Below are positions 1 to 64,000 of a DNA stretch of 64,000 bases, in pieces. Location of the stretch: positions 124,001 through 188,000 of the forward strand of contig JAGXFW010000023.1 in NCBI GenBank assembly GCA_024637035.1, read 5' to 3'. The notes beneath the pieces were generated by a model. That model searched no databases. It was given only the letters and a program-made list of their open reading frames with translations, and was not told where the DNA came from. How positions within the stretch are numbered: the first letter of the stretch is position 1; the number at the start of each line of letters is the position of its first letter. Source of the DNA: Actinomycetes bacterium. Lineage in GTDB: Bacteria > Actinomycetota > Thermoleophilia > RBG-16-64-13. The position numbers and the translations under genes were made by a program.

Positions 1-475
1 GAAGATAACTCTCGAACGCGTCACGAGCGGCTTCCTTGAAAGCCTTGGGGCTCGTTTCGGTGGGTATCCATCCGGCGTGTTCGAAGACGAGCGGTAGGCC
101 CCTAGGTCCCTCCCACGCGGCGAAAGCAAGACCACGCCACGCCAGCGGCTCCCTGGCCGCGAAGTGTGGGTACCTGTGCCACGTTCCGAGTAGCCGCAAG
201 GCTTGCTCGTATATCCATTCTTCGTCCAAGTGCCAGCAGTCGCCCCACGCTTTGAGCGTGGTTATTAGCTCGTCGGGGAATGCGAGCAACCAGTGCGGGC
301 GGGGCCGGGGTCTCAATTCCGCGGAGTTGGTGGCTTCAAACACCGGAAGGACGTCGTCTCGCAATGACCGCAGTACCTCGGGTGCCAGTTCTGCGACGGT
401 AATGAGGAACTCGTCCCGCGCCAAGGCTCGGGGCACGTTCTCGCCGCTGTACTCCCCGAAGCCGAGGCGGGTCAT
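1..475 (-). CDS. Hypothetical protein, partial (runs off left edge)
   Basis: An open reading frame starts with ATG at 475 and stays open for 158 codons to the window edge. I do not recognise the family. The protein begins MTRLGFGEYSGENVPRALAR and is rich in Trp, Arg, Leu and acidic residues, with no signal peptide or membrane segment. The start lies one base after the integrase stop (477), so the two genes are probably translated from one message. Its place directly behind an integrase that abuts a tRNA makes it a likely cargo gene of the integrative element. The overlapping + strand frame at 36-662 reads as its antisense shadow. Function unknown. Confidence 0.6.
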   Translation of the reverse strand, partial: MTRLGFGEYSGENVPRALARDEFLITVAELAPEVLRSLRDDVLPVFEATNSAELRPRPRPHWLLAFPDELITTLKAWGDCWHLDEEWIYEQALRLLGTWHRYPHFAAREPLAWRGLAFAAWEGPRGLPLVFEHAGWIPTETSPKAFKEAARDAFESYL

Positions 476-476
476 G

Positions 477-1736
477 CTACCGCTTCCCGCGTTGCGACTT
501 GCCGATCGGCACCACGGTCCCCGGTGGTGCGGCATTCATGGCGGCGGCTATCTGTGTGGCTATCACGTCGGCGGCGGCGCGTTGTGGCGAGTCTCCAAGG
601 TGCGAGTACCTACTCGTGGTGCTCGCCTGCCGGTGTCCGAGCAGGCCCCCTACCACCTGTAAGCCGATGCCAGCGGCGGCTCCGGTACTCGCGAACGAAT
701 GCCGCAGGGTGTGCAAGGTCACGTCGGACAGGTCCACGTCCGGCAGGTCCTTCGCCTTCTTGCTCGCGCGGTTGCGGATTAGGTACCAACTCTTCGCCGG
801 GTTGCTTAGGTGCGTCCACTCTCCGGCGGCGTTGCGACGCCTGCCGGTAATCACCCAAGGAGAGCCTTCTTCACGCGGCGCGCGCCGGAGCAGTTCCACG
901 GCCACGCTAGAGAGCACCACGTGCCGTTGTCCCACCTTCGAGTCATCCAAGTACAGCAAACCGTTTTCAAGGTCTACGCGCTCCCACGTGGCGGCGAGCC
1001 ATTCGCCGGAGCGGCACCCGGTGGTCAGCAGGAGCCACACGAAGAGCGCGTAGAATCGCGTGATCTTCTCTTCGGCTTCAAGCTCCGAGACGGCGCGACC
1101 GATCCGCGAGACTTCCACAGCGGACAGGTAGCGCTCCCGCTTGCGCTCCGGGTACTTCTTGACGTGCCGCGCCGGGTTTGTGCCTTCGGCCCGCCACCCG
1201 TACACTTCCGCTTCGGTCAGCAGCTTCGAGACGACAGCTAGAAGCTTGTTCGCCTGTGCCGGGTGCGCGGACTGATCGCCGTGGAGCTTCGCCAGGTCAG
1301 CGCGTGACACGTCGGCTACCTTCTTCGTACCGAGCTTCTTCACCACGAAGTCGTCAAGCACCCGCAGGTACTCGCGGCGCGTGGCAGGCTTCAGGCGGCG
1401 CTCTATGTGCTCACGCTTGAAGCGCTCTACCAGGTCTTTGACGGTCGGCGCTTCGCGCTGTGCGGCCTTTTCGGTTGCCGGGTCCGCACCCTTTACAACG
1501 GCCGCGAGCGTCTCGCGTGCGAAGTGCCGTGCTTCTTCGGTGGTGAGCGTCCCGGCCTTAGCGAGCGTCAGTCTGCGGCTCCGGCCACCCGCATCCCGGT
1601 ACTGAACAACGTAGGACTTCGCACCGGTCTTCGTTATCCGCAGGCCAAACCCGCTCAGGTCTTCATCCCACAGCAATACGTCCCGCGCCGGGTCTGGCTT
1701 CGCTGCATCCACTGTACGTTTCGTCAGTCGCGCCAC
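477..1736 (-). CDS. int: Tyrosine site-specific integrase of a tRNA-targeting element
   Basis: This 419-residue protein catalyses site-specific strand exchange between a mobile element and the chromosome. Residues 1-90 look like the arm-type DNA-binding domain (DUF4102-like) of phage and island integrases. Residues 95-195 form the SAM-like core-binding domain, and 200-390 the catalytic domain. All expected catalytic residues are visible: R242 (TTGCRSGEW), K267 (DDSKVGQRH), H342 and R345 (LHTLRHSF), H368 (GLLGHRQ) and the nucleophile Y377 (TTSRYSHL). The gene reads away from tRNA-Thr, whose 3' end lies 264 bases upstream, the usual geometry for an element integrated at a tRNA 3' end. Full length with intact residues, so probably active. 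Confidence 0.93.
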
Positions 1737-1790
1737 TTCCGTTCTCCCGACTCACCGGTTTCCCGCTGCTAGAGCGGCTTTGCGGCCTTT

Positions 1791-1902
1791 TCTGCTTACG
1801 TAGTGCTTACGTGGCGTCGAAGACCGGCCGATTCCGGCCACCGGGACGGAGCCACCTTCGGCCACCGTCGCGGCCCATCCCGTGTAAGCACCACGTAAGC
1901 AG
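1791..1902. repeat. Inverted pair of doubled TGCTTACG repeats upstream of int
   Basis: Positions 1791-1812 hold two copies of TGCTTACG (starting at 1793 and 1804) exactly 11 bases, one helical turn, apart. Positions 1881-1902 hold the same motif pair in inverted orientation, about 19 of 22 bases matching. The pairs lie between the integrase start (1736) and its predicted promoter (1919-1948). Short paired repeats on both arms beside a tRNA-borne attachment site are typical of arm-type integrase sites, which would also let Int repress its own gene. That role is inferred. Confidence 0.55.
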
Positions 1903-1918
1903 CGTGACGGTGAAACCC

Positions 1919-1948
1919 AGTATATACGGGTAAAACAGGGTGGCGCAA
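1919..1948 (-). promoter_or_regulatory. Predicted promoter of the integrase gene
   Basis: On the - strand a -35 element TTGCGC (1943-1948) is followed by an 18-base spacer and -10 TATACT (1919-1924), giving a start site near 1912. The inverted repeats at 1881-1902 would lie just inside the transcript. No other comparable promoter is seen between the tRNA and int. Confidence 0.5.
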
Positions 1949-1999
1949 GGGGAAGACAGAAGGTTAGGGAAAGGTGCCGATTAGCGGCAGAAAGTGAAA

Positions 2000-2071
2000 G
2001 CCGACGTGGGGAGTCGAACCCCAGACCTGCTCATTACGAGTGAGCTGCTCTACCAACTGAGCTACGTCGGC
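2000..2071 (-). tRNA. tRNA-Thr (anticodon CGU)
   Basis: A complete cloverleaf of 72 bases without encoded CCA. The acceptor stem GCCGACG pairs with CGTCGGC. The D arm is GCTC/GAGC. The anticodon stem GCTCA/TGAGC carries loop CTCGTAA with anticodon CGT at positions 34-36, which specifies threonine (ACG codon). The T stem TGGGG/CCCCA carries TTCGACT. Its 3' end (2000) faces the integrase gene, so the 3' half of this tRNA is the probable attachment core of the element to the left. Confidence 0.95.
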
Positions 2072-2138
2072 CCGGTGTGGCCCCGGTAGGACCTTCGCTA
2101 CGCGCGGGGAGCCCGGGAGGGCACCGCCGCGGGGCCAT

Positions 2139-2167
2139 AGTTTAGTGTCTCGCGGCGGGGTTGGCAA
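2139..2167 (-). promoter_or_regulatory. Predicted promoter of tRNA-Thr
   Basis: On the - strand, -35 TTGCCA (2162-2167), a 17-base spacer and -10 TAAACT (2139-2144) lie about 65 bases upstream of the mature tRNA 5' end. Spacing is ideal for a sigma-70-type promoter. Confidence 0.55.
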
Positions 2168-2216
2168 GGCGCCGCCGGGAGCAGCAAGGGGCGGCAGGGG
2201 GTCGCCGCCCCACCGC

Positions 2217-3203
2217 TCACCAGATCGCCACGACCAGCAGGACGCCGATCACAAGGGACAGGTTGCCGTACGCCAAGAGAACGAAGGCACGGACCGGGCG
2301 GGGCATGGCCGCCGCCTGGCCGCTGAGAGCCGGAAACGCCTCGAAGACCTCAGGGCCGTGCGGCGCTCCACCCAGCGAGGCCGTGAGGTCCTGGTAGGCA
2401 TCGTGACGCCGGGCGTGACGTCCGCCCTTCCAGAGACGGCTCTCGCTGAGGTCGTAAACCCGTCCGTCGTACTCCACGGTCACTCGACCGGCGGCACGAT
2501 GACTCACGTGGTCGACGGCACTGGTATCGGCACGTTCCGCCAAGCGACGCAGACGGGGACTCACCACGAACGTGGCGAGGGACGCCACCGAAACCAATAT
2601 GAGGAACAAGACGATCTTCGTCAGTAGAAGCCATCCCCATCGACCTTCGGTGAGGGTGGCGAGCGAGGGGATGATGTTCAGGGTGAGCAGCACGCCTGAC
2701 AGGCCGAGCGTGCCGATGGCGGGCCAAGCGAGGCGCAGGTAGCCGCGCGGTATGCCCTGCCCCGCCACCTGCGGAGTCTGCACGACGTGCACGAAGATGA
2801 TGGCGCCGAGCCACGTGGTCATGGCCACGAGATGCGCCCAGATGAGAAGATCGTGCAGCCAGTCGGGCAGCTGGATGAACGGGCCGCCCGAACCACCCTC
2901 GCCCGAACCACCCTCGCCCGCAGACCCACTCGAACCGCCCGAGGTGCCTCCGTTACCGGCGTCGGTGCTCACCGTGGTGCCGCCGGAGGACGATCCATCG
3001 TCGGGGCCCGGAGTCGCGCCGTCGCCCTCCGCAGGCAACACGAATCCGGCCGCTCGGAACGCCGCGCCCTCAGCGGTAAGCTCGCCCCCGATGGTCACGT
3101 GGCAGTAGGCGCATGGTCTGCCGGTCTGCGACGCGTAGTCGGTGGTAGCGAACGCGGCCGTCGGTGCGAGCAGCGCGCCGGCGACGAGTGCGATCGCGAA
3201 CAT
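2217..3203 (-). CDS. Membrane fusion: cytochrome c motif, CopD-like domain, cytochrome b5-like domain
   Basis: Probably an exported, membrane-bound redox protein. Residues 1-19 are a signal sequence. CAYCH (C31, C34, H35) is a covalent heme c motif near the mature N-terminus. Residues 60-107 are a Gly/Ser-rich linker. Residues 116-213 contain three hydrophobic segments resembling the CopD family. Residues 240-292 (VTVEYDGRVYDLSESRLWKG) match the small cytochrome b5-like heme/steroid-binding family, with H267 and H282 as candidate ligands, and 303-327 is a final membrane segment. Two potential heme domains flank a membrane core, suggesting electron transfer across or along the membrane; no substrate can be named. 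I give the ATG at 3203, but a CTG at 3224 has the better ribosome-binding site (see the 3224-3238 entry). Confidence 0.75.
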   Translation of the reverse strand: MFAIALVAGALLAPTAAFATTDYASQTGRPCAYCHVTIGGELTAEGAAFRAAGFVLPAEGDGATPGPDDGSSSGGTTVSTDAGNGGTSGGSSGSAGEGGSGEGGSGGPFIQLPDWLHDLLIWAHLVAMTTWLGAIIFVHVVQTPQVAGQGIPRGYLRLAWPAIGTLGLSGVLLTLNIIPSLATLTEGRWGWLLLTKIVLFLILVSVASLATFVVSPRLRRLAERADTSAVDHVSHRAAGRVTVEYDGRVYDLSESRLWKGGRHARRHDAYQDLTASLGGAPHGPEVFEAFPALSGQAAAMPRPVRAFVLLAYGNLSLVIGVLLVVAIW

Positions 3204-3223
3204 CAGCGACTTCGGGAGCCCCA

Positions 3224-3238
3224 GAGCTAGCCCTCCTT
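3224..3238 (-). promoter_or_regulatory. Shine-Dalgarno favouring a CTG start for the cytochrome fusion
   Basis: A perfect AAGGAGG (3232-3238), inside the end of ricT, lies 7 bases before an in-frame CTG at 3224. It is 28 bases before the ATG at 3203, which has no near ribosome-binding site. Starting at CTG adds seven residues including a Lys, giving the signal peptide the positively charged n-region that the ATG version lacks. A CTG start is therefore plausible but unproven. Confidence 0.45.
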
Positions 3239-4561
3239 GGGACCCGTTCCGCCTGAGGGCTTCCGCGGCCCTCGACTGCGGCGCCTCGAGCGGCCGGAGC
3301 CGGACGACTGCTTCCCTGATGCGGCGTCGCCGGAACCCGCGGCGCCTGTTTGGCCCTTGTCCTGGACAGCGGGAGTCGAGCCCCCGCCGGATTCGCTTGA
3401 CGCGCCCCCCGACTTGCCGGCCGGGGCCGCGCCCGAGCGCGATCCCCGCCGCCGCCCGCGGGACCTGCCGCCCCGGCGCCGAGAACTGTCACCGTCGCCA
3501 GACTCGGCGGCGGCCTTATCGCCATCCTGGGTGGCTGCGGGTGACGCGCTCCCGCCAGAGGGTGGGGCCGCGGTGCTGGTGGCGGCGGGCTCCCCGCTGC
3601 TCTCGCCCCCGGTGCCAGGTTCCACGGGAGCACGGCCGGGGCCGAGCGGAGAGATCCCCACCTCACCCATGCCCGAATCCGCTGGATAGGCTTGCTGCTG
3701 CGTGGGAAGAGCCGTCCCGATCGGGATGTCCTCCTCACCTTCCCGGGGCGCGGCGCAGGGCTGCCCGCCGCAGGCGCAGCGCGAGATGGGCGCGTCGAAC
3801 GTGCCGCCCTCATCAAGGCGCACGGTAAGGGATTCTCGGGTGACCTGGAAACCCACGACCGTGCCCTCGCCGCAGTCGGTGAGCACTCGCGTGCCCCGGT
3901 TGGGAGCTTCCCGGCGGAACGACACGTACTGCTCGTGCTCGTACTTGAGGCAGCACATCAGGCGACCGCACAGGCCCGAGATCTTCATGGGGTTGAGGGG
4001 TAGGCCCTGCTCCTTGGCCATGCGGATGGAGACCGGGTCCTGGTCGCCCTGGAAGGTCGCGCAGCAGAGGTGACGGCCGCAGGGGCCAAGGCCCCCGATG
4101 ATGCGGGCTTCCTCGCGCGCACCGATCTGTCTGAGTTCGATGCGCATCTTGAGCACCTTGGCCAAGTCGGAGACGAGGGCACGGAAGTCCACCCGTTCTT
4201 CCGAGTAGAAGCTGAAGGTGACCTTGCCCCCTCCGAACGTGATCTCGGCGTCGACCAACTTCATGTTGAGGTTGTGCTCGGCGATCATCTTGCGACAGGC
4301 CCTCATCGCTTCTTCGCGCAGAGTGCGGTTCGCCACGACCGCCTCGAGATCGTCGGGCGACGCCTTCCGTACGACGCGCTTGAGAGGCGCCGGAAGGTCT
4401 CCGTCGGGGATCTCGTGAGGTGGATCGACCACCTCGCCGATCTCGGTGCCGCGCATGGTCTGCACCACCACCTGCTCCCCGCGGGCGAGTTCGGTGGAGG
4501 CCGGGTCGAAATAGTAGACCTTGCCACCATTCTGAAACACGATACCGACTACGTCGGCCAT
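3227..4561 (-). CDS. ricT: PSP1-domain protein RicT (YaaT) with long Arg/Gly-rich tail
   Basis: A 444-residue cytosolic PSP1-domain protein. In Bacillus, RicT works with RicA and RicF as an iron-sulfur complex that helps RNase Y process mRNA and affects sporulation and competence. The six conserved cysteines are present: C161, C166 and C167 in GPCGRHLCCATF, and C198, C203 and C204 in GLCGRLMCCLKYEH. After about residue 275 the protein becomes a low-complexity tail rich in Gly, Ser, Pro and RRR/RGR motifs, possibly RNA-binding and longer than usual. The start is ATG 4561, overlapping the holB stop in TAATG, with GGGAGG upstream; a longer frame to 4609 would invade holB. The holB-ricT order is conserved in Gram-positives. 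RicA and RicF are not in the window. Confidence 0.9.
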   Translation of the reverse strand: MADVVGIVFQNGGKVYYFDPASTELARGEQVVVQTMRGTEIGEVVDPPHEIPDGDLPAPLKRVVRKASPDDLEAVVANRTLREEAMRACRKMIAEHNLNMKLVDAEITFGGGKVTFSFYSEERVDFRALVSDLAKVLKMRIELRQIGAREEARIIGGLGPCGRHLCCATFQGDQDPVSIRMAKEQGLPLNPMKISGLCGRLMCCLKYEHEQYVSFRREAPNRGTRVLTDCGEGTVVGFQVTRESLTVRLDEGGTFDAPISRCACGGQPCAAPREGEEDIPIGTALPTQQQAYPADSGMGEVGISPLGPGRAPVEPGTGGESSGEPAATSTAAPPSGGSASPAATQDGDKAAAESGDGDSSRRRGGRSRGRRRGSRSGAAPAGKSGGASSESGGGSTPAVQDKGQTGAAGSGDAASGKQSSGSGRSRRRSRGPRKPSGGTGPKEG

Positions 4562-5679
4562 TATTGGAAGGCCTCCCTGATGGAGAAGAGCATCTCTTCG
4601 AGTGCGCAACGCGCATCGACATTATATCTGAATCGCTCGCTGGTCCTTCCCACGGCCGACACGGCATCCAAGTAGCGATCCACCATGCCCGGGAACGACT
4701 GACCGCGCAACTCGAACAGGAAGTCGTAGTTCAGCACCGCGTCCTCTGCACCCACTGCGGATGCCACCAGATCGCGGTACCAGTGGGAGAAGGTGCCGAG
4801 CACCTCCTCCATGCCCCCGGTGACCGCACGACGCCGCTCCCGTTTCACCCTCTGCTCGTGTTGCTTCTCGAGTCTCGACCTCGTGCGGGCGTCGCCCGCC
4901 CACTGAAGCCGGTCGGCCTTCTCCGCCTCCAGAACCGCGGCTCGAGCGTCGGCGCGGCCCTCTACCGAGGCGAGGATCTCCTCGAGCATATTCTGAGCGT
5001 CGAGCGGCCCGGTAGTCGCGGCAGTCCGCGCCCAACCCAAGAGGCGCTCACGATGAGCGCGAGTACCGGCGTCGGTGGCCAGTTCTCGCGCGTAGGCCAG
5101 CCGACCCTGAGCCACCCGGGCATAGGCCACAGCCTCCACGTCGCTGCACCCATGGACGCTCCGCAGATGGTCGGCCAGCAAGGATGTCGCCACCCGCTGG
5201 AACGGTACTTTCTGGCAGCGGCTGACGATGGTGGGCGGCAGCAGCTCAGGCGAAGCAGACACCAGGATGAAGTGGGAGTGACCGGGCGGCTCCTCGAGTG
5301 TCTTGAGGAACGCGTTGGCCGCCTCGCGATTCATGTCCTCGGCGTCGAGTAACACGTAGACACGAGCCCGAGCTTCGAAAGGCCGCAGGACCACGTCCTT
5401 GTTGATGGCCCTGATCTGCTCGATGGTGATGAAGGCGCCTTCCGCGCTCACGATCTCGACGTCGGGATGCAGGCCGAGCCTGACACGCCGGCAGGTGTCG
5501 CACGCCGCGCAGCCACCTTTGGCGCAAATCAGCCCACCGGCGAAGGCGATGGCGGCTTCACTCTTGCCTACTCCATCCGGGCCCGTCAGCAGATACGCGT
5601 GCGAGGCGCCCGTCGCGAGCGCCTGCCTGAGCACGGTGAGGGCGAGTTCCTGCCCGAGGATGTCGGCGAAGAGCGGCAC
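4561..5679 (-). CDS. holB: DNA polymerase III delta' subunit
   Basis: This 372-residue clamp-loader subunit helps load the sliding clamp during replication. The AAA+ domain has Walker A GPDGVGKS (33-40), a zinc module with C52, C57, C60 and C63, and the SRC motif (S153-R154-C155) that supplies an arginine finger to the neighbouring ATPase. The intact P-loop fits the Gram-positive form. Residues 165-372 form the collar part. It lies between tmk and ricT, the classical replication-linked tmk-holB-ricT order, and its stop codon overlaps the ricT start. Confidence 0.92.
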   Translation of the reverse strand: MPLFADILGQELALTVLRQALATGASHAYLLTGPDGVGKSEAAIAFAGGLICAKGGCAACDTCRRVRLGLHPDVEIVSAEGAFITIEQIRAINKDVVLRPFEARARVYVLLDAEDMNREAANAFLKTLEEPPGHSHFILVSASPELLPPTIVSRCQKVPFQRVATSLLADHLRSVHGCSDVEAVAYARVAQGRLAYARELATDAGTRAHRERLLGWARTAATTGPLDAQNMLEEILASVEGRADARAAVLEAEKADRLQWAGDARTRSRLEKQHEQRVKRERRRAVTGGMEEVLGTFSHWYRDLVASAVGAEDAVLNYDFLFELRGQSFPGMVDRYLDAVSAVGRTSERFRYNVDARCALEEMLFSIREAFQ

Positions 5680-5717
5680 GCCTCACAGTGTAGCAGGGGG
5701 TGCTGGACCGCCGAGGG

Positions 5718-6359
5718 CTACTGGACCGGAAGAAGCCCCAGATCCTCTTCGACCACCGCGCGGAGGCGCCCTTGCACATCGTCGATGGAACCCGCCGAGT
5801 CGATCAGGCGGATGCGGTGACGGTGGTCCGACGCGAGGCGTCGGTAGCCCTCGGCGGCGCGCTCGAAGAACGAGGTCTCCTCCGACTCCAGCCGGTCGGA
5901 AACGCCGGCGACACGACCCGCGCGCTGTTGCTCATCGACCACCAAGACCAGAGTGAGGTCGGGGAAGAGACACTCGGTGGCCCAGATGTTCAGGGTGAGC
6001 ACGTCTTCCACCTGCAGCCCTCGACCATACGCCTGGTAGGCCAGCGACGAATCGAGGTAACGGTCGCACAAGACGATGCGACCCTCGTCGAGCGCCGGCT
6101 TGATCACCGTCTCCACGAGTTGGGCGCGGGCGGCGCTGTAGAGCAGGGCCTCCGCCCGGGATGTCATGCCATGCTGTGCCGGATCGAGCAGGATGGTCCT
6201 CACGGCCTCCCCGAGCCCGGTGCCGCCGGGCTCGCGGGTGGTGATCACGTCGTGGCCGCGGTCCCGCAGGGCGTCGGCCAGCAGTTCCATCTGGGTGCTC
6301 TTCCCCGAGCCGTCGAGCCCCTCGAACGTGATGAAGACACCACGGGCACCGCTGCCCAT
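5718..6359 (-). CDS. tmk: dTMP kinase
   Basis: Phosphorylates dTMP to dTDP for dTTP synthesis. The P-loop is at residues 14-22 (GLDGSGKST), followed by TREPGGT, which binds the nucleotide monophosphate, and the CDRYLDSSLAYQ motif. At 213 residues from ATG 6359 it has the normal family length. The same frame can be extended upstream to a TTG at 6461, but that version adds 34 non-conserved residues and overlaps the upstream gene's stop, so I prefer 6359 although its ribosome-binding site is weak. Followed after 38 bases by holB. Confidence 0.92.
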   Translation of the reverse strand: MGSGARGVFITFEGLDGSGKSTQMELLADALRDRGHDVITTREPGGTGLGEAVRTILLDPAQHGMTSRAEALLYSAARAQLVETVIKPALDEGRIVLCDRYLDSSLAYQAYGRGLQVEDVLTLNIWATECLFPDLTLVLVVDEQQRAGRVAGVSDRLESEETSFFERAAEGYRRLASDHRHRIRLIDSAGSIDDVQGRLRAVVEEDLGLLPVQ

Positions 6360-6453
6360 GCCTGCGAGGGCGTTCTCATCGAGGGTGGCGTCGTCGGGGG
6401 GTGGGGTCCACGACCGGGTTGGCCGGCACCCAGGGTCACCCCCCTGTTGCGGA

Positions 6454-7329
6454 TCAACCAAAGATGGCTTCCCAGACCCGCTGGAACAGCGACTTGATGC
6501 TCCCCCAGATACCCGCGGCTTCTTCGTTTGAGATGCCGATGCGGTCCTGGAAGTCCTTGAGTTGACCCTGGATCTTGCCCAGATCGAGATCGAGCTTCTG
6601 GATGTCGGCCAGTACCTTCGCGAGTCGATCGATCTGCTGGTCGTTCAGATTGATGTTGAGTTCCAGAGCGATGCGGACGAGCACTTCGCGGATAGCGGTC
6701 TCATCGTCGAGGCCGCGACTGACGATCTCTTCCTTCGCCCGCTTCACCAGTTCGGCGATCGCGTCGGGGTCACCGACCTCCTCACCGATGTCGGCCGTGT
6801 CGACGAGTTCTTCGGTAGCCGCTTCCTTGGCTGCTTCAGGTATCGGTTCGCCCGTGGCCTCCTCGAAGGCCTTGAATACCCCGGTGAGGGCAGCCGTACC
6901 GGAAACGCCGAAAGGCGCCGCGGCGAAGACATCGGCATCGGAGATGCCGGCGGTCACAAGAGCGTTCGCGTACGTCTGCTCGGTGACGTAGGTGATGTTC
7001 TTGGTCTGTACGGCGATGCCTGACCCGTCATCCTTCAGCCGCACGTAGACGCTCGAGATGGATCGCGACCCTATCTTGGAGTCGGGCACCAGGCCCTGCA
7101 AGTAGCTGCGCTCCTCGTCGATGGTCACCTGGAGCACGGTGATGTCGTCTTCGTTCACGCCGAACAGGTCGAGCATCTCCTGACGCTGAGAGCTGGTCAG
7201 GTCGCCACCGAGGGTGACCACCTCGGTCTCCGCCGCGGCCGCAGGCGACGCCAGCATCAACAGAGCCAGCATCGCAAACGCCACTGCGGTGAATAGAGCG
7301 GTCCCAGCGGGCCGGTGTGTGTGTTTCAT
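6454..7329 (-). CDS. Exported DUF1002 (YpuA-like) protein
   Basis: A 291-residue protein with an N-terminal signal segment (Lys/His/Arg-containing start, then a hydrophobic run ending in ASPAAAAE near residue 34). The rest resembles the DUF1002 family of secreted proteins typified by Bacillus YpuA, whose biochemical function is unknown. The C-terminal half is acidic and helical, with repeated leucines. ATG 7329 is chosen because AGGAGG lies 7 bases upstream; the frame can extend to 7350 without such a site. No partner is evident; tmk follows on the same strand. Confidence 0.75.
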   Translation of the reverse strand: MKHTHRPAGTALFTAVAFAMLALLMLASPAAAAETEVVTLGGDLTSSQRQEMLDLFGVNEDDITVLQVTIDEERSYLQGLVPDSKIGSRSISSVYVRLKDDGSGIAVQTKNITYVTEQTYANALVTAGISDADVFAAAPFGVSGTAALTGVFKAFEEATGEPIPEAAKEAATEELVDTADIGEEVGDPDAIAELVKRAKEEIVSRGLDDETAIREVLVRIALELNINLNDQQIDRLAKVLADIQKLDLDLGKIQGQLKDFQDRIGISNEEAAGIWGSIKSLFQRVWEAIFG

Positions 7330-7447
7330 GTCGCAACCTCCTGATCGCACGCCTCGTGGGAGCGCATCTCGCTAGCCCAGGACGCAATGACTAGATCGTT
7401 CGACGGTCGGCGCGCCCTAGATGTTCCCCGCACGCACGTGGGTGGGA

Positions 7448-9712
7448 TTACTCGTTCTCGGCCGGCCCCGACGATGCCGCCACGGCGGTCGCTTCGCTCG
7501 TTGCCTTCTTCGGAGCAGCTTTCTTCGTTGCCGCCTTCTTGGGCGCCGCCTTCTTGGGCGCCGCCTTCTTTGGAGCGGCCTTCTTCGGAGCTGCCTTCTT
7601 TGGAGCCGCCTTCTTCTTCGTGGCGCTGGGAGGTTTCGCGGCGGCCGTCGCCTCTTTCGCAGCCTCTCGGGCCGCCCTCTTCTCTCGATACTCCGCCTTG
7701 GTGGGGCACTCAGGATCGAGGCACAACACCCAGGGCCGTTTGCCGCCCAGTATCTTGATACGCGGGGTGCCACACGAAGGACACGTCTCGTCGGTGGCGA
7801 TGATGTCGCCCCTCTGAGGCAAGGGGTACGTCTGGTCGCATTCGGGATAGCCTTCGCACCCCACGAAACGCTTCCGCGTGGCCTTCGAGCGGATCACGCG
7901 CACCTTGTGGGTGCCACACTTGGGACAATCACCCAGGATGCGGTCATCGGTGATGCCTTCGAAGATCTTTGCGGCCACCGCGGCCTTGTTCTTCTCTAGA
8001 AGGGCGTAGGCTTCCCGCAGCAGATCGCGCGAGTGAGTGACCACCTCGCTCTTGGTTCGTTCCTCGTCGGCGATCGCGTCCATGTCGAGCTCGAGCTGCG
8101 CCGTCATCTCCGGCGAAGCGATGAGCGGAGCGTACTCAAGAAGAGCCTCGGCCATCTTCACGCCGGTCTCGGTGGGTTCCACAGGGTTGCCGTGGATGTA
8201 GCCCCGATCGTAGAGGTTCTGGATGATGTTGTGTCTCGTGGCCTTCGTGCCGAGGTTGTTCTTCTCCATGAGTTCGATCAGCGTACCCTGACCATACCGT
8301 GACGGCGGCTGGGTCTCTTTGCCCTCCAGGTACTTCTCGAGCAGGTCCACCGACTGACCCTCAGTCAACGCCGGCAGTTCGGTGTCCTTCTGACGCGAGT
8401 ACGGGTAGAAGGCCAGCCATCCCGGGCTCAGGATACGCGAGCCCCTCACGTAGAAGGGCTCGGCATCGATCTCGAGATCGATGCGGTTCGACTCGGAGAC
8501 GGCGTCGTCGGCCAGAGTAGCGAAGAAACGTCTCACGACGAGTTCGTAGATCTTCTTCGCTCTGTCATCTAAAGTGCCCTTCTGAGGAGGAGTATCCGTG
8601 GGGTATATGGGGGGGTGGTCGGTGGTCTTCTTGTTGCCCCGGCTCGGTGAGAGCTTCTCGCGGGCGAGCAGGGCCCGCGCGTCGGCGCCGAACTCGGTCT
8701 TCGTGAACGCCTGAAGTATCTCGCGCAGATCGAGGGTGGCCGGGTATACGGTGTTGTCGGTACGCGGATAGCTGATGTATCCGCCCATATAGAGGCTTTC
8801 GGCGACCCGCATTGCCGCCGAGGCGCCCATGCCGAGGCTGGTGGCGGCGCTGATGAACGATGTCGTGCTGAACGGAGCGGGCCGGGGGACCTTCTTCGTG
8901 GTGCGCTTCACCTCGGTGACCCGCCCCGGGCCCCGCAGCTTCTCGAAGACCGTCTTCGCACGAGTTTCGTCGAGGAACCGCTCTTCCTTGTGCGTGGCAC
9001 TGAAGAGTTGCCCGTCGGATCTCAAGTCGGCGGTGATGACCCAGTAGGGCACCGGGACGAACGCCCGGCGTTCCTTCTCGCGGCCCACCACGAGAGCAAG
9101 CGTGGGACTCTGTACTCGACCCACGCTGAGGAACTGGTTGCCTAGACGGCTCGTGGCCAGGCTCACGAAGCGCGTGAGTGTGGCGCCCCATATGAGATCG
9201 ATGTCCTGCCGGGCCTCGCCGGCCCATGCCAGCGGCTCCGACAGGTATTCCAGAGAGTCGAATGCCTGAGTGATCTCGGCAGGGGTGAGTGACGAGAAAC
9301 GGGCGCGCCTCAGATGACGGATCAACGTGTCGTTCTCGGCCACCGCGATGTCCCGCGCTTCCATGCCGATCAATTCGCCCTCGCGGTCGAAGTCCGTGGC
9401 GATGACCAAGCCGTCGGCCTGCGCAGCAAGTTTCTTGACGGCGCGCACGACCGATTTGGCCGTCTCACCCTTCACCAGCGGAGCGTCGATGAGGGCGGAC
9501 GGGTCCACCTTGCGCCAATCAGCGTACTCCGGCGGGAATTCCACCTGCAGCACGTGCCCTTTCAGGCCGATGGCAGCGTTGTCGCGCCCGGAGGAATCCG
9601 TGAAGAAGTAGTACGGCACCTTGAGAAAGCTCTCGGTCTTGATCGCCCCCACGGCGAGGATGCTCGCTATCTTGGAGGCGACGTCGTTCTTCTCGCTGAT
9701 TATCAATCGCAC
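7448..9712 (-). CDS. topA: DNA topoisomerase I, archaeal-type, with AAPKK-repeat tail
   Basis: A type IA topoisomerase that relaxes negative supercoils through a single-strand break. TOPRIM residues E7 and D107/D109/E111 are present, and Y315 in GGYISYPRTDN is the catalytic tyrosine. Two zinc ribbons follow: C596, C599, C619, C625 and C644, C647, C664, C669. The N-terminus MRLIISEKNDVASKI resembles archaeal-type TopA more than the usual bacterial KLVIVESPAKAKTI. Residues 698-737 are about eight AAPKK units, like the Lys/Ala tails of histone H1 and of some actinobacterial nucleoid proteins, presumably binding DNA non-specifically. At 754 residues it is complete. A candidate for acquisition from archaea or a shared ancient form. 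Confidence 0.9.
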   Translation of the reverse strand: MRLIISEKNDVASKIASILAVGAIKTESFLKVPYYFFTDSSGRDNAAIGLKGHVLQVEFPPEYADWRKVDPSALIDAPLVKGETAKSVVRAVKKLAAQADGLVIATDFDREGELIGMEARDIAVAENDTLIRHLRRARFSSLTPAEITQAFDSLEYLSEPLAWAGEARQDIDLIWGATLTRFVSLATSRLGNQFLSVGRVQSPTLALVVGREKERRAFVPVPYWVITADLRSDGQLFSATHKEERFLDETRAKTVFEKLRGPGRVTEVKRTTKKVPRPAPFSTTSFISAATSLGMGASAAMRVAESLYMGGYISYPRTDNTVYPATLDLREILQAFTKTEFGADARALLAREKLSPSRGNKKTTDHPPIYPTDTPPQKGTLDDRAKKIYELVVRRFFATLADDAVSESNRIDLEIDAEPFYVRGSRILSPGWLAFYPYSRQKDTELPALTEGQSVDLLEKYLEGKETQPPSRYGQGTLIELMEKNNLGTKATRHNIIQNLYDRGYIHGNPVEPTETGVKMAEALLEYAPLIASPEMTAQLELDMDAIADEERTKSEVVTHSRDLLREAYALLEKNKAAVAAKIFEGITDDRILGDCPKCGTHKVRVIRSKATRKRFVGCEGYPECDQTYPLPQRGDIIATDETCPSCGTPRIKILGGKRPWVLCLDPECPTKAEYREKRAAREAAKEATAAAKPPSATKKKAAPKKAAPKKAAPKKAAPKKAAPKKAATKKAAPKKATSEATAVAASSGPAENE
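7502..7621 (-). repeat. 15-bp tandem repeat in topA encoding AAPKK units
   Basis: About eight in-frame 15-base units (coding sense roughly GCN-GCN-CCN-AAG-AAG) encode the basic tail. Units differ mainly at third positions, so amino acid sequence is conserved more than DNA. The copy number may vary between strains by slippage. Confidence 0.85.
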
Positions 9713-9978
9713 GTTTCGAAAACTCCAGACTCGACGGTGCTCGAATAGTTCGATGCGGAACGCAGGCGTTTCACTTCCCCAAGGACCTCGGGGCGACGGG
9801 TACGATACAGACGGCGCGCCTGGAGTTCAATCAGCCCTATGTCTTAGGCATCGCTTCAGAGGGAAGAAGGAGGCGAACACGGAGAGGTTGGGTTCAGACC
9901 CCGAGACAGCGAACAGACCGCTGACAGACGACGATCAACGGGTGAGACCCGGTGCGCCGTCCTCGTTCGAGGAGGTGA

Positions 9979-10317
9979 TCAGGTGGCTCCCAGCGCTCCG
10001 TCCACCGACTTGTGGATCAAGAAGAGCGTGTCGAAGCCGGTGATCTTGAACATCTTCTCTATGTAGGGCGAGCCCACGACCAGGTGCACCTCGGCGCCGT
10101 CTTCCCGTGCCGTACGCTGCGCACCTACGAGCACACCAAGCGCCGTGGAATCCAGGAAGTCCACTTTCGTCAGGTCCACCACGAGGGTGCGGTGCCGCAG
10201 TTCAAGGCCCTCGCTGAGCGCCTCTTTGAGGCGCGGCGCCGTGTAGACGTCGACTTCGCCATCGACTTCGATGACGAACGCGTCCTGCGTCAGGGTGTTG
10301 TTGATAAGTACCTTCAT
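9979..10317 (-). CDS. STAS-domain anti-sigma factor antagonist
   Basis: A 112-residue single-domain STAS protein of the SpoIIAA/RsbV type. These bind an anti-sigma kinase and release a sigma factor when unphosphorylated. The phosphorylatable serine is S57 in DFLDSTALGVLVG. No anti-sigma kinase or sigma factor gene is adjacent, so the partner is unknown. The 266 bases between it and topA hold no gene I can support. Confidence 0.88.
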   Translation of the reverse strand: MKVLINNTLTQDAFVIEVDGEVDVYTAPRLKEALSEGLELRHRTLVVDLTKVDFLDSTALGVLVGAQRTAREDGAEVHLVVGSPYIEKMFKITGFDTLFLIHKSVDGALGAT

Positions 10318-10459
10318 CCTAGAAGAATGAGCTTACCATCCCCGGCCCTCCCATGCACGCTGCCCGCACGTTCATGGCCTTCTCGTGGGCGTATCCAGAT
10401 ACGACGCACCCGGATATGACGTGCGGCGGCCTAATAACCGCCCGCACAATGAGAGCCGA

Positions 10460-11116
10460 CTACTGGGCGGTCGTGGTTGTGGAGTCGCCCTGGCCGGCGG
10501 GCACCGTGGTATCCGTGGATCCCAAGGTCGTGACCGTGGGAGACATCGCTTCGAGTTCGGCCCGCACGGTCTCGGCGAGGTCGCCCTCGGGATCCAGCGC
10601 CAGATATCGGTTCCACGCCAGGATGGCGGCGCTGAGATTGCCGGCACCGCGCTCGGCCACGCCGAGCCGCAGAAACCCTGTGGCGTCGTTCGAATCGAGC
10701 AGGGTAGCCGCGTTGAACACCCGCACGGCCGCCGTGTAGTCGAGCGAGTCTGGAAGCAGGTAGATCTCGCCCAGACGCATGAGAAGCTCACGATCGTCGG
10801 GCTTCAGCTGTGTAGCCCTCTCGAGGTACGGCGCGGCCTGTAGGGGCTGTCCGAGCGACTCGTATTCAGTGGCGATGCCGAGGAGCGCGTCGAGATCGTT
10901 CGGATCCGCGGCAAGCGCCTGCTCGTATTCGGCCACACTGGAATCCGGGTTCTGGGGGGCGGCCGAGGTGGAGCCGAAGGCATCCCACAGGCTGGACCAG
11001 TCGACGTTCAGCCCGCTGCCCACCCCCATGAAGACGAAGCTCAGCCCGAAGACGATAGCGAGACCGAGCGACACCCACTTGGCCCAGCGGTTGATTCGCT
11101 TCCTGTCAAGCAGCAC
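10460..11116 (-). CDS. Membrane-anchored TPR protein
   Basis: 218 residues starting at a GTG with GGGAG upstream. A short basic N-terminus precedes one membrane segment (about residues 15-35), so the rest is probably outside or at the membrane surface. Residues 60-175 contain tetratricopeptide-like repeats (EYEQALAADPNDLDALLGIA, AAPYLERATQLKPDD, AAILAWNRYLALDPEGD), which mediate protein contacts. The C-terminus is a Thr/Ser/Pro tail. No functional partner is apparent. Confidence 0.75.
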   Translation of the reverse strand: MLLDRKRINRWAKWVSLGLAIVFGLSFVFMGVGSGLNVDWSSLWDAFGSTSAAPQNPDSSVAEYEQALAADPNDLDALLGIATEYESLGQPLQAAPYLERATQLKPDDRELLMRLGEIYLLPDSLDYTAAVRVFNAATLLDSNDATGFLRLGVAERGAGNLSAAILAWNRYLALDPEGDLAETVRAELEAMSPTVTTLGSTDTTVPAGQGDSTTTTAQ

Positions 11117-11222
11117 GGATCCGTTCTCCCGTCAGTAGTGTGACACGCCCCGCCTAGGACTGGAGCCGCCATCGATTATGCCTCAATCAGAGCCGGACTG
11201 TCAGCCCCCGTGGGGCCGAGCC

Positions 11223-12569
11223 TCAGCCCCGCAGCTTCCCGCGCACCAGGTCGGCCTCGTGAGAGATGCGCTCGGAGTCCACGGTGACGAACGTCTTGCG
11301 GTCGTAGACCACCTTGCCGTCGATGACCGCGAAGAAGACATCCTCCTGGTTCGCCCCGTAGACGAGCGCGGAGACCGGGTCGTCGATGGGCGCGAAGTGG
11401 CTGTGTTCCATATCCACCGCGATGAGGTCGGCCCGCTTGCCCACTTCGATGCTTCCCACCAGGTCGTGACTCCCCAGCACGCGAGCGCCGCCTATCGTGG
11501 CCATCTCGAGCACCTGCTGTGCCCCGATGCAGACCGCCGACTGCAGACTGGCCCGCTGCAGGAATATGGTCATGCGCATCTCATCGAACATGTCGAGTAT
11601 GTTGTTCGAGGCCAGGCTGTCGGTGCCCAACCCAACGCGCACCCCTTCGGCCAACATGGCCCCGACCGGAGCTATGCCGCACCCCAACTTGGCGTTGGAT
11701 TTCGGGCAGTGCGCCACGGCGACGTCGTAGCGCTTCAGCACCTCGATGTCGGCCTGTGAAGCCTGCACGCAGTGGATAGCGATCACGTCGCCTTCGAATG
11801 CGTCCCACTGTTCCAGGTACTTTATGGGGCTCGCGCCGGTGGGATTGACGGTGATGTCGTCCCAGCCGACCATCTCGCGAAAGTCGTGGGCCAACACGCC
11901 CGATCCGTTGCGCACGAACGTGACCTCGGCCCGCGATTCGGCCACGTGCGTCGCGATCTTCAGGTGCTCAGCCTTCGCGAACTCCGTGAGCGCCCGGTAG
12001 AGCGGCCCCGAGACCGTGTAGGGCGCATGAGGAGACACCCCCACACGCGCCAACGGACCGGCGATCTCGCGCGCACGGGTCACGCGGTCGGCGGTCTGCC
12101 CCAGCACTCGAGAGATCTTCGTGTCGTCCATGCCGAACGCCTCGACGAAGGCATGGATCCGCAGACCGAACCGGTTGGCCGCGCGCATGGTGGCCTCGCC
12201 GTCGAAGATCGTGTCACCGATGGAGGTTATGCCGGAACTCACGCACTCGCTCGCACCGAGCAGAGCGGAAGCCGCGTAGTCGGTTGATTCGAGCCGCCGC
12301 TTCGCCACCATGAAGCGAAGCATCCAATCGCCGAAGTCGCAGTCATCGAACAGTCCGCGGAACACGGAGTAGTCGAGATGCACGTGGGTGTTCACAAAGC
12401 CGGGCAGCAGGATCGCGTGGTGGAAACCCGTCACCTCACGCTCGGGGTGGCGCTTGCGCATCTCCGCCGCGGGACCGAAGTCGACGACGGATCCTTGATC
12501 CACAACCACCGCGCCCTGCCGTATTGCCGGAGAGGTGATCGGAAGGACCCATTCGGCTTCGTAGATCAT
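11223..12569 (-). CDS. Amidohydrolase, MTA/SAH deaminase-like
   Basis: A 448-residue metal-dependent hydrolase of the AtzA/TrzN/MtaD branch. Metal ligands visible are H62 and H64 (NTHVHLDY), H208 (ATHVAES) and D317 (GTDSLASNN). The signature HCPKSNAKLGCGIAP is also present. Relatives deaminate methylthioadenosine, S-adenosylhomocysteine, 5'-deoxyadenosine or guanine; the substrate cannot be fixed from sequence. ATG 12569 is preceded by GAGGAG at 7 bases. The frame continues to 13052, but that part is Arg/Gly-rich antisense sequence of the divergent DUF3786 gene and is excluded. Diverges from the DUF3786-ggt pair. Confidence 0.88.
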   Translation of the reverse strand: MIYEAEWVLPITSPAIRQGAVVVDQGSVVDFGPAAEMRKRHPEREVTGFHHAILLPGFVNTHVHLDYSVFRGLFDDCDFGDWMLRFMVAKRRLESTDYAASALLGASECVSSGITSIGDTIFDGEATMRAANRFGLRIHAFVEAFGMDDTKISRVLGQTADRVTRAREIAGPLARVGVSPHAPYTVSGPLYRALTEFAKAEHLKIATHVAESRAEVTFVRNGSGVLAHDFREMVGWDDITVNPTGASPIKYLEQWDAFEGDVIAIHCVQASQADIEVLKRYDVAVAHCPKSNAKLGCGIAPVGAMLAEGVRVGLGTDSLASNNILDMFDEMRMTIFLQRASLQSAVCIGAQQVLEMATIGGARVLGSHDLVGSIEVGKRADLIAVDMEHSHFAPIDDPVSALVYGANQEDVFFAVIDGKVVYDRKTFVTVDSERISHEADLVRGKLRG

Positions 12570-12757
12570 GCGATCTCCTCCTCGAGACTGGGCGATTGTC
12601 GGCCCGCCCGACCCCACGCGGTGGGATACCTCGGGCCCGCTCCATTCTAGCCCAGCGACAGGGCCGGGCACAGCCCCACGGCCACGTGGTCGTGCTCCTG
12701 GTTCCGCAGCCTCCGCCCCGCACCCGCCCCCGCGTGGCGCCATGTTAGAGTGTGCGC

Positions 12758-13528
12758 GTGGCAGCCACGAACGAAGACAAACACCGAGAGGCCTACGAGG
12801 CCGCCCAGGACGCGGTGCGTGCACTCGACCCGGCTGGGACTGCCGCACGCTGCGGAGCCCGGTGGACCCCCGCCGTCGACACAGCGAGTGACGCCGCAGA
12901 CACAGAGAGCGGCGCCCGCGGCGCCGGACGTGCCGGCGGCACGAGTCTTGGCGGCGGCACGAATCTTGCCGGCGGCGACCCTGGCGACAGCGACCCTGCC
13001 GGCGGCGAACACACCGGTACTCTGGAGCTGGAGGCCCTCGGCCACCTGGCACGCATCACGTGGCCCGCGCTCGACTTCGAGGCGGACCACCCACTCCTCC
13101 AGACCTTCCCGTGGCGGCTGATCGCCCTGCACTATCTGGCCACGGCCACCAGCCGCCCGATCGCCGAGAACTGGGTGAGCTACCGCGAACTCCCAGACGG
13201 TCTCTTCTACGCCGACACCATCACCCGTGAGGTCGAAGAGCCGCTCGCGCGCCTTTTCGCCACCGATACCGCAGGGTTCCTGGCCGCGGGCGCGCAGATG
13301 GGCGGCACACCAGGCGGGATCGCCGACGCCTCCCTCACGTTCTTCCCGCTCCCCAAGGTGCCCGTGGTGTTCGCGCTCTGGGCGGAAGACGAGGAGTTCC
13401 CTGCCAAGCTGAAGGTGCTGTACGAGCGGGTGGGTGCGGCGAACGTGCCACTGCAGGATCTGCGCATCCTCGCCGACATGCTCGGCGCCGTACTCCGCCG
13501 GGGAGGGAGACCCCCGGCCGACCGATGA
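12758..13528 (+). CDS. DUF3786 protein
   Basis: A cytosolic protein of 256 residues. The C-terminal 170 residues match the DUF3786 family (LTFFPLPKVPVVFALWAEDE and VPLQDLRILADML are characteristic), found mainly in anaerobes and often near corrinoid or one-carbon genes. Its function is unknown. Residues 25-85 are a variable Gly/Ala/Asp-rich insert. I chose GTG 12758 because TAGAGT ends six bases before it, as in leaderless actinobacterial transcripts; GTG 12752 is the alternative. The stop overlaps the start of the gamma-glutamyltransferase (ATGA at 13525), so the two are translationally coupled. Confidence 0.7.
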   Translation: MAATNEDKHREAYEAAQDAVRALDPAGTAARCGARWTPAVDTASDAADTESGARGAGRAGGTSLGGGTNLAGGDPGDSDPAGGEHTGTLELEALGHLARITWPALDFEADHPLLQTFPWRLIALHYLATATSRPIAENWVSYRELPDGLFYADTITREVEEPLARLFATDTAGFLAAGAQMGGTPGGIADASLTFFPLPKVPVVFALWAEDEEFPAKLKVLYERVGAANVPLQDLRILADMLGAVLRRGGRPPADR

Positions 13529-15147
13529 ACCCGGTCACCCGAGGCGTGGTGGCGGGCGGTCACCCCGACACCGTGCGGGCGGGGGCCGAAGTGCTTCGAG
13601 CAGGAGGCAACGCGGCCGACGCGGCCGTGGCCGCCGTGGCCGCCTCGTTGTGTGCCGAGGCCAGCCTCACCGGACTCGGCGCAGGCGGCTTCGCCCTCGT
13701 GCGCGAACCGGACGGACGCGCCGAACTCCTCGACTTCTTCGTCGCGGCTCCCGGGCTCGGGCGCACGCCAGCCGACCGCGACTCCCGTTCGCATCTCTAC
13801 CCCTACGAGGTGCCCTTCCGGTCGGCGGTGCAGGTGTTCAATGTGGGGCCCTCCTCGTGCGCTACACCCGGCATGCCCTGGGGTCTGGCTACTCTGCACG
13901 AACGTCACGGCCGCCTCCCGTTCGCCGAGGTGCTCGCCCCGGCGATCCGGCTCGCCCGTGAGGGCGCCGTACTGGTGGAGCAGCAGGACTACCTCCACGA
14001 GATCCTCAAGGGCATCCTGACCTCAGATGACGGCGCCGGCGCTCTGTTCGCCCCAGGAGGTCGCCTCCTGGGCAGCGGCCGGCGGCTCCGCTTTCCCGAT
14101 CTTGCCGAAGCGCTCGACGCGCTCGCTCGCGAGGGGGTGGCCACGTTCGCGACGGGTCGCTACTCACGCCACATCGCCGAGTTCTTCGAGGCGCGGGGCG
14201 GCCTCATCACACAGGCCGACCTCGCCGAGTACCGAGTGGAGGTGCGCGAGCCGGTGTCCGTGGCATACCACGGCTACGGAGTGCTCACGAACCCGCCCCC
14301 GAGTTCGGGCGGCACGCTGATCGCTCACACTCTGAGCCTTCTCGACGCGCGAGACCTCGCCCGCATGGACGCCGATGAACTCGCTGAGGCCATCGTCGGG
14401 GCCATGGTGGCCACCGACGAAGTGCGCCACCACCTCACCGCTCCCCCGGGCGCACCTCCTGCTCCCGCCGAGGCAGCCGAGGCTGCTCGAGCGCCGGGGA
14501 ACCCGGCCCCGCCCAGCCCCGGGGGCCTCTCCTCCGCACCACCACCCCCCGCCTCCCCCGGCAACACCACCCACGTGTGTGCCATCGACGAGGAGGGGCG
14601 TGCAGTGTCCGTGACGTCCTCGTGTGGATCGGGGTCGGGGGTGATAGTAGACGGAGCCGGCTTCTACATGAACAACATGATGGGTGAGGAAGACCTCAAT
14701 CCACTCGGCTTCTTCAAGGTGCCACCCGGGGAACGGCTCACCTCGATGATGTCGCCCACGATCGTGTACTCGCTCGACACCCGCTCAGAGAACCACACAC
14801 CCAGCCTGCTTGCGATCGGCAGCGCGGGCAGCGAGCGTCTTCGCTCGGCGATCGTGCAGGTTTTGGTCAACATGATCGACCTTCGCATGCCGGCCCAGGC
14901 TGCCGTCGATCGGCCTCGGCTGCATCACCACCAGGGCACGATCCACCTCGAGGGCGGTACACCCGAGGCCGTCGCGTGCGCGCTCGAGGCACGTGGTCGG
15001 GCGGTACACCGCTGGCCGGTGACCGACCTCTTCTTCGGCGGCACACAGGTAGCCACCTTCGACGCCCGGGGCGGACGCCCGGGCGGGCGCCCTGAGTTCG
15101 ACGGTGGCGGCGATCCTCGAAGAGGCGGCAGAGCCGTAGTGGTATGA
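13525..15147 (+). CDS. ggt: Gamma-glutamyltransferase family protein
   Basis: 540 residues of the Ntn-hydrolase gamma-glutamyltranspeptidase fold. The enzyme is made as a precursor that cleaves itself before the nucleophilic threonine, here T348 in GNTTHVCAIDEEG, and then moves or hydrolyses gamma-glutamyl groups. Substrate-loop motifs (SSCGSGSGVIVDGAGFYMNN, GSAGSERLRSAI) are present. There is no signal peptide, so unlike classical Ggt it may act in the cytosol. Residues 306-345 just before the cleavage site are an unusual Pro/Ala/Gly low-complexity stretch. Coupled by ATGA overlap to the DUF3786 gene. Confidence 0.85.
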   Translation: MNPVTRGVVAGGHPDTVRAGAEVLRAGGNAADAAVAAVAASLCAEASLTGLGAGGFALVREPDGRAELLDFFVAAPGLGRTPADRDSRSHLYPYEVPFRSAVQVFNVGPSSCATPGMPWGLATLHERHGRLPFAEVLAPAIRLAREGAVLVEQQDYLHEILKGILTSDDGAGALFAPGGRLLGSGRRLRFPDLAEALDALAREGVATFATGRYSRHIAEFFEARGGLITQADLAEYRVEVREPVSVAYHGYGVLTNPPPSSGGTLIAHTLSLLDARDLARMDADELAEAIVGAMVATDEVRHHLTAPPGAPPAPAEAAEAARAPGNPAPPSPGGLSSAPPPPASPGNTTHVCAIDEEGRAVSVTSSCGSGSGVIVDGAGFYMNNMMGEEDLNPLGFFKVPPGERLTSMMSPTIVYSLDTRSENHTPSLLAIGSAGSERLRSAIVQVLVNMIDLRMPAQAAVDRPRLHHHQGTIHLEGGTPEAVACALEARGRAVHRWPVTDLFFGGTQVATFDARGGRPGGRPEFDGGGDPRRGGRAVVV

Positions 15148-15215
15148 ACCTGAAGGGGGCTCGAGCGGCGGCCGCGGAAGCTTCCGACGGGTGACCGGCC
15201 CGGGCGGCGGTCGGC

Positions 15216-15229
15216 GTCGCTTCGGCGAC
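15216..15229 (+). terminator. Small TTCG-loop hairpin after ggt
   Basis: GTCGC-TTCG-GCGAC is a perfect 5-bp stem closed by the very stable TTCG loop, about 70 bases after the ggt stop. There is no T-run, so if it terminates it is not classical. Confidence 0.25.
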
Positions 15230-15254
15230 GGGGACCGGGCGACTCACCTGACGG

Positions 15255-15283
15255 TGGTCACCCCCAGAGTCGGCGGGTACAAT
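15255..15283 (+). promoter_or_regulatory. Predicted leaderless promoter of the transglutaminase-like gene
   Basis: A -10 hexamer TACAAT (15278-15283) ends five bases before the ATG at 15289, so transcription would start at or next to the start codon. A -35 TGGTCA (15255-15260) lies at 17-base spacing. No ribosome-binding site precedes the ATG, consistent with a leaderless message. Confidence 0.45.
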
Positions 15284-15288
15284 GCCCT

Positions 15289-15996
15289 ATGGTCAGGACC
15301 CCTCACCAACATCCACCCGCCCGACGGCCGGCGTTCATCGACCGCGTGCCCGTGGGTCGGCGTCTGCTTATGTTGGCGGCCATGCTCGTCTGGATAGGCT
15401 TCCTTCTCTATCCCGACCCCCGCGTGCTCCTCAATTCGATACGCCGGCTGATCGATCCGCCGGTGAGCGAGTCCGCGGTGGGCGAGATAGCGCCATCCCT
15501 TCCCGACGACGCCTCCGCGGTGGAGGCCTACTCCCAGAGCCAGGTGCGCTACGAATCGGCGTGGAAGCTGTACGGAGTACCTTGGTACTTCCCCACGGTC
15601 GAAGAGGTGCTCCGCGACAAGGCGGGCGACTGCCAGGCCGAAGCGGTACTCACCGCGAGTATCCTCCAGGCCAAGGGGCTCCCCTACACCTTCCGCTACT
15701 CCTTCGACCATGTCTGGGTGGACTACCCCGGGAAACAGGTGACGTCGCTCCTTGAGGACCCGTCGACGGCCTTCGTCTCGGACGAAGGAAAGGGCTGGTT
15801 CGCCAGCCTGCCCGATCGCATACCGGTGCGCGCCATCGTCCGGGAACGACTGAGCTATCACTGGGATCCGATGCCGCCCGCGCGGAAGGCCGGACTTCTC
15901 GCCGGGATGGTGCTGATGTTGCTCGTGGGAGAGAGGTTGATCGCCCCCCTGTTCCGTCCTGTCGCCAAGCTCCGAGAGCAGACACAGCAGGGCTGA
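15289..15996 (+). CDS. Membrane-anchored transglutaminase-like protein
   Basis: 235 residues. A membrane segment at about 25-41 and another at 195-215 flank a domain with a transglutaminase/cysteine-protease-like triad: C115 (KAGDCQAEAVL), H141 and D145 (SFDHVWVDYPGK). Such domains act as peptidases or peptide-linking enzymes, but the substrate is unknown. No ribosome-binding site is seen before ATG 15289; see the promoter at 15255-15283. It stands alone between ggt and the CheB-CheR gene. Confidence 0.7.
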   Translation: MVRTPHQHPPARRPAFIDRVPVGRRLLMLAAMLVWIGFLLYPDPRVLLNSIRRLIDPPVSESAVGEIAPSLPDDASAVEAYSQSQVRYESAWKLYGVPWYFPTVEEVLRDKAGDCQAEAVLTASILQAKGLPYTFRYSFDHVWVDYPGKQVTSLLEDPSTAFVSDEGKGWFASLPDRIPVRAIVRERLSYHWDPMPPARKAGLLAGMVLMLLVGERLIAPLFRPVAKLREQTQQG

Positions 15997-16064
15997 GCCA
16001 GGAGTCCTTCCGCCGCCCATTCTCGCGGCGGCTCTCGCCGGAAATCCTCCTGCGTGGGGCACAT

Positions 16065-16093
16065 GTTTGTTCCGGCGAATTCCGGAATATACT
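16065..16093 (+). promoter_or_regulatory. Possible promoter of the CheB-CheR/kinase operon
   Basis: A -10 TATACT at 16088-16093 stands about 118 bases before the GTG of the CheB-CheR gene. The -35 region at 17-base spacing is GTTTGT, a weak match. TTCCGG occurs twice in the spacer (16070-16075 and 16080-16085), which might be a regulator site. Confidence 0.3.
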
Positions 16094-16210
16094 CTGTGTG
16101 CAGTTCGACCTCAAACGCCGATGCGGCCGCCTTCTGAGCGGACGCCACTCGGAGCATCCCGCATCATGCGGCGATCCACGGATCCACGCGTACGGGGGGG
16201 ACGGTAGAGC

Positions 16211-19200
16211 GTGACCACAGAACGACGGACCGGCCAGGACCCCCCCATGGGGAGCGAAGGGGAAGTGGAGTCTTCCCACCCCATCCTCGCGGCCGAGGGT
16301 GAACACGAACCCCTTTTCATAGTCGGTATGGGCGGCTCTGCCGGTTCCCTGGACGCATTCGATCGCTTCTTTCGCAACCTACCGGCCGATTCGGGGCTGG
16401 CCTTCGCGATCGTGCCCCACCTCGATCCCGATCACAAGGGCATGATGCCCGAGTTGCTACAGCGCATGACGGAGATGCAGGTGAGCCAGGCCGAAGACGG
16501 GATGAAGGTGCTGGCGAACCACGTGTACGTGATCCCCCCGAACCACGACATGTCTATCCTCCACGGCACGCTCCAACTCCTCGAGCCGGGCAGACCCCGC
16601 GGCTTGCGCATGCCCATCGATTTCTTCTTCCGCCATCTGGCCGACGACCAGCGGGAACGGGCCATCTGCGTGATCCTCTCCGGCATGGGCACGGACGGCA
16701 CTCTGGGGTTGAAGGCGGTGAAGGAGCGTCTTGGCATGGCCATGGCGCAGGACATCGACTCAGCTCAGTTCGACAGCATGCCGAGGTCGGCTATCGACAC
16801 GGGTCTCGTCGACTTCGCGGCCCCTGCGGAACAACTTCCGGCGGACCTGATCGCCTTCACCAGCCACTACTCCAAAGCGATCCGGGAGGAGCCTCCGGTC
16901 GATACCACGGCCTCGAACTCTCTGCAGAAGATCTTCGCGCTGCTGCGCGCACAGACCGGGCACGACCTTTCCCTTTACAAACACAACACGGTGCAGCGAC
17001 GTATCGACCGACGGATGAGCGTCCACCAGATCACCAGCATCACAGCGTACGTGCGCTACCTCCAGGAGAACCCACACGAGACAGAACTGCTGTTCAAAGA
17101 ACTACTGATCGGAGTCACAAGCTTCTTCCGGGACCCCGAGGCGTTCGACTCACTCAAGGAAGGGCTCCTTCCCGCGCTGCTTGACGGCCGACGGCAGTCT
17201 GGGACGCTGCGCGTGTGGGTGCCCGGCTGCTCCACGGGAGAAGAGGCGTACTCGATAGCGATGCTCATCCGGGAGGCACAGGAAACCCTGCCCCGCCCCC
17301 CGGTGAAGGTGCAGGTGTATGCCACCGACATCGACAAGGAGGCCGTCGACGCGGCACGCACCGGGCTCTATCCCGCCAACATCACCGCAGACGTGTCCCC
17401 CGAGCGCCTCCTCCGTTTCTTCGCCAAGGACGCCGCCGGCTACCGGATCAAGTCGGAGATCAGGGAACTCGTGATCTTCGCCGTGCAGAACCTGATCATG
17501 GACCCTCCATTCACCCGGCTTGATATCCTGAGTTGCCGGAACCTGCTCATCTATCTGACCCCGGAGCTGCAGAAGAGGCTGCTCCCGCTGTTCCACTACG
17601 CCCTGTCTCCCGGCGGAGTCCTGTTCCTCGGGTCGGCGGAGAGTGTGGGCGGGTTCAAGGACCTCTTCACAACGGCAGACAACAAGTGGAAGATCTTCAT
17701 TCGCAAGGAGTCCATGACGCCCCTGGAGAACCTCCAAATGATCTCTGCGCCGATGGCGCCGAGGGCATTGGTCGCCGCTGATCACATGATGGACAGGAGG
17801 CCGCGCACAGAGATGAACCTCCCCGTGATCGCTCAGCAGCTCGTGGCCGAGACGGTCGCCCCCCCGGCGGTGCTGGTGAACGACAGGGGCGACATCCTCT
17901 TCTCCACCCGGCGAACCGGTATGTACTTGGAGCCCGCCGTGGGCAAGGCCAACTTGAACATCCTCGCCATGGCGCGCGAAGGACTTCGCACGGATCTGGG
18001 CATGGCTTTGCGCCGGGCCTCGACCGACGACAAAGAAACCACCGTACGCGGGCTCAGCGTCAAGACGAACGGGAAATCCCACGTGGTCCACCTCACGGTG
18101 AGGCCGCTTCACGAGCCCGCCGCCTTGAGCGGCCTCTTTCTCGTGGTCTTCGAAGACGCCTCCCCCTCCTACGTGAGAGCGGCCACGAAAGCCAAGACCG
18201 CCCGATCCGGGGAGGCCGGCGGCGACCCGCTCGCTGTGGCCGAACTCGAGAGCCAACTCTCCTCTGCCCAACAGCAGCTGCAGACGACCGTCGAAGTCAT
18301 GGAGGCATCTCAGGAGGAGCTCAAGTCGGCGAACGAGGAGCTTCAGTCGATGAACGAAGAGCTTCAGTCCACGAACGAGGAACTGACGACCTCCAAGGAG
18401 GAACTGCAGTCACTCAACGAGGAACTGCTCACGCTGAACGCGGAGCTGCAGGCGAAGAACGACGAGCTCTCGCAGGCCAGCAACGATATGCGCAACCTCC
18501 TCAACAGTACGCAGATCGCCACGCTCTTCCTGGATCTCGCGTTCAACGTGAGGAGATTCACCCCCCAGGCCACGTCCATCTTCAACCTGATCCCGACCGA
18601 TGTCGGGCGCCCCCTTACGGACATAGTCTCGAATCTGCTCTACGACACCGGCGAACTCATCGCCAATGCCGAAAGGTCGCTGGAGACCCTCGAGACACGC
18701 GAGTTGCGGCTGGAGACAAAGGCTGGGCGCCGATACAACGCCCGCATCATGCCGTACCGCACGATGGAGAACTTGATCGATGGAACGGTGCTCACCTTCT
18801 CGGACGTCACCGGCTTCCGAGCCCCGGGTCTCGAGGATGTCGTGAGCGAGGAGAGCATCCGCCACGCCCTTCGCGATTCGGGGGTAACGGCGTTCGCGCA
18901 GGACATCGATCTTCGCTATCTGTGGGCCACTCACCCGTGGTCGGGCTTCTCGACCGAACGTCTGCTCGGCGCCACGGACGCGGAACTCCTCGGCAAGAAG
19001 AATGCACTCCCGTTGACCCAGCTCAAACAGACGGTCCTCGAGACCGCGACCTTGGCGGCGGCGACAGTAAGCGTACGCGTCGGCGGGCGTGTGCTCACCT
19101 ACCGGGCGACGGTCGAACCCCTGCTGGATCGCACGGGCGACGTGCGTGGGATCATCGGCGTCCTAGTGGATGCGGCTGTTGCCGAAGCACCCGAGGCGCA

Positions 19201-19234
19201 GACCGGAGCGGGAGAGGCGGCCATCGATGACTGA
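16211..19234 (+). CDS. CheB-CheR fusion with coiled coil and PAS domains
   Basis: A 1007-residue cytosolic signalling protein starting at GTG. Residues 34-215 are a CheB methylesterase domain with catalytic S43 (GMGGSAGS), H70 (PHLDPDH) and D162 (GTDGT), but without the usual receiver. Residues 235-500 are CheR, an SAM-dependent glutamate methyltransferase (GCSTGEEAYSIAM and the SCRNLLIYL motif). Residues 675-765 are a long coiled coil built on repeated NEELQS units, followed by PAS-like domains (about 770-870 and 880-990). This architecture is widespread outside chemotaxis operons and is thought to feed a kinase. The next gene, a hybrid kinase, overlaps it by 8 bases. No receptor, CheA or flagellar gene is nearby. 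Confidence 0.9.
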   Translation: MTTERRTGQDPPMGSEGEVESSHPILAAEGEHEPLFIVGMGGSAGSLDAFDRFFRNLPADSGLAFAIVPHLDPDHKGMMPELLQRMTEMQVSQAEDGMKVLANHVYVIPPNHDMSILHGTLQLLEPGRPRGLRMPIDFFFRHLADDQRERAICVILSGMGTDGTLGLKAVKERLGMAMAQDIDSAQFDSMPRSAIDTGLVDFAAPAEQLPADLIAFTSHYSKAIREEPPVDTTASNSLQKIFALLRAQTGHDLSLYKHNTVQRRIDRRMSVHQITSITAYVRYLQENPHETELLFKELLIGVTSFFRDPEAFDSLKEGLLPALLDGRRQSGTLRVWVPGCSTGEEAYSIAMLIREAQETLPRPPVKVQVYATDIDKEAVDAARTGLYPANITADVSPERLLRFFAKDAAGYRIKSEIRELVIFAVQNLIMDPPFTRLDILSCRNLLIYLTPELQKRLLPLFHYALSPGGVLFLGSAESVGGFKDLFTTADNKWKIFIRKESMTPLENLQMISAPMAPRALVAADHMMDRRPRTEMNLPVIAQQLVAETVAPPAVLVNDRGDILFSTRRTGMYLEPAVGKANLNILAMAREGLRTDLGMALRRASTDDKETTVRGLSVKTNGKSHVVHLTVRPLHEPAALSGLFLVVFEDASPSYVRAATKAKTARSGEAGGDPLAVAELESQLSSAQQQLQTTVEVMEASQEELKSANEELQSMNEELQSTNEELTTSKEELQSLNEELLTLNAELQAKNDELSQASNDMRNLLNSTQIATLFLDLAFNVRRFTPQATSIFNLIPTDVGRPLTDIVSNLLYDTGELIANAERSLETLETRELRLETKAGRRYNARIMPYRTMENLIDGTVLTFSDVTGFRAPGLEDVVSEESIRHALRDSGVTAFAQDIDLRYLWATHPWSGFSTERLLGATDAELLGKKNALPLTQLKQTVLETATLAAATVSVRVGGRVLTYRATVEPLLDRTGDVRGIIGVLVDAAVAEAPEAQTGAGEAAIDD

Positions 19235-21380
19235 GCAGGGACGCGTCGGTGGAGGCGCTGACTGGCTGTGGGATTCGGAAGAACTCCGACGACGAGCCTC
19301 GGAGCTTCTCGGCGACGAAGCACTCGAGGGCTTCGACAAGATGTCGGAAGCCGACTTCCGTGCTCTCACCCACGAACTACGGGTGCACCAGGTCGAACTC
19401 GAGATGCAGAACGGTGAGCTGCGACGCGCTCTTCTCGAGCGTGACGCCGCCCTGGACAAGTACACCGACCTATACGATTTCGCTCCAACGGGCCTGCTGG
19501 CGATCGACACCCAGGGACGGGTACTCGAAGCGAACCTGACCGCGGCGGCCCTGCTCTCAGTGTACCGCGGCACGCTCGTGGGCAGTTCGCTCCAGACGTT
19601 CTTCACCTCCGCCTCGATCAAAGCCTTCCACGAATTCCGGCATGAGATCGTCTCCACCGGAGCGAGGCGAAGCTGCGAGTTGGAACGACGCGCCTCCGAC
19701 GGGCGCCGGCGCTTCTTCCGCGTAGATGGGCTGGCCTTCGTTCCTGGGGCAGAGAGCGAAGGCAGGATCCGAGCGGCTCTGACCGACGTCACCGATCGTC
19801 ACCAGATGGAGGAGGCGCTCCGCGAAAGCGAGGAGCACTTCCGCTCGGTCGTGGAGGCGGCCGAGGACGCGATCATCACGGTGGACGACTCCGGTGGCGT
19901 CGTATTCTGGAACCAAGCAGCCACGAGGATGTTCGGACGCACGTTCGACGAGATGCGCGGGCGACCGGTCACGACGGTGATACCGGAGGCATTTCACGAC
20001 ATGCACCTGGCCGCCCTTGGCCGCGCCGCACGCCAGGAACCCTCCTTCGCAGCCGAACGACCGGTGGAACGGATCGGGGTGCGCACAGACGGGGTGGAAT
20101 TCCCCATGGAAATCACCCTGACGCGCTGGCACACCGGTTCCGCGGTGTTCTTCACGGGCATCGCCCGCGACATCTCGGAACGCAAGCGCATTGAACAGGA
20201 ACGGGAACTCCTGCAAGACCAACTGCGCCAAGCGCTCAAGATGGAAGCGATCGGGCGCCTGGCCGGGGGCGTGGCCCACGACATGAACAACATGCTCACC
20301 CCGATCTTGGGTTACGCAGAGATGCTGCTGGCCGACACGCCCGCCGAGGATACCCGGCGCGTCGACGTGATGGAGATCGCCGCCGCGGCCAAGCGAGCGC
20401 GGGAGCTCACACGCCAGCTCCTCGCCTTCGCGCGCAAGCAGGCCCTTGATACGCGCACCGTCGATCTGAACGGGGTCATACATGGCTTCGAAGCGATGCT
20501 ACGTCGCATACTCCGCGAAGACGTTCTGCTGGAGCTTCGTCTTGGTGAGCTGAGCGGTGCGGTGGAGGGCGACGTGGGCCAACTGGAGCAGGTGCTCCTG
20601 AACTTGGCGATCAACGCGCAGGACGCGATGCCTCAAGGTGGTGTCATCTCCGTTGAGACCGGTGACACCGAGGTGCTGGGGGAAGGACCGGGCGACTGGC
20701 CCGAGGGGATCGGACCCGATGGGCGAAGAGTCGCCCCGGGCCCGTACGTTCTGTTGACCCTGGCCGATAACGGCCACGGCATGTCGCCGGAAGTGCTGGA
20801 GCATGTCTTCGAGCCGTTCTACACGAGCAAGCCGGTGGGCCAAGGCACGGGACTCGGCTTGGCCACGGTCTACGGTATCGTGAGACAGCACGGCGGCGAT
20901 GTCTCCGTGAAAAGCGACCCCGGCCACGGTACCGAGTTCAAGGTCTACCTGCCTCGCGTAGACGTGCCCATTGCGACCGCCCAACCGACGGACGAGATTC
21001 GACCACCGCGGGGCACCGAGACGGTGCTCGTCGTGGAAGATCATGAACAGGTTCGCCGGCTCGCGGCCCAGGCCCTCCGCAGGCACGGATACACGGTGCT
21101 CGAGGCCTCGGACGGCGAGCAGGCTCTTCAGGTGGCGGCGACGCACGAAGGCCCCCTGCAGCTCCTTCTATCCGACGTGGTGACACCGGGCATGAGCGGT
21201 CCGGATCTCGCCTCGCGGCTGCACGACGACAGGCCCGATCTCCCCGTGCTCTACATGTCGGGGTACACCGGCGGCGTCATGGTCGCCGACGTCGTGCTCG
21301 ATGGCAGCGCTGGGCTTCTGCAGAAACCGTTCTCGGCGACTGAATTGGCAGATCGGGTGCGCCAAGCACTGGACGGTTGA
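19227..21380 (+). CDS. Hybrid PAS histidine kinase with C-terminal receiver
   Basis: 717 residues with no membrane segment, hence a soluble sensor. A helical N-terminus precedes two PAS domains (about 80-190 and 205-320). The HisKA domain has H351 in GGVAHDMNNMLTPILG. The HATPase domain has N, G1 and G2 boxes (LAINAQDAMPQ, ADNGHGMS, GTGLGLATVYG). The receiver at 598-717 has D650 in LLSDVVTPG. ATG 19227 overlaps the end of the CheB-CheR gene, whose TGA is at 19232; the longer frame from 19170 lies inside that gene. The two proteins very likely act together; there is no output regulator here. Confidence 0.92.
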   Translation: MTEQGRVGGGADWLWDSEELRRRASELLGDEALEGFDKMSEADFRALTHELRVHQVELEMQNGELRRALLERDAALDKYTDLYDFAPTGLLAIDTQGRVLEANLTAAALLSVYRGTLVGSSLQTFFTSASIKAFHEFRHEIVSTGARRSCELERRASDGRRRFFRVDGLAFVPGAESEGRIRAALTDVTDRHQMEEALRESEEHFRSVVEAAEDAIITVDDSGGVVFWNQAATRMFGRTFDEMRGRPVTTVIPEAFHDMHLAALGRAARQEPSFAAERPVERIGVRTDGVEFPMEITLTRWHTGSAVFFTGIARDISERKRIEQERELLQDQLRQALKMEAIGRLAGGVAHDMNNMLTPILGYAEMLLADTPAEDTRRVDVMEIAAAAKRARELTRQLLAFARKQALDTRTVDLNGVIHGFEAMLRRILREDVLLELRLGELSGAVEGDVGQLEQVLLNLAINAQDAMPQGGVISVETGDTEVLGEGPGDWPEGIGPDGRRVAPGPYVLLTLADNGHGMSPEVLEHVFEPFYTSKPVGQGTGLGLATVYGIVRQHGGDVSVKSDPGHGTEFKVYLPRVDVPIATAQPTDEIRPPRGTETVLVVEDHEQVRRLAAQALRRHGYTVLEASDGEQALQVAATHEGPLQLLLSDVVTPGMSGPDLASRLHDDRPDLPVLYMSGYTGGVMVADVVLDGSAGLLQKPFSATELADRVRQALDG

Positions 21381-21400
21381 GGACCAGCCGCCAAGAAGAA

Positions 21401-21420
21401 GGGCCCCGTCACCGGGGCCC
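21401..21420. terminator. Bidirectional hairpin between the kinase gene and nuoN
   Basis: GGGCCCCG-TCAC-CGGGGCCC is a perfect 8-bp stem in the 107-base gap between two convergent genes. The flank on the - strand side is T-rich (TTCTTCTTGG), so it is best placed to end the nuo transcript. Confidence 0.65.
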
Positions 21421-21487
21421 TCATCATCGTCTCGCTCCGCACCGCCCAGCGGCGCACCGGTTCACCCGAAGAACAGCCGGCGACGGC

Positions 21488-22948
21488 TCACCCGAAGAAG
21501 TTACCGAATGAAGACTGGGCCGCGTCCAACACCCATGCGGGCAACAGGCCGATCACCACTACACCCACGGCGCTCAGGGCCAGGGAGGCCGCCAGCGGAC
21601 CGCTGATGGGCTCCTTTGTGGCGTACTCGACCTCAGGTTCGCGGAAGAACATGTACACGATCACGCGCAGGTAGTAGTAGGCGGAGACCGCCGAGAAGAG
21701 CACCGCGATGACCGCGAGCCAGGCGAGGTCGGCCTTCACGACGGAAGAGAACAGGTAGAGCTTGCCAACGAAGCCGGCAGTGCCGGGCATGCCGGTGAGC
21801 GAGAACATGAAGAGCCCCATGAGCACGGCGGCCCAGGGAGACCTGCGGCCCAGCCCGGCGAAGTCGGCCAACGAGTACTTGAAGGTGGCCGGCTGTTGCG
21901 TCTTCAGATACGCGAGGATACCGAAGGCGCCGAGGTTCATGAACGTATAGGCGGCCAGGTAGAAGAGGATGGACTCCCCGGCGACGAGATCGGTGCCCGA
22001 GCGTCCGAGCGCTCCGAGACCGGCGAGCAGATAGCCCACGTGAGCGATGGACGAGTAGGCCAACATCCTCTTGACGTTCTTCTGGGTGAGCGCGAAGGCG
22101 TTCCCCACGAACATGGTGAGTATGGCCAGCACGATGAAGAGCACGCTCCAGGTGGGGCTCGAGACCTCGAAGACCGTCAGGAACACCATGAGCATCGCAG
22201 AGAACCCAGCCGCTTTCGGGCCCACCGAGAAGAAGGCGGCCACGGGAGTGGGGGCGCCCTGGTAGACGTCGGGAGTCCACATGTGGAAGGGGGCCACGGA
22301 CACCTTGAAGCCCATGCCCACGAGTACGAGCGCGGTGGCAAGGCCCACGGCCAAGCTGTCACCGCTCGCGAGCAGCGACGCTCCCACCTGCTCGTAGTTG
22401 GTCGCACCGGTCATGCCGTACACCAGCGAGATGCCGTACAGGGTGATGGCCGACGCGAAGGCGCCTGTGAGGAAGTACTTCATGGCCGCCTCGTTCGAGC
22501 GCACCTGATAGCGCAGGAACCCGGCAAGGAGATAGCTGCTCACTGCCATGAGCTCGAGGCCCACGTAGAAGGCGATCAGGTCGCGGGACGCCGCCATCAC
22601 ATCCATGCCCACCACCGCGAACAGGAGGAGGGCGTAGTACTCGCCCATGTGGCGGCCGCTCGCCTCGAGGTACCGCGGCGACATCATGACGGTGAGCGCG
22701 CCTGCGGCGGCGAACAGCACTTTGAAGAAGATCGCGTACTCGTTGAGCACGATCATGTTGGTGAAGGCCGCCTGCTCCCGGCCGGCCAGTCCTACGGCCA
22801 CTACGCCCGATGCCAGCAGAGCGGTTAGGGCGATGGCAACGTTGGCGGTCTTGTCGACCTTGAGGAAGGGTTCCACCACCAGCACGAGGCAAGCCGCAAG
22901 CACAAGGATAAGCTCAGGGATGATCGGGATGAGATCCTGCGTTGTCAT
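21488..22948 (-). CDS. nuoN: NADH-quinone oxidoreductase subunit N
   Basis: 486 residues, about 14 membrane helices, one of three antiporter-like proton-pumping subunits of complex I. The conserved core WTPDVYQGAPTPVAAFFSVG and lysines in the central helices are present. Its ATG follows the nuoM stop with no gap (TAG-ATG). It is the last gene of the operon and is followed by the hairpin at 21401-21420. Confidence 0.95.
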   Translation of the reverse strand: MTTQDLIPIIPELILVLAACLVLVVEPFLKVDKTANVAIALTALLASGVVAVGLAGREQAAFTNMIVLNEYAIFFKVLFAAAGALTVMMSPRYLEASGRHMGEYYALLLFAVVGMDVMAASRDLIAFYVGLELMAVSSYLLAGFLRYQVRSNEAAMKYFLTGAFASAITLYGISLVYGMTGATNYEQVGASLLASGDSLAVGLATALVLVGMGFKVSVAPFHMWTPDVYQGAPTPVAAFFSVGPKAAGFSAMLMVFLTVFEVSSPTWSVLFIVLAILTMFVGNAFALTQKNVKRMLAYSSIAHVGYLLAGLGALGRSGTDLVAGESILFYLAAYTFMNLGAFGILAYLKTQQPATFKYSLADFAGLGRRSPWAAVLMGLFMFSLTGMPGTAGFVGKLYLFSSVVKADLAWLAVIAVLFSAVSAYYYLRVIVYMFFREPEVEYATKEPISGPLAASLALSAVGVVVIGLLPAWVLDAAQSSFGNFFG

Positions 22949-24511
22949 CTAGAAGCCTCCGAGGAACGTGCTCGCCATCTGCACCAACGAATGTTGCTGT
23001 GCCATGAACGGTTCGACTTTGGCGATGATCTCCAAGGAGGGCGCGTGCAGCATCTCCAAGAAGGGGCCCGGCCAGACACCGATGACCACCGACATCGCGG
23101 CCAACGGCACCAGCGTGAGCACCTCGCGGGCGCTCAGGTCTTTGAGGCTTAGCCACTTCTCGTTGGTCAGCTCACCGAACATGGTGCGCTGATACATCCA
23201 GAGCAGGTAGCCTGCCCCAAGGATGATGCCCAAAGAGGCGATCACGGCGAACACCTTCATGTACTGGAACACGCCGAGCAGGATGAGGAACTCACCCACG
23301 AACCCGTTCAGGCCCGGCAGGCCCAAAGAACCCAGCACGAACAGGCTGAAGAACGCAGCCGCGATAGGCAGCGGCCGGGCCATCCCACCGTAGTCCTTGA
23401 TCTCACGGGTGTGTGTGCGCTCGTAGAAGAAGCCCACCATCTGGAACAAAGCGCCCGTGAGGATGCCGTGGTTCACCATCTGTAGCACCGATCCCTCGAT
23501 GCCCTGCTGGTTGAAGGTGAAGAGTCCCGCGGTCACGAACCCCATGTGGCTCACCGAAGAGTACGCTACGAGCTTCTTCATGTCGGGCTGCACCAACGAG
23601 ACGGCGGCCCCGTAGACGATGGCGATCACCGAGAGCACCATGATGTAGGGCACGGCGTTCACCGTGGCCTCCGGGAAGAACCCGATGCAGAAGCGGATCA
23701 TGCCGTACACGCCCATCTTCAGGAGCACGCCGGCCAGGATCACCGAGCCGGCGGTGGGAGCTTCCACGTGCGCGTCGGGGAGCCAGGTGTGCACCGGGAA
23801 CATGGGCACCTTGATCGCGAAGGCGACGAAGAAGGCCAAGAAGCCCCAGAACTGGATATTCGAGGGGAAGCCCGCGTTCTGCAGGGTGAGGATGTCGAAG
23901 GTGAGGGCGCCCGACTCCTTGCCGTACCACCACACCACGGCCAGCGTGGCGACCAGCATGAGCACCGATCCCGTGAAGGTGTAGAGGAAGAACTTGGTGG
24001 CCGCGTAGATGCGGCGGGCTCCACCCCATATACCTATGATGAAGTACATCGGGATCAGCTGGACTTCCCAGAACACGTAGAAAAGGAAGAGGTCCATGGA
24101 GGTGAACACGCCGATCATGCCGGTCTCGAGAATGAGCAGGCTGGCGAAGAAGGCCAGTTCCCGGTCTTTCACGTAGTTCCACGAGCCGATGATCGCGATC
24201 ACCGAGAGGAACGAGGTGAGCAGCAGCATCAGCATCGAGATACCGTCGACGCCCATGTGGTAGTTGATGCCGAAGTTCTCGATCCAGACGAAGTTCTCCT
24301 GGAACTGGAACGCGGCCGTGCTCGAGTCGAACGCCGTCAGCATGTAGACGCTGAGCGCGAACGTGGCGAGACTGGCAACAAGCGCGGTTGCCTTGTATGC
24401 GCTCGGTCGCCCTCTCATGAACAGCACCATGATCAGAGCACCCAGCGAGGGCAGGAACGTCAGTAGACTGAGCGCCCTGAAACCTATCTGTTCGGCGAAA
24501 CCGAATTCCAC
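22949..24511 (-). CDS. nuoM: NADH-quinone oxidoreductase subunit M
   Basis: 520 residues with about 14 membrane helices; antiporter-like proton-pumping subunit. The signature HTWLPDAHVEAPTAGSVILA and the conserved glutamate in FYVFWEVQLIPMYF are visible. Full length. It sits 24 bases after nuoL and directly abuts nuoN. Confidence 0.96.
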   Translation of the reverse strand: MEFGFAEQIGFRALSLLTFLPSLGALIMVLFMRGRPSAYKATALVASLATFALSVYMLTAFDSSTAAFQFQENFVWIENFGINYHMGVDGISMLMLLLTSFLSVIAIIGSWNYVKDRELAFFASLLILETGMIGVFTSMDLFLFYVFWEVQLIPMYFIIGIWGGARRIYAATKFFLYTFTGSVLMLVATLAVVWWYGKESGALTFDILTLQNAGFPSNIQFWGFLAFFVAFAIKVPMFPVHTWLPDAHVEAPTAGSVILAGVLLKMGVYGMIRFCIGFFPEATVNAVPYIMVLSVIAIVYGAAVSLVQPDMKKLVAYSSVSHMGFVTAGLFTFNQQGIEGSVLQMVNHGILTGALFQMVGFFYERTHTREIKDYGGMARPLPIAAAFFSLFVLGSLGLPGLNGFVGEFLILLGVFQYMKVFAVIASLGIILGAGYLLWMYQRTMFGELTNEKWLSLKDLSAREVLTLVPLAAMSVVIGVWPGPFLEMLHAPSLEIIAKVEPFMAQQHSLVQMASTFLGGF

Positions 24512-24535
24512 TGTCCCACTCCCTCTCTGCGTCCT

Positions 24536-26449
<1,914 letters not shown>

Positions 26450-26459
26450 TCGTCTACAC

Positions 26460-26765
26460 CTAGCCCTTCATGACGTCGAACATGTCGACCATCAGAGTTC
26501 TCCGGTTCCGGTACAAGGCAGTCACGATGGCCAGGCCGATAGCTGCTTCGGCGGCCGCCACGGTCATGGTGAACAGCACGAAGTTCTGTCCGATCAGATT
26601 CTCGTGGAGGCGGCTGAAGCCGACGAGGTTGATGTTCACGGCGTTCATCATGAGCTCGATGGAGAAGAGCACGATGAAGAGGTTCCTACGCATGAGCACG
26701 CCCGCCGCGCCTATCGCGAAGAGGAAGGCGGAGAGCACGAGGTACCACTCGATAGGTATCACCAT
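26460..26765 (-). CDS. nuoK: NADH-quinone oxidoreductase subunit K
   Basis: 101 residues, three membrane helices, with the conserved membrane glutamate of [11 protein letters not shown], essential for proton transfer. The frame extends upstream to 27080, but that part is the shadow of nuoJ. ATG 26765 gives the normal NuoK length and lies two bases after the nuoJ stop. Confidence 0.94.
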
Positions 26766-26767
26766 GG

Positions 26768-27355
26768 CTAGACCTCCCGCTCCACGAGAGATGCACTCAC
26801 ACAGTCGTCGTCGTCCCACTCCCGCAGACACACACTCTCGCCGTCTTCTTTCGCGGCGAGGAGGATGGCTCCCACCATGCCCACGAGGAGTATCAGGGAT
26901 GCGATCTCGAAGGGCAGCAGCATCTTGGTGAAGAGCTGTTCGCCCAACACCATCACGTTGCCCCCTTGGGCCGCTATCGCCTCGGGGGTGAAGCCGTCGC
27001 CCACCGATGACCAGGTGACGGCCGTCACCACGAAGACGATCTCGGCGAGCATGACCGGAGCGAGCACGACCACCGCCCACTTCTGCCCTCGGTGGAACTG
27101 TTCCTCCTGCTGGAACTCGCGCAGGTTCAGGAACATGACCACGAAGGCGAAGAGCACCAGGATGGCCCCGGCGTACACCAGTATCTGGATCACGGCCAGG
27201 AAGTGGGCCTGAGTCAACAGGAAGATGCCGGCCACGTTGATGAAGGTGAACACGAGCAAGATGAGCCCGTGCACCACGTTGGAGCGGGTGATCACACCCA
27301 GAGCTCCCGCCACGGCGAAGGCGGCGAACACGATGAAGAGTAGTTTCTCTGCCAT
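26768..27355 (-). CDS. nuoJ: NADH-quinone oxidoreductase subunit J
   Basis: 195 residues, five membrane helices. The conserved helix [20 protein letters not shown] contains the pi-bulge region that links the quinone site to the proton channels. The C-terminal tail is acidic with two cysteines ([10 protein letters not shown]), not typical of the family. Flanked by nuoI and nuoK at very short spacing. Confidence 0.94.
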
Positions 27356-27364
27356 GCTCCCTCC

Positions 27365-27829
27365 CTAGCGCCGGTTGAGCTCTTTGCGAGCGTTGACTTG
27401 ATTGGCCACCAGCTTCTCCTTGTCGAGGAAGAAGTCGTTCTTGTCGTACGTGGCCAGTTCGTAGACCGTGGTCATGACGATGGCCGCGCAGGGACAGATC
27501 TCCTCGCAGAAGCCGCAGAATATGCAGCGGGCGAGGTCGATGTCGAACACGTCGATGCTCTTTTCGTTGTTCGGGCCCTCAGAGCTCTCGATGGTGATGC
27601 ACTGCGGTGGGCAGATCGTCTCGCACAAGCGGCAGGCGCAGCAATTCAGGCGGCCCGTCTCCGGGTCGGTGATCAGGGCGTGCATGCCGCGGAAACGCGG
27701 ATGGGGGGCGATCTTCTCCTTCGGGTACTCGACGGTCACTTTGTCCTTGAGGAAGTACCCTCCAGTGACTGACATACCTTGGATGATCTCGTAGAAGGTC
27801 GCGGTCTTGATGAGTTTCTTCAGGCCCAT
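27365..27829 (-). CDS. nuoI: NADH-quinone oxidoreductase subunit I
   Basis: 154 residues carrying two 4Fe-4S clusters (N6a/N6b) that pass electrons toward NuoB. Cluster ligands are C63, C66, C69, C73 and C102, C105, C108, C112, each in the C-x2-C-x2-C-x3-C pattern. An extra Cys (C64) adjoins the first and C77 follows it. Because NuoEFG are absent from this operon, NuoI is the likely entry point for electrons, for example from ferredoxin. Confidence 0.95.
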
Positions 27830-27832
27830 GAC

Positions 27833-28837
27833 TTAGTTCACGCTCACGATCAGGGCCGTCACGGCCAGGTTGGCGATGGCCAGGGGCAGGAACAGCTTCC
27901 ACCCGATGTCCATCAGCTGGTTATACCTGTAACGGGGCAGCGTCCAGCGGATCCACATGTACATGAACACGAAGAACAACACCTTGCCGACCAGCCAGAT
28001 GAACCCGGGGATGAAGTTCAAGGCCTCGATGGGAGCCCGCCAACCGCCGAAGAAGAGCGTCACGATGACGGCCGACACGACCACCATGTTGACGTACTCG
28101 CCGAACATGAAGAGACCCCAACGCATGCCGGTGTACTCGGTCATGTGGCCGGCCACCAGTTCCTGCTCCGCCTCGGCGAGGTCGAAGGGAGCGCGGTTCA
28201 ATTCCGCGATGCTGGACACGTAGAAGATGACGAAGCCCACTATCTGGGGGATGAAGTACCAGTTCCAGAAGTTGCCGGCCTGCGCATCGACGATATCGAC
28301 GAAGCTGAGCGACCCGGACAGGATGATCAGGCCCACAAGCGAAAGGCCCATGCTGATCTCATACGACACCATCTGCGCGCCGGAGCGAAGGCTCCCAAGG
28401 AGCGACCAGTGGTTGTTCGAGGCCCAGCCGGCGAAGACGATGCCGTACACGGCTACCGACCCGAGCGCCAGGAACATGATGACGCCGGCGTCGAAGTCGG
28501 CGATGACCAGATCGACCGTGTGTCCGAAGATCTCCACACCCATCGGCCCGAAGGGGATCAGGGCCATGGTGATGAACGCCGGCACGAACAAGATATACGG
28601 AGCGATGCGGAACACCGGCTTGTCGGCCCAATCGGGGATCAGGTCTTCTTTGCTCAGCAACTTGGCCATGTCGCCGAAGGACTGCAGTGCACCCCACGGG
28701 CCTGCGTAGGTGGGGCCCATGCGGCTCTGGAAGAAGCCCGCGAACTTGCGCTCGAAGTAGATGATGAAGGGCACCATGCCCACGCCGACCGCCACCCACA
28801 GGATCGCCTTGATGAGAAGGAAGATGAAGTCGGTCAT
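27833..28837 (-). CDS. nuoH: NADH-quinone oxidoreductase subunit H
   Basis: 334 residues, about eight membrane helices; forms the quinone-binding chamber entrance with NuoB and NuoD. Conserved stretches YFERKFAGFFQSRMGPTYAG and AELNRAPFDLAEAEQELVAG are intact. ATG 28837 overlaps the nuoD stop by four bases (ATGA). Confidence 0.96.
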   Translation of the reverse strand: MTDFIFLLIKAILWVAVGVGMVPFIIYFERKFAGFFQSRMGPTYAGPWGALQSFGDMAKLLSKEDLIPDWADKPVFRIAPYILFVPAFITMALIPFGPMGVEIFGHTVDLVIADFDAGVIMFLALGSVAVYGIVFAGWASNNHWSLLGSLRSGAQMVSYEISMGLSLVGLIILSGSLSFVDIVDAQAGNFWNWYFIPQIVGFVIFYVSSIAELNRAPFDLAEAEQELVAGHMTEYTGMRWGLFMFGEYVNMVVVSAVIVTLFFGGWRAPIEALNFIPGFIWLVGKVLFFVFMYMWIRWTLPRYRYNQLMDIGWKLFLPLAIANLAVTALIVSVN

Positions 28838-30111
28838 CGGTCGCAGTCTCCAAGTACGACGTCGATACTGCCGAAGATGCCCACCGAGTCGGAGAGCATC
28901 TCACCCTCGAACATGGCGGGCACGGCCTGGCCGTGGTAGAAGCTCGGCGTGCTCAAGCGCAGACGTTGTGGCTTGGGGCCGCCGTCGGACACGATGTATA
29001 CGCCCATCTCGCCCTTGGGCACCTCGATAGCCCGGTAGACTTCGCCTTTCGGCACATGAGGGCCGTGGATCACGTGCATGAAATCCTGGATCATGGCGGC
29101 CGAGTCGCGCAGCACGTTCTTCTTCAGGGGCAGCACGTGGGCGGCGTCGTCGGCCAAGTAGGGTCCATCGGGGAGGTTGTCGAGGCACTGCCTGATGATC
29201 TTGCAGCTCTCGCGCATCTCTTTCATGCGAACGAGGAAGCGATCGTACACGTCGGAGTTGTACTCCACGGCCACCTCGAAATCGACCTCGTCGTATGCCG
29301 CGTAGGGCTCGTCCTTGCGAAGGTCGCGGGCGACACCCGTGGACCGCAATGTGGGGCCGGTGATGCGCCATGCGTTGCAGTCCTCAGAGGTGAAGATACC
29401 GATGTTCCTCGCGCGCTTGTTGAAGATGCGGTTCGACGTGATCAGCCGCTCGTACTCGTCGAAGCGCTTGGGAAGGAAGTCCACGACGCTGCGGCACCGG
29501 CCCACCCAACCTTCGGGCAAGTCTTTTGAGACGCCGCCGATGCGGGCGTACGAATGGGTGAGTCGCGCTCCGCAGACCATCTCGAACAGGTCGAGGATGT
29601 ACTCGCGGTCGCGGAAACAGATCAGGAAGAAGGTCTGCGCCCCGAAGTCCATGATGTGCACCCCGAGCCACAGGATGTGGTTCGCCAGGCGCGTGAGTTC
29701 GTGAGCGATAGTGCGGATGTAGCGGGCGCGGCGCGGCACCTCGACACCCATGAGCTTCTCGACCGCTTCGCAGTAGCCGTGGTTCATGGCGAAGCTGGCC
29801 ACGTAGTCCAGGCGGTCCGTGACCGGGATGAACTGGTGGTAGGTCATCTGCTCGGCCAACTTCTCGACACCCCGGTGCAGGTTGCCGATGCCCGGCCGCG
29901 TGCGGACGATGATCTCGCCGTCGAGATCGACCACAGCCTGGTACACCCCATGCATGGACGGGTGCTGCGGGCCCATGCTCACCGTGATGGTCTCTTGGCC
30001 CTCGTGCACCCGCTGCCTGGTGTAGAGCTTGCGCTCCTTCAGCTCTTCAAGCGTCGGCCGGTGGACCTCCTCGGCTCCATGAGCATGGCCGTTGGTCGGC
30101 GCGCCGCTCAT
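28834..30111 (-). CDS. nuoD: NADH-quinone oxidoreductase subunit D
   Basis: 425 residues, homologous to the large subunit of NiFe hydrogenases and forming the quinone-binding site with NuoB. The conserved start of the domain (VSMGPQHPSMHG), YHQFIPVTDRLDYVASFAMN and the C-terminal PKGEMGVYIVSDG are seen. About 40 N-terminal residues before VSMGPQHP are a hydrophilic extension. The ATG directly follows the nuoC stop; C and D are separate genes, not fused. Confidence 0.96.
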   Translation of the reverse strand: MSGAPTNGHAHGAEEVHRPTLEELKERKLYTRQRVHEGQETITVSMGPQHPSMHGVYQAVVDLDGEIIVRTRPGIGNLHRGVEKLAEQMTYHQFIPVTDRLDYVASFAMNHGYCEAVEKLMGVEVPRRARYIRTIAHELTRLANHILWLGVHIMDFGAQTFFLICFRDREYILDLFEMVCGARLTHSYARIGGVSKDLPEGWVGRCRSVVDFLPKRFDEYERLITSNRIFNKRARNIGIFTSEDCNAWRITGPTLRSTGVARDLRKDEPYAAYDEVDFEVAVEYNSDVYDRFLVRMKEMRESCKIIRQCLDNLPDGPYLADDAAHVLPLKKNVLRDSAAMIQDFMHVIHGPHVPKGEVYRAIEVPKGEMGVYIVSDGGPKPQRLRLSTPSFYHGQAVPAMFEGEMLSDSVGIFGSIDVVLGDCDR

Positions 30112-30642
30112 CTAGATCTTTCCTTTCAGGTCGGTGCGGATCCGGCCGCCCACGGTGCCCCGCAGCGGGAAGTCCTTCCGCAACGGGAATCCTTCGAAGT
30201 CTTCAGTAGTGAGCAGGCGGATCAGGTTGGGATGACCGTCGAACACGATGCCGTACATCTCCCACGTCTCGCGTTCGTCCCAGTCGGCGGAGGGCCACAC
30301 GCCACTCGCGGTGGGCAGACTCTGGCCTTCGGCGAGCATCACCTTCAGCCGTAGCCGCGTGCCCTTGGAGACGGAGGTGAGGTGCACCACCACTTCCATG
30401 GGAGCCTCGCTCCGCTTCGGATAGTGGTTGCCCAGCAGGCTGTCGAGGCGCTCGAAAGCCAACTCGGGCGTATCGCGACAGTACTCGAGTACCGCCATGT
30501 AGTCCTCGACGGCGACTGTGAACGTCAGTTCGCCTCGAAAGAAGGAGGAGCCGAGCAACCTGTCTCCGAACTCCTCCTCGAGTTTGGCGAAGACCACCTG
30601 CAAGGCCTCCGGTATCTCGACAGTCTCTTGTCTTGCTTCCAT
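30112..30642 (-). CDS. nuoC: NADH-quinone oxidoreductase subunit C
   Basis: 176 residues, the 30-kDa subunit of the hydrophilic arm. The typical segment WPSADWDERETWEMYGIVFDG and the C-terminal EGFPLRKDFPL match the family. It has no cofactor and stabilises the NuoB-NuoD-NuoI junction. Lies 45 bases after nuoB. Confidence 0.95.
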   Translation of the reverse strand: MEARQETVEIPEALQVVFAKLEEEFGDRLLGSSFFRGELTFTVAVEDYMAVLEYCRDTPELAFERLDSLLGNHYPKRSEAPMEVVVHLTSVSKGTRLRLKVMLAEGQSLPTASGVWPSADWDERETWEMYGIVFDGHPNLIRLLTTEDFEGFPLRKDFPLRGTVGGRIRTDLKGKI

Positions 30643-30687
30643 CCTTCCCCTTCTCCGGATCGGGCTGCCGAGCAGCCGTTCCGTCCG

Positions 30688-31323
30688 CTACTCGCCGATG
30701 GCCGCTCGCGCGGGGATCGTGCGAAGCCCGTCGTAGGCGTGGCGGCTCTGCTTGACCCTGTCGCGGAGCATCTCGAGGCCTTCCCAGAGCGCCTCGGGCC
30801 GCGGCGGACAACCGGGCACGTACACATCCACGGGAATGAGCGCGTCGATGCCCTGAACGACGCTGTAGGTGTTCCAGATGTTGCCGGAGATCGCACACGA
30901 GCCCATGGCCAGCACCCACTTGGGGTCGGGGATCTGCTCGTAGAGGCGGACCACCCTGGGGGCCATCTTCGTCGTGCACCAACCGGCCACGATCATGCCG
31001 TCCGCCTGCCGCGGGGAGGCGCGCATGGCCTCCATACCGAAGCGGGAGAGGTCGTAGCGAGGGCCGGCCGTGGCCATCATCTCGATGGCGCAGCAGGCCA
31101 GACCGAACAGGAGAGGCCACCAGGAGAAGCTACGGCCGAAACCAAGGAGCTTCTCGAGGTTCGCCGGGATCGCGACGCCGGGGATATGCTCTTCGTCGAG
31201 CGCCTCCCTCACCTGCGCGTCTGAAGCATTCCTGAGAGAGGCGAGGGCTGCCTGAGAGATGTCCAGATCCCCTACTGCGGCACTGCCCGAAGTGTCTTTG
31301 CCCAAGCCCACGGGTTTGGTCAT
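30688..31323 (-). CDS. nuoB: NADH-quinone oxidoreductase subunit B
   Basis: 211 residues; carries cluster N2, which reduces quinone. The ligands C77 and C78 ([10 protein letters not shown]), C143 (GSCAISG) and C172 ([11 protein letters not shown]) are present. The start ATG 31323 overlaps the nuoA stop (ATGA); the upstream part of the frame to 31548 is a nuoA shadow. About 55 residues precede the conserved domain, somewhat long for NuoB. Confidence 0.96.
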
Positions 31324-31688
31324 TCCCACTCGAGCACTCCCTTCTTCCATGCGTAGAAGTAGCCGACAAGAAGTATGAAGATGAAGAGGAACATCTCGAT
31401 CAAGCCGACCGTGCCGAGCTTGGCCAGCGATACCGCCCAGGGATACATGAACACGGCTTCCAGATCGAACAGCACGAAGAGCACCGCGACCAGGTAGAAG
31501 TGCACGTTGTAGGGGAGACGGGCGTCGCCGTCTGGAAGGACCCCACACTCGTAGGGCAGACCCTTGTTAGGGTTCTTACTCGTGGGTGCCAGGATGTGGG
31601 CGATGGTGATAAGTGCGACGGCCACGATAGCGCCGATGGCGAACATCAGGCCGAACTGGACGATGAGATCGACGGACGGGCTGATCAC
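31320..31688 (-). CDS. nuoA: NADH-quinone oxidoreductase subunit A
   Basis: 122 residues, three membrane helices, first gene of the operon. The conserved segments [20 protein letters not shown] (loop near the quinone site) and [20 protein letters not shown] are present. GTG 31688 is chosen because AGAGG lies 7 bases upstream and it gives the normal length; the frame can be read back to 31799 without homology. Confidence 0.94.
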
Positions 31689-31734
31689 AGGCGCACCTCT
31701 GCGTTCATTGGCCTCGGCGTTCTGGCACTCGACT

Positions 31735-31750
31735 GTGTGAGGTCTCACAC
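31735..31750. promoter_or_regulatory. Palindromic operator candidate in the nuo leader
   Basis: GTGTGAGGTCTCACAC is a perfect 16-base palindrome containing TGTGA-N4-TCACA. The five-base half sites with a four-base centre resemble operators of the CRP/FNR superfamily. It would span about +4 to +19 of the predicted nuo transcript, a position that suits repression. Confidence 0.45.
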
Positions 31751-31760
31751 AACGGGGGTC

Positions 31761-31789
31761 ACAATAACAAATCGACCTAGGGGTTGCAA
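31761..31789 (-). promoter_or_regulatory. Predicted promoter of the nuo operon
   Basis: On the - strand, -35 TTGCAA (31784-31789), a 17-base spacer and -10 TATTGT (31761-31766) predict a start near 31754, about 65 bases before nuoA. Confidence 0.6.
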
Positions 31790-32022
31790 CAGAATTCACA
31801 GCTTCTCGCGCCCGTTCAACCCCGCTTTTTTTCCGCTCCCCGTGCCTCCTGTCCCGTTCCCCGGCACAGAGACGTCCGACGAGGCGTGGCGACGGGCCTG
31901 ACCTGACCGGGACGCCCGCCTGTCACGCTTGACGAGCCGCGGCGCGCCGACCCGACCGGCGTCAAGGAGGCCTACACTGTCGGTCCGCCCCATCACGCTG
32001 AGTCTGGGGCGATGCCCACGAT
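31790..32022. other. Intergenic region upstream of nuo with no gene recognised
   Basis: Beyond the nuo promoter no frame in this stretch has convincing coding character. There is a run of seven T at 31826-31832 with no good hairpin before it. Confidence 0.4.
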
Positions 32023-32038
32023 CACGGGGGAGGCTTGG

Positions 32039-32427
32039 ATGGGCTACTTCGACACGCAGCGTGGCGTCGAGGAGTACATCCCGATGCCGGCCTCTTGCTC
32101 CTCGACGCAACCGCCCCGGACACCGAGCGACGCTTCGATTGCATCTACTCGAACAAGGTGCTCCATCACCTCACGCGCGACGAGGTGCGGGCCTCGCTCG
32201 AGGCGCAAGCCGGCCTCCTCAACACCGCCGGTCTTGCGATGCACTCCTTCTGGTGGGGTGACAAGGCGGACGAAGAGATGGAGGGCCTGCGTTTCGTCTA
32301 CTACACGAAGGAATCGCTCGCCGCCATCGTCGCCGGAACCGGGTTCGAGACCGTCGAGTTGGAACGCTATTCCGAGATGGAGGCCGACGATTCGCTCCTC
32401 ATACTGCTGCGCAAGCTCGAATCGTAG
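32039..32427 (+). pseudogene. Class I SAM methyltransferase, internally deleted and frameshifted
   Basis: A start ATG at 32039 with GGGAGG five bases upstream opens MGYFDTQRGVEEYI, a typical N-terminus of a small methyltransferase family. After codon 14 the reading shifts: the +1 frame continues with HPDAGLLLLDA and FDCIYSNKVLHHLTRDEV and runs to a normal C-terminus ending at 32427. The segment that should hold SAM-binding motif I (a DLGxGxG-type loop) is absent, so about 60-70 residues seem to be lost along with the frame. The junction is at 32077-32080, where CATC can belong to either side. Neither fragment can be active alone. The family comparison is from memory, not a search. Confidence 0.7.
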
Positions 32428-32525
32428 TGGTGCGGAGGCACGGGCTGTAGGCGGCGGGTGGGCGCTCTCAACCGGATCTCTCGGGCGATCCAACCTCGCA
32501 GGGTGCGTCGAAGATCGTGAAGCGA

Positions 32526-32539
32526 CGCCCGTTCGGGCG
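32526..32539 (-). terminator. Small hairpin after the HEPN gene
   Basis: CGCCCG-TT-CGGGCG forms a perfect 6-bp stem just past the HEPN stop codon (32548). There is no clear T-run; a weak terminator candidate. Confidence 0.25.
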
Positions 32540-32547
32540 GCGATCGG

Positions 32548-32961
32548 TCAGAGGGCCGGAGCGTCGGGCAGGATCCCGCGGACGATCCCCATCACCAGGC
32601 GGGCCACTCGGGCGGACTCCTCCGCCTCCTCTCGCCCAAACGGTTCCCATTCGCCCGGATAGCGGGCTTCGATAGCGTAGCGGTTCAGCGGGAGGATCAT
32701 CTCCAGGTCGAGCGCAAGCCCCGGTTCCTCCCCTGCAAGCTGCACAAGCAGCCGGAGATCATGCGTTCTCGGCAGCGCGATCGACCGCCAAATGAGCACC
32801 GCTTTGAGGTACTTCTCGACACACTGCTGAGCATGGAAGCACACCGTGTCGAAGGGACAGTCATCTTCGAGTAGCAGTGTGTGCTCGGCATTTCGCAGGT
32901 CGTGGTCGGCCTTTTCGGCCCATTGGTATGCCTCGATGAGCCGGTCAGGCCGCCCGCTCAT
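32548..32961 (-). CDS. HEPN-domain protein (putative toxin of HEPN/MNT pair)
   Basis: 137 residues of the HEPN family, all helical. The motif CFHAQQCVEKYLKAVLIWR and RTHDLRLLVQLA followed by RYAIEARYPGEW are characteristic. In type VII toxin-antitoxin systems the HEPN protein is an RNase or growth inhibitor and its MNT partner inactivates it by adding AMP to a tyrosine. Here I see no canonical R-x4-6-H RNase motif (nearest are R-x-H and R-x7-H), so activity may differ. ATG 32961 lies inside the upstream MNT gene (17-base overlap), so the two are coupled. Confidence 0.85.
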   Translation of the reverse strand: MSGRPDRLIEAYQWAEKADHDLRNAEHTLLLEDDCPFDTVCFHAQQCVEKYLKAVLIWRSIALPRTHDLRLLVQLAGEEPGLALDLEMILPLNRYAIEARYPGEWEPFGREEAEESARVARLVMGIVRGILPDAPAL

Positions 32962-33286
32962 AGAGGACCTTCCCCTCCCGCATCGCCGGAGCGATGATGG
33001 ACCCAAGGCTATCGCGGCCGCGCTCGACATCGCCGGGGGTAACCACGATCAGGTCGATCGGCACCGGCACTCCCACAAGGGCGATGTCGATTTCCGTCGC
33101 TTTCCTGCGCTTTGAGCCCTCGACGTCCATGACGATGAGAAGGTCGACGTCGCTGTCCGGTTCGGCCGACCTGCGAGCCCACGATCCGAAAAGGATGATC
33201 CGTTGAGGATCGAATCCATCAACGATACGTCGGACGATCTCGTCGAGCGTTGACTGGTTGGTGTCCATATCCAAAGCTACCGTCAT
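32945..33286 (-). CDS. MNT-type minimal nucleotidyltransferase (putative antitoxin)
   Basis: 113 residues of the minimal nucleotidyltransferase family. The active-site pattern GSWARRSAEPDSDVDLLIV contains the G-S motif and the D-x-D metal site, and a third acidic position is seen in EIDIALVG. The protein would transfer AMP to its HEPN partner encoded directly downstream with overlapping frames. It lies in a small accessory patch between nuo and tatC. Confidence 0.88.
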   Translation of the reverse strand: MTVALDMDTNQSTLDEIVRRIVDGFDPQRIILFGSWARRSAEPDSDVDLLIVMDVEGSKRRKATEIDIALVGVPVPIDLIVVTPGDVERGRDSLGSIIAPAMREGKVLYERAA

Positions 33287-33662
33287 GTCAGCGCTCCCCT
33301 TTCAATGACCCGGTCCCAGTATACACGGCCGTCGTTGCCTTCCGTCCGCCCGGCGCGCGGTGGCAGCGAGCATCCGGGTGCGGCGGATCTGCACCCCTCT
33401 TTCGCGAAGTGGGCGCAGGCTCGGGAGAGGAGGCCGGCCGTCGAGGCTCCCCGCTCATCGGGGAGGAGCTCCACCGCATCACGGCCGTCCGGCACAAGGC
33501 GCGGGAGTCAAGCTTGAGCGCGAGCGCGCCATGAGGTGGGAAACCCTGGTGGCGGTGCTCGAGTGTCGCCTCGACCTCGTTCCGCTCCTTGCCCGCAAGC
33601 GAGACTCGGCGTCCACAATACTGGCCGTGGCCCCACAGGCGCCAGCATTCGACCCCCGTTGC
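33287..33662. other. Intergenic stretch without a supported gene
   Basis: Long open frames exist on both strands here (for example 33288-33698 on - and 33360-33707 on +), but none shows a recognisable domain, a ribosome-binding site or normal composition. It may be decayed accessory DNA. Confidence 0.4.
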
Positions 33663-33668
33663 TATACT
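33663..33668 (+). promoter_or_regulatory. -10 element upstream of tatC
   Basis: A good TATACT stands about 96 bases before the tatC GTG. No convincing -35 is visible at 16-18 bases, so this is tentative. Confidence 0.3.
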
Positions 33669-33763
33669 AGCGACCGCGCCGTGCGGCGAGCCGGCCATGC
33701 ACCCTGACAGCCGCGACCGCGCCGTGCGACCGAGTCCACCATCTCTGCCGAATAGGACTTCGT

Positions 33764-34534
33764 GTGACGACCATCGGTGATCAGGAACGTATGAACGTAG
33801 TCGAGCATCTCGGCGAACTGCGCAAGCGGCTCGTCATCGCGATCTCGTCCCTAGTAGTGGGGATGGTGGTGGCCTTCATCGCCAAGGACTGGGTCTTCGC
33901 CGTGCTGAAACGGCCGTTGCTGAACATGGACGGCGTCAACGCCGACCTGACCACCTTCAGCCCCACCGAGCCGTTCATGACCGTCCTTCGCGTCTCCATC
34001 TACGCCGGCTTGGTCCTTGCGCTACCCATCGTCCTCTGGCAACTCTGGTCGTTCATCATGCCTGCACTCTACGAGAGCGAAAAGAGGAGCGTACTGCCGT
34101 ACGTCCTGTTCACCACCGTTCTCTTCCTTACCGGCATCGTTTTCGCCTACTTCCTGGTGCTGCCCGTGGGGCTCAGCTTCCTGGTGGGCTACGGCGGCGA
34201 CATCTTCGTGCAGCAGTTGAGGGCGTCGGAATACATCAGCTTCGTGACCCTGTTCCTGCTCGCGTTCGGAGTGGTGTTCGAGGTGCCCGCCATCATGCTG
34301 ATGCTCACCGCCGCCGAACTCGTGGACCACGTCACCCTGAGACGAATACGCAAGTACGCGATCATCGGTATTGCGGTGGCCTCCATGGCGCTCACACCGG
34401 GCGGCGATCCCCTCAGCATGCTGTTGATGATGGGGCCTCTGATCGGTCTCTACGAGTTGGGCATCCTGCTCTCGCAGTATGCCACGCGTCGCAGGGCCAA
34501 GAAGAGGGCGAAACAAGCGGAAAGGGATAGGTAG
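33764..34534 (+). CDS. tatC: Sec-independent (Tat) translocase subunit TatC
   Basis: 256 residues, six membrane helices, the receptor subunit that recognises twin-arginine signal peptides. The conserved N-terminal HLGELRKRL, the SPTEPF motif in the first periplasmic loop and the GGDPLSMLLMMGPL region are intact. It starts at GTG. TatA is not adjacent. The next gene, a hydrogenase maturation protease, starts four bases after its stop; NiFe hydrogenases and many other cofactor enzymes are Tat substrates, so the pairing makes sense. Confidence 0.95.
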   Translation: MTTIGDQERMNVVEHLGELRKRLVIAISSLVVGMVVAFIAKDWVFAVLKRPLLNMDGVNADLTTFSPTEPFMTVLRVSIYAGLVLALPIVLWQLWSFIMPALYESEKRSVLPYVLFTTVLFLTGIVFAYFLVLPVGLSFLVGYGGDIFVQQLRASEYISFVTLFLLAFGVVFEVPAIMLMLTAAELVDHVTLRRIRKYAIIGIAVASMALTPGGDPLSMLLMMGPLIGLYELGILLSQYATRRRAKKRAKQAERDR

Positions 34535-34537
34535 CGC

Positions 34538-35050
34538 ATGGATCAGCAGGACAGGATCATCGTGTTGGGCGTGGGCAACCTGCTTCTCACGGATGAGGGG
34601 GTCGGGCCGCACACGATAGCCTACCTGCTCGAGCGCTGGAACTTCCCCGAGCATGTGGAACTGGTCGACGGCGCCACGGCCGGCCTCGAGTTGATCAATG
34701 TGTTCCAATCCGCCGGCCACATCATCGTGGTCGATACGGTTCTAGGAGGCTCCGAACCCGGCGCCATCTACCGATTCCACCCCGACGATGTGCCCACCGA
34801 CGTGCGCTACCGCACCTCGATCCACCAGGTGTCGTTCATCGACGCGTGGAACATGACGCGTCTTCTCGGCCCGGCTCCGGAGATCGTGATCATCGGCGTG
34901 GAACCCGAGGACATGGCGACTCCGCACGTAGGGCTCACCCAGACCATCAGCGCGCGCCTGCCCGACATCGAGGAGTTGGTGTTCGAGGAACTCGCCCGCC
35001 ACGGGGTTCAGCCTGTGCGACTGGAACAGCCGAACGCCATCGTCGAGTAG
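34538..35050 (+). CDS. Hydrogenase maturation protease
   Basis: 170 residues of the HycI/HyaD peptidase family, which clips the C-terminus of a NiFe hydrogenase large subunit after nickel insertion. The N-terminal IVLGVGNLLLTDEGVGPH contains the conserved nickel-sensing Glu, and later metal-site residues are the Asp in VDGATAG and His in TSIHQVSF. No hydrogenase structural gene lies in the window. Follows tatC by three bases, so cotranscribed. Confidence 0.9.
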   Translation: MDQQDRIIVLGVGNLLLTDEGVGPHTIAYLLERWNFPEHVELVDGATAGLELINVFQSAGHIIVVDTVLGGSEPGAIYRFHPDDVPTDVRYRTSIHQVSFIDAWNMTRLLGPAPEIVIIGVEPEDMATPHVGLTQTISARLPDIEELVFEELARHGVQPVRLEQPNAIVE

Positions 35051-35173
35051 GGGGCCGGGGCCGCCAGCGGCGACCCCGGCCGGAACCCTCGGCAGCGCCG
35101 TCTCTCACCACCGAGGGAGCGTCACGCACCACCGCACCGCGGTTCCAGCGAATGCGGTCGGCGGTGCGGTGCG

Positions 35174-35189
35174 GCACGCTGAAGCGTGC
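35174..35189. terminator. Hairpin between convergent maturation-protease and etfA genes
   Basis: GCACGC-TGAA-GCGTGC is a short perfect stem in the gap between convergent genes, 12 bases from the etfA stop. It lacks a T-run. Confidence 0.35.
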
Positions 35190-35201
35190 TGAGAGCTTCG
35201 G

Positions 35202-36152
35202 CTAGAGGGCCTTCAGCTTCTCCACCAGCGCCGGCAGCACCTCGTACAGGTTCCCGACTATGCCGTAGTCGGCGAGTTGGAAGATCGGCGCGTCCTTGTC
35301 GGTGTTGATCGCGGCGATCAGTTTCGCCGAGCTGATGCCCACCGTGTGTTGGATCTGTCCGGACACTCCCACTGCGAGATAGAAGTCGGGCTTGGTCTTG
35401 GCTCCCGAGAGACCGACGATGCGGTCCTCACCAAGCCACCCGAAGTCCGAGAGGCCCTTGGTGCAGGCCAGTTCGGCGCCGAGGGCTGCCGCCAACTCCT
35501 CGCCCAGGCCAAGGTCGTCGCGCTTCGCGAAACCCCGGCCCACGCCGACGATGCGCTCGGCCGCGTCGAGGTTGACGGCGTCGCCGTCTTTGGGGCGACG
35601 CGAGACCACTTTCGCGGCGGAGGGCTGCAGCGAGAGTGCGGCCTGCACGACCGCGCCGGCGCCGGCCACCGGCGCAGCGATCTCGAACGTCTTCGGCATG
35701 ACCGCGAACACCTTGGATTCGGTGGTGAGGTTCTCGCGGGCGACCGTGTTGCCGCCGAACGCGTATCGGCTCGCCACCACCGAGCCGTCGGTGAGCACCA
35801 GGGAGCTCACGTCGGTGACGCACCCCGCGCCGAGCTTCTGGGCGAGTCGCGGCGCCAATTCCTTTCCGCGCCGCGTCGAGGCGATCAGTACCATCGTGGC
35901 CCCGGCCTCGCAGGCCACTTGAGCCAGGGCTTCAGCTACCACGTCCACACCAAGGCCCTCGAGGGCGGGATCTTCGCTCACGAACACTCGGTCGACGCCG
36001 TGGGCACCCAGCGCTCCCGCCGAATCGGCGGCAGAGGGGCCGAAGGCAGCGGCGCTCAGGCCCATTCCCAGCGCGGCACCCAACTCCTTGCCCTTGAAGG
36101 CGAGTTCCAGGGCCGCGTCCTGCTTCTCTGAATACACAAGGATATCGGCCAT
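35202..36152 (-). CDS. etfA: Electron transfer flavoprotein alpha subunit
   Basis: 316 residues. The C-terminal FAD-binding domain has the usual signature (VGVSGQIQHTVGISSAKLIA and DAPIFQLADYGIVGN). With EtfB it accepts electrons from the acyl-CoA dehydrogenase encoded upstream and passes them to the FixC/FixX quinone oxidoreductase. ATG 36152 is two bases after the etfB stop; the frame's extension to 36329 is an etfB shadow. Confidence 0.94.
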   Translation of the reverse strand: MADILVYSEKQDAALELAFKGKELGAALGMGLSAAAFGPSAADSAGALGAHGVDRVFVSEDPALEGLGVDVVAEALAQVACEAGATMVLIASTRRGKELAPRLAQKLGAGCVTDVSSLVLTDGSVVASRYAFGGNTVARENLTTESKVFAVMPKTFEIAAPVAGAGAVVQAALSLQPSAAKVVSRRPKDGDAVNLDAAERIVGVGRGFAKRDDLGLGEELAAALGAELACTKGLSDFGWLGEDRIVGLSGAKTKPDFYLAVGVSGQIQHTVGISSAKLIAAINTDKDAPIFQLADYGIVGNLYEVLPALVEKLKAL

Positions 36153-36154
36153 GG

Positions 36155-36937
36155 CTATCTCCCCACGATCCCTTCTTTGAGCAGGGCATTCACGAGCCCG
36201 GCGGCCTGCTCCGCCGCGCCGCCCTCCAGCATGATGTGCTTGCGATCCTGCTCCTCGGCGAGGTTCGACAGCGTCTCGCACGATGACGCGACCGCGGCCG
36301 GGTCGAGGCCGAGATCGGCGAGGCTCCACTCCTCGGTGGGCTTCTTGCCGGCCTTCATGATGTTCATGAGAGACGGGATGCGCGGCTCGTTGATCTCGCT
36401 CACCACGGTGAGCACGGCGGGCAATGGAGCCTCGAGCGTCTCGATGTACTCGTCCATGCTCCGCTCGACCAGCACTCCGGCGCCGCCGGCGGTGATCTGC
36501 CTGGCATAACCGATCTGAGGCACACCCAGAAGCTCGGCCACCCTCGGACCTACCTGCCCCGAATAGTCGTCGCTCGACCCTTCTCCGAAGAGCACGAGGT
36601 CGTAGCTACCGATCTTCTGCAGGGCGGCGGCGAGCGTGCGGGCGACCCCTGCTTGGTCGGTGGACTCCAAGGCCGGGTCCACGATCAGCACGGCCTCGTC
36701 GGCACCCATGGCGAGCACCTCTTTGATGGTCTCGCGCACCTTGCGGTTGCTCTCGGCGACCGTCAGCACGATGACCTTGCTCTCACCCACGGCGTCGCGC
36801 AGTTGGAGCGCGGCCTCGACGGCGTTCTTGTCGAGATCGCCCGTCTTGTAGGGGATGGCCTCGAGAACGGGCTCCCGGTTCTTGATCCGGATCATCTGCA
36901 GATCCAGGTTTGTCTTCACGCTAACGACTATGTCCAA
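36155..36937 (-). CDS. etfB: Electron transfer flavoprotein beta subunit
   Basis: 260 residues of the EtfB/FixA family, binding AMP or a second FAD. TTG 36937 is preferred: GAAGGGTG precedes it and the protein then begins with the normal beta-strand DIVVSVKTN. The frame can be opened to 36994, but that would overlap the fixX stop at 36969. The segment FGEGSSDDYSGQVGPRVAEL is typical of the subunit. Whether this EtfAB confurcates or bifurcates electrons to ferredoxin cannot be settled from motifs I can see. Confidence 0.92.
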   Translation of the reverse strand: MDIVVSVKTNLDLQMIRIKNREPVLEAIPYKTGDLDKNAVEAALQLRDAVGESKVIVLTVAESNRKVRETIKEVLAMGADEAVLIVDPALESTDQAGVARTLAAALQKIGSYDLVLFGEGSSDDYSGQVGPRVAELLGVPQIGYARQITAGGAGVLVERSMDEYIETLEAPLPAVLTVVSEINEPRIPSLMNIMKAGKKPTEEWSLADLGLDPAAVASSCETLSNLAEEQDRKHIMLEGGAAEQAAGLVNALLKEGIVGR

Positions 36938-36968
36938 CGTTCCACACCCTTCTCTCGTGTTGCCGGGC

Positions 36969-37244
36969 CTAGCCCATGCGGTACTGCACCCCATATTCGC
37001 CCCGCGGATAGTGCCAATCGAGGGCCTGATGATCGCAGGATATGAGGCAGGTGCCGCACTCCAGGCAGCCCTCGAAGTTCACCGTGTTGTTGCCTTGGTC
37101 GTCGATCTCGTACAGGTGCGCCGGACAGACGTAGAGACAAGCCTTGTCGGTGCAGACCCTGTTGCACACCTCGACATCGATGGTGATGTGACGCTCTTTG
37201 TCGATCTTGAAGACGTCGAGCCCGAGCTTCGCTTCGATGTTCAT
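36969..37244 (-). CDS. fixX: Ferredoxin-like protein FixX
   Basis: 91 residues with one 4Fe-4S motif, CLECGTCLISC, and upstream cysteines in CNRVCTDKACLYVCPA. This matches the FixX family, which pairs with FixC to form a flavin and iron-sulfur electron-transfer flavoprotein:quinone oxidoreductase. It lies between fixC and etfB, the conserved order. Confidence 0.93.
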   Translation of the reverse strand: MNIEAKLGLDVFKIDKERHITIDVEVCNRVCTDKACLYVCPAHLYEIDDQGNNTVNFEGCLECGTCLISCDHQALDWHYPRGEYGVQYRMG

Positions 37245-37254
37245 CGCGCCCCTT

Positions 37255-38544
37255 TCAGATCTTCCGCATCGCGAGCAGCTCTTTGAGCGTGCGGGCGTTC
37301 ATGAAGTCCTTGCGGACTCCACCGATCACCGTACTGGAGAGCTTCTGCGAGGGGTGCGGACCGATGGTGTACAACTTCTCCAGGAGTCCGGAGACCGCCT
37401 GGGGGTAGTGGGTGAAGAGACGCGGGTTCTCCATGATGTGAGGGATCTCTTTCGCGGTCTCGAGGTCCTTGAGCACGAAGCTGCTGCGCAAAGACTGCTC
37501 GTACTGGGCCAGGCCGGCGGCCGAACAGTCGCCGCGGTTCTTGGCGTCGGCGACCGCGCGGGCCGCGTAGAAGCCGGAGGCGATAGCGAAATCCATGCCG
37601 CGCACGGTCAGAAGGGCGTTGAGAGCCAGCCCAGCCGCGTCGCCCACCATCAGGTAGCCGTCGCCGAACAGCTTCGGGACTTTGGCGATGCCGCCCTCGG
37701 GGATAGCGTGGGCCGAGTACTCCACCAGGGTGCCGCCCTCGACCAAGGGCCTGATGTGAGGCAGTTCTTTGAACGCGTCGAGCAGCGTGTGCGACTCGAC
37801 CTTCTCGGTGCGCTCCCTCATGGCTTCCATGCCCACCACGATGCCCAGCGAGATCGAGTCCTTGTTCGTGTAGAGGAAGCCGCCACCCATCATCCCTTTG
37901 GTGACCTCGCCCATGAACAGGTGTGCCGCGCCTTCGCCCTCGTTCAGATGCCACCGGTCTTGGATCACGCTCGACGGCAGCTCGAGGATCTCCTTGTAGC
38001 CCAGGGCGTGGTCGCGGGCGGTGGGCTGCTCACGCAGACCGACCTTCGACGAGAGAAGGCCGAGCACGCCCTCGGCGATGATGGTCACGTCGGCGCCGAT
38101 GTCGTCGCCGCCGGCACGGATGCCGATGACCTTGTCGCCCTCCATCAAGATCTCGTCCACCCGGTTCTTGGTGATGACCATGCCGCCCTTCTCCATCACC
38201 TGGTCGGCCAACCACTGGTCAAGACGAGCCCGCAACACGGTGTACGACTGGTGCGGGGCGGTCGCGAAGCGGTCGGAGGCCAACTCGATGGTGGTGGACG
38301 CGCCGTCGCCCATCAAGGTGACGAGTTCCCGCGTGACCGGCCGCTCGAACGGAGCCGACTCCCAGAGCTCGGGATAGATATCGCGGATGGGACTCAGGTA
38401 GAGCCGGCCGCCCGTGACGTTCTTGGCGCCCGAGTAGTCGCCCCGCTCCACCACCATCACTTCGAGCCCCTCCGACGCGAGGCCGTATGCAGCCGAGAGG
38501 CCGGCCAGACCCCCGCCTACGATGATGCAATCGACTTTTTCCAT
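37255..38544 (-). CDS. fixC: FixC-type ETF:quinone oxidoreductase flavoprotein
   Basis: 429 residues. The N-terminal FAD motif is VDCIIVGGGLAGLSAAYGLA and the second dinucleotide motif is GDGYLMVGDAAGLALNALLT. Accepts electrons from EtfAB and, with FixX, delivers them to the quinone pool. ATG 38544 has GGAAAGG nearby and begins exactly at the family start; the longer frame to 38661 runs into the repeat element. The 257-base space to the preceding acyl-CoA dehydrogenase gene contains a strong hairpin and the repeat, so fixC may be expressed at a different level. Confidence 0.93.
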   Translation of the reverse strand: MEKVDCIIVGGGLAGLSAAYGLASEGLEVMVVERGDYSGAKNVTGGRLYLSPIRDIYPELWESAPFERPVTRELVTLMGDGASTTIELASDRFATAPHQSYTVLRARLDQWLADQVMEKGGMVITKNRVDEILMEGDKVIGIRAGGDDIGADVTIIAEGVLGLLSSKVGLREQPTARDHALGYKEILELPSSVIQDRWHLNEGEGAAHLFMGEVTKGMMGGGFLYTNKDSISLGIVVGMEAMRERTEKVESHTLLDAFKELPHIRPLVEGGTLVEYSAHAIPEGGIAKVPKLFGDGYLMVGDAAGLALNALLTVRGMDFAIASGFYAARAVADAKNRGDCSAAGLAQYEQSLRSSFVLKDLETAKEIPHIMENPRLFTHYPQAVSGLLEKLYTIGPHPSQKLSSTVIGGVRKDFMNARTLKELLAMRKI

Positions 38545-38573
38545 GCGACCTTTCCTCGCGGGATACCGGTGGA

Positions 38574-38598
38574 GGCGCCGCCGCCGGGCGGCGGCGCC
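38574..38598. other. Very stable GC hairpin upstream of fixC
   Basis: An 11-bp perfect stem (GGCGCCGCCGC with loop CGG) lies 30 bases before the fixC ATG on the transcribed strand. It could stabilise an mRNA end or attenuate transcription within the operon. Confidence 0.55.
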
Positions 38599-38617
38599 CC
38601 CACACTCGAACGTCTGA

Positions 38618-38800
38618 CTGGGAGGCTGTTGAAGATCGAAGCCTTGGCCGCCAGAACGCACTGGACGGCGCGATGCGGCGTCCTCGGTCGCGCACGTAGC
38701 GCTGCTACGAGCGCTGCTACGAGCGCTCCCTCTCGTCCTTGTCTCGCGCGTGTCTATCGCGCCCCGGCGGCGAAGCGTCCATTCTTCAACAGCCTGCTAG
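38618..38800. repeat. 183-bp element with inverted ends (copy 1 of a dispersed family)
   Basis: The left end CTGGGAGGCTGTTGAAGAT (from 38618) and the reverse complement of the right end CTAGCAGGCTGTTGAAGAA (from 38800) match at about 17 of 19 bases. The first ~78 bases match a second copy at 43937-44021 with about six mismatches and one gap. The interior includes a tandem GCGCTGCTACGA. It ends one base from the acyl-CoA dehydrogenase stop codon. There is no coding frame I trust inside. It resembles a miniature inverted-repeat element or a REP-like mRNA 3' structure. Confidence 0.7.
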
Positions 38801-38801
38801 A

Positions 38802-40031
38802 TCAGTCGTCGGCCCGGAACGGGTTGGCGGCTTCGCCCCACAGATCGCGGGCGATGATACCGCGCATGACGTTGAGGCCACCCTCAGCTCCCACTTCGTA
38901 CGACATGATGCCGCGAAGCATCATCTCGAGCGGGGTCTCCTTCGTGTAGCCGAAGGCGCCGTGGTACATCATCCCGTGGCGGGCCACATCGTGACCGAGC
39001 GTCGGGGAGAGGCACTTGACCGTGGCGATGACCTTGTTGATGTCCTTGCGGCTGAAGGTGCCGGGGTTCTGGCCCTCGTAGCCGATCATCCAGGCGCCCC
39101 GCAGCAGGTTCATCTTGAGCATGTCGAGCTGCATCCAGTCGTTCACCATCTCGAACGAGGTCGCCTCGTACTTGATGAGCGGACGGCCGAACATCTTACG
39201 CTGCGTGCTGTACTCGGCGCTGATCTCGAGGCCCTTCTCGGCACCGCCGAGGCAAGCCGCGGCGACGAGCACACGGGCGGCGTTGAAGCCTTCCATCACG
39301 TGGTAGAAGCCCTTGCCCTCTTCACCGAGCAGGCAGTATTCGGGCACCTTGGCGTCCTTGTACAGCCAGCCACCGGTGGAGAGACCCATGCGACCCATGT
39401 CCTCGTAGACAGTCCAGCTGATGCCGTCGAGGTGCGCGGGGATGTAGACGAAGGTGAGACCCTTGTGACCGGTGGTCGGGTCGGTGACCACGAGCGAGCA
39501 GTGACCGCTCGGGGCGCCCAGCTTCATGCATTCCTTGGGACCGGAGACGTACGCCTTCTCGCCGTTCATGACGTAGTAGCCGTCTTTTTTGAAGCCGGTG
39601 GTCTTGATGCGGGCAAGGTCGGAACCGCCACCGGGCTCGGTGGTGTTGATGCCCACGAACGCCTTGCCGGCGGCCGCGGCGGGGAGCACTTCCTCGCGCA
39701 GCTGCTGGGTGCCGAACTTGTTCACGATGTACGACCAGCCGATTGTGAGCAGCGTGTACACCGGGGTCGACATCGAGAGGTCGGCGCGGGCGATCTCATG
39801 GATCGCGATCATCGCGTAGATCAGCTCTTCGCCGGGGACGGCGCAGCCGCCGAGCTCCTCGGGGATGGTCACGCCGAAGACACCCAGATCGACGAGGCCC
39901 TGGACGATGTCGTCCGGGATACCGTTCTCATCCTTGTCGATCTGCCGCGCCCGAGGCTCGAGGTTCTTGGTGGCCCATTCGCGGACACCCTGCCTGAACA
40001 GTTCCTGCTCCGTGCTGTACCTGAAATCCAT
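38802..40031 (-). CDS. Acyl-CoA dehydrogenase
   Basis: 409 residues with the typical three-domain fold. FAD/substrate motifs GINTTEPGGGSDLARIKTTG and the central WTVYEDMGRMGLSTG are present. The C-terminal YEVGAEGGLN aligns with the region that normally holds the catalytic Glu. It oxidises (or, in reverse, reduces) an acyl-CoA and exchanges electrons with EtfAB encoded downstream. Between a CaiB-type CoA transferase and fixC, the layout recalls the carnitine/crotonobetaine (cai-fix) systems, but the substrate is unknown. ATG 40031 has AAGGAGG upstream. Confidence 0.93.
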   Translation of the reverse strand: MDFRYSTEQELFRQGVREWATKNLEPRARQIDKDENGIPDDIVQGLVDLGVFGVTIPEELGGCAVPGEELIYAMIAIHEIARADLSMSTPVYTLLTIGWSYIVNKFGTQQLREEVLPAAAAGKAFVGINTTEPGGGSDLARIKTTGFKKDGYYVMNGEKAYVSGPKECMKLGAPSGHCSLVVTDPTTGHKGLTFVYIPAHLDGISWTVYEDMGRMGLSTGGWLYKDAKVPEYCLLGEEGKGFYHVMEGFNAARVLVAAACLGGAEKGLEISAEYSTQRKMFGRPLIKYEATSFEMVNDWMQLDMLKMNLLRGAWMIGYEGQNPGTFSRKDINKVIATVKCLSPTLGHDVARHGMMYHGAFGYTKETPLEMMLRGIMSYEVGAEGGLNVMRGIIARDLWGEAANPFRADD

Positions 40032-40249
40032 TCCTCTGACTCCTCCTTATGGATAGTCCGTTCCAAGTCCCTCCCGGCTGTTCACCGGACGCGAGACGGC
40101 CTTGGCCTCCGTGACCCGGGCTCTTCCTGACGCCCGTCTTCCCACCCATTTCTCCCGCCCCTGCGCCTCCTTGTTCGAGCCGGTTCTTACGGTGAATCAC
40201 CACCTCCGCGCCGCCACAGCGCCGCGGGAGCCCGGATCCCTGATGAGAA

Positions 40250-41437
40250 CTAGATGACGCCCGCGGCCCGCAGAGCCGCGACCTCACTCTGGCCATACCC
40301 GAGTTCCGCCAGCACTTCGTCGGTGTGTTCGCCCAGCAGAGGCGGATGGCGGTAGTACGCGGCCGGGGTCTCACTCATCTTGAGGGGACTCCCCACCATC
40401 TTGATCGTGCCGGCCGTGGGGTGCTGCATCTCGACTACCATCTCGCGTGCGATCACCTGAGGATCCTCGAACACCTCAGGGATCGAGTTGATGGGGCCCG
40501 CCGGTATCTTCTCGCGGTGGAACAGCGCCAGCCACTCCTCTGCCGGCCGCCGCTCGAGGTATCCCGCCAACGTCGCGATGAGCTCGCCTCGGTTCTCCAC
40601 CCTCATGGGATTAGTGGCAAAACGCGGCTCCGACGCCAACTCCGGAGCCTCGATGAGCTCCGTGAAACGACGGAACTGCGAATCGTTGCCCACGGCGACG
40701 TTGAACCACTTGTCGCTCCCACGGAACGTCTCGTAGGGGACGATGTTCGGATGTGCGTTGCCGTAGCGCTTCGGCGTCGCCCCGCCTACCAGGTAGTTGC
40801 TCGCCCGGTTGATGAGCCACGCCACCTGAGAGTCCAGTAGCGAGATGTCGATGGACTGGCCGACCCCGGTGTTGTGTCGCGATTCCAGCGCCGCGAGAAC
40901 CGCGATGGTCGCGTTCATGGCCGCGGTCACGTCCACGATGGCGAGACCCACCTTCATCGGCGGACCGTCCGTCTCACCGGTGATGCTCATGATGCCGCCG
41001 CGCCCCTGGATAGCGAAGTCGTAGCCCGGCTGGTCCGCGTCGGGGCCCGTCTGGCCATAGCCGGTGATGGAGCAGTAGATGAGGCCGGGGTTCTCGGCTT
41101 TCAGCGCCTCGTATCCTAGGCCCATGCGTTCGAGCGTGCCGGTCTTGAAGTTCTCTACCAGGATATCGGCGTCGGCGGCCAGGCGCCGCACCAGCGCGCG
41201 CCCTTCGTCGCTCTTCATGTCGACGGTGATGCTGCGCTTGTTGCGGTTCACGCACAAGTAGTAGGCGGACTCGGTGCCGGCCCACGGGGGACCCCATTCG
41301 CGGGTCTCGTCGCCGCCGCCCGGGCGCTCGACTTTGACGACGTCGGCACCCAGATCTGCGAGCATCATCGCGCACAAGGGCCCGGCAAGGACCCGCGACA
41401 GGTCCAGTACCCGTATCCCTTCGAGTGCTGCTGCCAT
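40250..41437 (-). CDS. CaiB/BaiF family (type III) CoA transferase
   Basis: 395 residues. Family III CoA transferases move CoA between carboxylic acids through an aspartyl anhydride. The N-terminal ALEGIRVLDLSRVLAGPLC and ADLGADVVKVERP, plus QPGYDFAIQGRGGIMSITG, are diagnostic. It would activate the acid that the neighbouring acyl-CoA dehydrogenase then uses. ATG 41437 has GGAGG 7 bases upstream; the open frame to 41623 is not homologous. 218 bases separate it from the downstream acyl-CoA dehydrogenase. Confidence 0.93.
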   Translation of the reverse strand: MAAALEGIRVLDLSRVLAGPLCAMMLADLGADVVKVERPGGGDETREWGPPWAGTESAYYLCVNRNKRSITVDMKSDEGRALVRRLAADADILVENFKTGTLERMGLGYEALKAENPGLIYCSITGYGQTGPDADQPGYDFAIQGRGGIMSITGETDGPPMKVGLAIVDVTAAMNATIAVLAALESRHNTGVGQSIDISLLDSQVAWLINRASNYLVGGATPKRYGNAHPNIVPYETFRGSDKWFNVAVGNDSQFRRFTELIEAPELASEPRFATNPMRVENRGELIATLAGYLERRPAEEWLALFHREKIPAGPINSIPEVFEDPQVIAREMVVEMQHPTAGTIKMVGSPLKMSETPAAYYRHPPLLGEHTDEVLAELGYGQSEVAALRAAGVI

Positions 41438-41759
41438 ATTCGATCCTCCGCCGTGTCCTGGTCCGCGACCGAACCCCCACGAAGACGCCACACGGCAGCC
41501 CGGACGCGGGGTGGCCCAACCCACCGAAGGACGGCCACGGCCGACCCGGGAAAGGCTCTTGGTTCGCTGGAGGCTCATAGCCGTTGGAAGGGGCGGCAGA
41601 GACGGTGCCGTCACCGGGGCCATGCGAGCAGCGTTACCCGTTCACTATCCCACTTCGTGTCAGTCCGTGCAAGCCTGGGGACAGGCCGCGCAACCGACTT
41701 CCGCCGGGCCCGAAGACAACGGCGCGAGAGCCTTCAGACTTGGGGCACAGGAGGTCGGA
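41438..41759. other. Intergenic region with a possible caiB-type gene promoter
   Basis: No gene is supported in this 322-base gap. On the - strand TTGCAC (41667-41672), 17 bases, GATAGT (41644-41649) is a possible promoter about 200 bases before the CoA transferase start. Confidence 0.35.
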
Positions 41760-42131
41760 TCACTCCAGATCAGACGGCGTCGAGACGACCTCGGAGTCTT
41801 CCCCCAGCACGAGCGGGGACGCATCGACCGCCTCGAAGACCTTGTGCAAGGCGAATATAAGAGCGCCTTGCGAGTGACCGCGGTATCGCGTGCGGATGAG
41901 CGCCTCCATCTCCTCACGATCGGCGAGGATAGAGCGCCCAGTGAGCAGACCTGCCAGATAGTCACGCGCAAGCTCGGTCACAAGGGTGGACGAGCAGCGC
42001 ACGATCACGCCGGTGGCGTCCACCTCGGCCACCACTCCCACTCGCTTGTAGACGGCCTGATGCGAGACGTTCTGCGGAAGGCGGGCGTAGCCCGAGAAGA
42101 GGTATGTGATCGAATCGTCCACGACCGCCAC
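41760..42131 (-). CDS. DUF3870 protein
   Basis: 123 residues matching the DUF3870 family (YLFSGYARLPQNVSHQAVYK, VGVVAEVDATGVIVRCSSTL and the RYRGHSQGALIFAL segment). Function unknown; such genes are commonly near acyl-CoA or amino-acid degradation genes. The start is GTG 42131 or the GTG three codons later; no strong ribosome-binding site separates them. First gene of the - strand cluster, divergent from the GntR-HAD regulator. Confidence 0.8.
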   Translation of the reverse strand: MAVVDDSITYLFSGYARLPQNVSHQAVYKRVGVVAEVDATGVIVRCSSTLVTELARDYLAGLLTGRSILADREEMEALIRTRYRGHSQGALIFALHKVFEAVDASPLVLGEDSEVVSTPSDLE

Positions 42132-42204
42132 AGTGTAGCACCGAGCCTCGGTCGTCGCCCTCGAACGTCGCCCTCGGACGTCATCCTCGGAGGTTGCCCC
42201 AGAG

Positions 42205-42276
42205 ATCGCCCCGCCAGTCGTTCCGACCCGCGCCCCGGCAATCGCCCCGCCAGTCGTTCAGGCCCGCGCCCTGACA
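42205..42276. repeat. Two direct 36-bp repeats in the divergent promoter region
   Basis: Units 42205-42240 and 42241-42276 both begin ATCGCCCCGCCAGTCGTTC and differ at about six positions. They lie upstream of the DUF3870 gene and before the GntR-type operator. Confidence 0.75.
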
Positions 42277-42277
42277 C

Positions 42278-42306
42278 TTGCGCTCGGGTAGTATTGGTAT
42301 TACCAT
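42278..42306 (+). promoter_or_regulatory. Predicted promoter of the GntR-HAD gene
   Basis: -35 TTGCGC (42278-42283), 17-base spacer, -10 TACCAT (42301-42306). The operator-like palindrome overlaps the -10 element, as expected for autorepression. Confidence 0.4.
42294..42305. promoter_or_regulatory. FadR/PdhR-type operator candidate
   Basis: TTGGTATTACCA, flanked as ATTGGTATTACCATC, matches the TTGGT-N2-3-ACCA pattern bound by FadR-subfamily GntR regulators such as PdhR and LldR. It lies between the DUF3870/acyl-CoA cluster and the divergently read GntR-HAD gene, so that protein is the obvious candidate ligand. Confidence 0.6.
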
Positions 42307-42380
42307 CTGACCAACCGCAGCGATATGACCAATAGCAGCGCGCAGACCGCCGCTCGGCCGAACCAGGGCGGAGCGCGGAC

Positions 42381-42394
42381 AGGAGGAAGTCCTG
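42381..42394 (+). promoter_or_regulatory. Shine-Dalgarno and possible CTG start of the GntR-HAD gene
   Basis: AGGAGG (42381-42386) lies five bases before an in-frame CTG (42392) but 29 bases before the GTG at 42416. Translation from CTG would add eight residues ahead of TPRRVSDEIA, the normal beginning of FadR-type helix-turn-helix domains. Confidence 0.4.
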
Positions 42395-42415
42395 AGTTCC
42401 GACGGTTACCGACCC

Positions 42416-43936
42416 GTGACGCCACGCCGGGTGTCCGACGAGATCGCCTACCGGCTGCGAGACCTCATCCTCAAGGGCGAGATCGCCCCAGGAGACAGGC
42501 TGCCTTCGGAGAGAGAACTCGGCCGAAGATTCGAAACCGGCAGACCCGCCGTGCGCGAGGCCCTTCGTGAACTCCAGGCGCAGGGCCACCTCACCATCGG
42601 TCGCGGACGTCAGGGAACGCGCGTGGTGGCGAACGTCGAGGGGGCGGGCCTCCACGCCCTCCCGGCCCTGTCGTTCCACCGGGATGCCAACGCGCAGGCA
42701 GCCGTGATCCATCTGATGGAGGTGCGAGTGGCCGTCGAGACCGAGATGGCCGCACTGGCGGCGCGCCGAGCCGACCGGCCGGCGCTGAAGGAGCTCGCCG
42801 ACGCCACCGTGTCGGTCGACCGGCTCGACGCCGACGGCGATAGCAGGTTCCATCAGACGTTGGCACTCGCAGCGGGTAACCCGATGTTGCGACAGGCCGC
42901 CGCCGACTTGCTCGCCCACCTTCGTGCTCTGAGCGGGCCGGAACTCGCCGGACTCTACGCCCAACCCCACAACGCCATGGTCGCGGGCCAGCACGAAGCG
43001 GTGCTCGACGCCGTGCGCCGCGGTGACGAAGAGGGGGCGCGGCGCGCGATGCGGACACACCTCTCGTATGTCACACGGTCACTCCGCAGCTCGATCGGCG
43101 CCCTTCCCGAGATCCGCATGGTGGTGAGCGATATCGACGGGACATTGCTGAGCGGACCGCGATCGATCACCCCCCGCACCCACGCTGCGGTCTACGCGGC
43201 ACGAGAGGCAGGCGTGCTCTTCGTGCTGGCGTCGGCCCGACCGCCGCGATCGATGCGGGCGTACCATTCGGAACTCGGCCTTACGACTCCCGTGATCGCC
43301 GGGAACGGCGCCCTACTCTGGGACCTCGGCAAGTCCATCCCTCTGTCGCGCGAGTCACTCGATATCCGCCTGGCGAGGGAAGCGGTGGAACTTGGAAAGG
43401 CTGTCGGGGCGATCCCCAACATCGAGAGCGACGACGAATGGTTCGCCGAGCGGGTGACCGACCGCATCATGCGGAATCTGGGCACATACGGGGTCGAACC
43501 GCCTCATCGTATCGGGCCGCTGGACGATATCCTGGCGAGCGACGACCCGGTCGACAAGGTGTTCCTCGATCTCCGCGACCTCCCGCCGGATGCGCGGATC
43601 GCGGCTCGCGCTGCGATATCGACCGCCCTTGACGAGCACGCCAACATCTCTGAGTCGGTGGACGGATTGGTGGATATCGTCGCGCGTCGGGCGTCCAAAG
43701 CCGTGATGGCCCAGAGGTTCGCTCGATCGAAAGGCGTCTCGGCCGACCAGGTGCTCGCCATCGGCGACCACGACAACGACATCGCCCTGCTCGGTTGGGC
43801 AGGGGTGGGCGTCGCGATGGGCAACGCGACTTCGGGGGCGAAGGCGATGGCGGATCTGGTGACCTCGTCCAACGTGCGCGACGGCCTGGCCGAGGCGATC
43901 GAGCGGTGGGTGCTGCCTGACACGGCATCCGTCTGA
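42416..43936 (+). CDS. FadR-type GntR regulator fused to Cof-like HAD hydrolase
   Basis: 506 residues. Residues 3-70 are a GntR winged helix (VSDEIAYRLRDLILKGEIAP, LPSERELGRRFE). Residues 95-225 are an FCD ligand domain with probable metal ligands H146, H193 and H215. From 234 a complete Cof/Cad-type HAD phosphatase follows, with DxD motif D239/D241 (VVSDIDGTLLSG), a GNGALLWD loop and the C-terminal GDHDNDIALL motif. A regulator carrying its own sugar- or flavin-phosphate-type phosphatase is unusual. The adjacent palindrome at 42294-42305 and divergent acyl-CoA genes suggest it controls them and itself. Start GTG 42416 or CTG 42392. Confidence 0.88.
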   Translation: MTPRRVSDEIAYRLRDLILKGEIAPGDRLPSERELGRRFETGRPAVREALRELQAQGHLTIGRGRQGTRVVANVEGAGLHALPALSFHRDANAQAAVIHLMEVRVAVETEMAALAARRADRPALKELADATVSVDRLDADGDSRFHQTLALAAGNPMLRQAAADLLAHLRALSGPELAGLYAQPHNAMVAGQHEAVLDAVRRGDEEGARRAMRTHLSYVTRSLRSSIGALPEIRMVVSDIDGTLLSGPRSITPRTHAAVYAAREAGVLFVLASARPPRSMRAYHSELGLTTPVIAGNGALLWDLGKSIPLSRESLDIRLAREAVELGKAVGAIPNIESDDEWFAERVTDRIMRNLGTYGVEPPHRIGPLDDILASDDPVDKVFLDLRDLPPDARIAARAAISTALDEHANISESVDGLVDIVARRASKAVMAQRFARSKGVSADQVLAIGDHDNDIALLGWAGVGVAMGNATSGAKAMADLVTSSNVRDGLAEAIERWVLPDTASV

Positions 43937-44021
43937 CGCTTCGCGCGCGACCGAGGACGCCGCGTCGCGCCGTCCAGTCCGTTCTGGGGGCGAAGGTCTT
44001 CGATCTTCAACAGCCTCCTAG
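43937..44021. repeat. Inverted-end element, copy 2 (truncated)
   Basis: Read on the - strand from 44021, CTAGGAGGCTGTTGAAGATC begins about 78 bases matching copy 1 (38618-38695) with about six mismatches and one gap. The copy then jumps to GCGAAGCGTC from the far end of copy 1 and stops, so it lost its middle and right end. It fills the gap between two convergent genes, and its terminal CTAG supplies the TAG stop codon of the downstream small gene. Confidence 0.7.
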
Positions 44022-44239
44022 AGTCGGGCGCGTAGAGCCTCGATCTCTTCCGCGATGCGGCGCTCGTCGCGGTCGAACGCGTTCCTCAGACGCTCGGCCT
44101 CCGCGCCCCCGATGTGCACCCCTGTGCCGCGCAGAGTAAGGCTCCGTTCCATGGCGACGTCCTCGAGTTCGTCCTCGAGAAATGCGATCCGGTCCCTTAT
44201 CTGATCGGTCGTGAGATCGCGAACACCGTCTCCGGACAA
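44018..44239 (-). CDS. Small coiled-coil hypothetical protein
   Basis: 73 residues, highly charged, predicted as helical hairpin (LTTDQIRDRIAFLEDELEDV and ERLRNAFDRDERRIAEEIEALRARL). Not matched to a named family. AGGAG is followed after six bases by TTG 44239, which I choose; the TTG at 44245 would touch the ribosome-binding site. Its TAG stop falls in the CTAG end of the repeat element. Confidence 0.65.
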   Translation of the reverse strand: MSGDGVRDLTTDQIRDRIAFLEDELEDVAMERSLTLRGTGVHIGGAEAERLRNAFDRDERRIAEEIEALRARL

Positions 44240-44305
44240 AGTCAACTCCTGTTCCCTCGTGGCTCGTACCGGCGCGCGAGGCGCACCCGGGCGCCGGCTC
44301 CGTGG

Positions 44306-46399
44306 CTACCTCTTGCGCGCGACCATCGCGAAGAAGGGCACGCTCACCACTTCCTCTTCGATGACCTCGAACCATGGGTCCAGAGCCGCCCGCACCTCCG
44401 CCTCAGAGAGGCGGTGCTCCAGGGGCGGCCCCTGCACGGTCGCCTCGGGATCACGCCGCCAGTCGACGACGACGAAAAGCCCGCCGCTCCGAAGGGCGCG
44501 TCCGAGCAGTTCCAGACCCTCGGTCCCGTGAGATTCGTGGAAGGTGTTGACGCTGAAGGCCCTGTCGATCGATGCCTCCGCCAGGGGAAGCGATCCGGCG
44601 TCGGCCAGTATCAGCTCCACGTTGTGCGGCACGCCGTTCTTGCGGTGAAAGTCGAGCATCTCCTGCTGTAGTTCGATCGCATACAGTCGGCCGGTGGTCC
44701 ACTTTGCCACCCGGTTCGTCCAGAACCCGGTGCCGCTGCCAAGGTCGGCGACATCCTCGTGGCCTTCAAGGCGTAGAAGCCGAGCCATGGTCTCCTCGCT
44801 CAGCCAGCCGAGTCGGCCCACATCGTCGAGGACCGCCGCCTTCTTCGGAGAGAAGACCTTGCCATGCGTCGTGCCATGCGTCGTGCCATGCGTCGTGCCG
44901 TGCTGCTCTTCGTCGCTCATGGGATCGATGACCTCCTGCTCTTGAGGGAGCGCAGGCGAGGACCCGCTCGGGATCGTGGACAGTGATGCGGCCCCTGCCT
45001 GAAGCCCAGCGGCCGACGGGCCCCAGGCCGCATGAGCCTTCACAAAGGTCGTGGAGACCGTGATCGAGAGCGTCGACCAGAACGCGCCCAAGCTGAAACC
45101 AGCCAGCACATCGCTCAAGTAATGCACTCCTAGGTACATGCGGCTAAAACCCACAAGCACCACGACGGCGACTGCAGAGAGAAGCACGTACACCCTCGTC
45201 TCCCAATGACGCACCCAGCCGGTCGCAAGGAGCGCGAGGGTCATATAAAACGCGGCCGCAGCCGACGCATGCCCGCTTGGAAACGAGTATCCGGTCACGT
45301 CGATGAGCGGTACGAGAAAATCGGGGCGCGGGCGTTCGATGAGCAGCTTCAGCGCTGCGTTCAGCATCGCGGCGCCGGATGTCGCCGTGACAAGCACCAG
45401 GGCCTCGCCCCACCGGCGCCGCGCGACCAGGACTCCGCCCAACACGAGGGAGGCCGGCACCAAAGTCCACCCGCCGCCCATAGAGGTCACCGCGATCATC
45501 ACCGACGTGACCCAGGGGATGGCGTGATCGTGCAGGGTCTGAGCAACGGTCCGGTCGAACAGGGTGAGGGGCTCACGCGCCAGAACATCTTCGAGGATGG
45601 CACCGAACGCCCATCCCAAGAGCAGCGACACGATGAGGCCGATCGTCAGACTGAGGCCGAAGGTTCGCCGCGGTGAGAAGCGCCGCGACAACCAAGCTAT
45701 CTGGGCCGAGAATCGACCACTGATGGCGGTGACGACACGCGTGCCGACGATCCGGTCGGTGAGTTCGAAGGCCAGCCGCTCGAGCTTCTCGCGACGAGGC
45801 CAGAGCCAGCGCCCCAACATGGCGAGCAAGACCCCCGAGACCACCAGAAGCGCGAGGAAGAGAGCTATCCGGCCGAGCCACTGCTCCGCCATATGGTAGC
45901 TGCGACCGAACACGTACCCGAGCAGAGTGACGGCCAGCCCCCAGCTCAGTGCACCCGCCAGGTCGTACACGGCGAAACGCGAATAGCGCATGCGCGCCGA
46001 ACCGGCGATGAACGGAGCGAGAGACCGTAGGAAACCCACCCACCGGCCGAACAGTACGGTCTTCCCGCCGTGACGCTCGAAGAAGCCCTCGGTCCGTTCG
46101 ACGTGATTCGGTTTGATGCGGAAGATGCGGCCGTGCCGAAGAAGGAAGTCGCGCCCGAGCTTCCTTCCAAGGAAGAACCCCGCGGTATCGCCCAGCACCG
46201 CGCCGATGCAGACGACGGCGGCAAGGTCGCCGATGTCCAGCACTCCCTGCGACGCGAGTGCGCCTGCCAGGAGCACCGTGGTCTCCCCGGGCACGAGGAG
46301 CCCGACCATCGCGGAGGTCTCGAGGAATACGATGGCGAAGACGATCCACAGGCCCCAATCCCCGGCAACGCGCACGAAGAAGTCGAGGAATGCCTGCAT
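44306..46399 (-). CDS. Triple fusion: DedA/VTT membrane protein, PAP2 phosphatase, SAM methyltransferase
   Basis: One open frame of 697 residues from ATG 46399. Residues 1-200 are a DedA/SNARE-associated (VTT) domain, a family linked to polyprenyl or phospholipid scrambling. Residues 255-450 are a PAP2 lipid phosphatase with all three motifs: KLLIERPRPD, YSFPSGHAS and SRMYLGVHYLSD. A linker with three HGTT units leads to a class I methyltransferase at about 535-697 (VADLGSGTGFWTNRVA). DedA-PAP2 fusions are known and fit lipid-carrier recycling; the added methyltransferase is unusual. An internal ATG (MSDEEQHGTT) could also start the methyltransferase separately. The frame to 46489 beyond the chosen ATG is not conserved. 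Confidence 0.88.
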   Translation of the reverse strand: MQAFLDFFVRVAGDWGLWIVFAIVFLETSAMVGLLVPGETTVLLAGALASQGVLDIGDLAAVVCIGAVLGDTAGFFLGRKLGRDFLLRHGRIFRIKPNHVERTEGFFERHGGKTVLFGRWVGFLRSLAPFIAGSARMRYSRFAVYDLAGALSWGLAVTLLGYVFGRSYHMAEQWLGRIALFLALLVVSGVLLAMLGRWLWPRREKLERLAFELTDRIVGTRVVTAISGRFSAQIAWLSRRFSPRRTFGLSLTIGLIVSLLLGWAFGAILEDVLAREPLTLFDRTVAQTLHDHAIPWVTSVMIAVTSMGGGWTLVPASLVLGGVLVARRRWGEALVLVTATSGAAMLNAALKLLIERPRPDFLVPLIDVTGYSFPSGHASAAAAFYMTLALLATGWVRHWETRVYVLLSAVAVVVLVGFSRMYLGVHYLSDVLAGFSLGAFWSTLSITVSTTFVKAHAAWGPSAAGLQAGAASLSTIPSGSSPALPQEQEVIDPMSDEEQHGTTHGTTHGTTHGKVFSPKKAAVLDDVGRLGWLSEETMARLLRLEGHEDVADLGSGTGFWTNRVAKWTTGRLYAIELQQEMLDFHRKNGVPHNVELILADAGSLPLAEASIDRAFSVNTFHESHGTEGLELLGRALRSGGLFVVVDWRRDPEATVQGPPLEHRLSEAEVRAALDPWFEVIEEEVVSVPFFAMVARKR
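44861..44896. repeat. Three tandem 12-bp units in the fusion linker
   Basis: GCCATGCGTCGT is repeated three times without change (44861, 44873, 44885), followed by a degenerate fourth unit. On the coding strand it encodes HGTT repeats between the PAP2 and methyltransferase parts. Identical copies suggest recent slippage. Confidence 0.9.
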
Positions 46400-46433
46400 A
46401 CCTTGGTGAGCCCTCGGCCGCCCTGCGGGCGGG

Positions 46434-47030
46434 CTAGAAGCCCACGAAGACCGCGGCCGCGACAGCGGTGGTCCAGCGGCCCTCGCCATCCCCGGCGGCT
46501 GAGACGGTCTTGTTGGTGGTGGCGAAGATCTTCCCTCCGATCACCAACTGCCGACGACGCTCGTCCCAACGGACGTTCTCGTCGCACTCCACGCCCAGGG
46601 TACTGGCGAGCATGCTCGCGGCCAGATCCTCGGCATAGTCGCCGGCTTGCTGCGCGGTCTCCCCGTAACCCTCATGCTCACTGAGGTACCCGTAGTGAGA
46701 GGCGTCGGTTGGCAAGGCGAGTCCGATGGACGAGGCCACAAGCCGGCCGGGCTCGTCCGTGGCTATCTCCGCCACCACGCAGAAGGTGATGGCACCCGCA
46801 TGGATGGAGGCGATCCCCTCGTCACGTTCGATCAGCTGGCAGTGGGGGGGGAAGATGCTCGACACCCTCACGAGGTTGCACCGTTCGATGCCCGCTTCGC
46901 GGAGGGCGAACTCGAAGGAGGTGAGTTTGCGGCTCGAGACGCCGATCCCACCGGTGAGGAACACCTTCTTGGGGATGGGGACCGCGAGCGCCGACTCCAC
47001 GCCCGACTCGGTGGTGTGGTCTACCGACAT
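46434..47030 (-). CDS. pdaD: Pyruvoyl-dependent arginine decarboxylase
   Basis: 198 residues. The enzyme cleaves itself between two serines to make a pyruvoyl cofactor and converts arginine to agmatine, the first step of one polyamine route or of acid resistance. The cleavage site is S57-S58 in VRVSSIFPP, and the conserved acidic motif SEHEGYGETAQQAGDYAEDL includes the catalytic Glu. ATG 47030 has GGGAGG upstream; the frame extension to 47123 is not homologous. Placed after the 2-oxoacid oxidoreductase genes, 73 bases downstream, with no obvious metabolic link. Confidence 0.9.
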   Translation of the reverse strand: MSVDHTTESGVESALAVPIPKKVFLTGGIGVSSRKLTSFEFALREAGIERCNLVRVSSIFPPHCQLIERDEGIASIHAGAITFCVVAEIATDEPGRLVASSIGLALPTDASHYGYLSEHEGYGETAQQAGDYAEDLAASMLASTLGVECDENVRWDERRRQLVIGGKIFATTNKTVSAAGDGEGRWTTAVAAAVFVGF

Positions 47031-47103
47031 GACGCCAACCTCCCTGAGGGCCAGAAGAGCACGATGGCACAGGATAGCAGAGGCCGCGTCGGAGAGTGGC
47101 CGG

Positions 47104-48435
47104 TCAGCCCGCCAGCGCCGCACCCGCCCGCAGCCCCGCGATGTTGGTGTCGGCTACCTTCTGCTTCTGGAGGCGCCGAGCGGCCGCCTCGAAGGCCTCA
47201 AGCGGGTAGATGCCCTCCGCGGCGAGGATGGTACCCACGCCCACGGCGCCCACGGCCAGACGGTGGACCTCCTTGGCCGCACCCTTCAGATCGAGAGGGA
47301 TCACCCGGGCCTGAGTCTCCACCGGCCCAAGGCTCGCCTCCACGTAGACGCGCGACTCCGGCGGAAGCTTGGCCAGCTTGCGGGCCACCCGCGCCCTTCC
47401 TTCCTCCGAGAGTATGAGAACGACATCGGGCACCTCGATGCCCGTGTAGACGATGGGAACGGGTGAGACCAACACCTCGGCCGCCGAATGACCGGTCATC
47501 ACAGTGATGGGGTAGTCGTCCTTCTGAGTGGCATGGAGGCCGCTCATGATCGCTCCGGCTCCGAACACGGTCGCCAGCGAGCGGATCTTCTGCCCCGCGG
47601 CCCCCGCGATGAGGATGCCCGTGCGCGCCGCAAGGATGCTCTCGGCTACAGGAGCGAGCCCGGCGTCGGGGGGCAGTAGGCACATGCCCTCGTCGTCCGC
47701 GGTCTCCGCCGGGTGGTAGAGGTCGCGCCAGGCGCGAGCGAACTCCGGCCGACCGCCCTCGAAGTGCACGCCCGCCGGCATCTCGAGTTCGGCCATCATG
47801 TCGGCGATCGAGTTCCGTGTCAGAGTGTTCTGGCCGGCGTAGTACGCGACGCAGAGATCCCAGATGTCCACGAGAGAGAAGCCTTGCGTGGCCAGACCTC
47901 TCGCGATCAGCGCGGGCACGTCATCGGCGAAGACGCTCGTGCGGGCCAGGAAGCCCGGCTTCGACGGCCGCAGCGTTCCCATGAGGTCGAGCGGAGCTTC
48001 CAGGTTCCCGAGGTGGCAGGTGGCGGTGATACCTCCGGAGGGGGTGGTGCAACTGTGCTGACCGCCGGTCATGCCGTAGTTGAAGTTGTTGGCCACGATC
48101 ACGCAGATGCCGATGTTCCGGCGGGCGGCGGCCAGAAGGTGGGCGCCGCCGATGCCCGCGCCCCCGTCGCCCATCACCACCACGACGGTGAGGTCGGGGT
48201 CGGCCAGCTTGATGCCCGAGGCGTACGTGATGGAACGGCCGTGCAGCCCGTGGAAGGCGTTGGTGTCGAAGTGGCGGTCGGTGAGGCCGACGCAGCCGAT
48301 GTCCGTGACGACCACCACCCGCTCTTTCGGGCGCCCCAGGATCTGAAGCGCCTCGTCGATGGCATGCGTCACTTTCGCGTGCCCGCAGCCCGGGCAGAAC
48401 GGCAGGGGCAGGGAGGCCTCGTCCAGGTAGCTCAC
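47104..48435 (-). CDS. 2-oxoacid:ferredoxin oxidoreductase, fused beta and gamma subunits
   Basis: 443 residues. Residues 1-250 are the thiamine-diphosphate beta subunit: CPGCGH (C14, C17), C48, GDG at 89-91 and NN at 116-117 bind the cofactors (ThDP and a 4Fe-4S cluster). From about 265 a gamma-subunit domain (GILIAGAAGQKIRSLATVFG, IVYTGIEVPDVVLILSEEG) is joined in the same frame. With the alpha subunit it would oxidatively decarboxylate a 2-oxoacid to an acyl-CoA and reduce ferredoxin. No delta ferredoxin subunit is encoded nearby. ATG 48435 overlaps the alpha gene's stop (ATGA). Confidence 0.9.
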   Translation of the reverse strand: MSYLDEASLPLPFCPGCGHAKVTHAIDEALQILGRPKERVVVVTDIGCVGLTDRHFDTNAFHGLHGRSITYASGIKLADPDLTVVVVMGDGGAGIGGAHLLAAARRNIGICVIVANNFNYGMTGGQHSCTTPSGGITATCHLGNLEAPLDLMGTLRPSKPGFLARTSVFADDVPALIARGLATQGFSLVDIWDLCVAYYAGQNTLTRNSIADMMAELEMPAGVHFEGGRPEFARAWRDLYHPAETADDEGMCLLPPDAGLAPVAESILAARTGILIAGAAGQKIRSLATVFGAGAIMSGLHATQKDDYPITVMTGHSAAEVLVSPVPIVYTGIEVPDVVLILSEEGRARVARKLAKLPPESRVYVEASLGPVETQARVIPLDLKGAAKEVHRLAVGAVGVGTILAAEGIYPLEAFEAAARRLQKQKVADTNIAGLRAGAALAG

Positions 48436-49556
48436 AGCAGGCCTCCTTCCCGGATCACGTCGTCGGGACTGACGAGCTCGGTATCCATGCGCGTGACGGA
48501 GCGGACCTCACGTCCGTCGGCGAAGAGCTGCACCTCGCGCGCGTACTGGCCCAGGTTCATCTCGGGCACCACCACCCGCTCGATGCCGATGAGAGCCGCG
48601 CGGATGGCCGCCTCGGGCACGGGGAAAAGGGTCTTCAGCACGAGCAACGAGACCCGGCCGCCGGCCGCTCGCACCCGCGCGACAGCCTCCCGAGCCGAAC
48701 GCGCCGTGATCCCGTACGAAACGACGAGGTTCTTCGCCCCCACGTCCGGGTCGTGGTCGAAGAGGGCGATCTCGTCCGCGTGGTCGTCGATCTTCCGGCG
48801 CAGGTGCTCCATCATGCGGCTGATGACGGCCGGGTCGCCGGTGAGCCACGCCCGCTCGTCGTGCATGCTCGTGGTGTAGCGCAGCAGATGGGGCCCCCCG
48901 ATAGGTGACAGTGGGGCCACGTCATCAGGCTGTTCGAAGGCGTGGGGAACGTAGGGTCGGTCGGTCGGGGCGGCGTCGCGTGGTCGCGATGGCGGCATGG
49001 CGGCGCGGGCTTCGTCGAGGTCCACGCGCTCGCGCGTGAGGCCCACTTCTTTCTGGCTCGCGAGTATCACCGGCACGCGGTAGCGCTCAGCCAGGTCGAA
49101 GGCCGCGCGGGTGAGGGTGTAGCACTCATGGACCGACTCCGGGGAGAGCACGATCAAGGGGAGACCCCCGGAGGTGCCCCAGCGCATGAAGAGGATGTCG
49201 CCGTCGGCCCCTTTGGTGGCCGAGCCCGTGGCCGGACCCTGGCGCTGCACGTTCACGATCACCAGCGGGGTCTCCCCCGTGATGGCGAGGCCGATGTTCT
49301 CGGAGTACAGACTCATGCCGGGCCCCGAAGTGGCGGTGAGAACCTTCTGGCCGGTCATAGAGGCGCCGATGCACATGCCGATGGAGGCGATCTCGTCCTC
49401 ACACTGCACGGCCACGCCGCCCGCCTCGGGCATGGCCCGCATCATGCCCGTGAGGATGGAGGTGGCCGGGGTGATGGGGTAGCCGGCGAAGAAGCGGCAG
49501 CCCGCATCCAAGGCGCCACGTACCACGGCGTCGTTGCCTTCAAGGAACTCGATCAT
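48432..49556 (-). CDS. 2-oxoacid:ferredoxin oxidoreductase alpha subunit
   Basis: 374 residues of the KorA/VorA type. The signature GCRFFAGYPITPATSI and CEDEIASIGMCIGASMTG, then ATSGPGMSLYSENIGLA, are characteristic. Substrate (2-oxoglutarate, branched-chain or aromatic 2-oxoacid) is not decidable from sequence alone. ATG 49556 overlaps the TrmB regulator's stop and its own stop overlaps the beta/gamma gene, so regulator and enzyme are translationally coupled. Confidence 0.92.
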   Translation of the reverse strand: MIEFLEGNDAVVRGALDAGCRFFAGYPITPATSILTGMMRAMPEAGGVAVQCEDEIASIGMCIGASMTGQKVLTATSGPGMSLYSENIGLAITGETPLVIVNVQRQGPATGSATKGADGDILFMRWGTSGGLPLIVLSPESVHECYTLTRAAFDLAERYRVPVILASQKEVGLTRERVDLDEARAAMPPSRPRDAAPTDRPYVPHAFEQPDDVAPLSPIGGPHLLRYTTSMHDERAWLTGDPAVISRMMEHLRRKIDDHADEIALFDHDPDVGAKNLVVSYGITARSAREAVARVRAAGGRVSLLVLKTLFPVPEAAIRAALIGIERVVVPEMNLGQYAREVQLFADGREVRSVTRMDTELVSPDDVIREGGLL

Positions 49557-50404
49557 GAGACCTCACCACCGGGAGTGCGTCGGATCACCGTCACCTCTGG
49601 ATACTCGGGATTGAAGATGTCGCGTAGCTTGGCTCTATCGGCGCCATACACTTCGTCGACCTTGTCTTCGAAACGACGCACAAGCTTGATCACCCACATG
49701 TCGTGGCGGATATAGTCCTTGGCCATCTGTACGAAGCCCAGGTTGGCACTCCAGGCTCCGTCGACGGCGGCCGTGTCGGGCACGTAGCCCACCAGGGCCT
49801 CCGAGGTGTCGGCCACCAGGACCATGCGCTTCGTACCTTGGTCCCGCACGACCACCTGGTCGGTGGGGTGATGGTACACGACCCCGACGCCTGGGTCGCC
49901 CTCCCCGTAGAGGCACACCGCGATCGCCACACCGCGACTGTCGGCCGCCACGAGGTGCGGCTCCAGCCGCGGCAGTTCTTCGGGCCACAACGCCAGGAGC
50001 AGCTCCTCACGGGCCGCGCCGATCATCTCCTCCGCCTTGAGCAGAACGGCTTCGCGCCCCTCCAGGTTCCAGAGGTAACCATCACGCTCGCGCTCGGATG
50101 AGTAGATGGTCCCGAGCCGGTCCTCGAGCCGGTCGAGTACTTCGTCGTACGTGCGTCGATAGCGGGACATCGCCTCGGCCGGTTCCAGGGGGACGTAGCG
50201 GGCCGAACCCCCGGTCTCCACGACGCCAACGAGCTTCTTGGTCCGTAGGCGCTCCAGCACCTCGTATACCTTGCTCGGCGGTATGGTCGACTGCTTCGCA
50301 AGCTCGTAGGCGGTCACCCTCGGATGGCGCAGCAAAGCGACGTAAGCCTGAGATTCGTACTGTGAAAGACCCAGCGTCTGCAGGCTGCTCAGCACATCCT
50401 TCAC
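49553..50404 (-). CDS. TrmB-family transcriptional regulator
   Basis: 283 residues. Residues 1-75 are a winged helix of TrmB type (LQTLGLSQYESQAYVALLRH, YELAKQSTIPPSKVYEVLER). Residues 100-270 are a ligand-sensing domain. GTG 50404 overlaps the stop of the small membrane protein gene (GTGA); the frame beyond it to 50869 is not homologous. It sits in the middle of the catabolic run between transporter and oxidoreductase genes, so it probably senses a substrate or intermediate and controls the operon. TrmB proteins are commonest in archaea, another archaeal-like trait here. Confidence 0.88.
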   Translation of the reverse strand: MKDVLSSLQTLGLSQYESQAYVALLRHPRVTAYELAKQSTIPPSKVYEVLERLRTKKLVGVVETGGSARYVPLEPAEAMSRYRRTYDEVLDRLEDRLGTIYSSERERDGYLWNLEGREAVLLKAEEMIGAAREELLLALWPEELPRLEPHLVAADSRGVAIAVCLYGEGDPGVGVVYHHPTDQVVVRDQGTKRMVLVADTSEALVGYVPDTAAVDGAWSANLGFVQMAKDYIRHDMWVIKLVRRFEDKVDEVYGADRAKLRDIFNPEYPEVTVIRRTPGGEVS

Positions 50405-50664
50405 CGGGAGCCCACCAAGATCATCGCCGCTCCCGAGACCAGCAGCAGTACCTTGTAGACCGGGATCTTGGACGCGAAGCCGCTGATGCCTATGGTCATC
50501 ACGATCACGAAGACTATGGGCAGCACCGCCCCGAGCACACCGTTGATGGCGGTCGAGGTGCGCGTACTCATAGAACGATACATGAGGTACGCGGCCAGGA
50601 GGTTCGCGCAGCCCACCACCACCCGGATGCCGGCCATCAGAGTCACGCGACTCGCCTCGGACAT
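50401..50664 (-). CDS. Small membrane protein
   Basis: 87 residues with three hydrophobic segments (about 10-27, 42-62, 67-84). Not matched to a named family. Its ATG overlaps the ABC ATPase stop (TGATG) and its stop overlaps the regulator's start, so it is firmly part of the operon and may assist the transporter. Confidence 0.65.
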   Translation of the reverse strand: MSEASRVTLMAGIRVVVGCANLLAAYLMYRSMSTRTSTAINGVLGAVLPIVFVIVMTIGISGFASKIPVYKVLLLVSGAAMILVGSR

Positions 50665-51518
50665 CAGAGAACCAGCCTGGATTCGTCGGCGAGAGTCTGG
50701 CTGTGATCGGGGTGAAACTCGTCGTCGTTGATGGTGAGACCTTCGTTCGCCTTGGCCTTGTACACCTCCTCGCGAAGCACGCCCCACAACTCGGTGAAGA
50801 GCCGGTTGAAGTGAGGGTCACTCCGCAGCTCGGCGATCCGGCGGGGCCGTGGCAGGTCGACGTCCACACTCATCTTGAAGGTGCCCGGGTGCGAGGTCAT
50901 GATGATCACCCGGTCGGCGAGGGTCAGAGCCTCATCGATGGAGTGGGTGATGAAGACCACCGTCTTTCGTTCGGTCTCCCAGATCTTGAGCAACTCCTCC
51001 TGCAGCATGATCTTGTTCTGTTCGTCGAGAGCGGCGAAAGGCTCATCCATGAGCAGTATCTCGGGATCGTTCGCGAAGGCCCGCGCCACGGACACCCGCT
51101 GTTTCATGCCGCCGGAGAGTTGGTGGGGGTAGGCCTCACCGAACTTCTGTAGCCCGATCATCTGGATGTAGCGCTCGACCGTCTCCTCGATGATCCTCTT
51201 GTTCACCCGCCGGCATTTCAGTCCGAAGCCGATGTTCTTGCGCACGTTCATCCAGGGGAAGATGGATTGCTCCTGAAACACCATGGAATTGAGCGGCTTG
51301 GACGGATCGGAGTGCACGACCCGGATATCGCCCCGCGTCTCGGTCTCCAGATCGGCGAGGATGCGGAGGAGCGTGGTCTTGCCGCACCCGCTTGGGCCGA
51401 CGATGCAGACGAACTCGCCCTCGTTGATGGTGAGATCCACGTCCTTCACCGCGGTGACTACTCGGTCCCGGGTGACGAACTCCTTGGTGAGCCCCTTGAT
51501 CACGATCTTCTCAGCCAC
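50664..51518 (-). CDS. NitT/TauT-type ABC transporter ATP-binding protein
   Basis: 284 residues. Walker A GPSGCGKTT, signature LSGGMKQR, Walker B ILLMDEP and the H-loop ITHSIDEA are intact. Belongs to the SsuB/TauB/NrtD branch, and works with the permease and binding protein encoded just upstream. The C-terminal 40 residues (DEFHPDHSQTLADES) extend beyond the usual end. Confidence 0.93.
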   Translation of the reverse strand: MAEKIVIKGLTKEFVTRDRVVTAVKDVDLTINEGEFVCIVGPSGCGKTTLLRILADLETETRGDIRVVHSDPSKPLNSMVFQEQSIFPWMNVRKNIGFGLKCRRVNKRIIEETVERYIQMIGLQKFGEAYPHQLSGGMKQRVSVARAFANDPEILLMDEPFAALDEQNKIMLQEELLKIWETERKTVVFITHSIDEALTLADRVIIMTSHPGTFKMSVDVDLPRPRRIAELRSDPHFNRLFTELWGVLREEVYKAKANEGLTINDDEFHPDHSQTLADESRLVL

Positions 51519-51533
51519 GCGGAACCCCCTCTC

Positions 51534-52421
51534 CTAGAGCTGCTTCCATGGGATGACCCTCCTCTGAAGCGAGCTCAGTCCTTCGGCGAACAGGTAGCCG
51601 AGCAGCGAGATCATGATGAACGCTACGAACATCTCTTTGGTCTTGAACACGGCCTGCGCCGCCCAGATGCGATACCCGATACCGGATACGGCCCCGGTCA
51701 TCTCGGCCGCCACGATCAGGAGCAGCGCCATGCCCATGCCGAGCTCCAGGCCGGTGAAGATGAGCGGCATCGCGCCCGGAAGCGCGATCCGCGTGTAGAA
51801 GTCTCTGCGACTGGCTCCGTAGTTCTTGGCCACGTCTAGGTAGATCTTGTCCAGGTTGAGCACGCCCGCCATGGTGTTGATCAACACCATGAAGAACGTG
51901 CCGAGCGCGATGGTGATCACCTTCTGGGTCTCGCCGAAGCCGAACATCAGGATGATCAGAGGCATGAGAGCAAGCTTCGGGATCGGATACGTCGCCGAGA
52001 TGACCGGCCGAAGGATCCAGCGCACCGGACGGAACAATCCCATCGAAAGTCCAACGATCAGCCCGGGGATAGCGCCCGCGAGGAATCCGAGAATGATCCG
52101 CACGAGGCTCACCCGAACGTCCGCGAACAGCGTGCCGTCGAGTGTCATCTTCCAGAAGGTACCCGCGATCGCGTGGGGTGGCGGGAAGAACCTGCCGTCG
52201 ACGAAGCCGAGCGGTACGGCGATCTCCCACAGGATGAGGACCACCACCGGCGACAGGAAGCCGAGCAGGCCCTTCCAGCCGCTGCCGGAGTCCCGGCGCT
52301 TGGCCTTCTTCGGCGTGTCAACCGGCCGTTCGATCCCCACCGAAGTGGGGACAGAACGGGCCGCTTCACCGCCTGGGTCCGTTGCTGCGGTCTGCGGCAC
52401 GGCAGGTTCTTTCTCCGCCAT
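51534..52421 (-). CDS. NitT/TauT-type ABC transporter permease
   Basis: 295 residues with about six membrane helices and the SsuC/TauC signature (GAMPLIFTGLELGMGMALLLIV, the EAA loop contacting the ATPase). The first 45 residues are a hydrophilic extension. 15 bases before the ATPase gene. Confidence 0.92.
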   Translation of the reverse strand: MAEKEPAVPQTAATDPGGEAARSVPTSVGIERPVDTPKKAKRRDSGSGWKGLLGFLSPVVVLILWEIAVPLGFVDGRFFPPPHAIAGTFWKMTLDGTLFADVRVSLVRIILGFLAGAIPGLIVGLSMGLFRPVRWILRPVISATYPIPKLALMPLIILMFGFGETQKVITIALGTFFMVLINTMAGVLNLDKIYLDVAKNYGASRRDFYTRIALPGAMPLIFTGLELGMGMALLLIVAAEMTGAVSGIGYRIWAAQAVFKTKEMFVAFIMISLLGYLFAEGLSSLQRRVIPWKQL

Positions 52422-52438
52422 CGTACTAACCCCCTACG

Positions 52439-53572
52439 TTACTGCGGCACCGAGTACGGGCCGAGTTGGTCGACGGCCCATTTGGCGAACGACATGTCCA
52501 GGACCGTGTCCATGGTGACCTTCTCGTCCACCTGGCCGATCTCGGCGTAGTAGTCCTGCTGGCCGGCGACCGCGTCTTCAAGGACGGAACCGTCGACGTT
52601 CAGACCCGTGGGACGCATCTTCGTCCACATGCCCGGATCATCGATGAACGTGTTCTCGGTGAGGATGGCGAGGACTGCGTCGCGATCCTTGCTGCCCTGC
52701 ACGATGGCGTCGTTGTAGGCGCGCACACCTTGCAGGTGGGCGTACATGAAGAGGTTGGCAACCTCGGTGTTCTTGGCGAAGTCGTCGCTGTAGAGGAGCA
52801 CGGCCACCTGCTCGCCCGGGGCGTAGTCTTCGGCATCCTTGAAGTACGACAGGATCCCGGCGTCTTCACCGCCGGTGATCAGCGATTCGATCTGCACGGC
52901 GGCATCGATGGCGCCGTTCGCGAGACCGGTGTTCAGGTCGGGGAACTCGGCGATGATCGTGGGCTCCACGTCATCGATGGTGAGGCCGCCCTTCTCCAGC
53001 GCCTTGCGCAAGAAGTACTCGTTGATGCTTCCCACCGACACGATGCCGATCTTGCGGCCCTTGAGGTCGGCGTAGTCTTTGATCTCGTTCTCCAGGTCCT
53101 TACGGATCACGACGGTGAAGTACGAGCCCTTGCCCGGCACGTTGGTACCGCTGTCGGCAACGACCCACACCCGCACGTCTTGCGCCGCGCCGTTGAAGAG
53201 CGAAGCGGTGATGATGCCCCGGCCCACGTCCACCTGGTTGGCAGCCAGCGAGGTGTACATCTGGGCGCCGGAGGCGAACTCGACGTACTCGATGTTGATG
53301 CCGACGTCGGCGAAGAAGCCCATCTTGTCAGCAAGGATGATTCCGGCGGTGCCCGGCGCGTTGTCGTACGCCACCTTCACGGTCACCGGCGGGTCGAGCG
53401 GCGTGACGCCCATGGCCTCGGCGACCGTGGTCGTGGTCTCCCCGGAGGACGGCGCGGTCGTCGTGCTCTCCGGCGCCGCGGTGGTTGTGGTGGTGTCGCC
53501 GCAGCCCACAACGGCCACGATACCGAACACGGCCAGCGCCGCCACCAGACTCAATACGATGATCCTTCTCAT
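52439..53572 (-). CDS. ABC transporter substrate-binding lipoprotein (NMT1/SsuA-like)
   Basis: 377 residues. A lipoprotein signal ends at C24 (AVVGCGD), followed by a Thr-rich linker typical of lipid-anchored binding proteins. The mature part (VKVAYDNAPGTAGIILADKM, VDVGRGIITASLFNGA, LKGRKIGIVSVGS) is the NMT1/SsuA fold. Related proteins bind sulfonates, nitrate, thiamine precursors or aromatic acids. The ligand here is unknown; the neighbouring ThDP enzyme and aldehyde dehydrogenase suggest an organic acid or sulfonate. ATG 53572 is preceded by GGGGG. Confidence 0.92.
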   Translation of the reverse strand: MRRIIVLSLVAALAVFGIVAVVGCGDTTTTTAAPESTTTAPSSGETTTTVAEAMGVTPLDPPVTVKVAYDNAPGTAGIILADKMGFFADVGINIEYVEFASGAQMYTSLAANQVDVGRGIITASLFNGAAQDVRVWVVADSGTNVPGKGSYFTVVIRKDLENEIKDYADLKGRKIGIVSVGSINEYFLRKALEKGGLTIDDVEPTIIAEFPDLNTGLANGAIDAAVQIESLITGGEDAGILSYFKDAEDYAPGEQVAVLLYSDDFAKNTEVANLFMYAHLQGVRAYNDAIVQGSKDRDAVLAILTENTFIDDPGMWTKMRPTGLNVDGSVLEDAVAGQQDYYAEIGQVDEKVTMDTVLDMSFAKWAVDQLGPYSVPQ

Positions 53573-53645
53573 GGTACCCCCTACGGTTCCTGTTCTGTTT
53601 ACTTCCGCGCCGACCGAGCATCCTGCCCGACCCGCGTTCCGACCG

Positions 53646-53663
53646 GAGAACCCCGAAGTTCTC
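53646..53663. other. Intercistronic hairpin upstream of the binding-protein gene
   Basis: GAGAAC-N6-GTTCTC forms a perfect 6-bp stem in the 157-base gap between the FAD oxidoreductase and binding-protein genes. Such stems often allow higher expression of the following binding protein. Confidence 0.35.
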
Positions 53664-53729
53664 GGATCAGCACCTCCTCCACTCGCCTTGTTCATCCGTA
53701 TCCACATGAGGACGCTCACCCGCCCGAGC

Positions 53730-55016
53730 TCACTCGCCCGAATCGTGAAAGACATCCGTAAGGCCTGCGGCCGCCACGCGGTCGCGGACCGTCTGGGCAT
53801 CGGTGGTGTACAGGTCGGCGGCCTTCATGCGCTCGAAGTACGACGCACCAGAGAACGTGAGCTTCTGAGAGAGGTCGCCGCCGCGCAACACCTCTCCCGC
53901 GCTCGCGATGATATCGCCGCAAGCCAAGCTCCGGGGAAGCGTCACCAGTTCGCGGCCGGAAGCCCAGCGAACCGCGTTCATGCCCGCCAGCGAACCGCTC
54001 ACGATCGCTTCGGTATGGCCCACGAGGGGGCCCGTCTTCTCGCCACCCACGAAAAGGTTGGCGAGACCTTCACACTGAAGGGCATCGGAGCGCGGCGTCA
54101 TCGAGAGGTACCTGATCGAGTTCCCCACTCCACCCGAGTAGGGGTCCTCGAACCGCGCGTTCTCGAGGCCTGGGACCGTGCGCAGTTGGGCCAGCGGGAA
54201 GAAGGGGCTCATGAGTTTGACGTGCCCCGTGTCCAGAAGTATTACGTTCTCGGCGAACGCGGGCAACGCGTACTGCTGGCAGGCCTTCGTGCCGAGCAGC
54301 GCCACCTTCGCACCGCCCGCCTTGAGCTCGTCAGGCAGAGGCACCACGGCCACCCCGGTCTCCGCGAGCTGCGCACGCAGCTCGCGGCTTACCGAATCGG
54401 TGTGCAGCTTGCAGGAACCGCTCATCACCCCTACCGAGCCGTCCATGCGTGTGGCCCGCAGTTCGTCGATCCCCGCCTTCGCGCCCACGCTCACCCGGCC
54501 GCCGAAAGTGGGACATCGCAACGCGCACATGGCGCACCCGTTGCCGTACTTGGTGCAGTTGTTCTGTGGGCCCGCCGAGCCTGTGGTCTCGACGAAGACA
54601 TCGGCTTCCACCAGCTCAGGGCCCAACTTCACCGCCGCCAGGGTGTCCCCCGACCGAACCGCGTCGGTGACCCGAGCCTGAGTGCGCACCTCGATGCCCT
54701 CACCCTCGAGCAGGGCCCTGATGGCGGGCTCGGTGATGGACACGTCGTAGAGATCGGCGTGTTGGTGACCGGGGAACGCCACGTTGCGATGCCGCAGGTT
54801 GGCGTCGATCGTCTCCCACAGGCGGCCCATGCCCATCGCGATGTGTTCCTCAGTGGCCGTGTAGCGGCCGTTGTTGCGCATGATCCCACCCACGAGACCG
54901 GTGCCCAGGAGCATGTCGGCGCGCTCGAGCAGGGTCACCTCCGCCCCGGCCATGCGCGCCGCCAGCGCGGCACCCGTGCCGGCCCAGCCGCCTCCGATCA
55001 CTACCACTCTCGCCAT
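53730..55016 (-). CDS. GidA-like FAD-dependent oxidoreductase with four-Cys motif
   Basis: 428 residues. The N-terminal VVVIGGGWAGTGAALAA is an FAD-binding Rossmann motif, and the overall pattern (GGEKTGPLVGHTEAIVSGSLAG near the C-terminus) recalls the GidA/TrmFO family. Between them is C154-x6-C161-x2-C164-x3-C168, which looks like an iron-sulfur site and is not a feature of TrmFO. Probably a metabolic redox enzyme. Starts two bases after the aldehyde dehydrogenase stop. Confidence 0.8.
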   Translation of the reverse strand: MARVVVIGGGWAGTGAALAARMAGAEVTLLERADMLLGTGLVGGIMRNNGRYTATEEHIAMGMGRLWETIDANLRHRNVAFPGHQHADLYDVSITEPAIRALLEGEGIEVRTQARVTDAVRSGDTLAAVKLGPELVEADVFVETTGSAGPQNNCTKYGNGCAMCALRCPTFGGRVSVGAKAGIDELRATRMDGSVGVMSGSCKLHTDSVSRELRAQLAETGVAVVPLPDELKAGGAKVALLGTKACQQYALPAFAENVILLDTGHVKLMSPFFPLAQLRTVPGLENARFEDPYSGGVGNSIRYLSMTPRSDALQCEGLANLFVGGEKTGPLVGHTEAIVSGSLAGMNAVRWASGRELVTLPRSLACGDIIASAGEVLRGGDLSQKLTFSGASYFERMKAADLYTTDAQTVRDRVAAAGLTDVFHDSGE

Positions 55017-55018
55017 AC

Positions 55019-56620
55019 CTACTCTCCTCCCTCGGCCCCGAAGGAGCCGCTGATGCTTTCTGGCGTTGACCCCTGCGGGGCCTCTTCACCGGAGTCGCCC
55101 CTGGAGGCGCCGCCTGCGGCAGCGCCGGGGAGCCCGGTGTCGATCTGAGCGCGTTGCAGCCGCTCCGAATAGTCCACATACACGCTCTTCCATTCCGAGA
55201 ACACGTTCAGCACCTCGGTGCCCGATTCGCGGTGCCCGTTGCCGGTGTCGCGGGTGCCTCCGAACGGCAGGTGCACCTCGGCTCCGATGGTGGGCCCATT
55301 GACGTAGGTGATGCCGGCGTCGATGCGCTCGATCGCACGGAATGCGGCATTCACATCCCGCGTGTAGATCGAAGAAGAGAGGCCGTAGCGCGTGCCGTTG
55401 GCCACCGCGATGGCCTCCTCGAACGAATCCACGGCCAAGATCGAGACGACAGGCCCGAAGATCTCTTCTTGCGCGATGCGCATCGTCGGCGTCACGCCGG
55501 CGAAGACAGTCGGCTCGAAGAAGCTCCCTCGGTCGAAGACCCCTTCGCTCGGCGCCGAGCCGCCCACGAGCAGCTCCGCCCCGTCATCTTCCAGGCCGAT
55601 GCGCACGTACTCTGCCACCCGCTCGCGGGCGGCGTCGCTCACAAGCGGGCCGACGTCGGTGGCGGGGTCGAGGCCGTCGCCCAAGCGGAGGGCTCCAGCG
55701 CGCTGCACCAGCCGCGCCGTGAACTCCTCGAGCACCGGCCTGTGCACGATCAGCCGGCTGGTCGCGGTGCAACGTTGTCCGGTCGTACCGAACGCGGCCC
55801 ACACGGCACCCTCCAGGGCCAGGTCGAGGTCGGCGTCGGCCATGACGATCTGCGGGTTCTTGCCCCCGAGTTCCAAGGAGAGCCTCTTGAGCCGGCGACC
55901 ACACGACTCGCCCAGCCGGCGTCCGGTCTCTGTCGAGCCGGTGAACGACACTACGTCGACCTCCGGGTGCTCCACGAGCGCGGTGCCCGCCTCAGAGCCC
56001 GAGCCGAACACCAGGTTGACCACGCCGGGCGGCACACCCGCCTCCTCGAGGATGCGTACGAGGGCATAGGCGGTGGCCGGAGCGTCGCTGGCAGGTTTGA
56101 ACACGACGGCGTTCCCGCAGAGCAGGGCGGGGAAGATCTTCCATGTGGGGATGGCCATCGGGAAGTTCCACGGAGAGATGATCGCCGCCACTCCAAGAGG
56201 GCGCCGCACCGACATCGCGAACTTGCTGGGCAGCTCGGAAGGAGTGGTCACACCGAACATCCGCCGGGCTTCGCCGCCCATGTAGTAGGCGGTGTCGATG
56301 CCTTCCTGAACGTCGCCCCGGGTCTCGAGAAGGATCTTGCCCATCTCCCGGGTCGCCGTGGCGGCCAACTCATCCTTTCGAGCCTCCATGAGCCGTCCCG
56401 CCGCCCAGATGATCTTCCCGCGCTCGGGAGCAGGCGTCGCCGCCCATGCCGGGAACGCGTCGCGGGCGGCCGACACCGCCGCGTCCACGTCGGCGGCGGA
56501 CGAAAGCGGGAACATACCCACCACGTCGTCCCGGTCGGCCGGGTTGCGGTCTTCGAAGGTGCGGCCGGTGTCGCCGGGCACCCAGCGACCCCCGATGAAG
56601 TTGAACCCCTGCTCGCTCAT
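55019..56620 (-). CDS. NAD(P)-dependent aldehyde dehydrogenase
   Basis: 533 residues. Catalytic E250 (LSLELGGKNPQ) and nucleophile C284 (TTGQRCTATSRL), with coenzyme motifs SPWNFPMAIPTWK and FTGSTETGRRLGE, are present. The last ~45 residues are a Gly/Ala/Ser/Glu-rich extension not usual for the family. Its substrate is probably the aldehyde made by the ThDP enzyme encoded directly upstream, whose stop overlaps this start (ATGA at 56617-56620). Confidence 0.93.
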   Translation of the reverse strand: MSEQGFNFIGGRWVPGDTGRTFEDRNPADRDDVVGMFPLSSAADVDAAVSAARDAFPAWAATPAPERGKIIWAAGRLMEARKDELAATATREMGKILLETRGDVQEGIDTAYYMGGEARRMFGVTTPSELPSKFAMSVRRPLGVAAIISPWNFPMAIPTWKIFPALLCGNAVVFKPASDAPATAYALVRILEEAGVPPGVVNLVFGSGSEAGTALVEHPEVDVVSFTGSTETGRRLGESCGRRLKRLSLELGGKNPQIVMADADLDLALEGAVWAAFGTTGQRCTATSRLIVHRPVLEEFTARLVQRAGALRLGDGLDPATDVGPLVSDAARERVAEYVRIGLEDDGAELLVGGSAPSEGVFDRGSFFEPTVFAGVTPTMRIAQEEIFGPVVSILAVDSFEEAIAVANGTRYGLSSSIYTRDVNAAFRAIERIDAGITYVNGPTIGAEVHLPFGGTRDTGNGHRESGTEVLNVFSEWKSVYVDYSERLQRAQIDTGLPGAAAGGASRGDSGEEAPQGSTPESISGSFGAEGGE

Positions 56621-58425
56621 GACCCTCCCTCAGCCACGATGACGCCGCCGCGGTCGGAGGCGGCAGAGTAGCCGTCCCCGGATCCGGGCCCCTGTGACCG
56701 GGCGGCAGCCTGTTCCGCCGCCGCGCGCCAAGTGCGAACCTGAGGAAGGTCCTTCTCCTCGGATTCCGTGAGCACGTCGATGAGCGTCGGGCGACCCGAA
56801 CGGATTGCTGCCTCCAGCGTGTCCTCGAGGTCGGACGCTCGCTCCACGCGCGTTCCGTCCATGCCGAAAGCTCGGGCCACGGCGCCGTGGTCGATGGTGG
56901 AGAAGTCGACCCCGAAGTACCGTCCACCCGAATGGATGGACTGGATGGCCTTGATCCAACCGAAGCAAGAGTTGTTGAAGTTCACGATGACCACCGGCAG
57001 ACCCAGGCGCGCCAAGGTCTCGAGTTCGCCGGCGCACATGCCGAAGCTGCCGTCACCGGAGAGGCCCACCACCAGCTGATCAGGCCGGGCGATCTTTGCC
57101 CCGATGGTCGCCGGAATGGCGTAGCCCAAGCCGCCGTATGCCCTGGAGATGATCACGTGCCGACCGGCTCGACGTACGTCGTAGTAGGCGGCGGTGTAGG
57201 GGGTGGGAGTGCCGGCATCGGCGATGACTATGGCATCGTCGGGAAGCACCCGGCTGAGCGCGGCCATGACCCGGTGGGGCTTCAGCGGGGTCTGGTCACT
57301 GGCCGCCTTGTCCGCCACCGACGCCCACCACTCAGCCCGAAGCGAGGCGATCCGCCCGGCCACACCCGCGCCGGCCTGGGATCCGCGCGATCCGCCCGAT
57401 CCTCCCGGCCCAAGCACGGCGATCAGATCGGCCAGGATCAGCTGGGCGTCGCCCACGAGCCCCACGTCGGTGGGGTAGTTATTGCCGATGAGCTGCGGGT
57501 CGATGTCCAGGTGGATCACCCGGGGAGCGTTTCGAGGGTCGGGGAGGCTCCACTTGATCGTGGTTACCGACCCGGTCTTGCAGCCGATGTAGAAGATGAG
57601 GTCCGCCTCGGCCACCAAACGGTTCGCGTAGTCACGGTACCCGTTGTCGCCCACTACGCCGATGGCCAAGGGGTGGTCCTCAGGAATGGCCCCCTTACCC
57701 GTGATGGTGGTGCCGACTGGAGCCGACAACCTCTCCGCGAGGGCGATCAACTCGCCCCACGCCCGGGCGTTGATGACGCCGCCGCCGGCGATGACCACTG
57801 GCCGCTCGGCCGCGATGAGAAGCGCTGCGGCCTGCTCCAGGAGGGAACGCTCGGCCCGCCCCCGGTAGGTGGGATACCCCCGGCACGCGGCCTCCGCGTA
57901 GATGTCTCGCCCGCCTTCCGGCACCTCGCTGTTCAGCACTTCCTGCGGGAAGGCCACGTGCACCGCGCCCGGTCGACCGGTGGTCGCCACCCTGAACGCC
58001 CGGCGAAGCGCGTCGGGGATCTTGTCGTAGCGCTTCACGAAGTGGCTCCACTTGGTGATGCTCTTGTAGACCACGTGGTGGTCGAGTTCGGTGATGGTGC
58101 CTTTGCCCTCGGAGGCGAGGTCGATGCCCGAGGTGAGAGCGATCACCGGCACGGACGAGGCGTTGGCTTCGGCTACACCGGGCACCGTGTACAGGGCGCC
58201 GGCGCCGGAAGGGCTCTCGCATACGCCTGGTTTGAAGCTGAGGCGCGCATAGGCGTCGGCGGCGAAGGAAGCCGAGCGCTCGTCACGACACAGCACGTGG
58301 GTGATCCGGTCTCGGTTCTCGTAGAGGGATTCGTACAGCTTGATGCTCGTGTCCCCAGAGACGCCGAAGACGTGCTTGACGTCATACTCGATGAGCATCT
58401 CTACGATGATATCGCTGCCCCGCAC
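56617..58425 (-). CDS. Thiamine-diphosphate enzyme, decarboxylase/acetolactate synthase-like
   Basis: About 602 residues, with three domains. The catalytic Glu is in CRDERSASFAADAYARL, and the ThDP-binding segment begins GDGSFGMCAGELETLARLG and ends at NNSCFGW. Relatives include acetolactate synthase, benzoylformate and indolepyruvate decarboxylases, and sulfoacetaldehyde acetyltransferase; I cannot choose between them. With the adjoining aldehyde dehydrogenase a route 2-oxoacid to aldehyde to acid is plausible. I start at GTG 58425, after a G-rich stretch and past the repeats in the promoter; the TTG at 58479 lies inside those repeats. The C-terminal 40 residues are low complexity. Confidence 0.88.
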   Translation of the reverse strand: MRGSDIIVEMLIEYDVKHVFGVSGDTSIKLYESLYENRDRITHVLCRDERSASFAADAYARLSFKPGVCESPSGAGALYTVPGVAEANASSVPVIALTSGIDLASEGKGTITELDHHVVYKSITKWSHFVKRYDKIPDALRRAFRVATTGRPGAVHVAFPQEVLNSEVPEGGRDIYAEAACRGYPTYRGRAERSLLEQAAALLIAAERPVVIAGGGVINARAWGELIALAERLSAPVGTTITGKGAIPEDHPLAIGVVGDNGYRDYANRLVAEADLIFYIGCKTGSVTTIKWSLPDPRNAPRVIHLDIDPQLIGNNYPTDVGLVGDAQLILADLIAVLGPGGSGGSRGSQAGAGVAGRIASLRAEWWASVADKAASDQTPLKPHRVMAALSRVLPDDAIVIADAGTPTPYTAAYYDVRRAGRHVIISRAYGGLGYAIPATIGAKIARPDQLVVGLSGDGSFGMCAGELETLARLGLPVVIVNFNNSCFGWIKAIQSIHSGGRYFGVDFSTIDHGAVARAFGMDGTRVERASDLEDTLEAAIRSGRPTLIDVLTESEEKDLPQVRTWRAAAEQAAARSQGPGSGDGYSAASDRGGVIVAEGGS

Positions 58426-58450
58426 GGACCCCCCCGCGTGTAGCGCTCCC

Positions 58451-58494
58451 CGGTTGTTAACTCCTGAAGTAGTGAACAACCGTACTGCAGTAGT
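58451..58494. promoter_or_regulatory. Operator-like repeats in the divergent ThDP-enzyme/MoxR region
   Basis: CGGTTGTT (58451-58458) and AACAACCG (58475-58482) form a perfect 8-bp inverted repeat 16 bases apart. Interleaved with it, CTGAAGTAGT (58464-58473) and CTGCAGTAGT (58485-58494) are direct repeats with a 21-base period, two helical turns. Together they suggest one or two regulator-binding sites between the divergent operons; TrmB is a candidate. Confidence 0.5.
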
Positions 58495-58631
58495 TATTAC
58501 ATGAACCGGATACCGCTGTCAATAGGAGTCTGTGGAGGCGGAGAGCCTCGTGTGGGACAATATCGGTCCGAACGTCTCCGGGCGCATGGGCCGAAGGCGG
58601 CCCTTCCTACGCCCCACCAGCGGAGGTCACC

Positions 58632-59483
58632 TTGACCGATAGAGCGAGCACGTACGCGGGCACGAGCGACTACATCGCCTCGCCGGAACTCAGGCAGACG
58701 GTGAACGTGGCGGTGGTCCTGCAACGCCCCCTCCTCATCAAGGGGGAACCGGGCACCGGCAAGACCATGCTCGCCCAGAGTATCGCGCAGGGCCTGGGCA
58801 TGCCGTTGATCAGCTGGAACGTGAAGTCCACGAGCAAGGCTCAGGACGGGCTCTACGTGTACGACACCGTGCAGCGTCTCTACGACAGCCAGTTCGGCGA
58901 CGGCGACGTGGCCGACATCAGCCGATACATCCGGCTCGGCCAGCTCGGCAGCGCCTTGGCCGCCGAGGAGCGAGTGGTGCTGCTCATCGACGAGATCGAC
59001 AAGGCAGACCTCGAGTTCCCCAACGACCTGCTCTGGGAACTCGACCAGATGGACTTCACCATCGCCGAGACCAAGGAGACCGTCAAGGCCAAGCAACGAC
59101 CGGTGGTGGTGATCACCTCGAACGCCGAGAAGGAGCTGCCCGACGCCTTCCTGCGCCGATGTGTCTTCCACTACATCGAGTTCCCCTCCGAGGAGCACAT
59201 GCGCAGCATCGTCCTGGTGCACCACCCCGATCTCGAGGAGCGCCTGCTCGACCTGGCCATGGAGACCTTCTACTGGCTGCGGGAGATCCCAGGGATACAG
59301 AAGAAGCCGTCCACCAGCGAACTCATCGACTGGCTCCAGGCCCTGGCGATCGGCGGGATCGACCCCGAGGAGATCTCCCGCCGCCTCCCGTTCCTTGGTG
59401 TGTTGCTCAAGAAAGACCGCGACATCGACGCGGCCTCCTTCGCGCTACGCAACAAGGGTGCCACGCGGGCAGGCGGACGCTAG
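58632..59483 (+). CDS. MoxR-family AAA+ ATPase
   Basis: 283 residues. Walker A GEPGTGKTML, Walker B VLLIDEIDKAD, and sensor SNAEKELPDAFLRRC define a MoxR/CoxD-type chaperone ATPase, which with a VWA partner helps assemble or activate cofactor enzymes. TTG 58632 is preceded by GGAGG at 6 bases. The VWA gene starts 19 bases after its stop. Confidence 0.92.
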   Translation: MTDRASTYAGTSDYIASPELRQTVNVAVVLQRPLLIKGEPGTGKTMLAQSIAQGLGMPLISWNVKSTSKAQDGLYVYDTVQRLYDSQFGDGDVADISRYIRLGQLGSALAAEERVVLLIDEIDKADLEFPNDLLWELDQMDFTIAETKETVKAKQRPVVVITSNAEKELPDAFLRRCVFHYIEFPSEEHMRSIVLVHHPDLEERLLDLAMETFYWLREIPGIQKKPSTSELIDWLQALAIGGIDPEEISRRLPFLGVLLKKDRDIDAASFALRNKGATRAGGR

Positions 59484-59502
59484 CCGCGAAGGAGCGGCCA
59501 CC

Positions 59503-60711
59503 GTGTTCACCCACTTCTTCTTCTTGCTCAGGGCGCACAAGGTGCCTGTATCGCTCACCGAGTGGTTGGCGCTCACCGAGGCGCTGGCCAAGGGCCTCGC
59601 GCTTTCCGACCTCTCGGTGTTCTATGCGCTGGCCCGCGCGGTCCTGGTGAAGTCGGAGGCGTACTACGACCAGTACGACCAAGCCTTCCAGGAAGCCTTC
59701 GCCGGCGTGGAGTCGGTCGCCGAGATCACCGACCAGGTGTGGGACTGGCTCAACGGCGACTTCGACCTACCCGGACTGACGGCGGCCGAGCGCGCGGCGC
59801 TCGCCGCCGGACTCGGCGGCATGGGTCTCGACGAACTCCAGCGTCTCTTCGAGGAGCGGCTCCGCGAGCAGAAGGAAGAGCACCACGGGGGGTCCCATTG
59901 GATCGGCACCCGCGGAACGTCGCCGCTCGGCCATTCGGGCGCCCATCCGGGCGGCATCAGGATAGGCGGCCAGAGCCGCAACTCCACCGCGGTCAAGGTG
60001 GCCGCCGAACGAAGGTACAAGGGCTACCGCACGGACGCCACCGTCGGAGTGCGTCAGCTCGAGACCGCGCTTCGCAGGCTCCGCCAGCTTTCGACCCGGA
60101 ACGACGGTCCCCTGGACGAGCTCGATCTCGACGCCACGATCGACTCGACCGCCGACCACGCGGGACTCCTCCACCTCGAGTGGCGCAGGCCTCGCCGGAA
60201 CCAGACCAGGGTGGCGCTGCTGATGGACGCGGGCGGCTCGATGCACCCCCACATCAACGTGTGCAACCGACTCTTCACCGCGCTCGATCGGGCTACCCAC
60301 CTCAAGGACCTGCGCCGCTACTACTTCCACAACTGCGTCTACGACCACCTCTACCTCGATCCCACCTGCCACCCCCGCAACTCCGTGCCCACCGCCCGGG
60401 TGCTGCAGGAGCTCTCCCGTGACTACAAGCTGGTGCTCGTTGGCGACGCCTCGATGGCACCCTCTGAGCTCTTGGAGCGGAACGGCATCATCTGGTGGAG
60501 CATGGCCAACGAAGAGCCGGGTATGGAGTGGCTTCGCAGGCTCGACCGCCACTTCCATCGCTGCGCCTGGATGAACCCGGTGCACGAGCGCCACTGGGGC
60601 AGCATCTACGGGCGCGACACCATCGCCCTCGTGCGCAACGTCTTCCCCATGTTCGAGCTCACGGTAGACGGATTGACCGACGCGGTGAAGAACCTGATGG
60701 TGCGACGCTAG
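59503..60711 (+). CDS. VWA-domain protein, CoxE-like partner of MoxR
   Basis: 402 residues. The N-terminal half is helical (HFFFLLRAHKVPVSLTEWLA). The C-terminal half is a von Willebrand A domain with the metal-site motif MDAGGSM (D-x-G-x-S). CoxE/YehP-like proteins cooperate with MoxR ATPases in maturing enzymes such as CO dehydrogenase. GTG 59503 has AAGGAG upstream; the frame beyond it to 59161 is a moxR shadow. The client enzyme is not evident in the window. Its TAG stop falls in the CTAG of the hairpin repeat at 60708. Confidence 0.88.
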   Translation: MFTHFFFLLRAHKVPVSLTEWLALTEALAKGLALSDLSVFYALARAVLVKSEAYYDQYDQAFQEAFAGVESVAEITDQVWDWLNGDFDLPGLTAAERAALAAGLGGMGLDELQRLFEERLREQKEEHHGGSHWIGTRGTSPLGHSGAHPGGIRIGGQSRNSTAVKVAAERRYKGYRTDATVGVRQLETALRRLRQLSTRNDGPLDELDLDATIDSTADHAGLLHLEWRRPRRNQTRVALLMDAGGSMHPHINVCNRLFTALDRATHLKDLRRYYFHNCVYDHLYLDPTCHPRNSVPTARVLQELSRDYKLVLVGDASMAPSELLERNGIIWWSMANEEPGMEWLRRLDRHFHRCAWMNPVHERHWGSIYGRDTIALVRNVFPMFELTVDGLTDAVKNLMVRR

Positions 60712-60772
60712 AAGGCTGCTGAAACGTGACGCCGCGCCGTCAGGGCGCGATCGGCGCTCATCAGCAGCCTCC
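60708..60772. repeat. Inverted-repeat hairpin at gene end (possible third family member)
   Basis: CTAGAAGGCTGCTGA (60708-60722) pairs with TCAGCAGCCTCC (60761-60772), with a perfect 10-bp core AGGCTGCTGA. Like the elements at 38618 and 43937 it starts with CTAG at a stop codon and has AGGCTG ends. The interior, however, is short and different, so it may be only an analogous terminator-like structure. Confidence 0.5.
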
Positions 60773-61183
60773 GACCTGCGCGCCCGCACAGGCGACCCGC
60801 GCGGCAGGCTCATCCGGCAGGCCCCACGCAGCCCCAAGGAGCCCGAATCCGGCCTTTCGTGTCTCCCCCGGCAGCGGCTGACCTCTGGAGCCTCTCAATC
60901 GACCGTCCAACGAAAGCGGCCTCCGCCGTCCGCCCCCCCACCCCGACCTTTTACCACTCGCCGAACGCCGCTGGGGGAATACCCTCCTCACATGCTTCCC
61001 CTTGCCTAGCACCCTCTTCTAGACTCATTCGTAGGTTCGACCCGGGGTCCCGCGCATCCTGGGTCACCTTTCAACCCGATGGAGGGGGAGCAACAAACGG
61101 GAAAAGGGGGATTCGCGCGTATGACTGTCGGTGTCCACACTACTTTCGATTCGACTGAGTCATGAGAGTAAAGGGGGGATGAA
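60773..61183. other. Intergenic region with no supported gene
   Basis: No coding frame with homology or a ribosome-binding site is seen. The last ~100 bases are purine-rich and more AT-rich than the surroundings, and presumably hold the symporter operon promoter and leader, but I cannot place hexamers with confidence. Confidence 0.4.
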
Positions 61184-61456
61184 GTGGCAGATGAGCCCCA
61201 AAGCAAAGCCGGAGATGGAGTAGGATACTGGAAAGCCAATCTACGGCTGATCATCATTCTGCTCGCCATCTGGGCGTCAGTATCGTACGGTGCCGCCATA
61301 TTCTTGGCCAATCCATTCTACAACATTCCGTTCTTCAAGATCAATCTTGCTTTCTGGTTCGCCCATCAGGGGTCGATGCTTGTGTTCGTCGTCTTGATCT
61401 TCGTGTACGCCAAGATGATGGACAAGATCGATCGCGAATACGACGTCCATGAGTGA
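61184..61456 (+). CDS. DUF4212 small subunit of a sodium:solute symporter
   Basis: 90 residues, two membrane helices, starting at GTG after a purine-rich AAGGGGGGAT. The pattern YWKANLRLIIILLAIWASVS and FWFAHQGSMLVFVVLIFVYA is diagnostic of DUF4212 proteins, which are encoded immediately before an SSS-family transporter and probably stabilise it. The same two-gene unit is often linked to acetate or other short-chain acid uptake. Confidence 0.92.
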   Translation: MADEPQSKAGDGVGYWKANLRLIIILLAIWASVSYGAAIFLANPFYNIPFFKINLAFWFAHQGSMLVFVVLIFVYAKMMDKIDREYDVHE

Positions 61457-61464
61457 GGTATGAT

Positions 61465-63144
61465 ATGTCAGTAGAAGTACTCACTTACATCATCGTCGGC
61501 CTCACGTTCGCGGCCTACATCTACATCGGGTACCTGAACCGCGTCAAGACCACGAGCGGCTTCTACGTCGCCGGCCACGGGATCCCGCCGCTCGCCAACG
61601 GTATGGCGACCGCCGCGGACTGGATGTCGGCCGCGTCGTTCATCTCGATGGCGGGTCTCATCTCGTTCCTCGGGTACAACGGCACGTTCTACCTGATGGG
61701 ATGGACCGGCGGCTACGTGTTGCTGGCTCTGCTGCTCGCTCCCTACCTGCGGAAGTTCGGTAAGTACACGGTGCCCGACTTCGTCGGCGACCGCTACTAC
61801 AGCAACACCGCCCGCGTCGTCGCCGCCATCTGCGCGATCTTCGTCTCGCTCACCTACGTTGCCGGTCAGATGCGCGGTGTAGGTATCGTGTTCAGCCGGT
61901 TCCTCGGCCTGCCGATCAACGGCGGGGTCGCAGTCGGTATGGCGATCGTGGCCTTCTTCGCGGTACTCGGAGGCATGAAGGGCATCACCTGGACCCAGGT
62001 GGCCCAGTATTCGGTGCTGATCGTCGCGTACATGATCCCCGCGGTAGCCATCGCTTGGATCGTCACGGGCATCCCGATCCCGCAGCTGGCCCTCACCTTC
62101 TCGGACATCGTGCCGAAGCTGAATCAGCTCCAGATCGATCTTGGACTCATCGAGTACGCCAAGCCCTTCCAGGGCAAACCCATGCTCGACGTGTTCATGA
62201 TCACAGTAGCGCTCATGATCGGTACCGCCGGCCTGCCGCACATCATCATCCGGTTCTACACGGTGCCGAGCGTGCGTGCCGCCCGCTACTCCGCCGGTTG
62301 GGCGCTTCTCTTCATCGCCCTCCTCTACACGACGGCTCCGGCCATCGCTGTGTTCGCCAAGTACAACCTCATCAACGAACTCAACGGCAAGACCGTCGCA
62401 CAGATCGAAGAACTCGACTGGGCCACGAAGTGGGAGAAGACCGGCCTGCTCAAGTTCGAGGATAAGGACGGCGACGGCGTCGTGACCCTGAAGGCCAAGG
62501 CCGACGAGACCGAGATCACCATCGACCGCGACATCATCGTGCTCTCGACTCCGGAGGTAGCCAAGCTCTCTCCGATCGTGATCGCGCTGGTTGCCGCAGG
62601 CGGGCTCGCTGCCGCCCTCTCGACAGCGGCGGGTCTCCTACTCGTGATCTCGAGTTCGATCTCGCACGACATCTACTACCGTCTGATCAAACCAGACGCC
62701 ACGGAGAGCCAACGATTGCTGGTAGGCCGCGGCATGATCCTCGTGGCGGTGTTGGCGGCCGGCTACTTCGGGATCAATCCGCCGGGGTTTGTGGCTCAGG
62801 TGGTGGCCTTCGCCTTCGGCCTCGCGGCGGCGAGCTTCTTCCCCATCATCATCCTCGGTATCTTCGACAAGAGGATGAACCGTGAGGGAGCTATCGCCGG
62901 TATGATCGTGGGCATGGTCTTCACCATGTACTACATCATCGGCAACCGGTTCTTCGAAATGGACCCGTGGTTCTTCAAAGTGAGCGCGGAGGGCATCGGC
63001 ACCTTCGGCGCGCTGCTGAACTTCGTGGTCGCCTTCGTCGTCTCCCGCGTGACCCCGGCCCCGCCGCCGGAGATCCAGGAGCTCGTCGAATCCGTCCGCA
63101 TCCCGCGTGGAGCCGATCACTTCGCAGGGACTGACTACGAGTAG
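61465..63144 (+). CDS. Sodium:solute symporter (SSS family, ActP/VC_2705-like)
   Basis: 559 residues, about 13 membrane helices. The segments GFYVAGHGIPPLANGMATAADWMSA and GLAAALSTAAGLLLVISSSI are typical of the acetate/propionate-type branch (the first stretch is longer than 20; key residues G-H-G and N-G-M at its centre). A hydrophilic loop near residues 310-355 (GLLKFEDKDGDGVVTLKAK) looks like an inserted Ca-binding-like DxDGDG loop. I prefer ATG 61465, with GAGGT five bases upstream, over GTG 61453, which overlaps the DUF4212 stop. Cotranscribed with DUF4212. Confidence 0.92.
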   Translation: MSVEVLTYIIVGLTFAAYIYIGYLNRVKTTSGFYVAGHGIPPLANGMATAADWMSAASFISMAGLISFLGYNGTFYLMGWTGGYVLLALLLAPYLRKFGKYTVPDFVGDRYYSNTARVVAAICAIFVSLTYVAGQMRGVGIVFSRFLGLPINGGVAVGMAIVAFFAVLGGMKGITWTQVAQYSVLIVAYMIPAVAIAWIVTGIPIPQLALTFSDIVPKLNQLQIDLGLIEYAKPFQGKPMLDVFMITVALMIGTAGLPHIIIRFYTVPSVRAARYSAGWALLFIALLYTTAPAIAVFAKYNLINELNGKTVAQIEELDWATKWEKTGLLKFEDKDGDGVVTLKAKADETEITIDRDIIVLSTPEVAKLSPIVIALVAAGGLAAALSTAAGLLLVISSSISHDIYYRLIKPDATESQRLLVGRGMILVAVLAAGYFGINPPGFVAQVVAFAFGLAAASFFPIIILGIFDKRMNREGAIAGMIVGMVFTMYYIIGNRFFEMDPWFFKVSAEGIGTFGALLNFVVAFVVSRVTPAPPPEIQELVESVRIPRGADHFAGTDYE

Positions 63145-63187
63145 AACGAGGAGCGACGCTCCCAGAGCGTCACACCCGTCACACACC

Positions 63188-63215
63188 AGAAGGGGCGCGG
63201 CAACGTGCCCCTTCT
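63188..63215 (+). terminator. Intrinsic-type terminator after the symporter
   Basis: AGAAGGGGC-N10-GCCCCTTCT is a perfect 9-bp stem 44 bases after the stop, followed by a modestly T-containing tail (GCTATTTGCG). Confidence 0.65.
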
Positions 63216-63326
63216 GCTATTTGCGCAACCATCCCTCAGGCTACGAAACCGTCGCGGAGCCACGATCTCGTACGTCGTGATACCCTCACCGAGTCGGTCT
63301 TTCCAAAGGCACCCGGAGCTCCCGTC

Positions 63327-64000
63327 ATGACAGTCGAGTATCGCCCGATCACCTCCGAGGAATTCCCCGACCTCGCCCGCGCCGACATGCTGGCCTTCGG
63401 ATCGGACATGCGCGCCGAGGACGTCGAGATCGAGGGTCAGGCGCTCGAGTTCGACCGCACCGTCGCGGCGGTGGAGGGCGGGCGATTCGTGGGCGGCACG
63501 GCCGTACTGTCGCTTGACATCGGCTTGCCGGGAGGTCGGACCGTGCCCGCGGGAGGGCTCACGTGGACCGGGGTGATCCCCACTCACCGGCGTCAGGGGA
63601 TCCTCAGCGCGATGATCTCCCGTCAACTCGAGGGGTCGCGCGAGCGGGAAGAGCCCGTAGGAATCCTTCAGGCCTCAGAGAGCACCATCTATGGCCGCTT
63701 TGGATACGGGCCGGCCACCTATGGCCTCGGGTTCTCCGTCTCGACCTCCCACGCGGCCTTCCGCGCGATGGCTCCGCGGTTCGACGGGCGCTTCGAGGCG
63801 GTAGACAAAGCCGCCGCGTTCGATGTCCTCCCGACGGTCTTCGAACGATGCCGTCACGGACGGCCAGGCTCGGTGGGACGATCCTCGGGCCTCTGGAAGG
63901 CGTTTCTAGGGGATCCTGAACACGACAGAGAAGGCGCCACCAGCTACTTCCACGCCGTACACCACGACTCTGCCGGACTGATCGACGGCTACGTGACCTA
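63327..64000 (+). CDS. Eis-like GNAT N-acetyltransferase, partial (runs off right edge)
   Basis: 224 codons from ATG 63327, still open at the window end. The N-terminal GNAT domain has the acetyl-CoA loop in THRRQGILSAMISRQL (R-x-x-G-x pattern), preceded by GGLTWTGVIPTHRR, and ASESTIYGRFGYGPAT, as in the Eis / enhanced-intracellular-survival family of actinobacteria. Members acetylate aminoglycosides or protein lysines; the natural substrate here is unknown. The C-terminal GNAT and sterol-carrier domains lie beyond the window. Confidence 0.85.
   Translation, partial: MTVEYRPITSEEFPDLARADMLAFGSDMRAEDVEIEGQALEFDRTVAAVEGGRFVGGTAVLSLDIGLPGGRTVPAGGLTWTGVIPTHRRQGILSAMISRQLEGSREREEPVGILQASESTIYGRFGYGPATYGLGFSVSTSHAAFRAMAPRFDGRFEAVDKAAAFDVLPTVFERCRHGRPGSVGRSSGLWKAFLGDPEHDREGATSYFHAVHHDSAGLIDGYVT

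Follow-up and report, generated by a model that had tools for sequence, protein, structure and literature searches.

The window, that is, the whole 64,000-nucleotide stretch of DNA analysed here, carries on its forward strand a single open reading frame (42416-43936) that encodes 506 amino acids when read from its GTG codon, from which all residue numbers below are counted. From N- to C-terminus, the protein consists of a winged helix of the GntR type, a sensor domain of the FCD class and a complete HAD-IIB domain of the Cof type, as follows:

42416..43936, + strand: fusion gene, frame opening at GTG (sequence, open reading frame translation, domain profiles)
42437..42625, + strand: GntR winged helix-turn-helix, residues 8-70 (PF00392, E 1.2e-17)
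42713..43066, + strand: FCD effector domain, residues 100-217 (PF07729, E 1.8e-20)
43121..43900, + strand: Cof-type HAD-IIB domain, residues 236-495 (PF08282 Hydrolase_3, E 1.2e-45; TIGR00099 above cut-off)
43127..43144, + strand: HAD motif I SDIDGT with catalytic D239 and D241, intact in the window and lost in 6 of 14 orthologues

The PF00392 and PF07729 matches exceed their curated cut-offs, and the PF08282 match spans all 255 model positions (156.6 bits vs a cut-off of 20.9). The window protein also scores above the threshold of the Cof subfamily, TIGR00099 (158.9 bits vs 137), and below that of the YidA sugar phosphatase equivalog PRK10513 (123.9 bits vs 273). Assignment to FadR proper, the fatty-acid regulator, was rejected, as the TIGR02812 equivalog reached 40 bits against a cut-off of 249. 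Sequence matches in the PDB divide by region, with NanR covering residues 4-221 and YidA covering residues 233-502. An AlphaFold2 model derived from the 14 orthologues (mean pLDDT 77.8, pTM 0.61) places the structural elements in the expected order; in VIA-align comparisons, residues 230-501 of the model superimposed on YidA 1rkq (Z 29.4, rmsd 2.4 over 250 aligned residues at 30% identity), as did the FCD part on PmiR and DhdR (Z ~20, rmsd 1.7-1.8). Within the FCD domain, D142, H146, H193 and H215 are invariant in 14/14 orthologues and constitute a candidate metal site, with a spacing that matches the ligands of TM0439 and HypR; those of TM0439 are given as D130/H134/H174/H196 in the HypR paper (PMC6608401). 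FCD regulators typically, if not by strict definition, end after the FCD domain, and here the HAD-IIB domain follows at residues 236-495. Sequencing error does not account for the fusion, because relatives at 46-84% identity are also single open frames. These relatives and the domain profiles confirm the original prediction that a GntR-type DNA-binding domain, a ligand-binding domain and a complete Cof-like HAD phosphatase domain reside in one protein.

Full-length orthologues in this identity range were found in 14 of the 18 genomes of the uncultured Actinomycetota family to which the window belongs. This family is known from MAGs as far as its members are named, and the 14 orthologues, which represent one family, are not statistically independent. 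G005, G010, G013 and G014 encode separate GntR or HAD proteins only. The suggested survey of the spread of the fusion recovered none in ~380 further genomes from the class, nor in ~390 from the phylum sample (the samples overlap in part). Class matches such as L020 and L028 proved to be stand-alone Cof HADs, and L156-L158 stand-alone GntR proteins. When 84,980 species were scanned with the cap motif E[SC]DDEWF and an HTH motif as seeds, the fusions among the matches listed came only from uncultured Actinomycetota MAGs matching the same family genomes. In the plasmid and phage collections, no match covered 80% of the fusion protein: tblastn matches on Rhizobium plasmids spanning residues 4-298 were GntR proteins of ~235 aa without a fusion, and the phage matches shown covered the HAD part only. 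Across the genomes sampled, the fusion is specific to this family, absence elsewhere not being proven by the 84,980-species scan.

Upstream of the frame lie the elements predicted to govern its expression:

42278..42283, + strand: putative -35 element TTGCGC, spacer of 17 to the -10
42294..42305, + strand: FadR-type operator TTGGTATTACCA, fitting TNGTNNNACNA
42301..42306, + strand: putative -10 element TACCAT (TANNNT), overlapped by the operator; same hexamer in orthologues
42381..42386, + strand: Shine-Dalgarno sequence AGGAGG, read from the sequence and conserved in the sister species L007
42392..42415, + strand: possible N-terminal extension from a CTG start 5 nt 3' of the Shine-Dalgarno sequence

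The span first proposed for this gene, 42278-43936, was correct at its end, where the open reading frame stops; its beginning coincides with the -35 element, and the frame itself opens at 42416 or at the CTG at 42392. Either of the two may initiate translation, and both lie 3' of the transcription start predicted near 42313. The GTG has no Shine-Dalgarno sequence; AGGAGG precedes the CTG by 5 nt, and the extension is partly conserved in its codons (LSSDGYRP in the window, LSPDDYRP in L007, ...LRPVTPRT in relatives). In nine of the 12 orthologous promoters with the palindrome, an ATG stands 6-7 nt 3' of the -10, a layout described for leaderless actinobacterial genes (PMC3160421). Relatives encode the N-terminal extension in a region that, in the window's genus (window 42306-42392 and upstream of L007), no longer seems to be in frame; a Shine-Dalgarno start further 3' may have taken the place of a leaderless one there.

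As had been proposed, a FadR-type palindrome (42294-42305) overlaps the gene's own -10 (42301-42306), and this arrangement recurs upstream of 12 of the 14 orthologues, which carry GGTNNTACC[AT]T. The FadR consensus TNGTNNNACNA is quoted elsewhere (PMC9145765). A TTG occurs 17 or 18 bp 5' of the -10 in 10 of these 12 promoters, compared with a composition expectation of ~2% per sequence, the sequences being related and not independent. A generic sigma-70 scan reported no promoter here, and the promoter is called solely because of its conservation upstream of the orthologues. In the window alone, TTGGTATTACCA at one mismatch is no commoner than chance would give; the palindrome plus ACC pattern gave 0 control matches in 17 genomes. 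In G003 and G008 the gene lies behind ychF; the former has a variant site, TGGTAAGACCA, before ychF instead, and in the latter the site was looked for and not found. Exact and relaxed pattern scans of the family genomes recovered, apart from the gene's own promoter, few sites outside coding sequence; extra matches were rejected as regulon sites, nearly all falling within coding sequence. Because no other promoter site was found consistently, autoregulation through the predicted operator across the -10 is the supported role.

The site had also been linked to the acyl-CoA cluster that it faces:

35202..42131, - strand: divergent neighbours (context), comprising ETF alpha/beta, a small FixX-sized ORF, a FixC-like protein, an acyl-CoA dehydrogenase, a class III CoA-transferase and DUF3870

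This link proved weak. The cluster adjoins the fusion gene in only 4 of 14 genomes (G000, G001, G003 and G008), while in G012 and nine others the gene is flanked by other genes, on the 5' side most often by nuo and tatC (a tatC-fusion next to nuo). Moreover, the cluster's own putative promoter, a TACACT hexamer ahead of DUF3870 that the sister species shares, is ~157 bp away from the window operator. Control of the cluster by TTGGTATTACCA is not supported by these arrangements. In several relatives, genes for acetate kinase and/or phosphoketolase occur within 10 kb of the fusion gene (L040 1146-5005).

Two further sets of palindromes were observed. A FadR-type palindrome lies just 3' of the cobO stop codon, before a convergent rlmN-like gene, at ~1500 of L140/L175 (G004) and ~1500 of L139 (G007); this intergenic site is found in two genomes of two genera and has no obvious target gene. 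On contig C19 of G000, two TGGTCWGACCA palindromes at 4923 and 5061 (L183, L185), 138 bp apart, stand beside an FCD-type GntR gene (C19:5244-5879), and are probably operators of that paralogue itself.

The HAD domain differs among the orthologues in its active site. In the window copy, all HAD motifs (DxD, S/T, K, GDxxND) are intact, as D239-x-D241, S273, K428 and D451/N454/D455. The DxD is kept in eight orthologues; motif I reads NLG in L010, GLG in L011, NLD in L012, GLD in L015, and DLG in both L016 and L019. Mapped on the tree, the nucleophile was lost at least three times and the acid at least four times, giving at least seven losses in five lineages. The motif IV Asn (N454) is replaced in 9 of 14 orthologues, and the full canonical set persists in five: the window copy, L007, L008, L009 and L014. 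In contrast, the DxD is intact in 13/13 unfused HAD-IIB homologues of the same class (broken in 6/14 fused vs 0/13 unfused; Fisher P 0.016, not corrected for relatedness). The domain is nevertheless under purifying selection, with dN/dS of 0.04-0.16, and 0.04 between L011 and L015, both without the nucleophile (dS is high and all these values approximate). The phosphate/Mg site residues S273, K428, D451 and D455 are invariant in the 14 orthologues, and little or no variation is seen in the non-catalytic pocket residues S273, R275, K428, D451 and D455 or in the cap motif DDEWF/DDDWF. In most of the family genomes the fused copy is the sole strong full-length Hydrolase_3 match, and in G006, G008, G011, G016 and G017 the only strong copy is a catalytically broken one. 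Since the DxD has been lost under purifying selection, the HAD domain must be kept in those lineages for a function other than hydrolysis, and ligand sensing fits better as its shared role.

We favour, at a little under an even chance, an autoregulating FadR-type (GntR/FCD) factor to which a YidA/Cof-like HAD-IIB domain has been added as a second module for ligand binding. A dimer would bind TTGGTATTACCA and block its own promoter, and two ligands would set its affinity for DNA, a small carboxylate bound through metal by the FCD domain and a phosphorylated metabolite bound in the pocket of the HAD domain; we infer the repression, the ligands and any coupling of the HAD domain to DNA binding from the sequences. 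The window copy, with every catalytic residue kept, may still hydrolyse its HAD ligand, and activity may persist within the window's genus. In several relatives no phospho-aspartate could form, so that binding rather than turnover would be the likely conserved role, and the DxD-less proteins can be likened to a substrate-trap mutant. The sensor reading is favoured by the occurrence of the fusion in 14 of 18 family genomes and by the conservation of operator and promoter in 12 of 14, the site being almost confined to the gene's own promoter. Against it stand the intact active site in the window, where turnover is possible, and the full motif set of five of the 14. It is plausible, if somewhat short of an even chance, that one family has been caught turning a phosphatase into a sensor, with several independent active-site losses and with the same autoregulated promoter under the control of catalytic versions in some members and non-catalytic ones in others.

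The original prediction envisaged a regulator that destroys or generates its own effector. Such a trigger enzyme, in which an active phosphatase consumes or supplies the effector that the FCD domain senses and so makes regulation self-limiting, would draw on the physical fusion of phosphatase and regulator, on an FCD metal-carboxylate site that could read a dephosphorylated acid, and on the complete motif set of the window copy and the four orthologues that share it. It may hold for the window protein, but effector destruction or production is not the family's common mechanism, because the DxD is broken in six of 14 orthologues whose HAD domain is otherwise conserved under purifying selection; with N454 also replaced in nine, we regard the trigger enzyme as rather unlikely. 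The same broken copies weigh on the idea that the protein is a house-keeping phosphatase whose DNA-binding part does no more than adjust its amount, without any other regulon. A site confined to the gene's own promoter, with other matches almost all in coding sequence, and a fused copy that is usually the genome's sole strong Cof-type HAD would suit this arrangement. However, the five genomes with only a broken strong copy imply that the enzyme cannot be the conserved output, and the idea appears improbable. Finally, retention of the fold through repeated loss of catalytic residues could mean that the HAD domain serves structure or protein contacts, shaping the dimer or docking a partner without binding small molecules. 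The conservation of S273, R275, K428, D451, D455 and the DDEWF/DDDWF cap motif suggests instead a retained ligand site, which makes a module of this kind similarly improbable.

The ligand-sensing reading can be set against known systems on both sides of the fusion. FadR-subfamily FCD regulators (NanR 6on4, DhdR 9jpj/9vkn, TM0439, HypR, CitO) share with it the GntR head, the Asp/His metal-site residues of the FCD domain and, as predicted for the fusion, a TNGTNNNACNA-type operator and autoregulation; however, the known members end after the FCD domain at ~220-260 aa, and none has a HAD domain. YidA/Cof-type HAD-IIB sugar phosphatases (1rkq, TIGR00099) resemble the window copy in their whole fold with cap and their full catalytic set. 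Stand-alone Cof-type enzymes keep the DxD (13/13 unfused relatives), whereas here the domain is fused to a DNA-binding protein and often broken. Metabolic enzyme folds have been reused in other transcription regulators, often with loss of catalysis, as in the aminotransferase-like MocR/GabR, the sugar-phosphate folds of SorC and RpiR, and the eukaryotic HAD protein Eyes absent. These enzyme-derived sensors differ from the fusion in belonging to other folds or kingdoms. No bacterial fusion of FCD and HAD-IIB (GntR-HAD) was found in the literature searched, its coverage being partial and a prior description possible. If the reading is true, active sites ranging from complete to broken within one orthologous gene would let the change from enzyme to sensor be studied in a natural series, and the large FCD class, few of whose ligands are known, would gain a module that senses phosphometabolites. 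First tests can be aimed directly at the predicted operator and the conserved promoter.

Downstream of the fusion gene, the window also contains a 727-aa single frame on the reverse strand (44306-46489) that joins DedA/VTT, PAP2 phosphatase and SAM methyltransferase domains; in the sister species its conserved counterpart is 697 aa long (L036 6765-8858).
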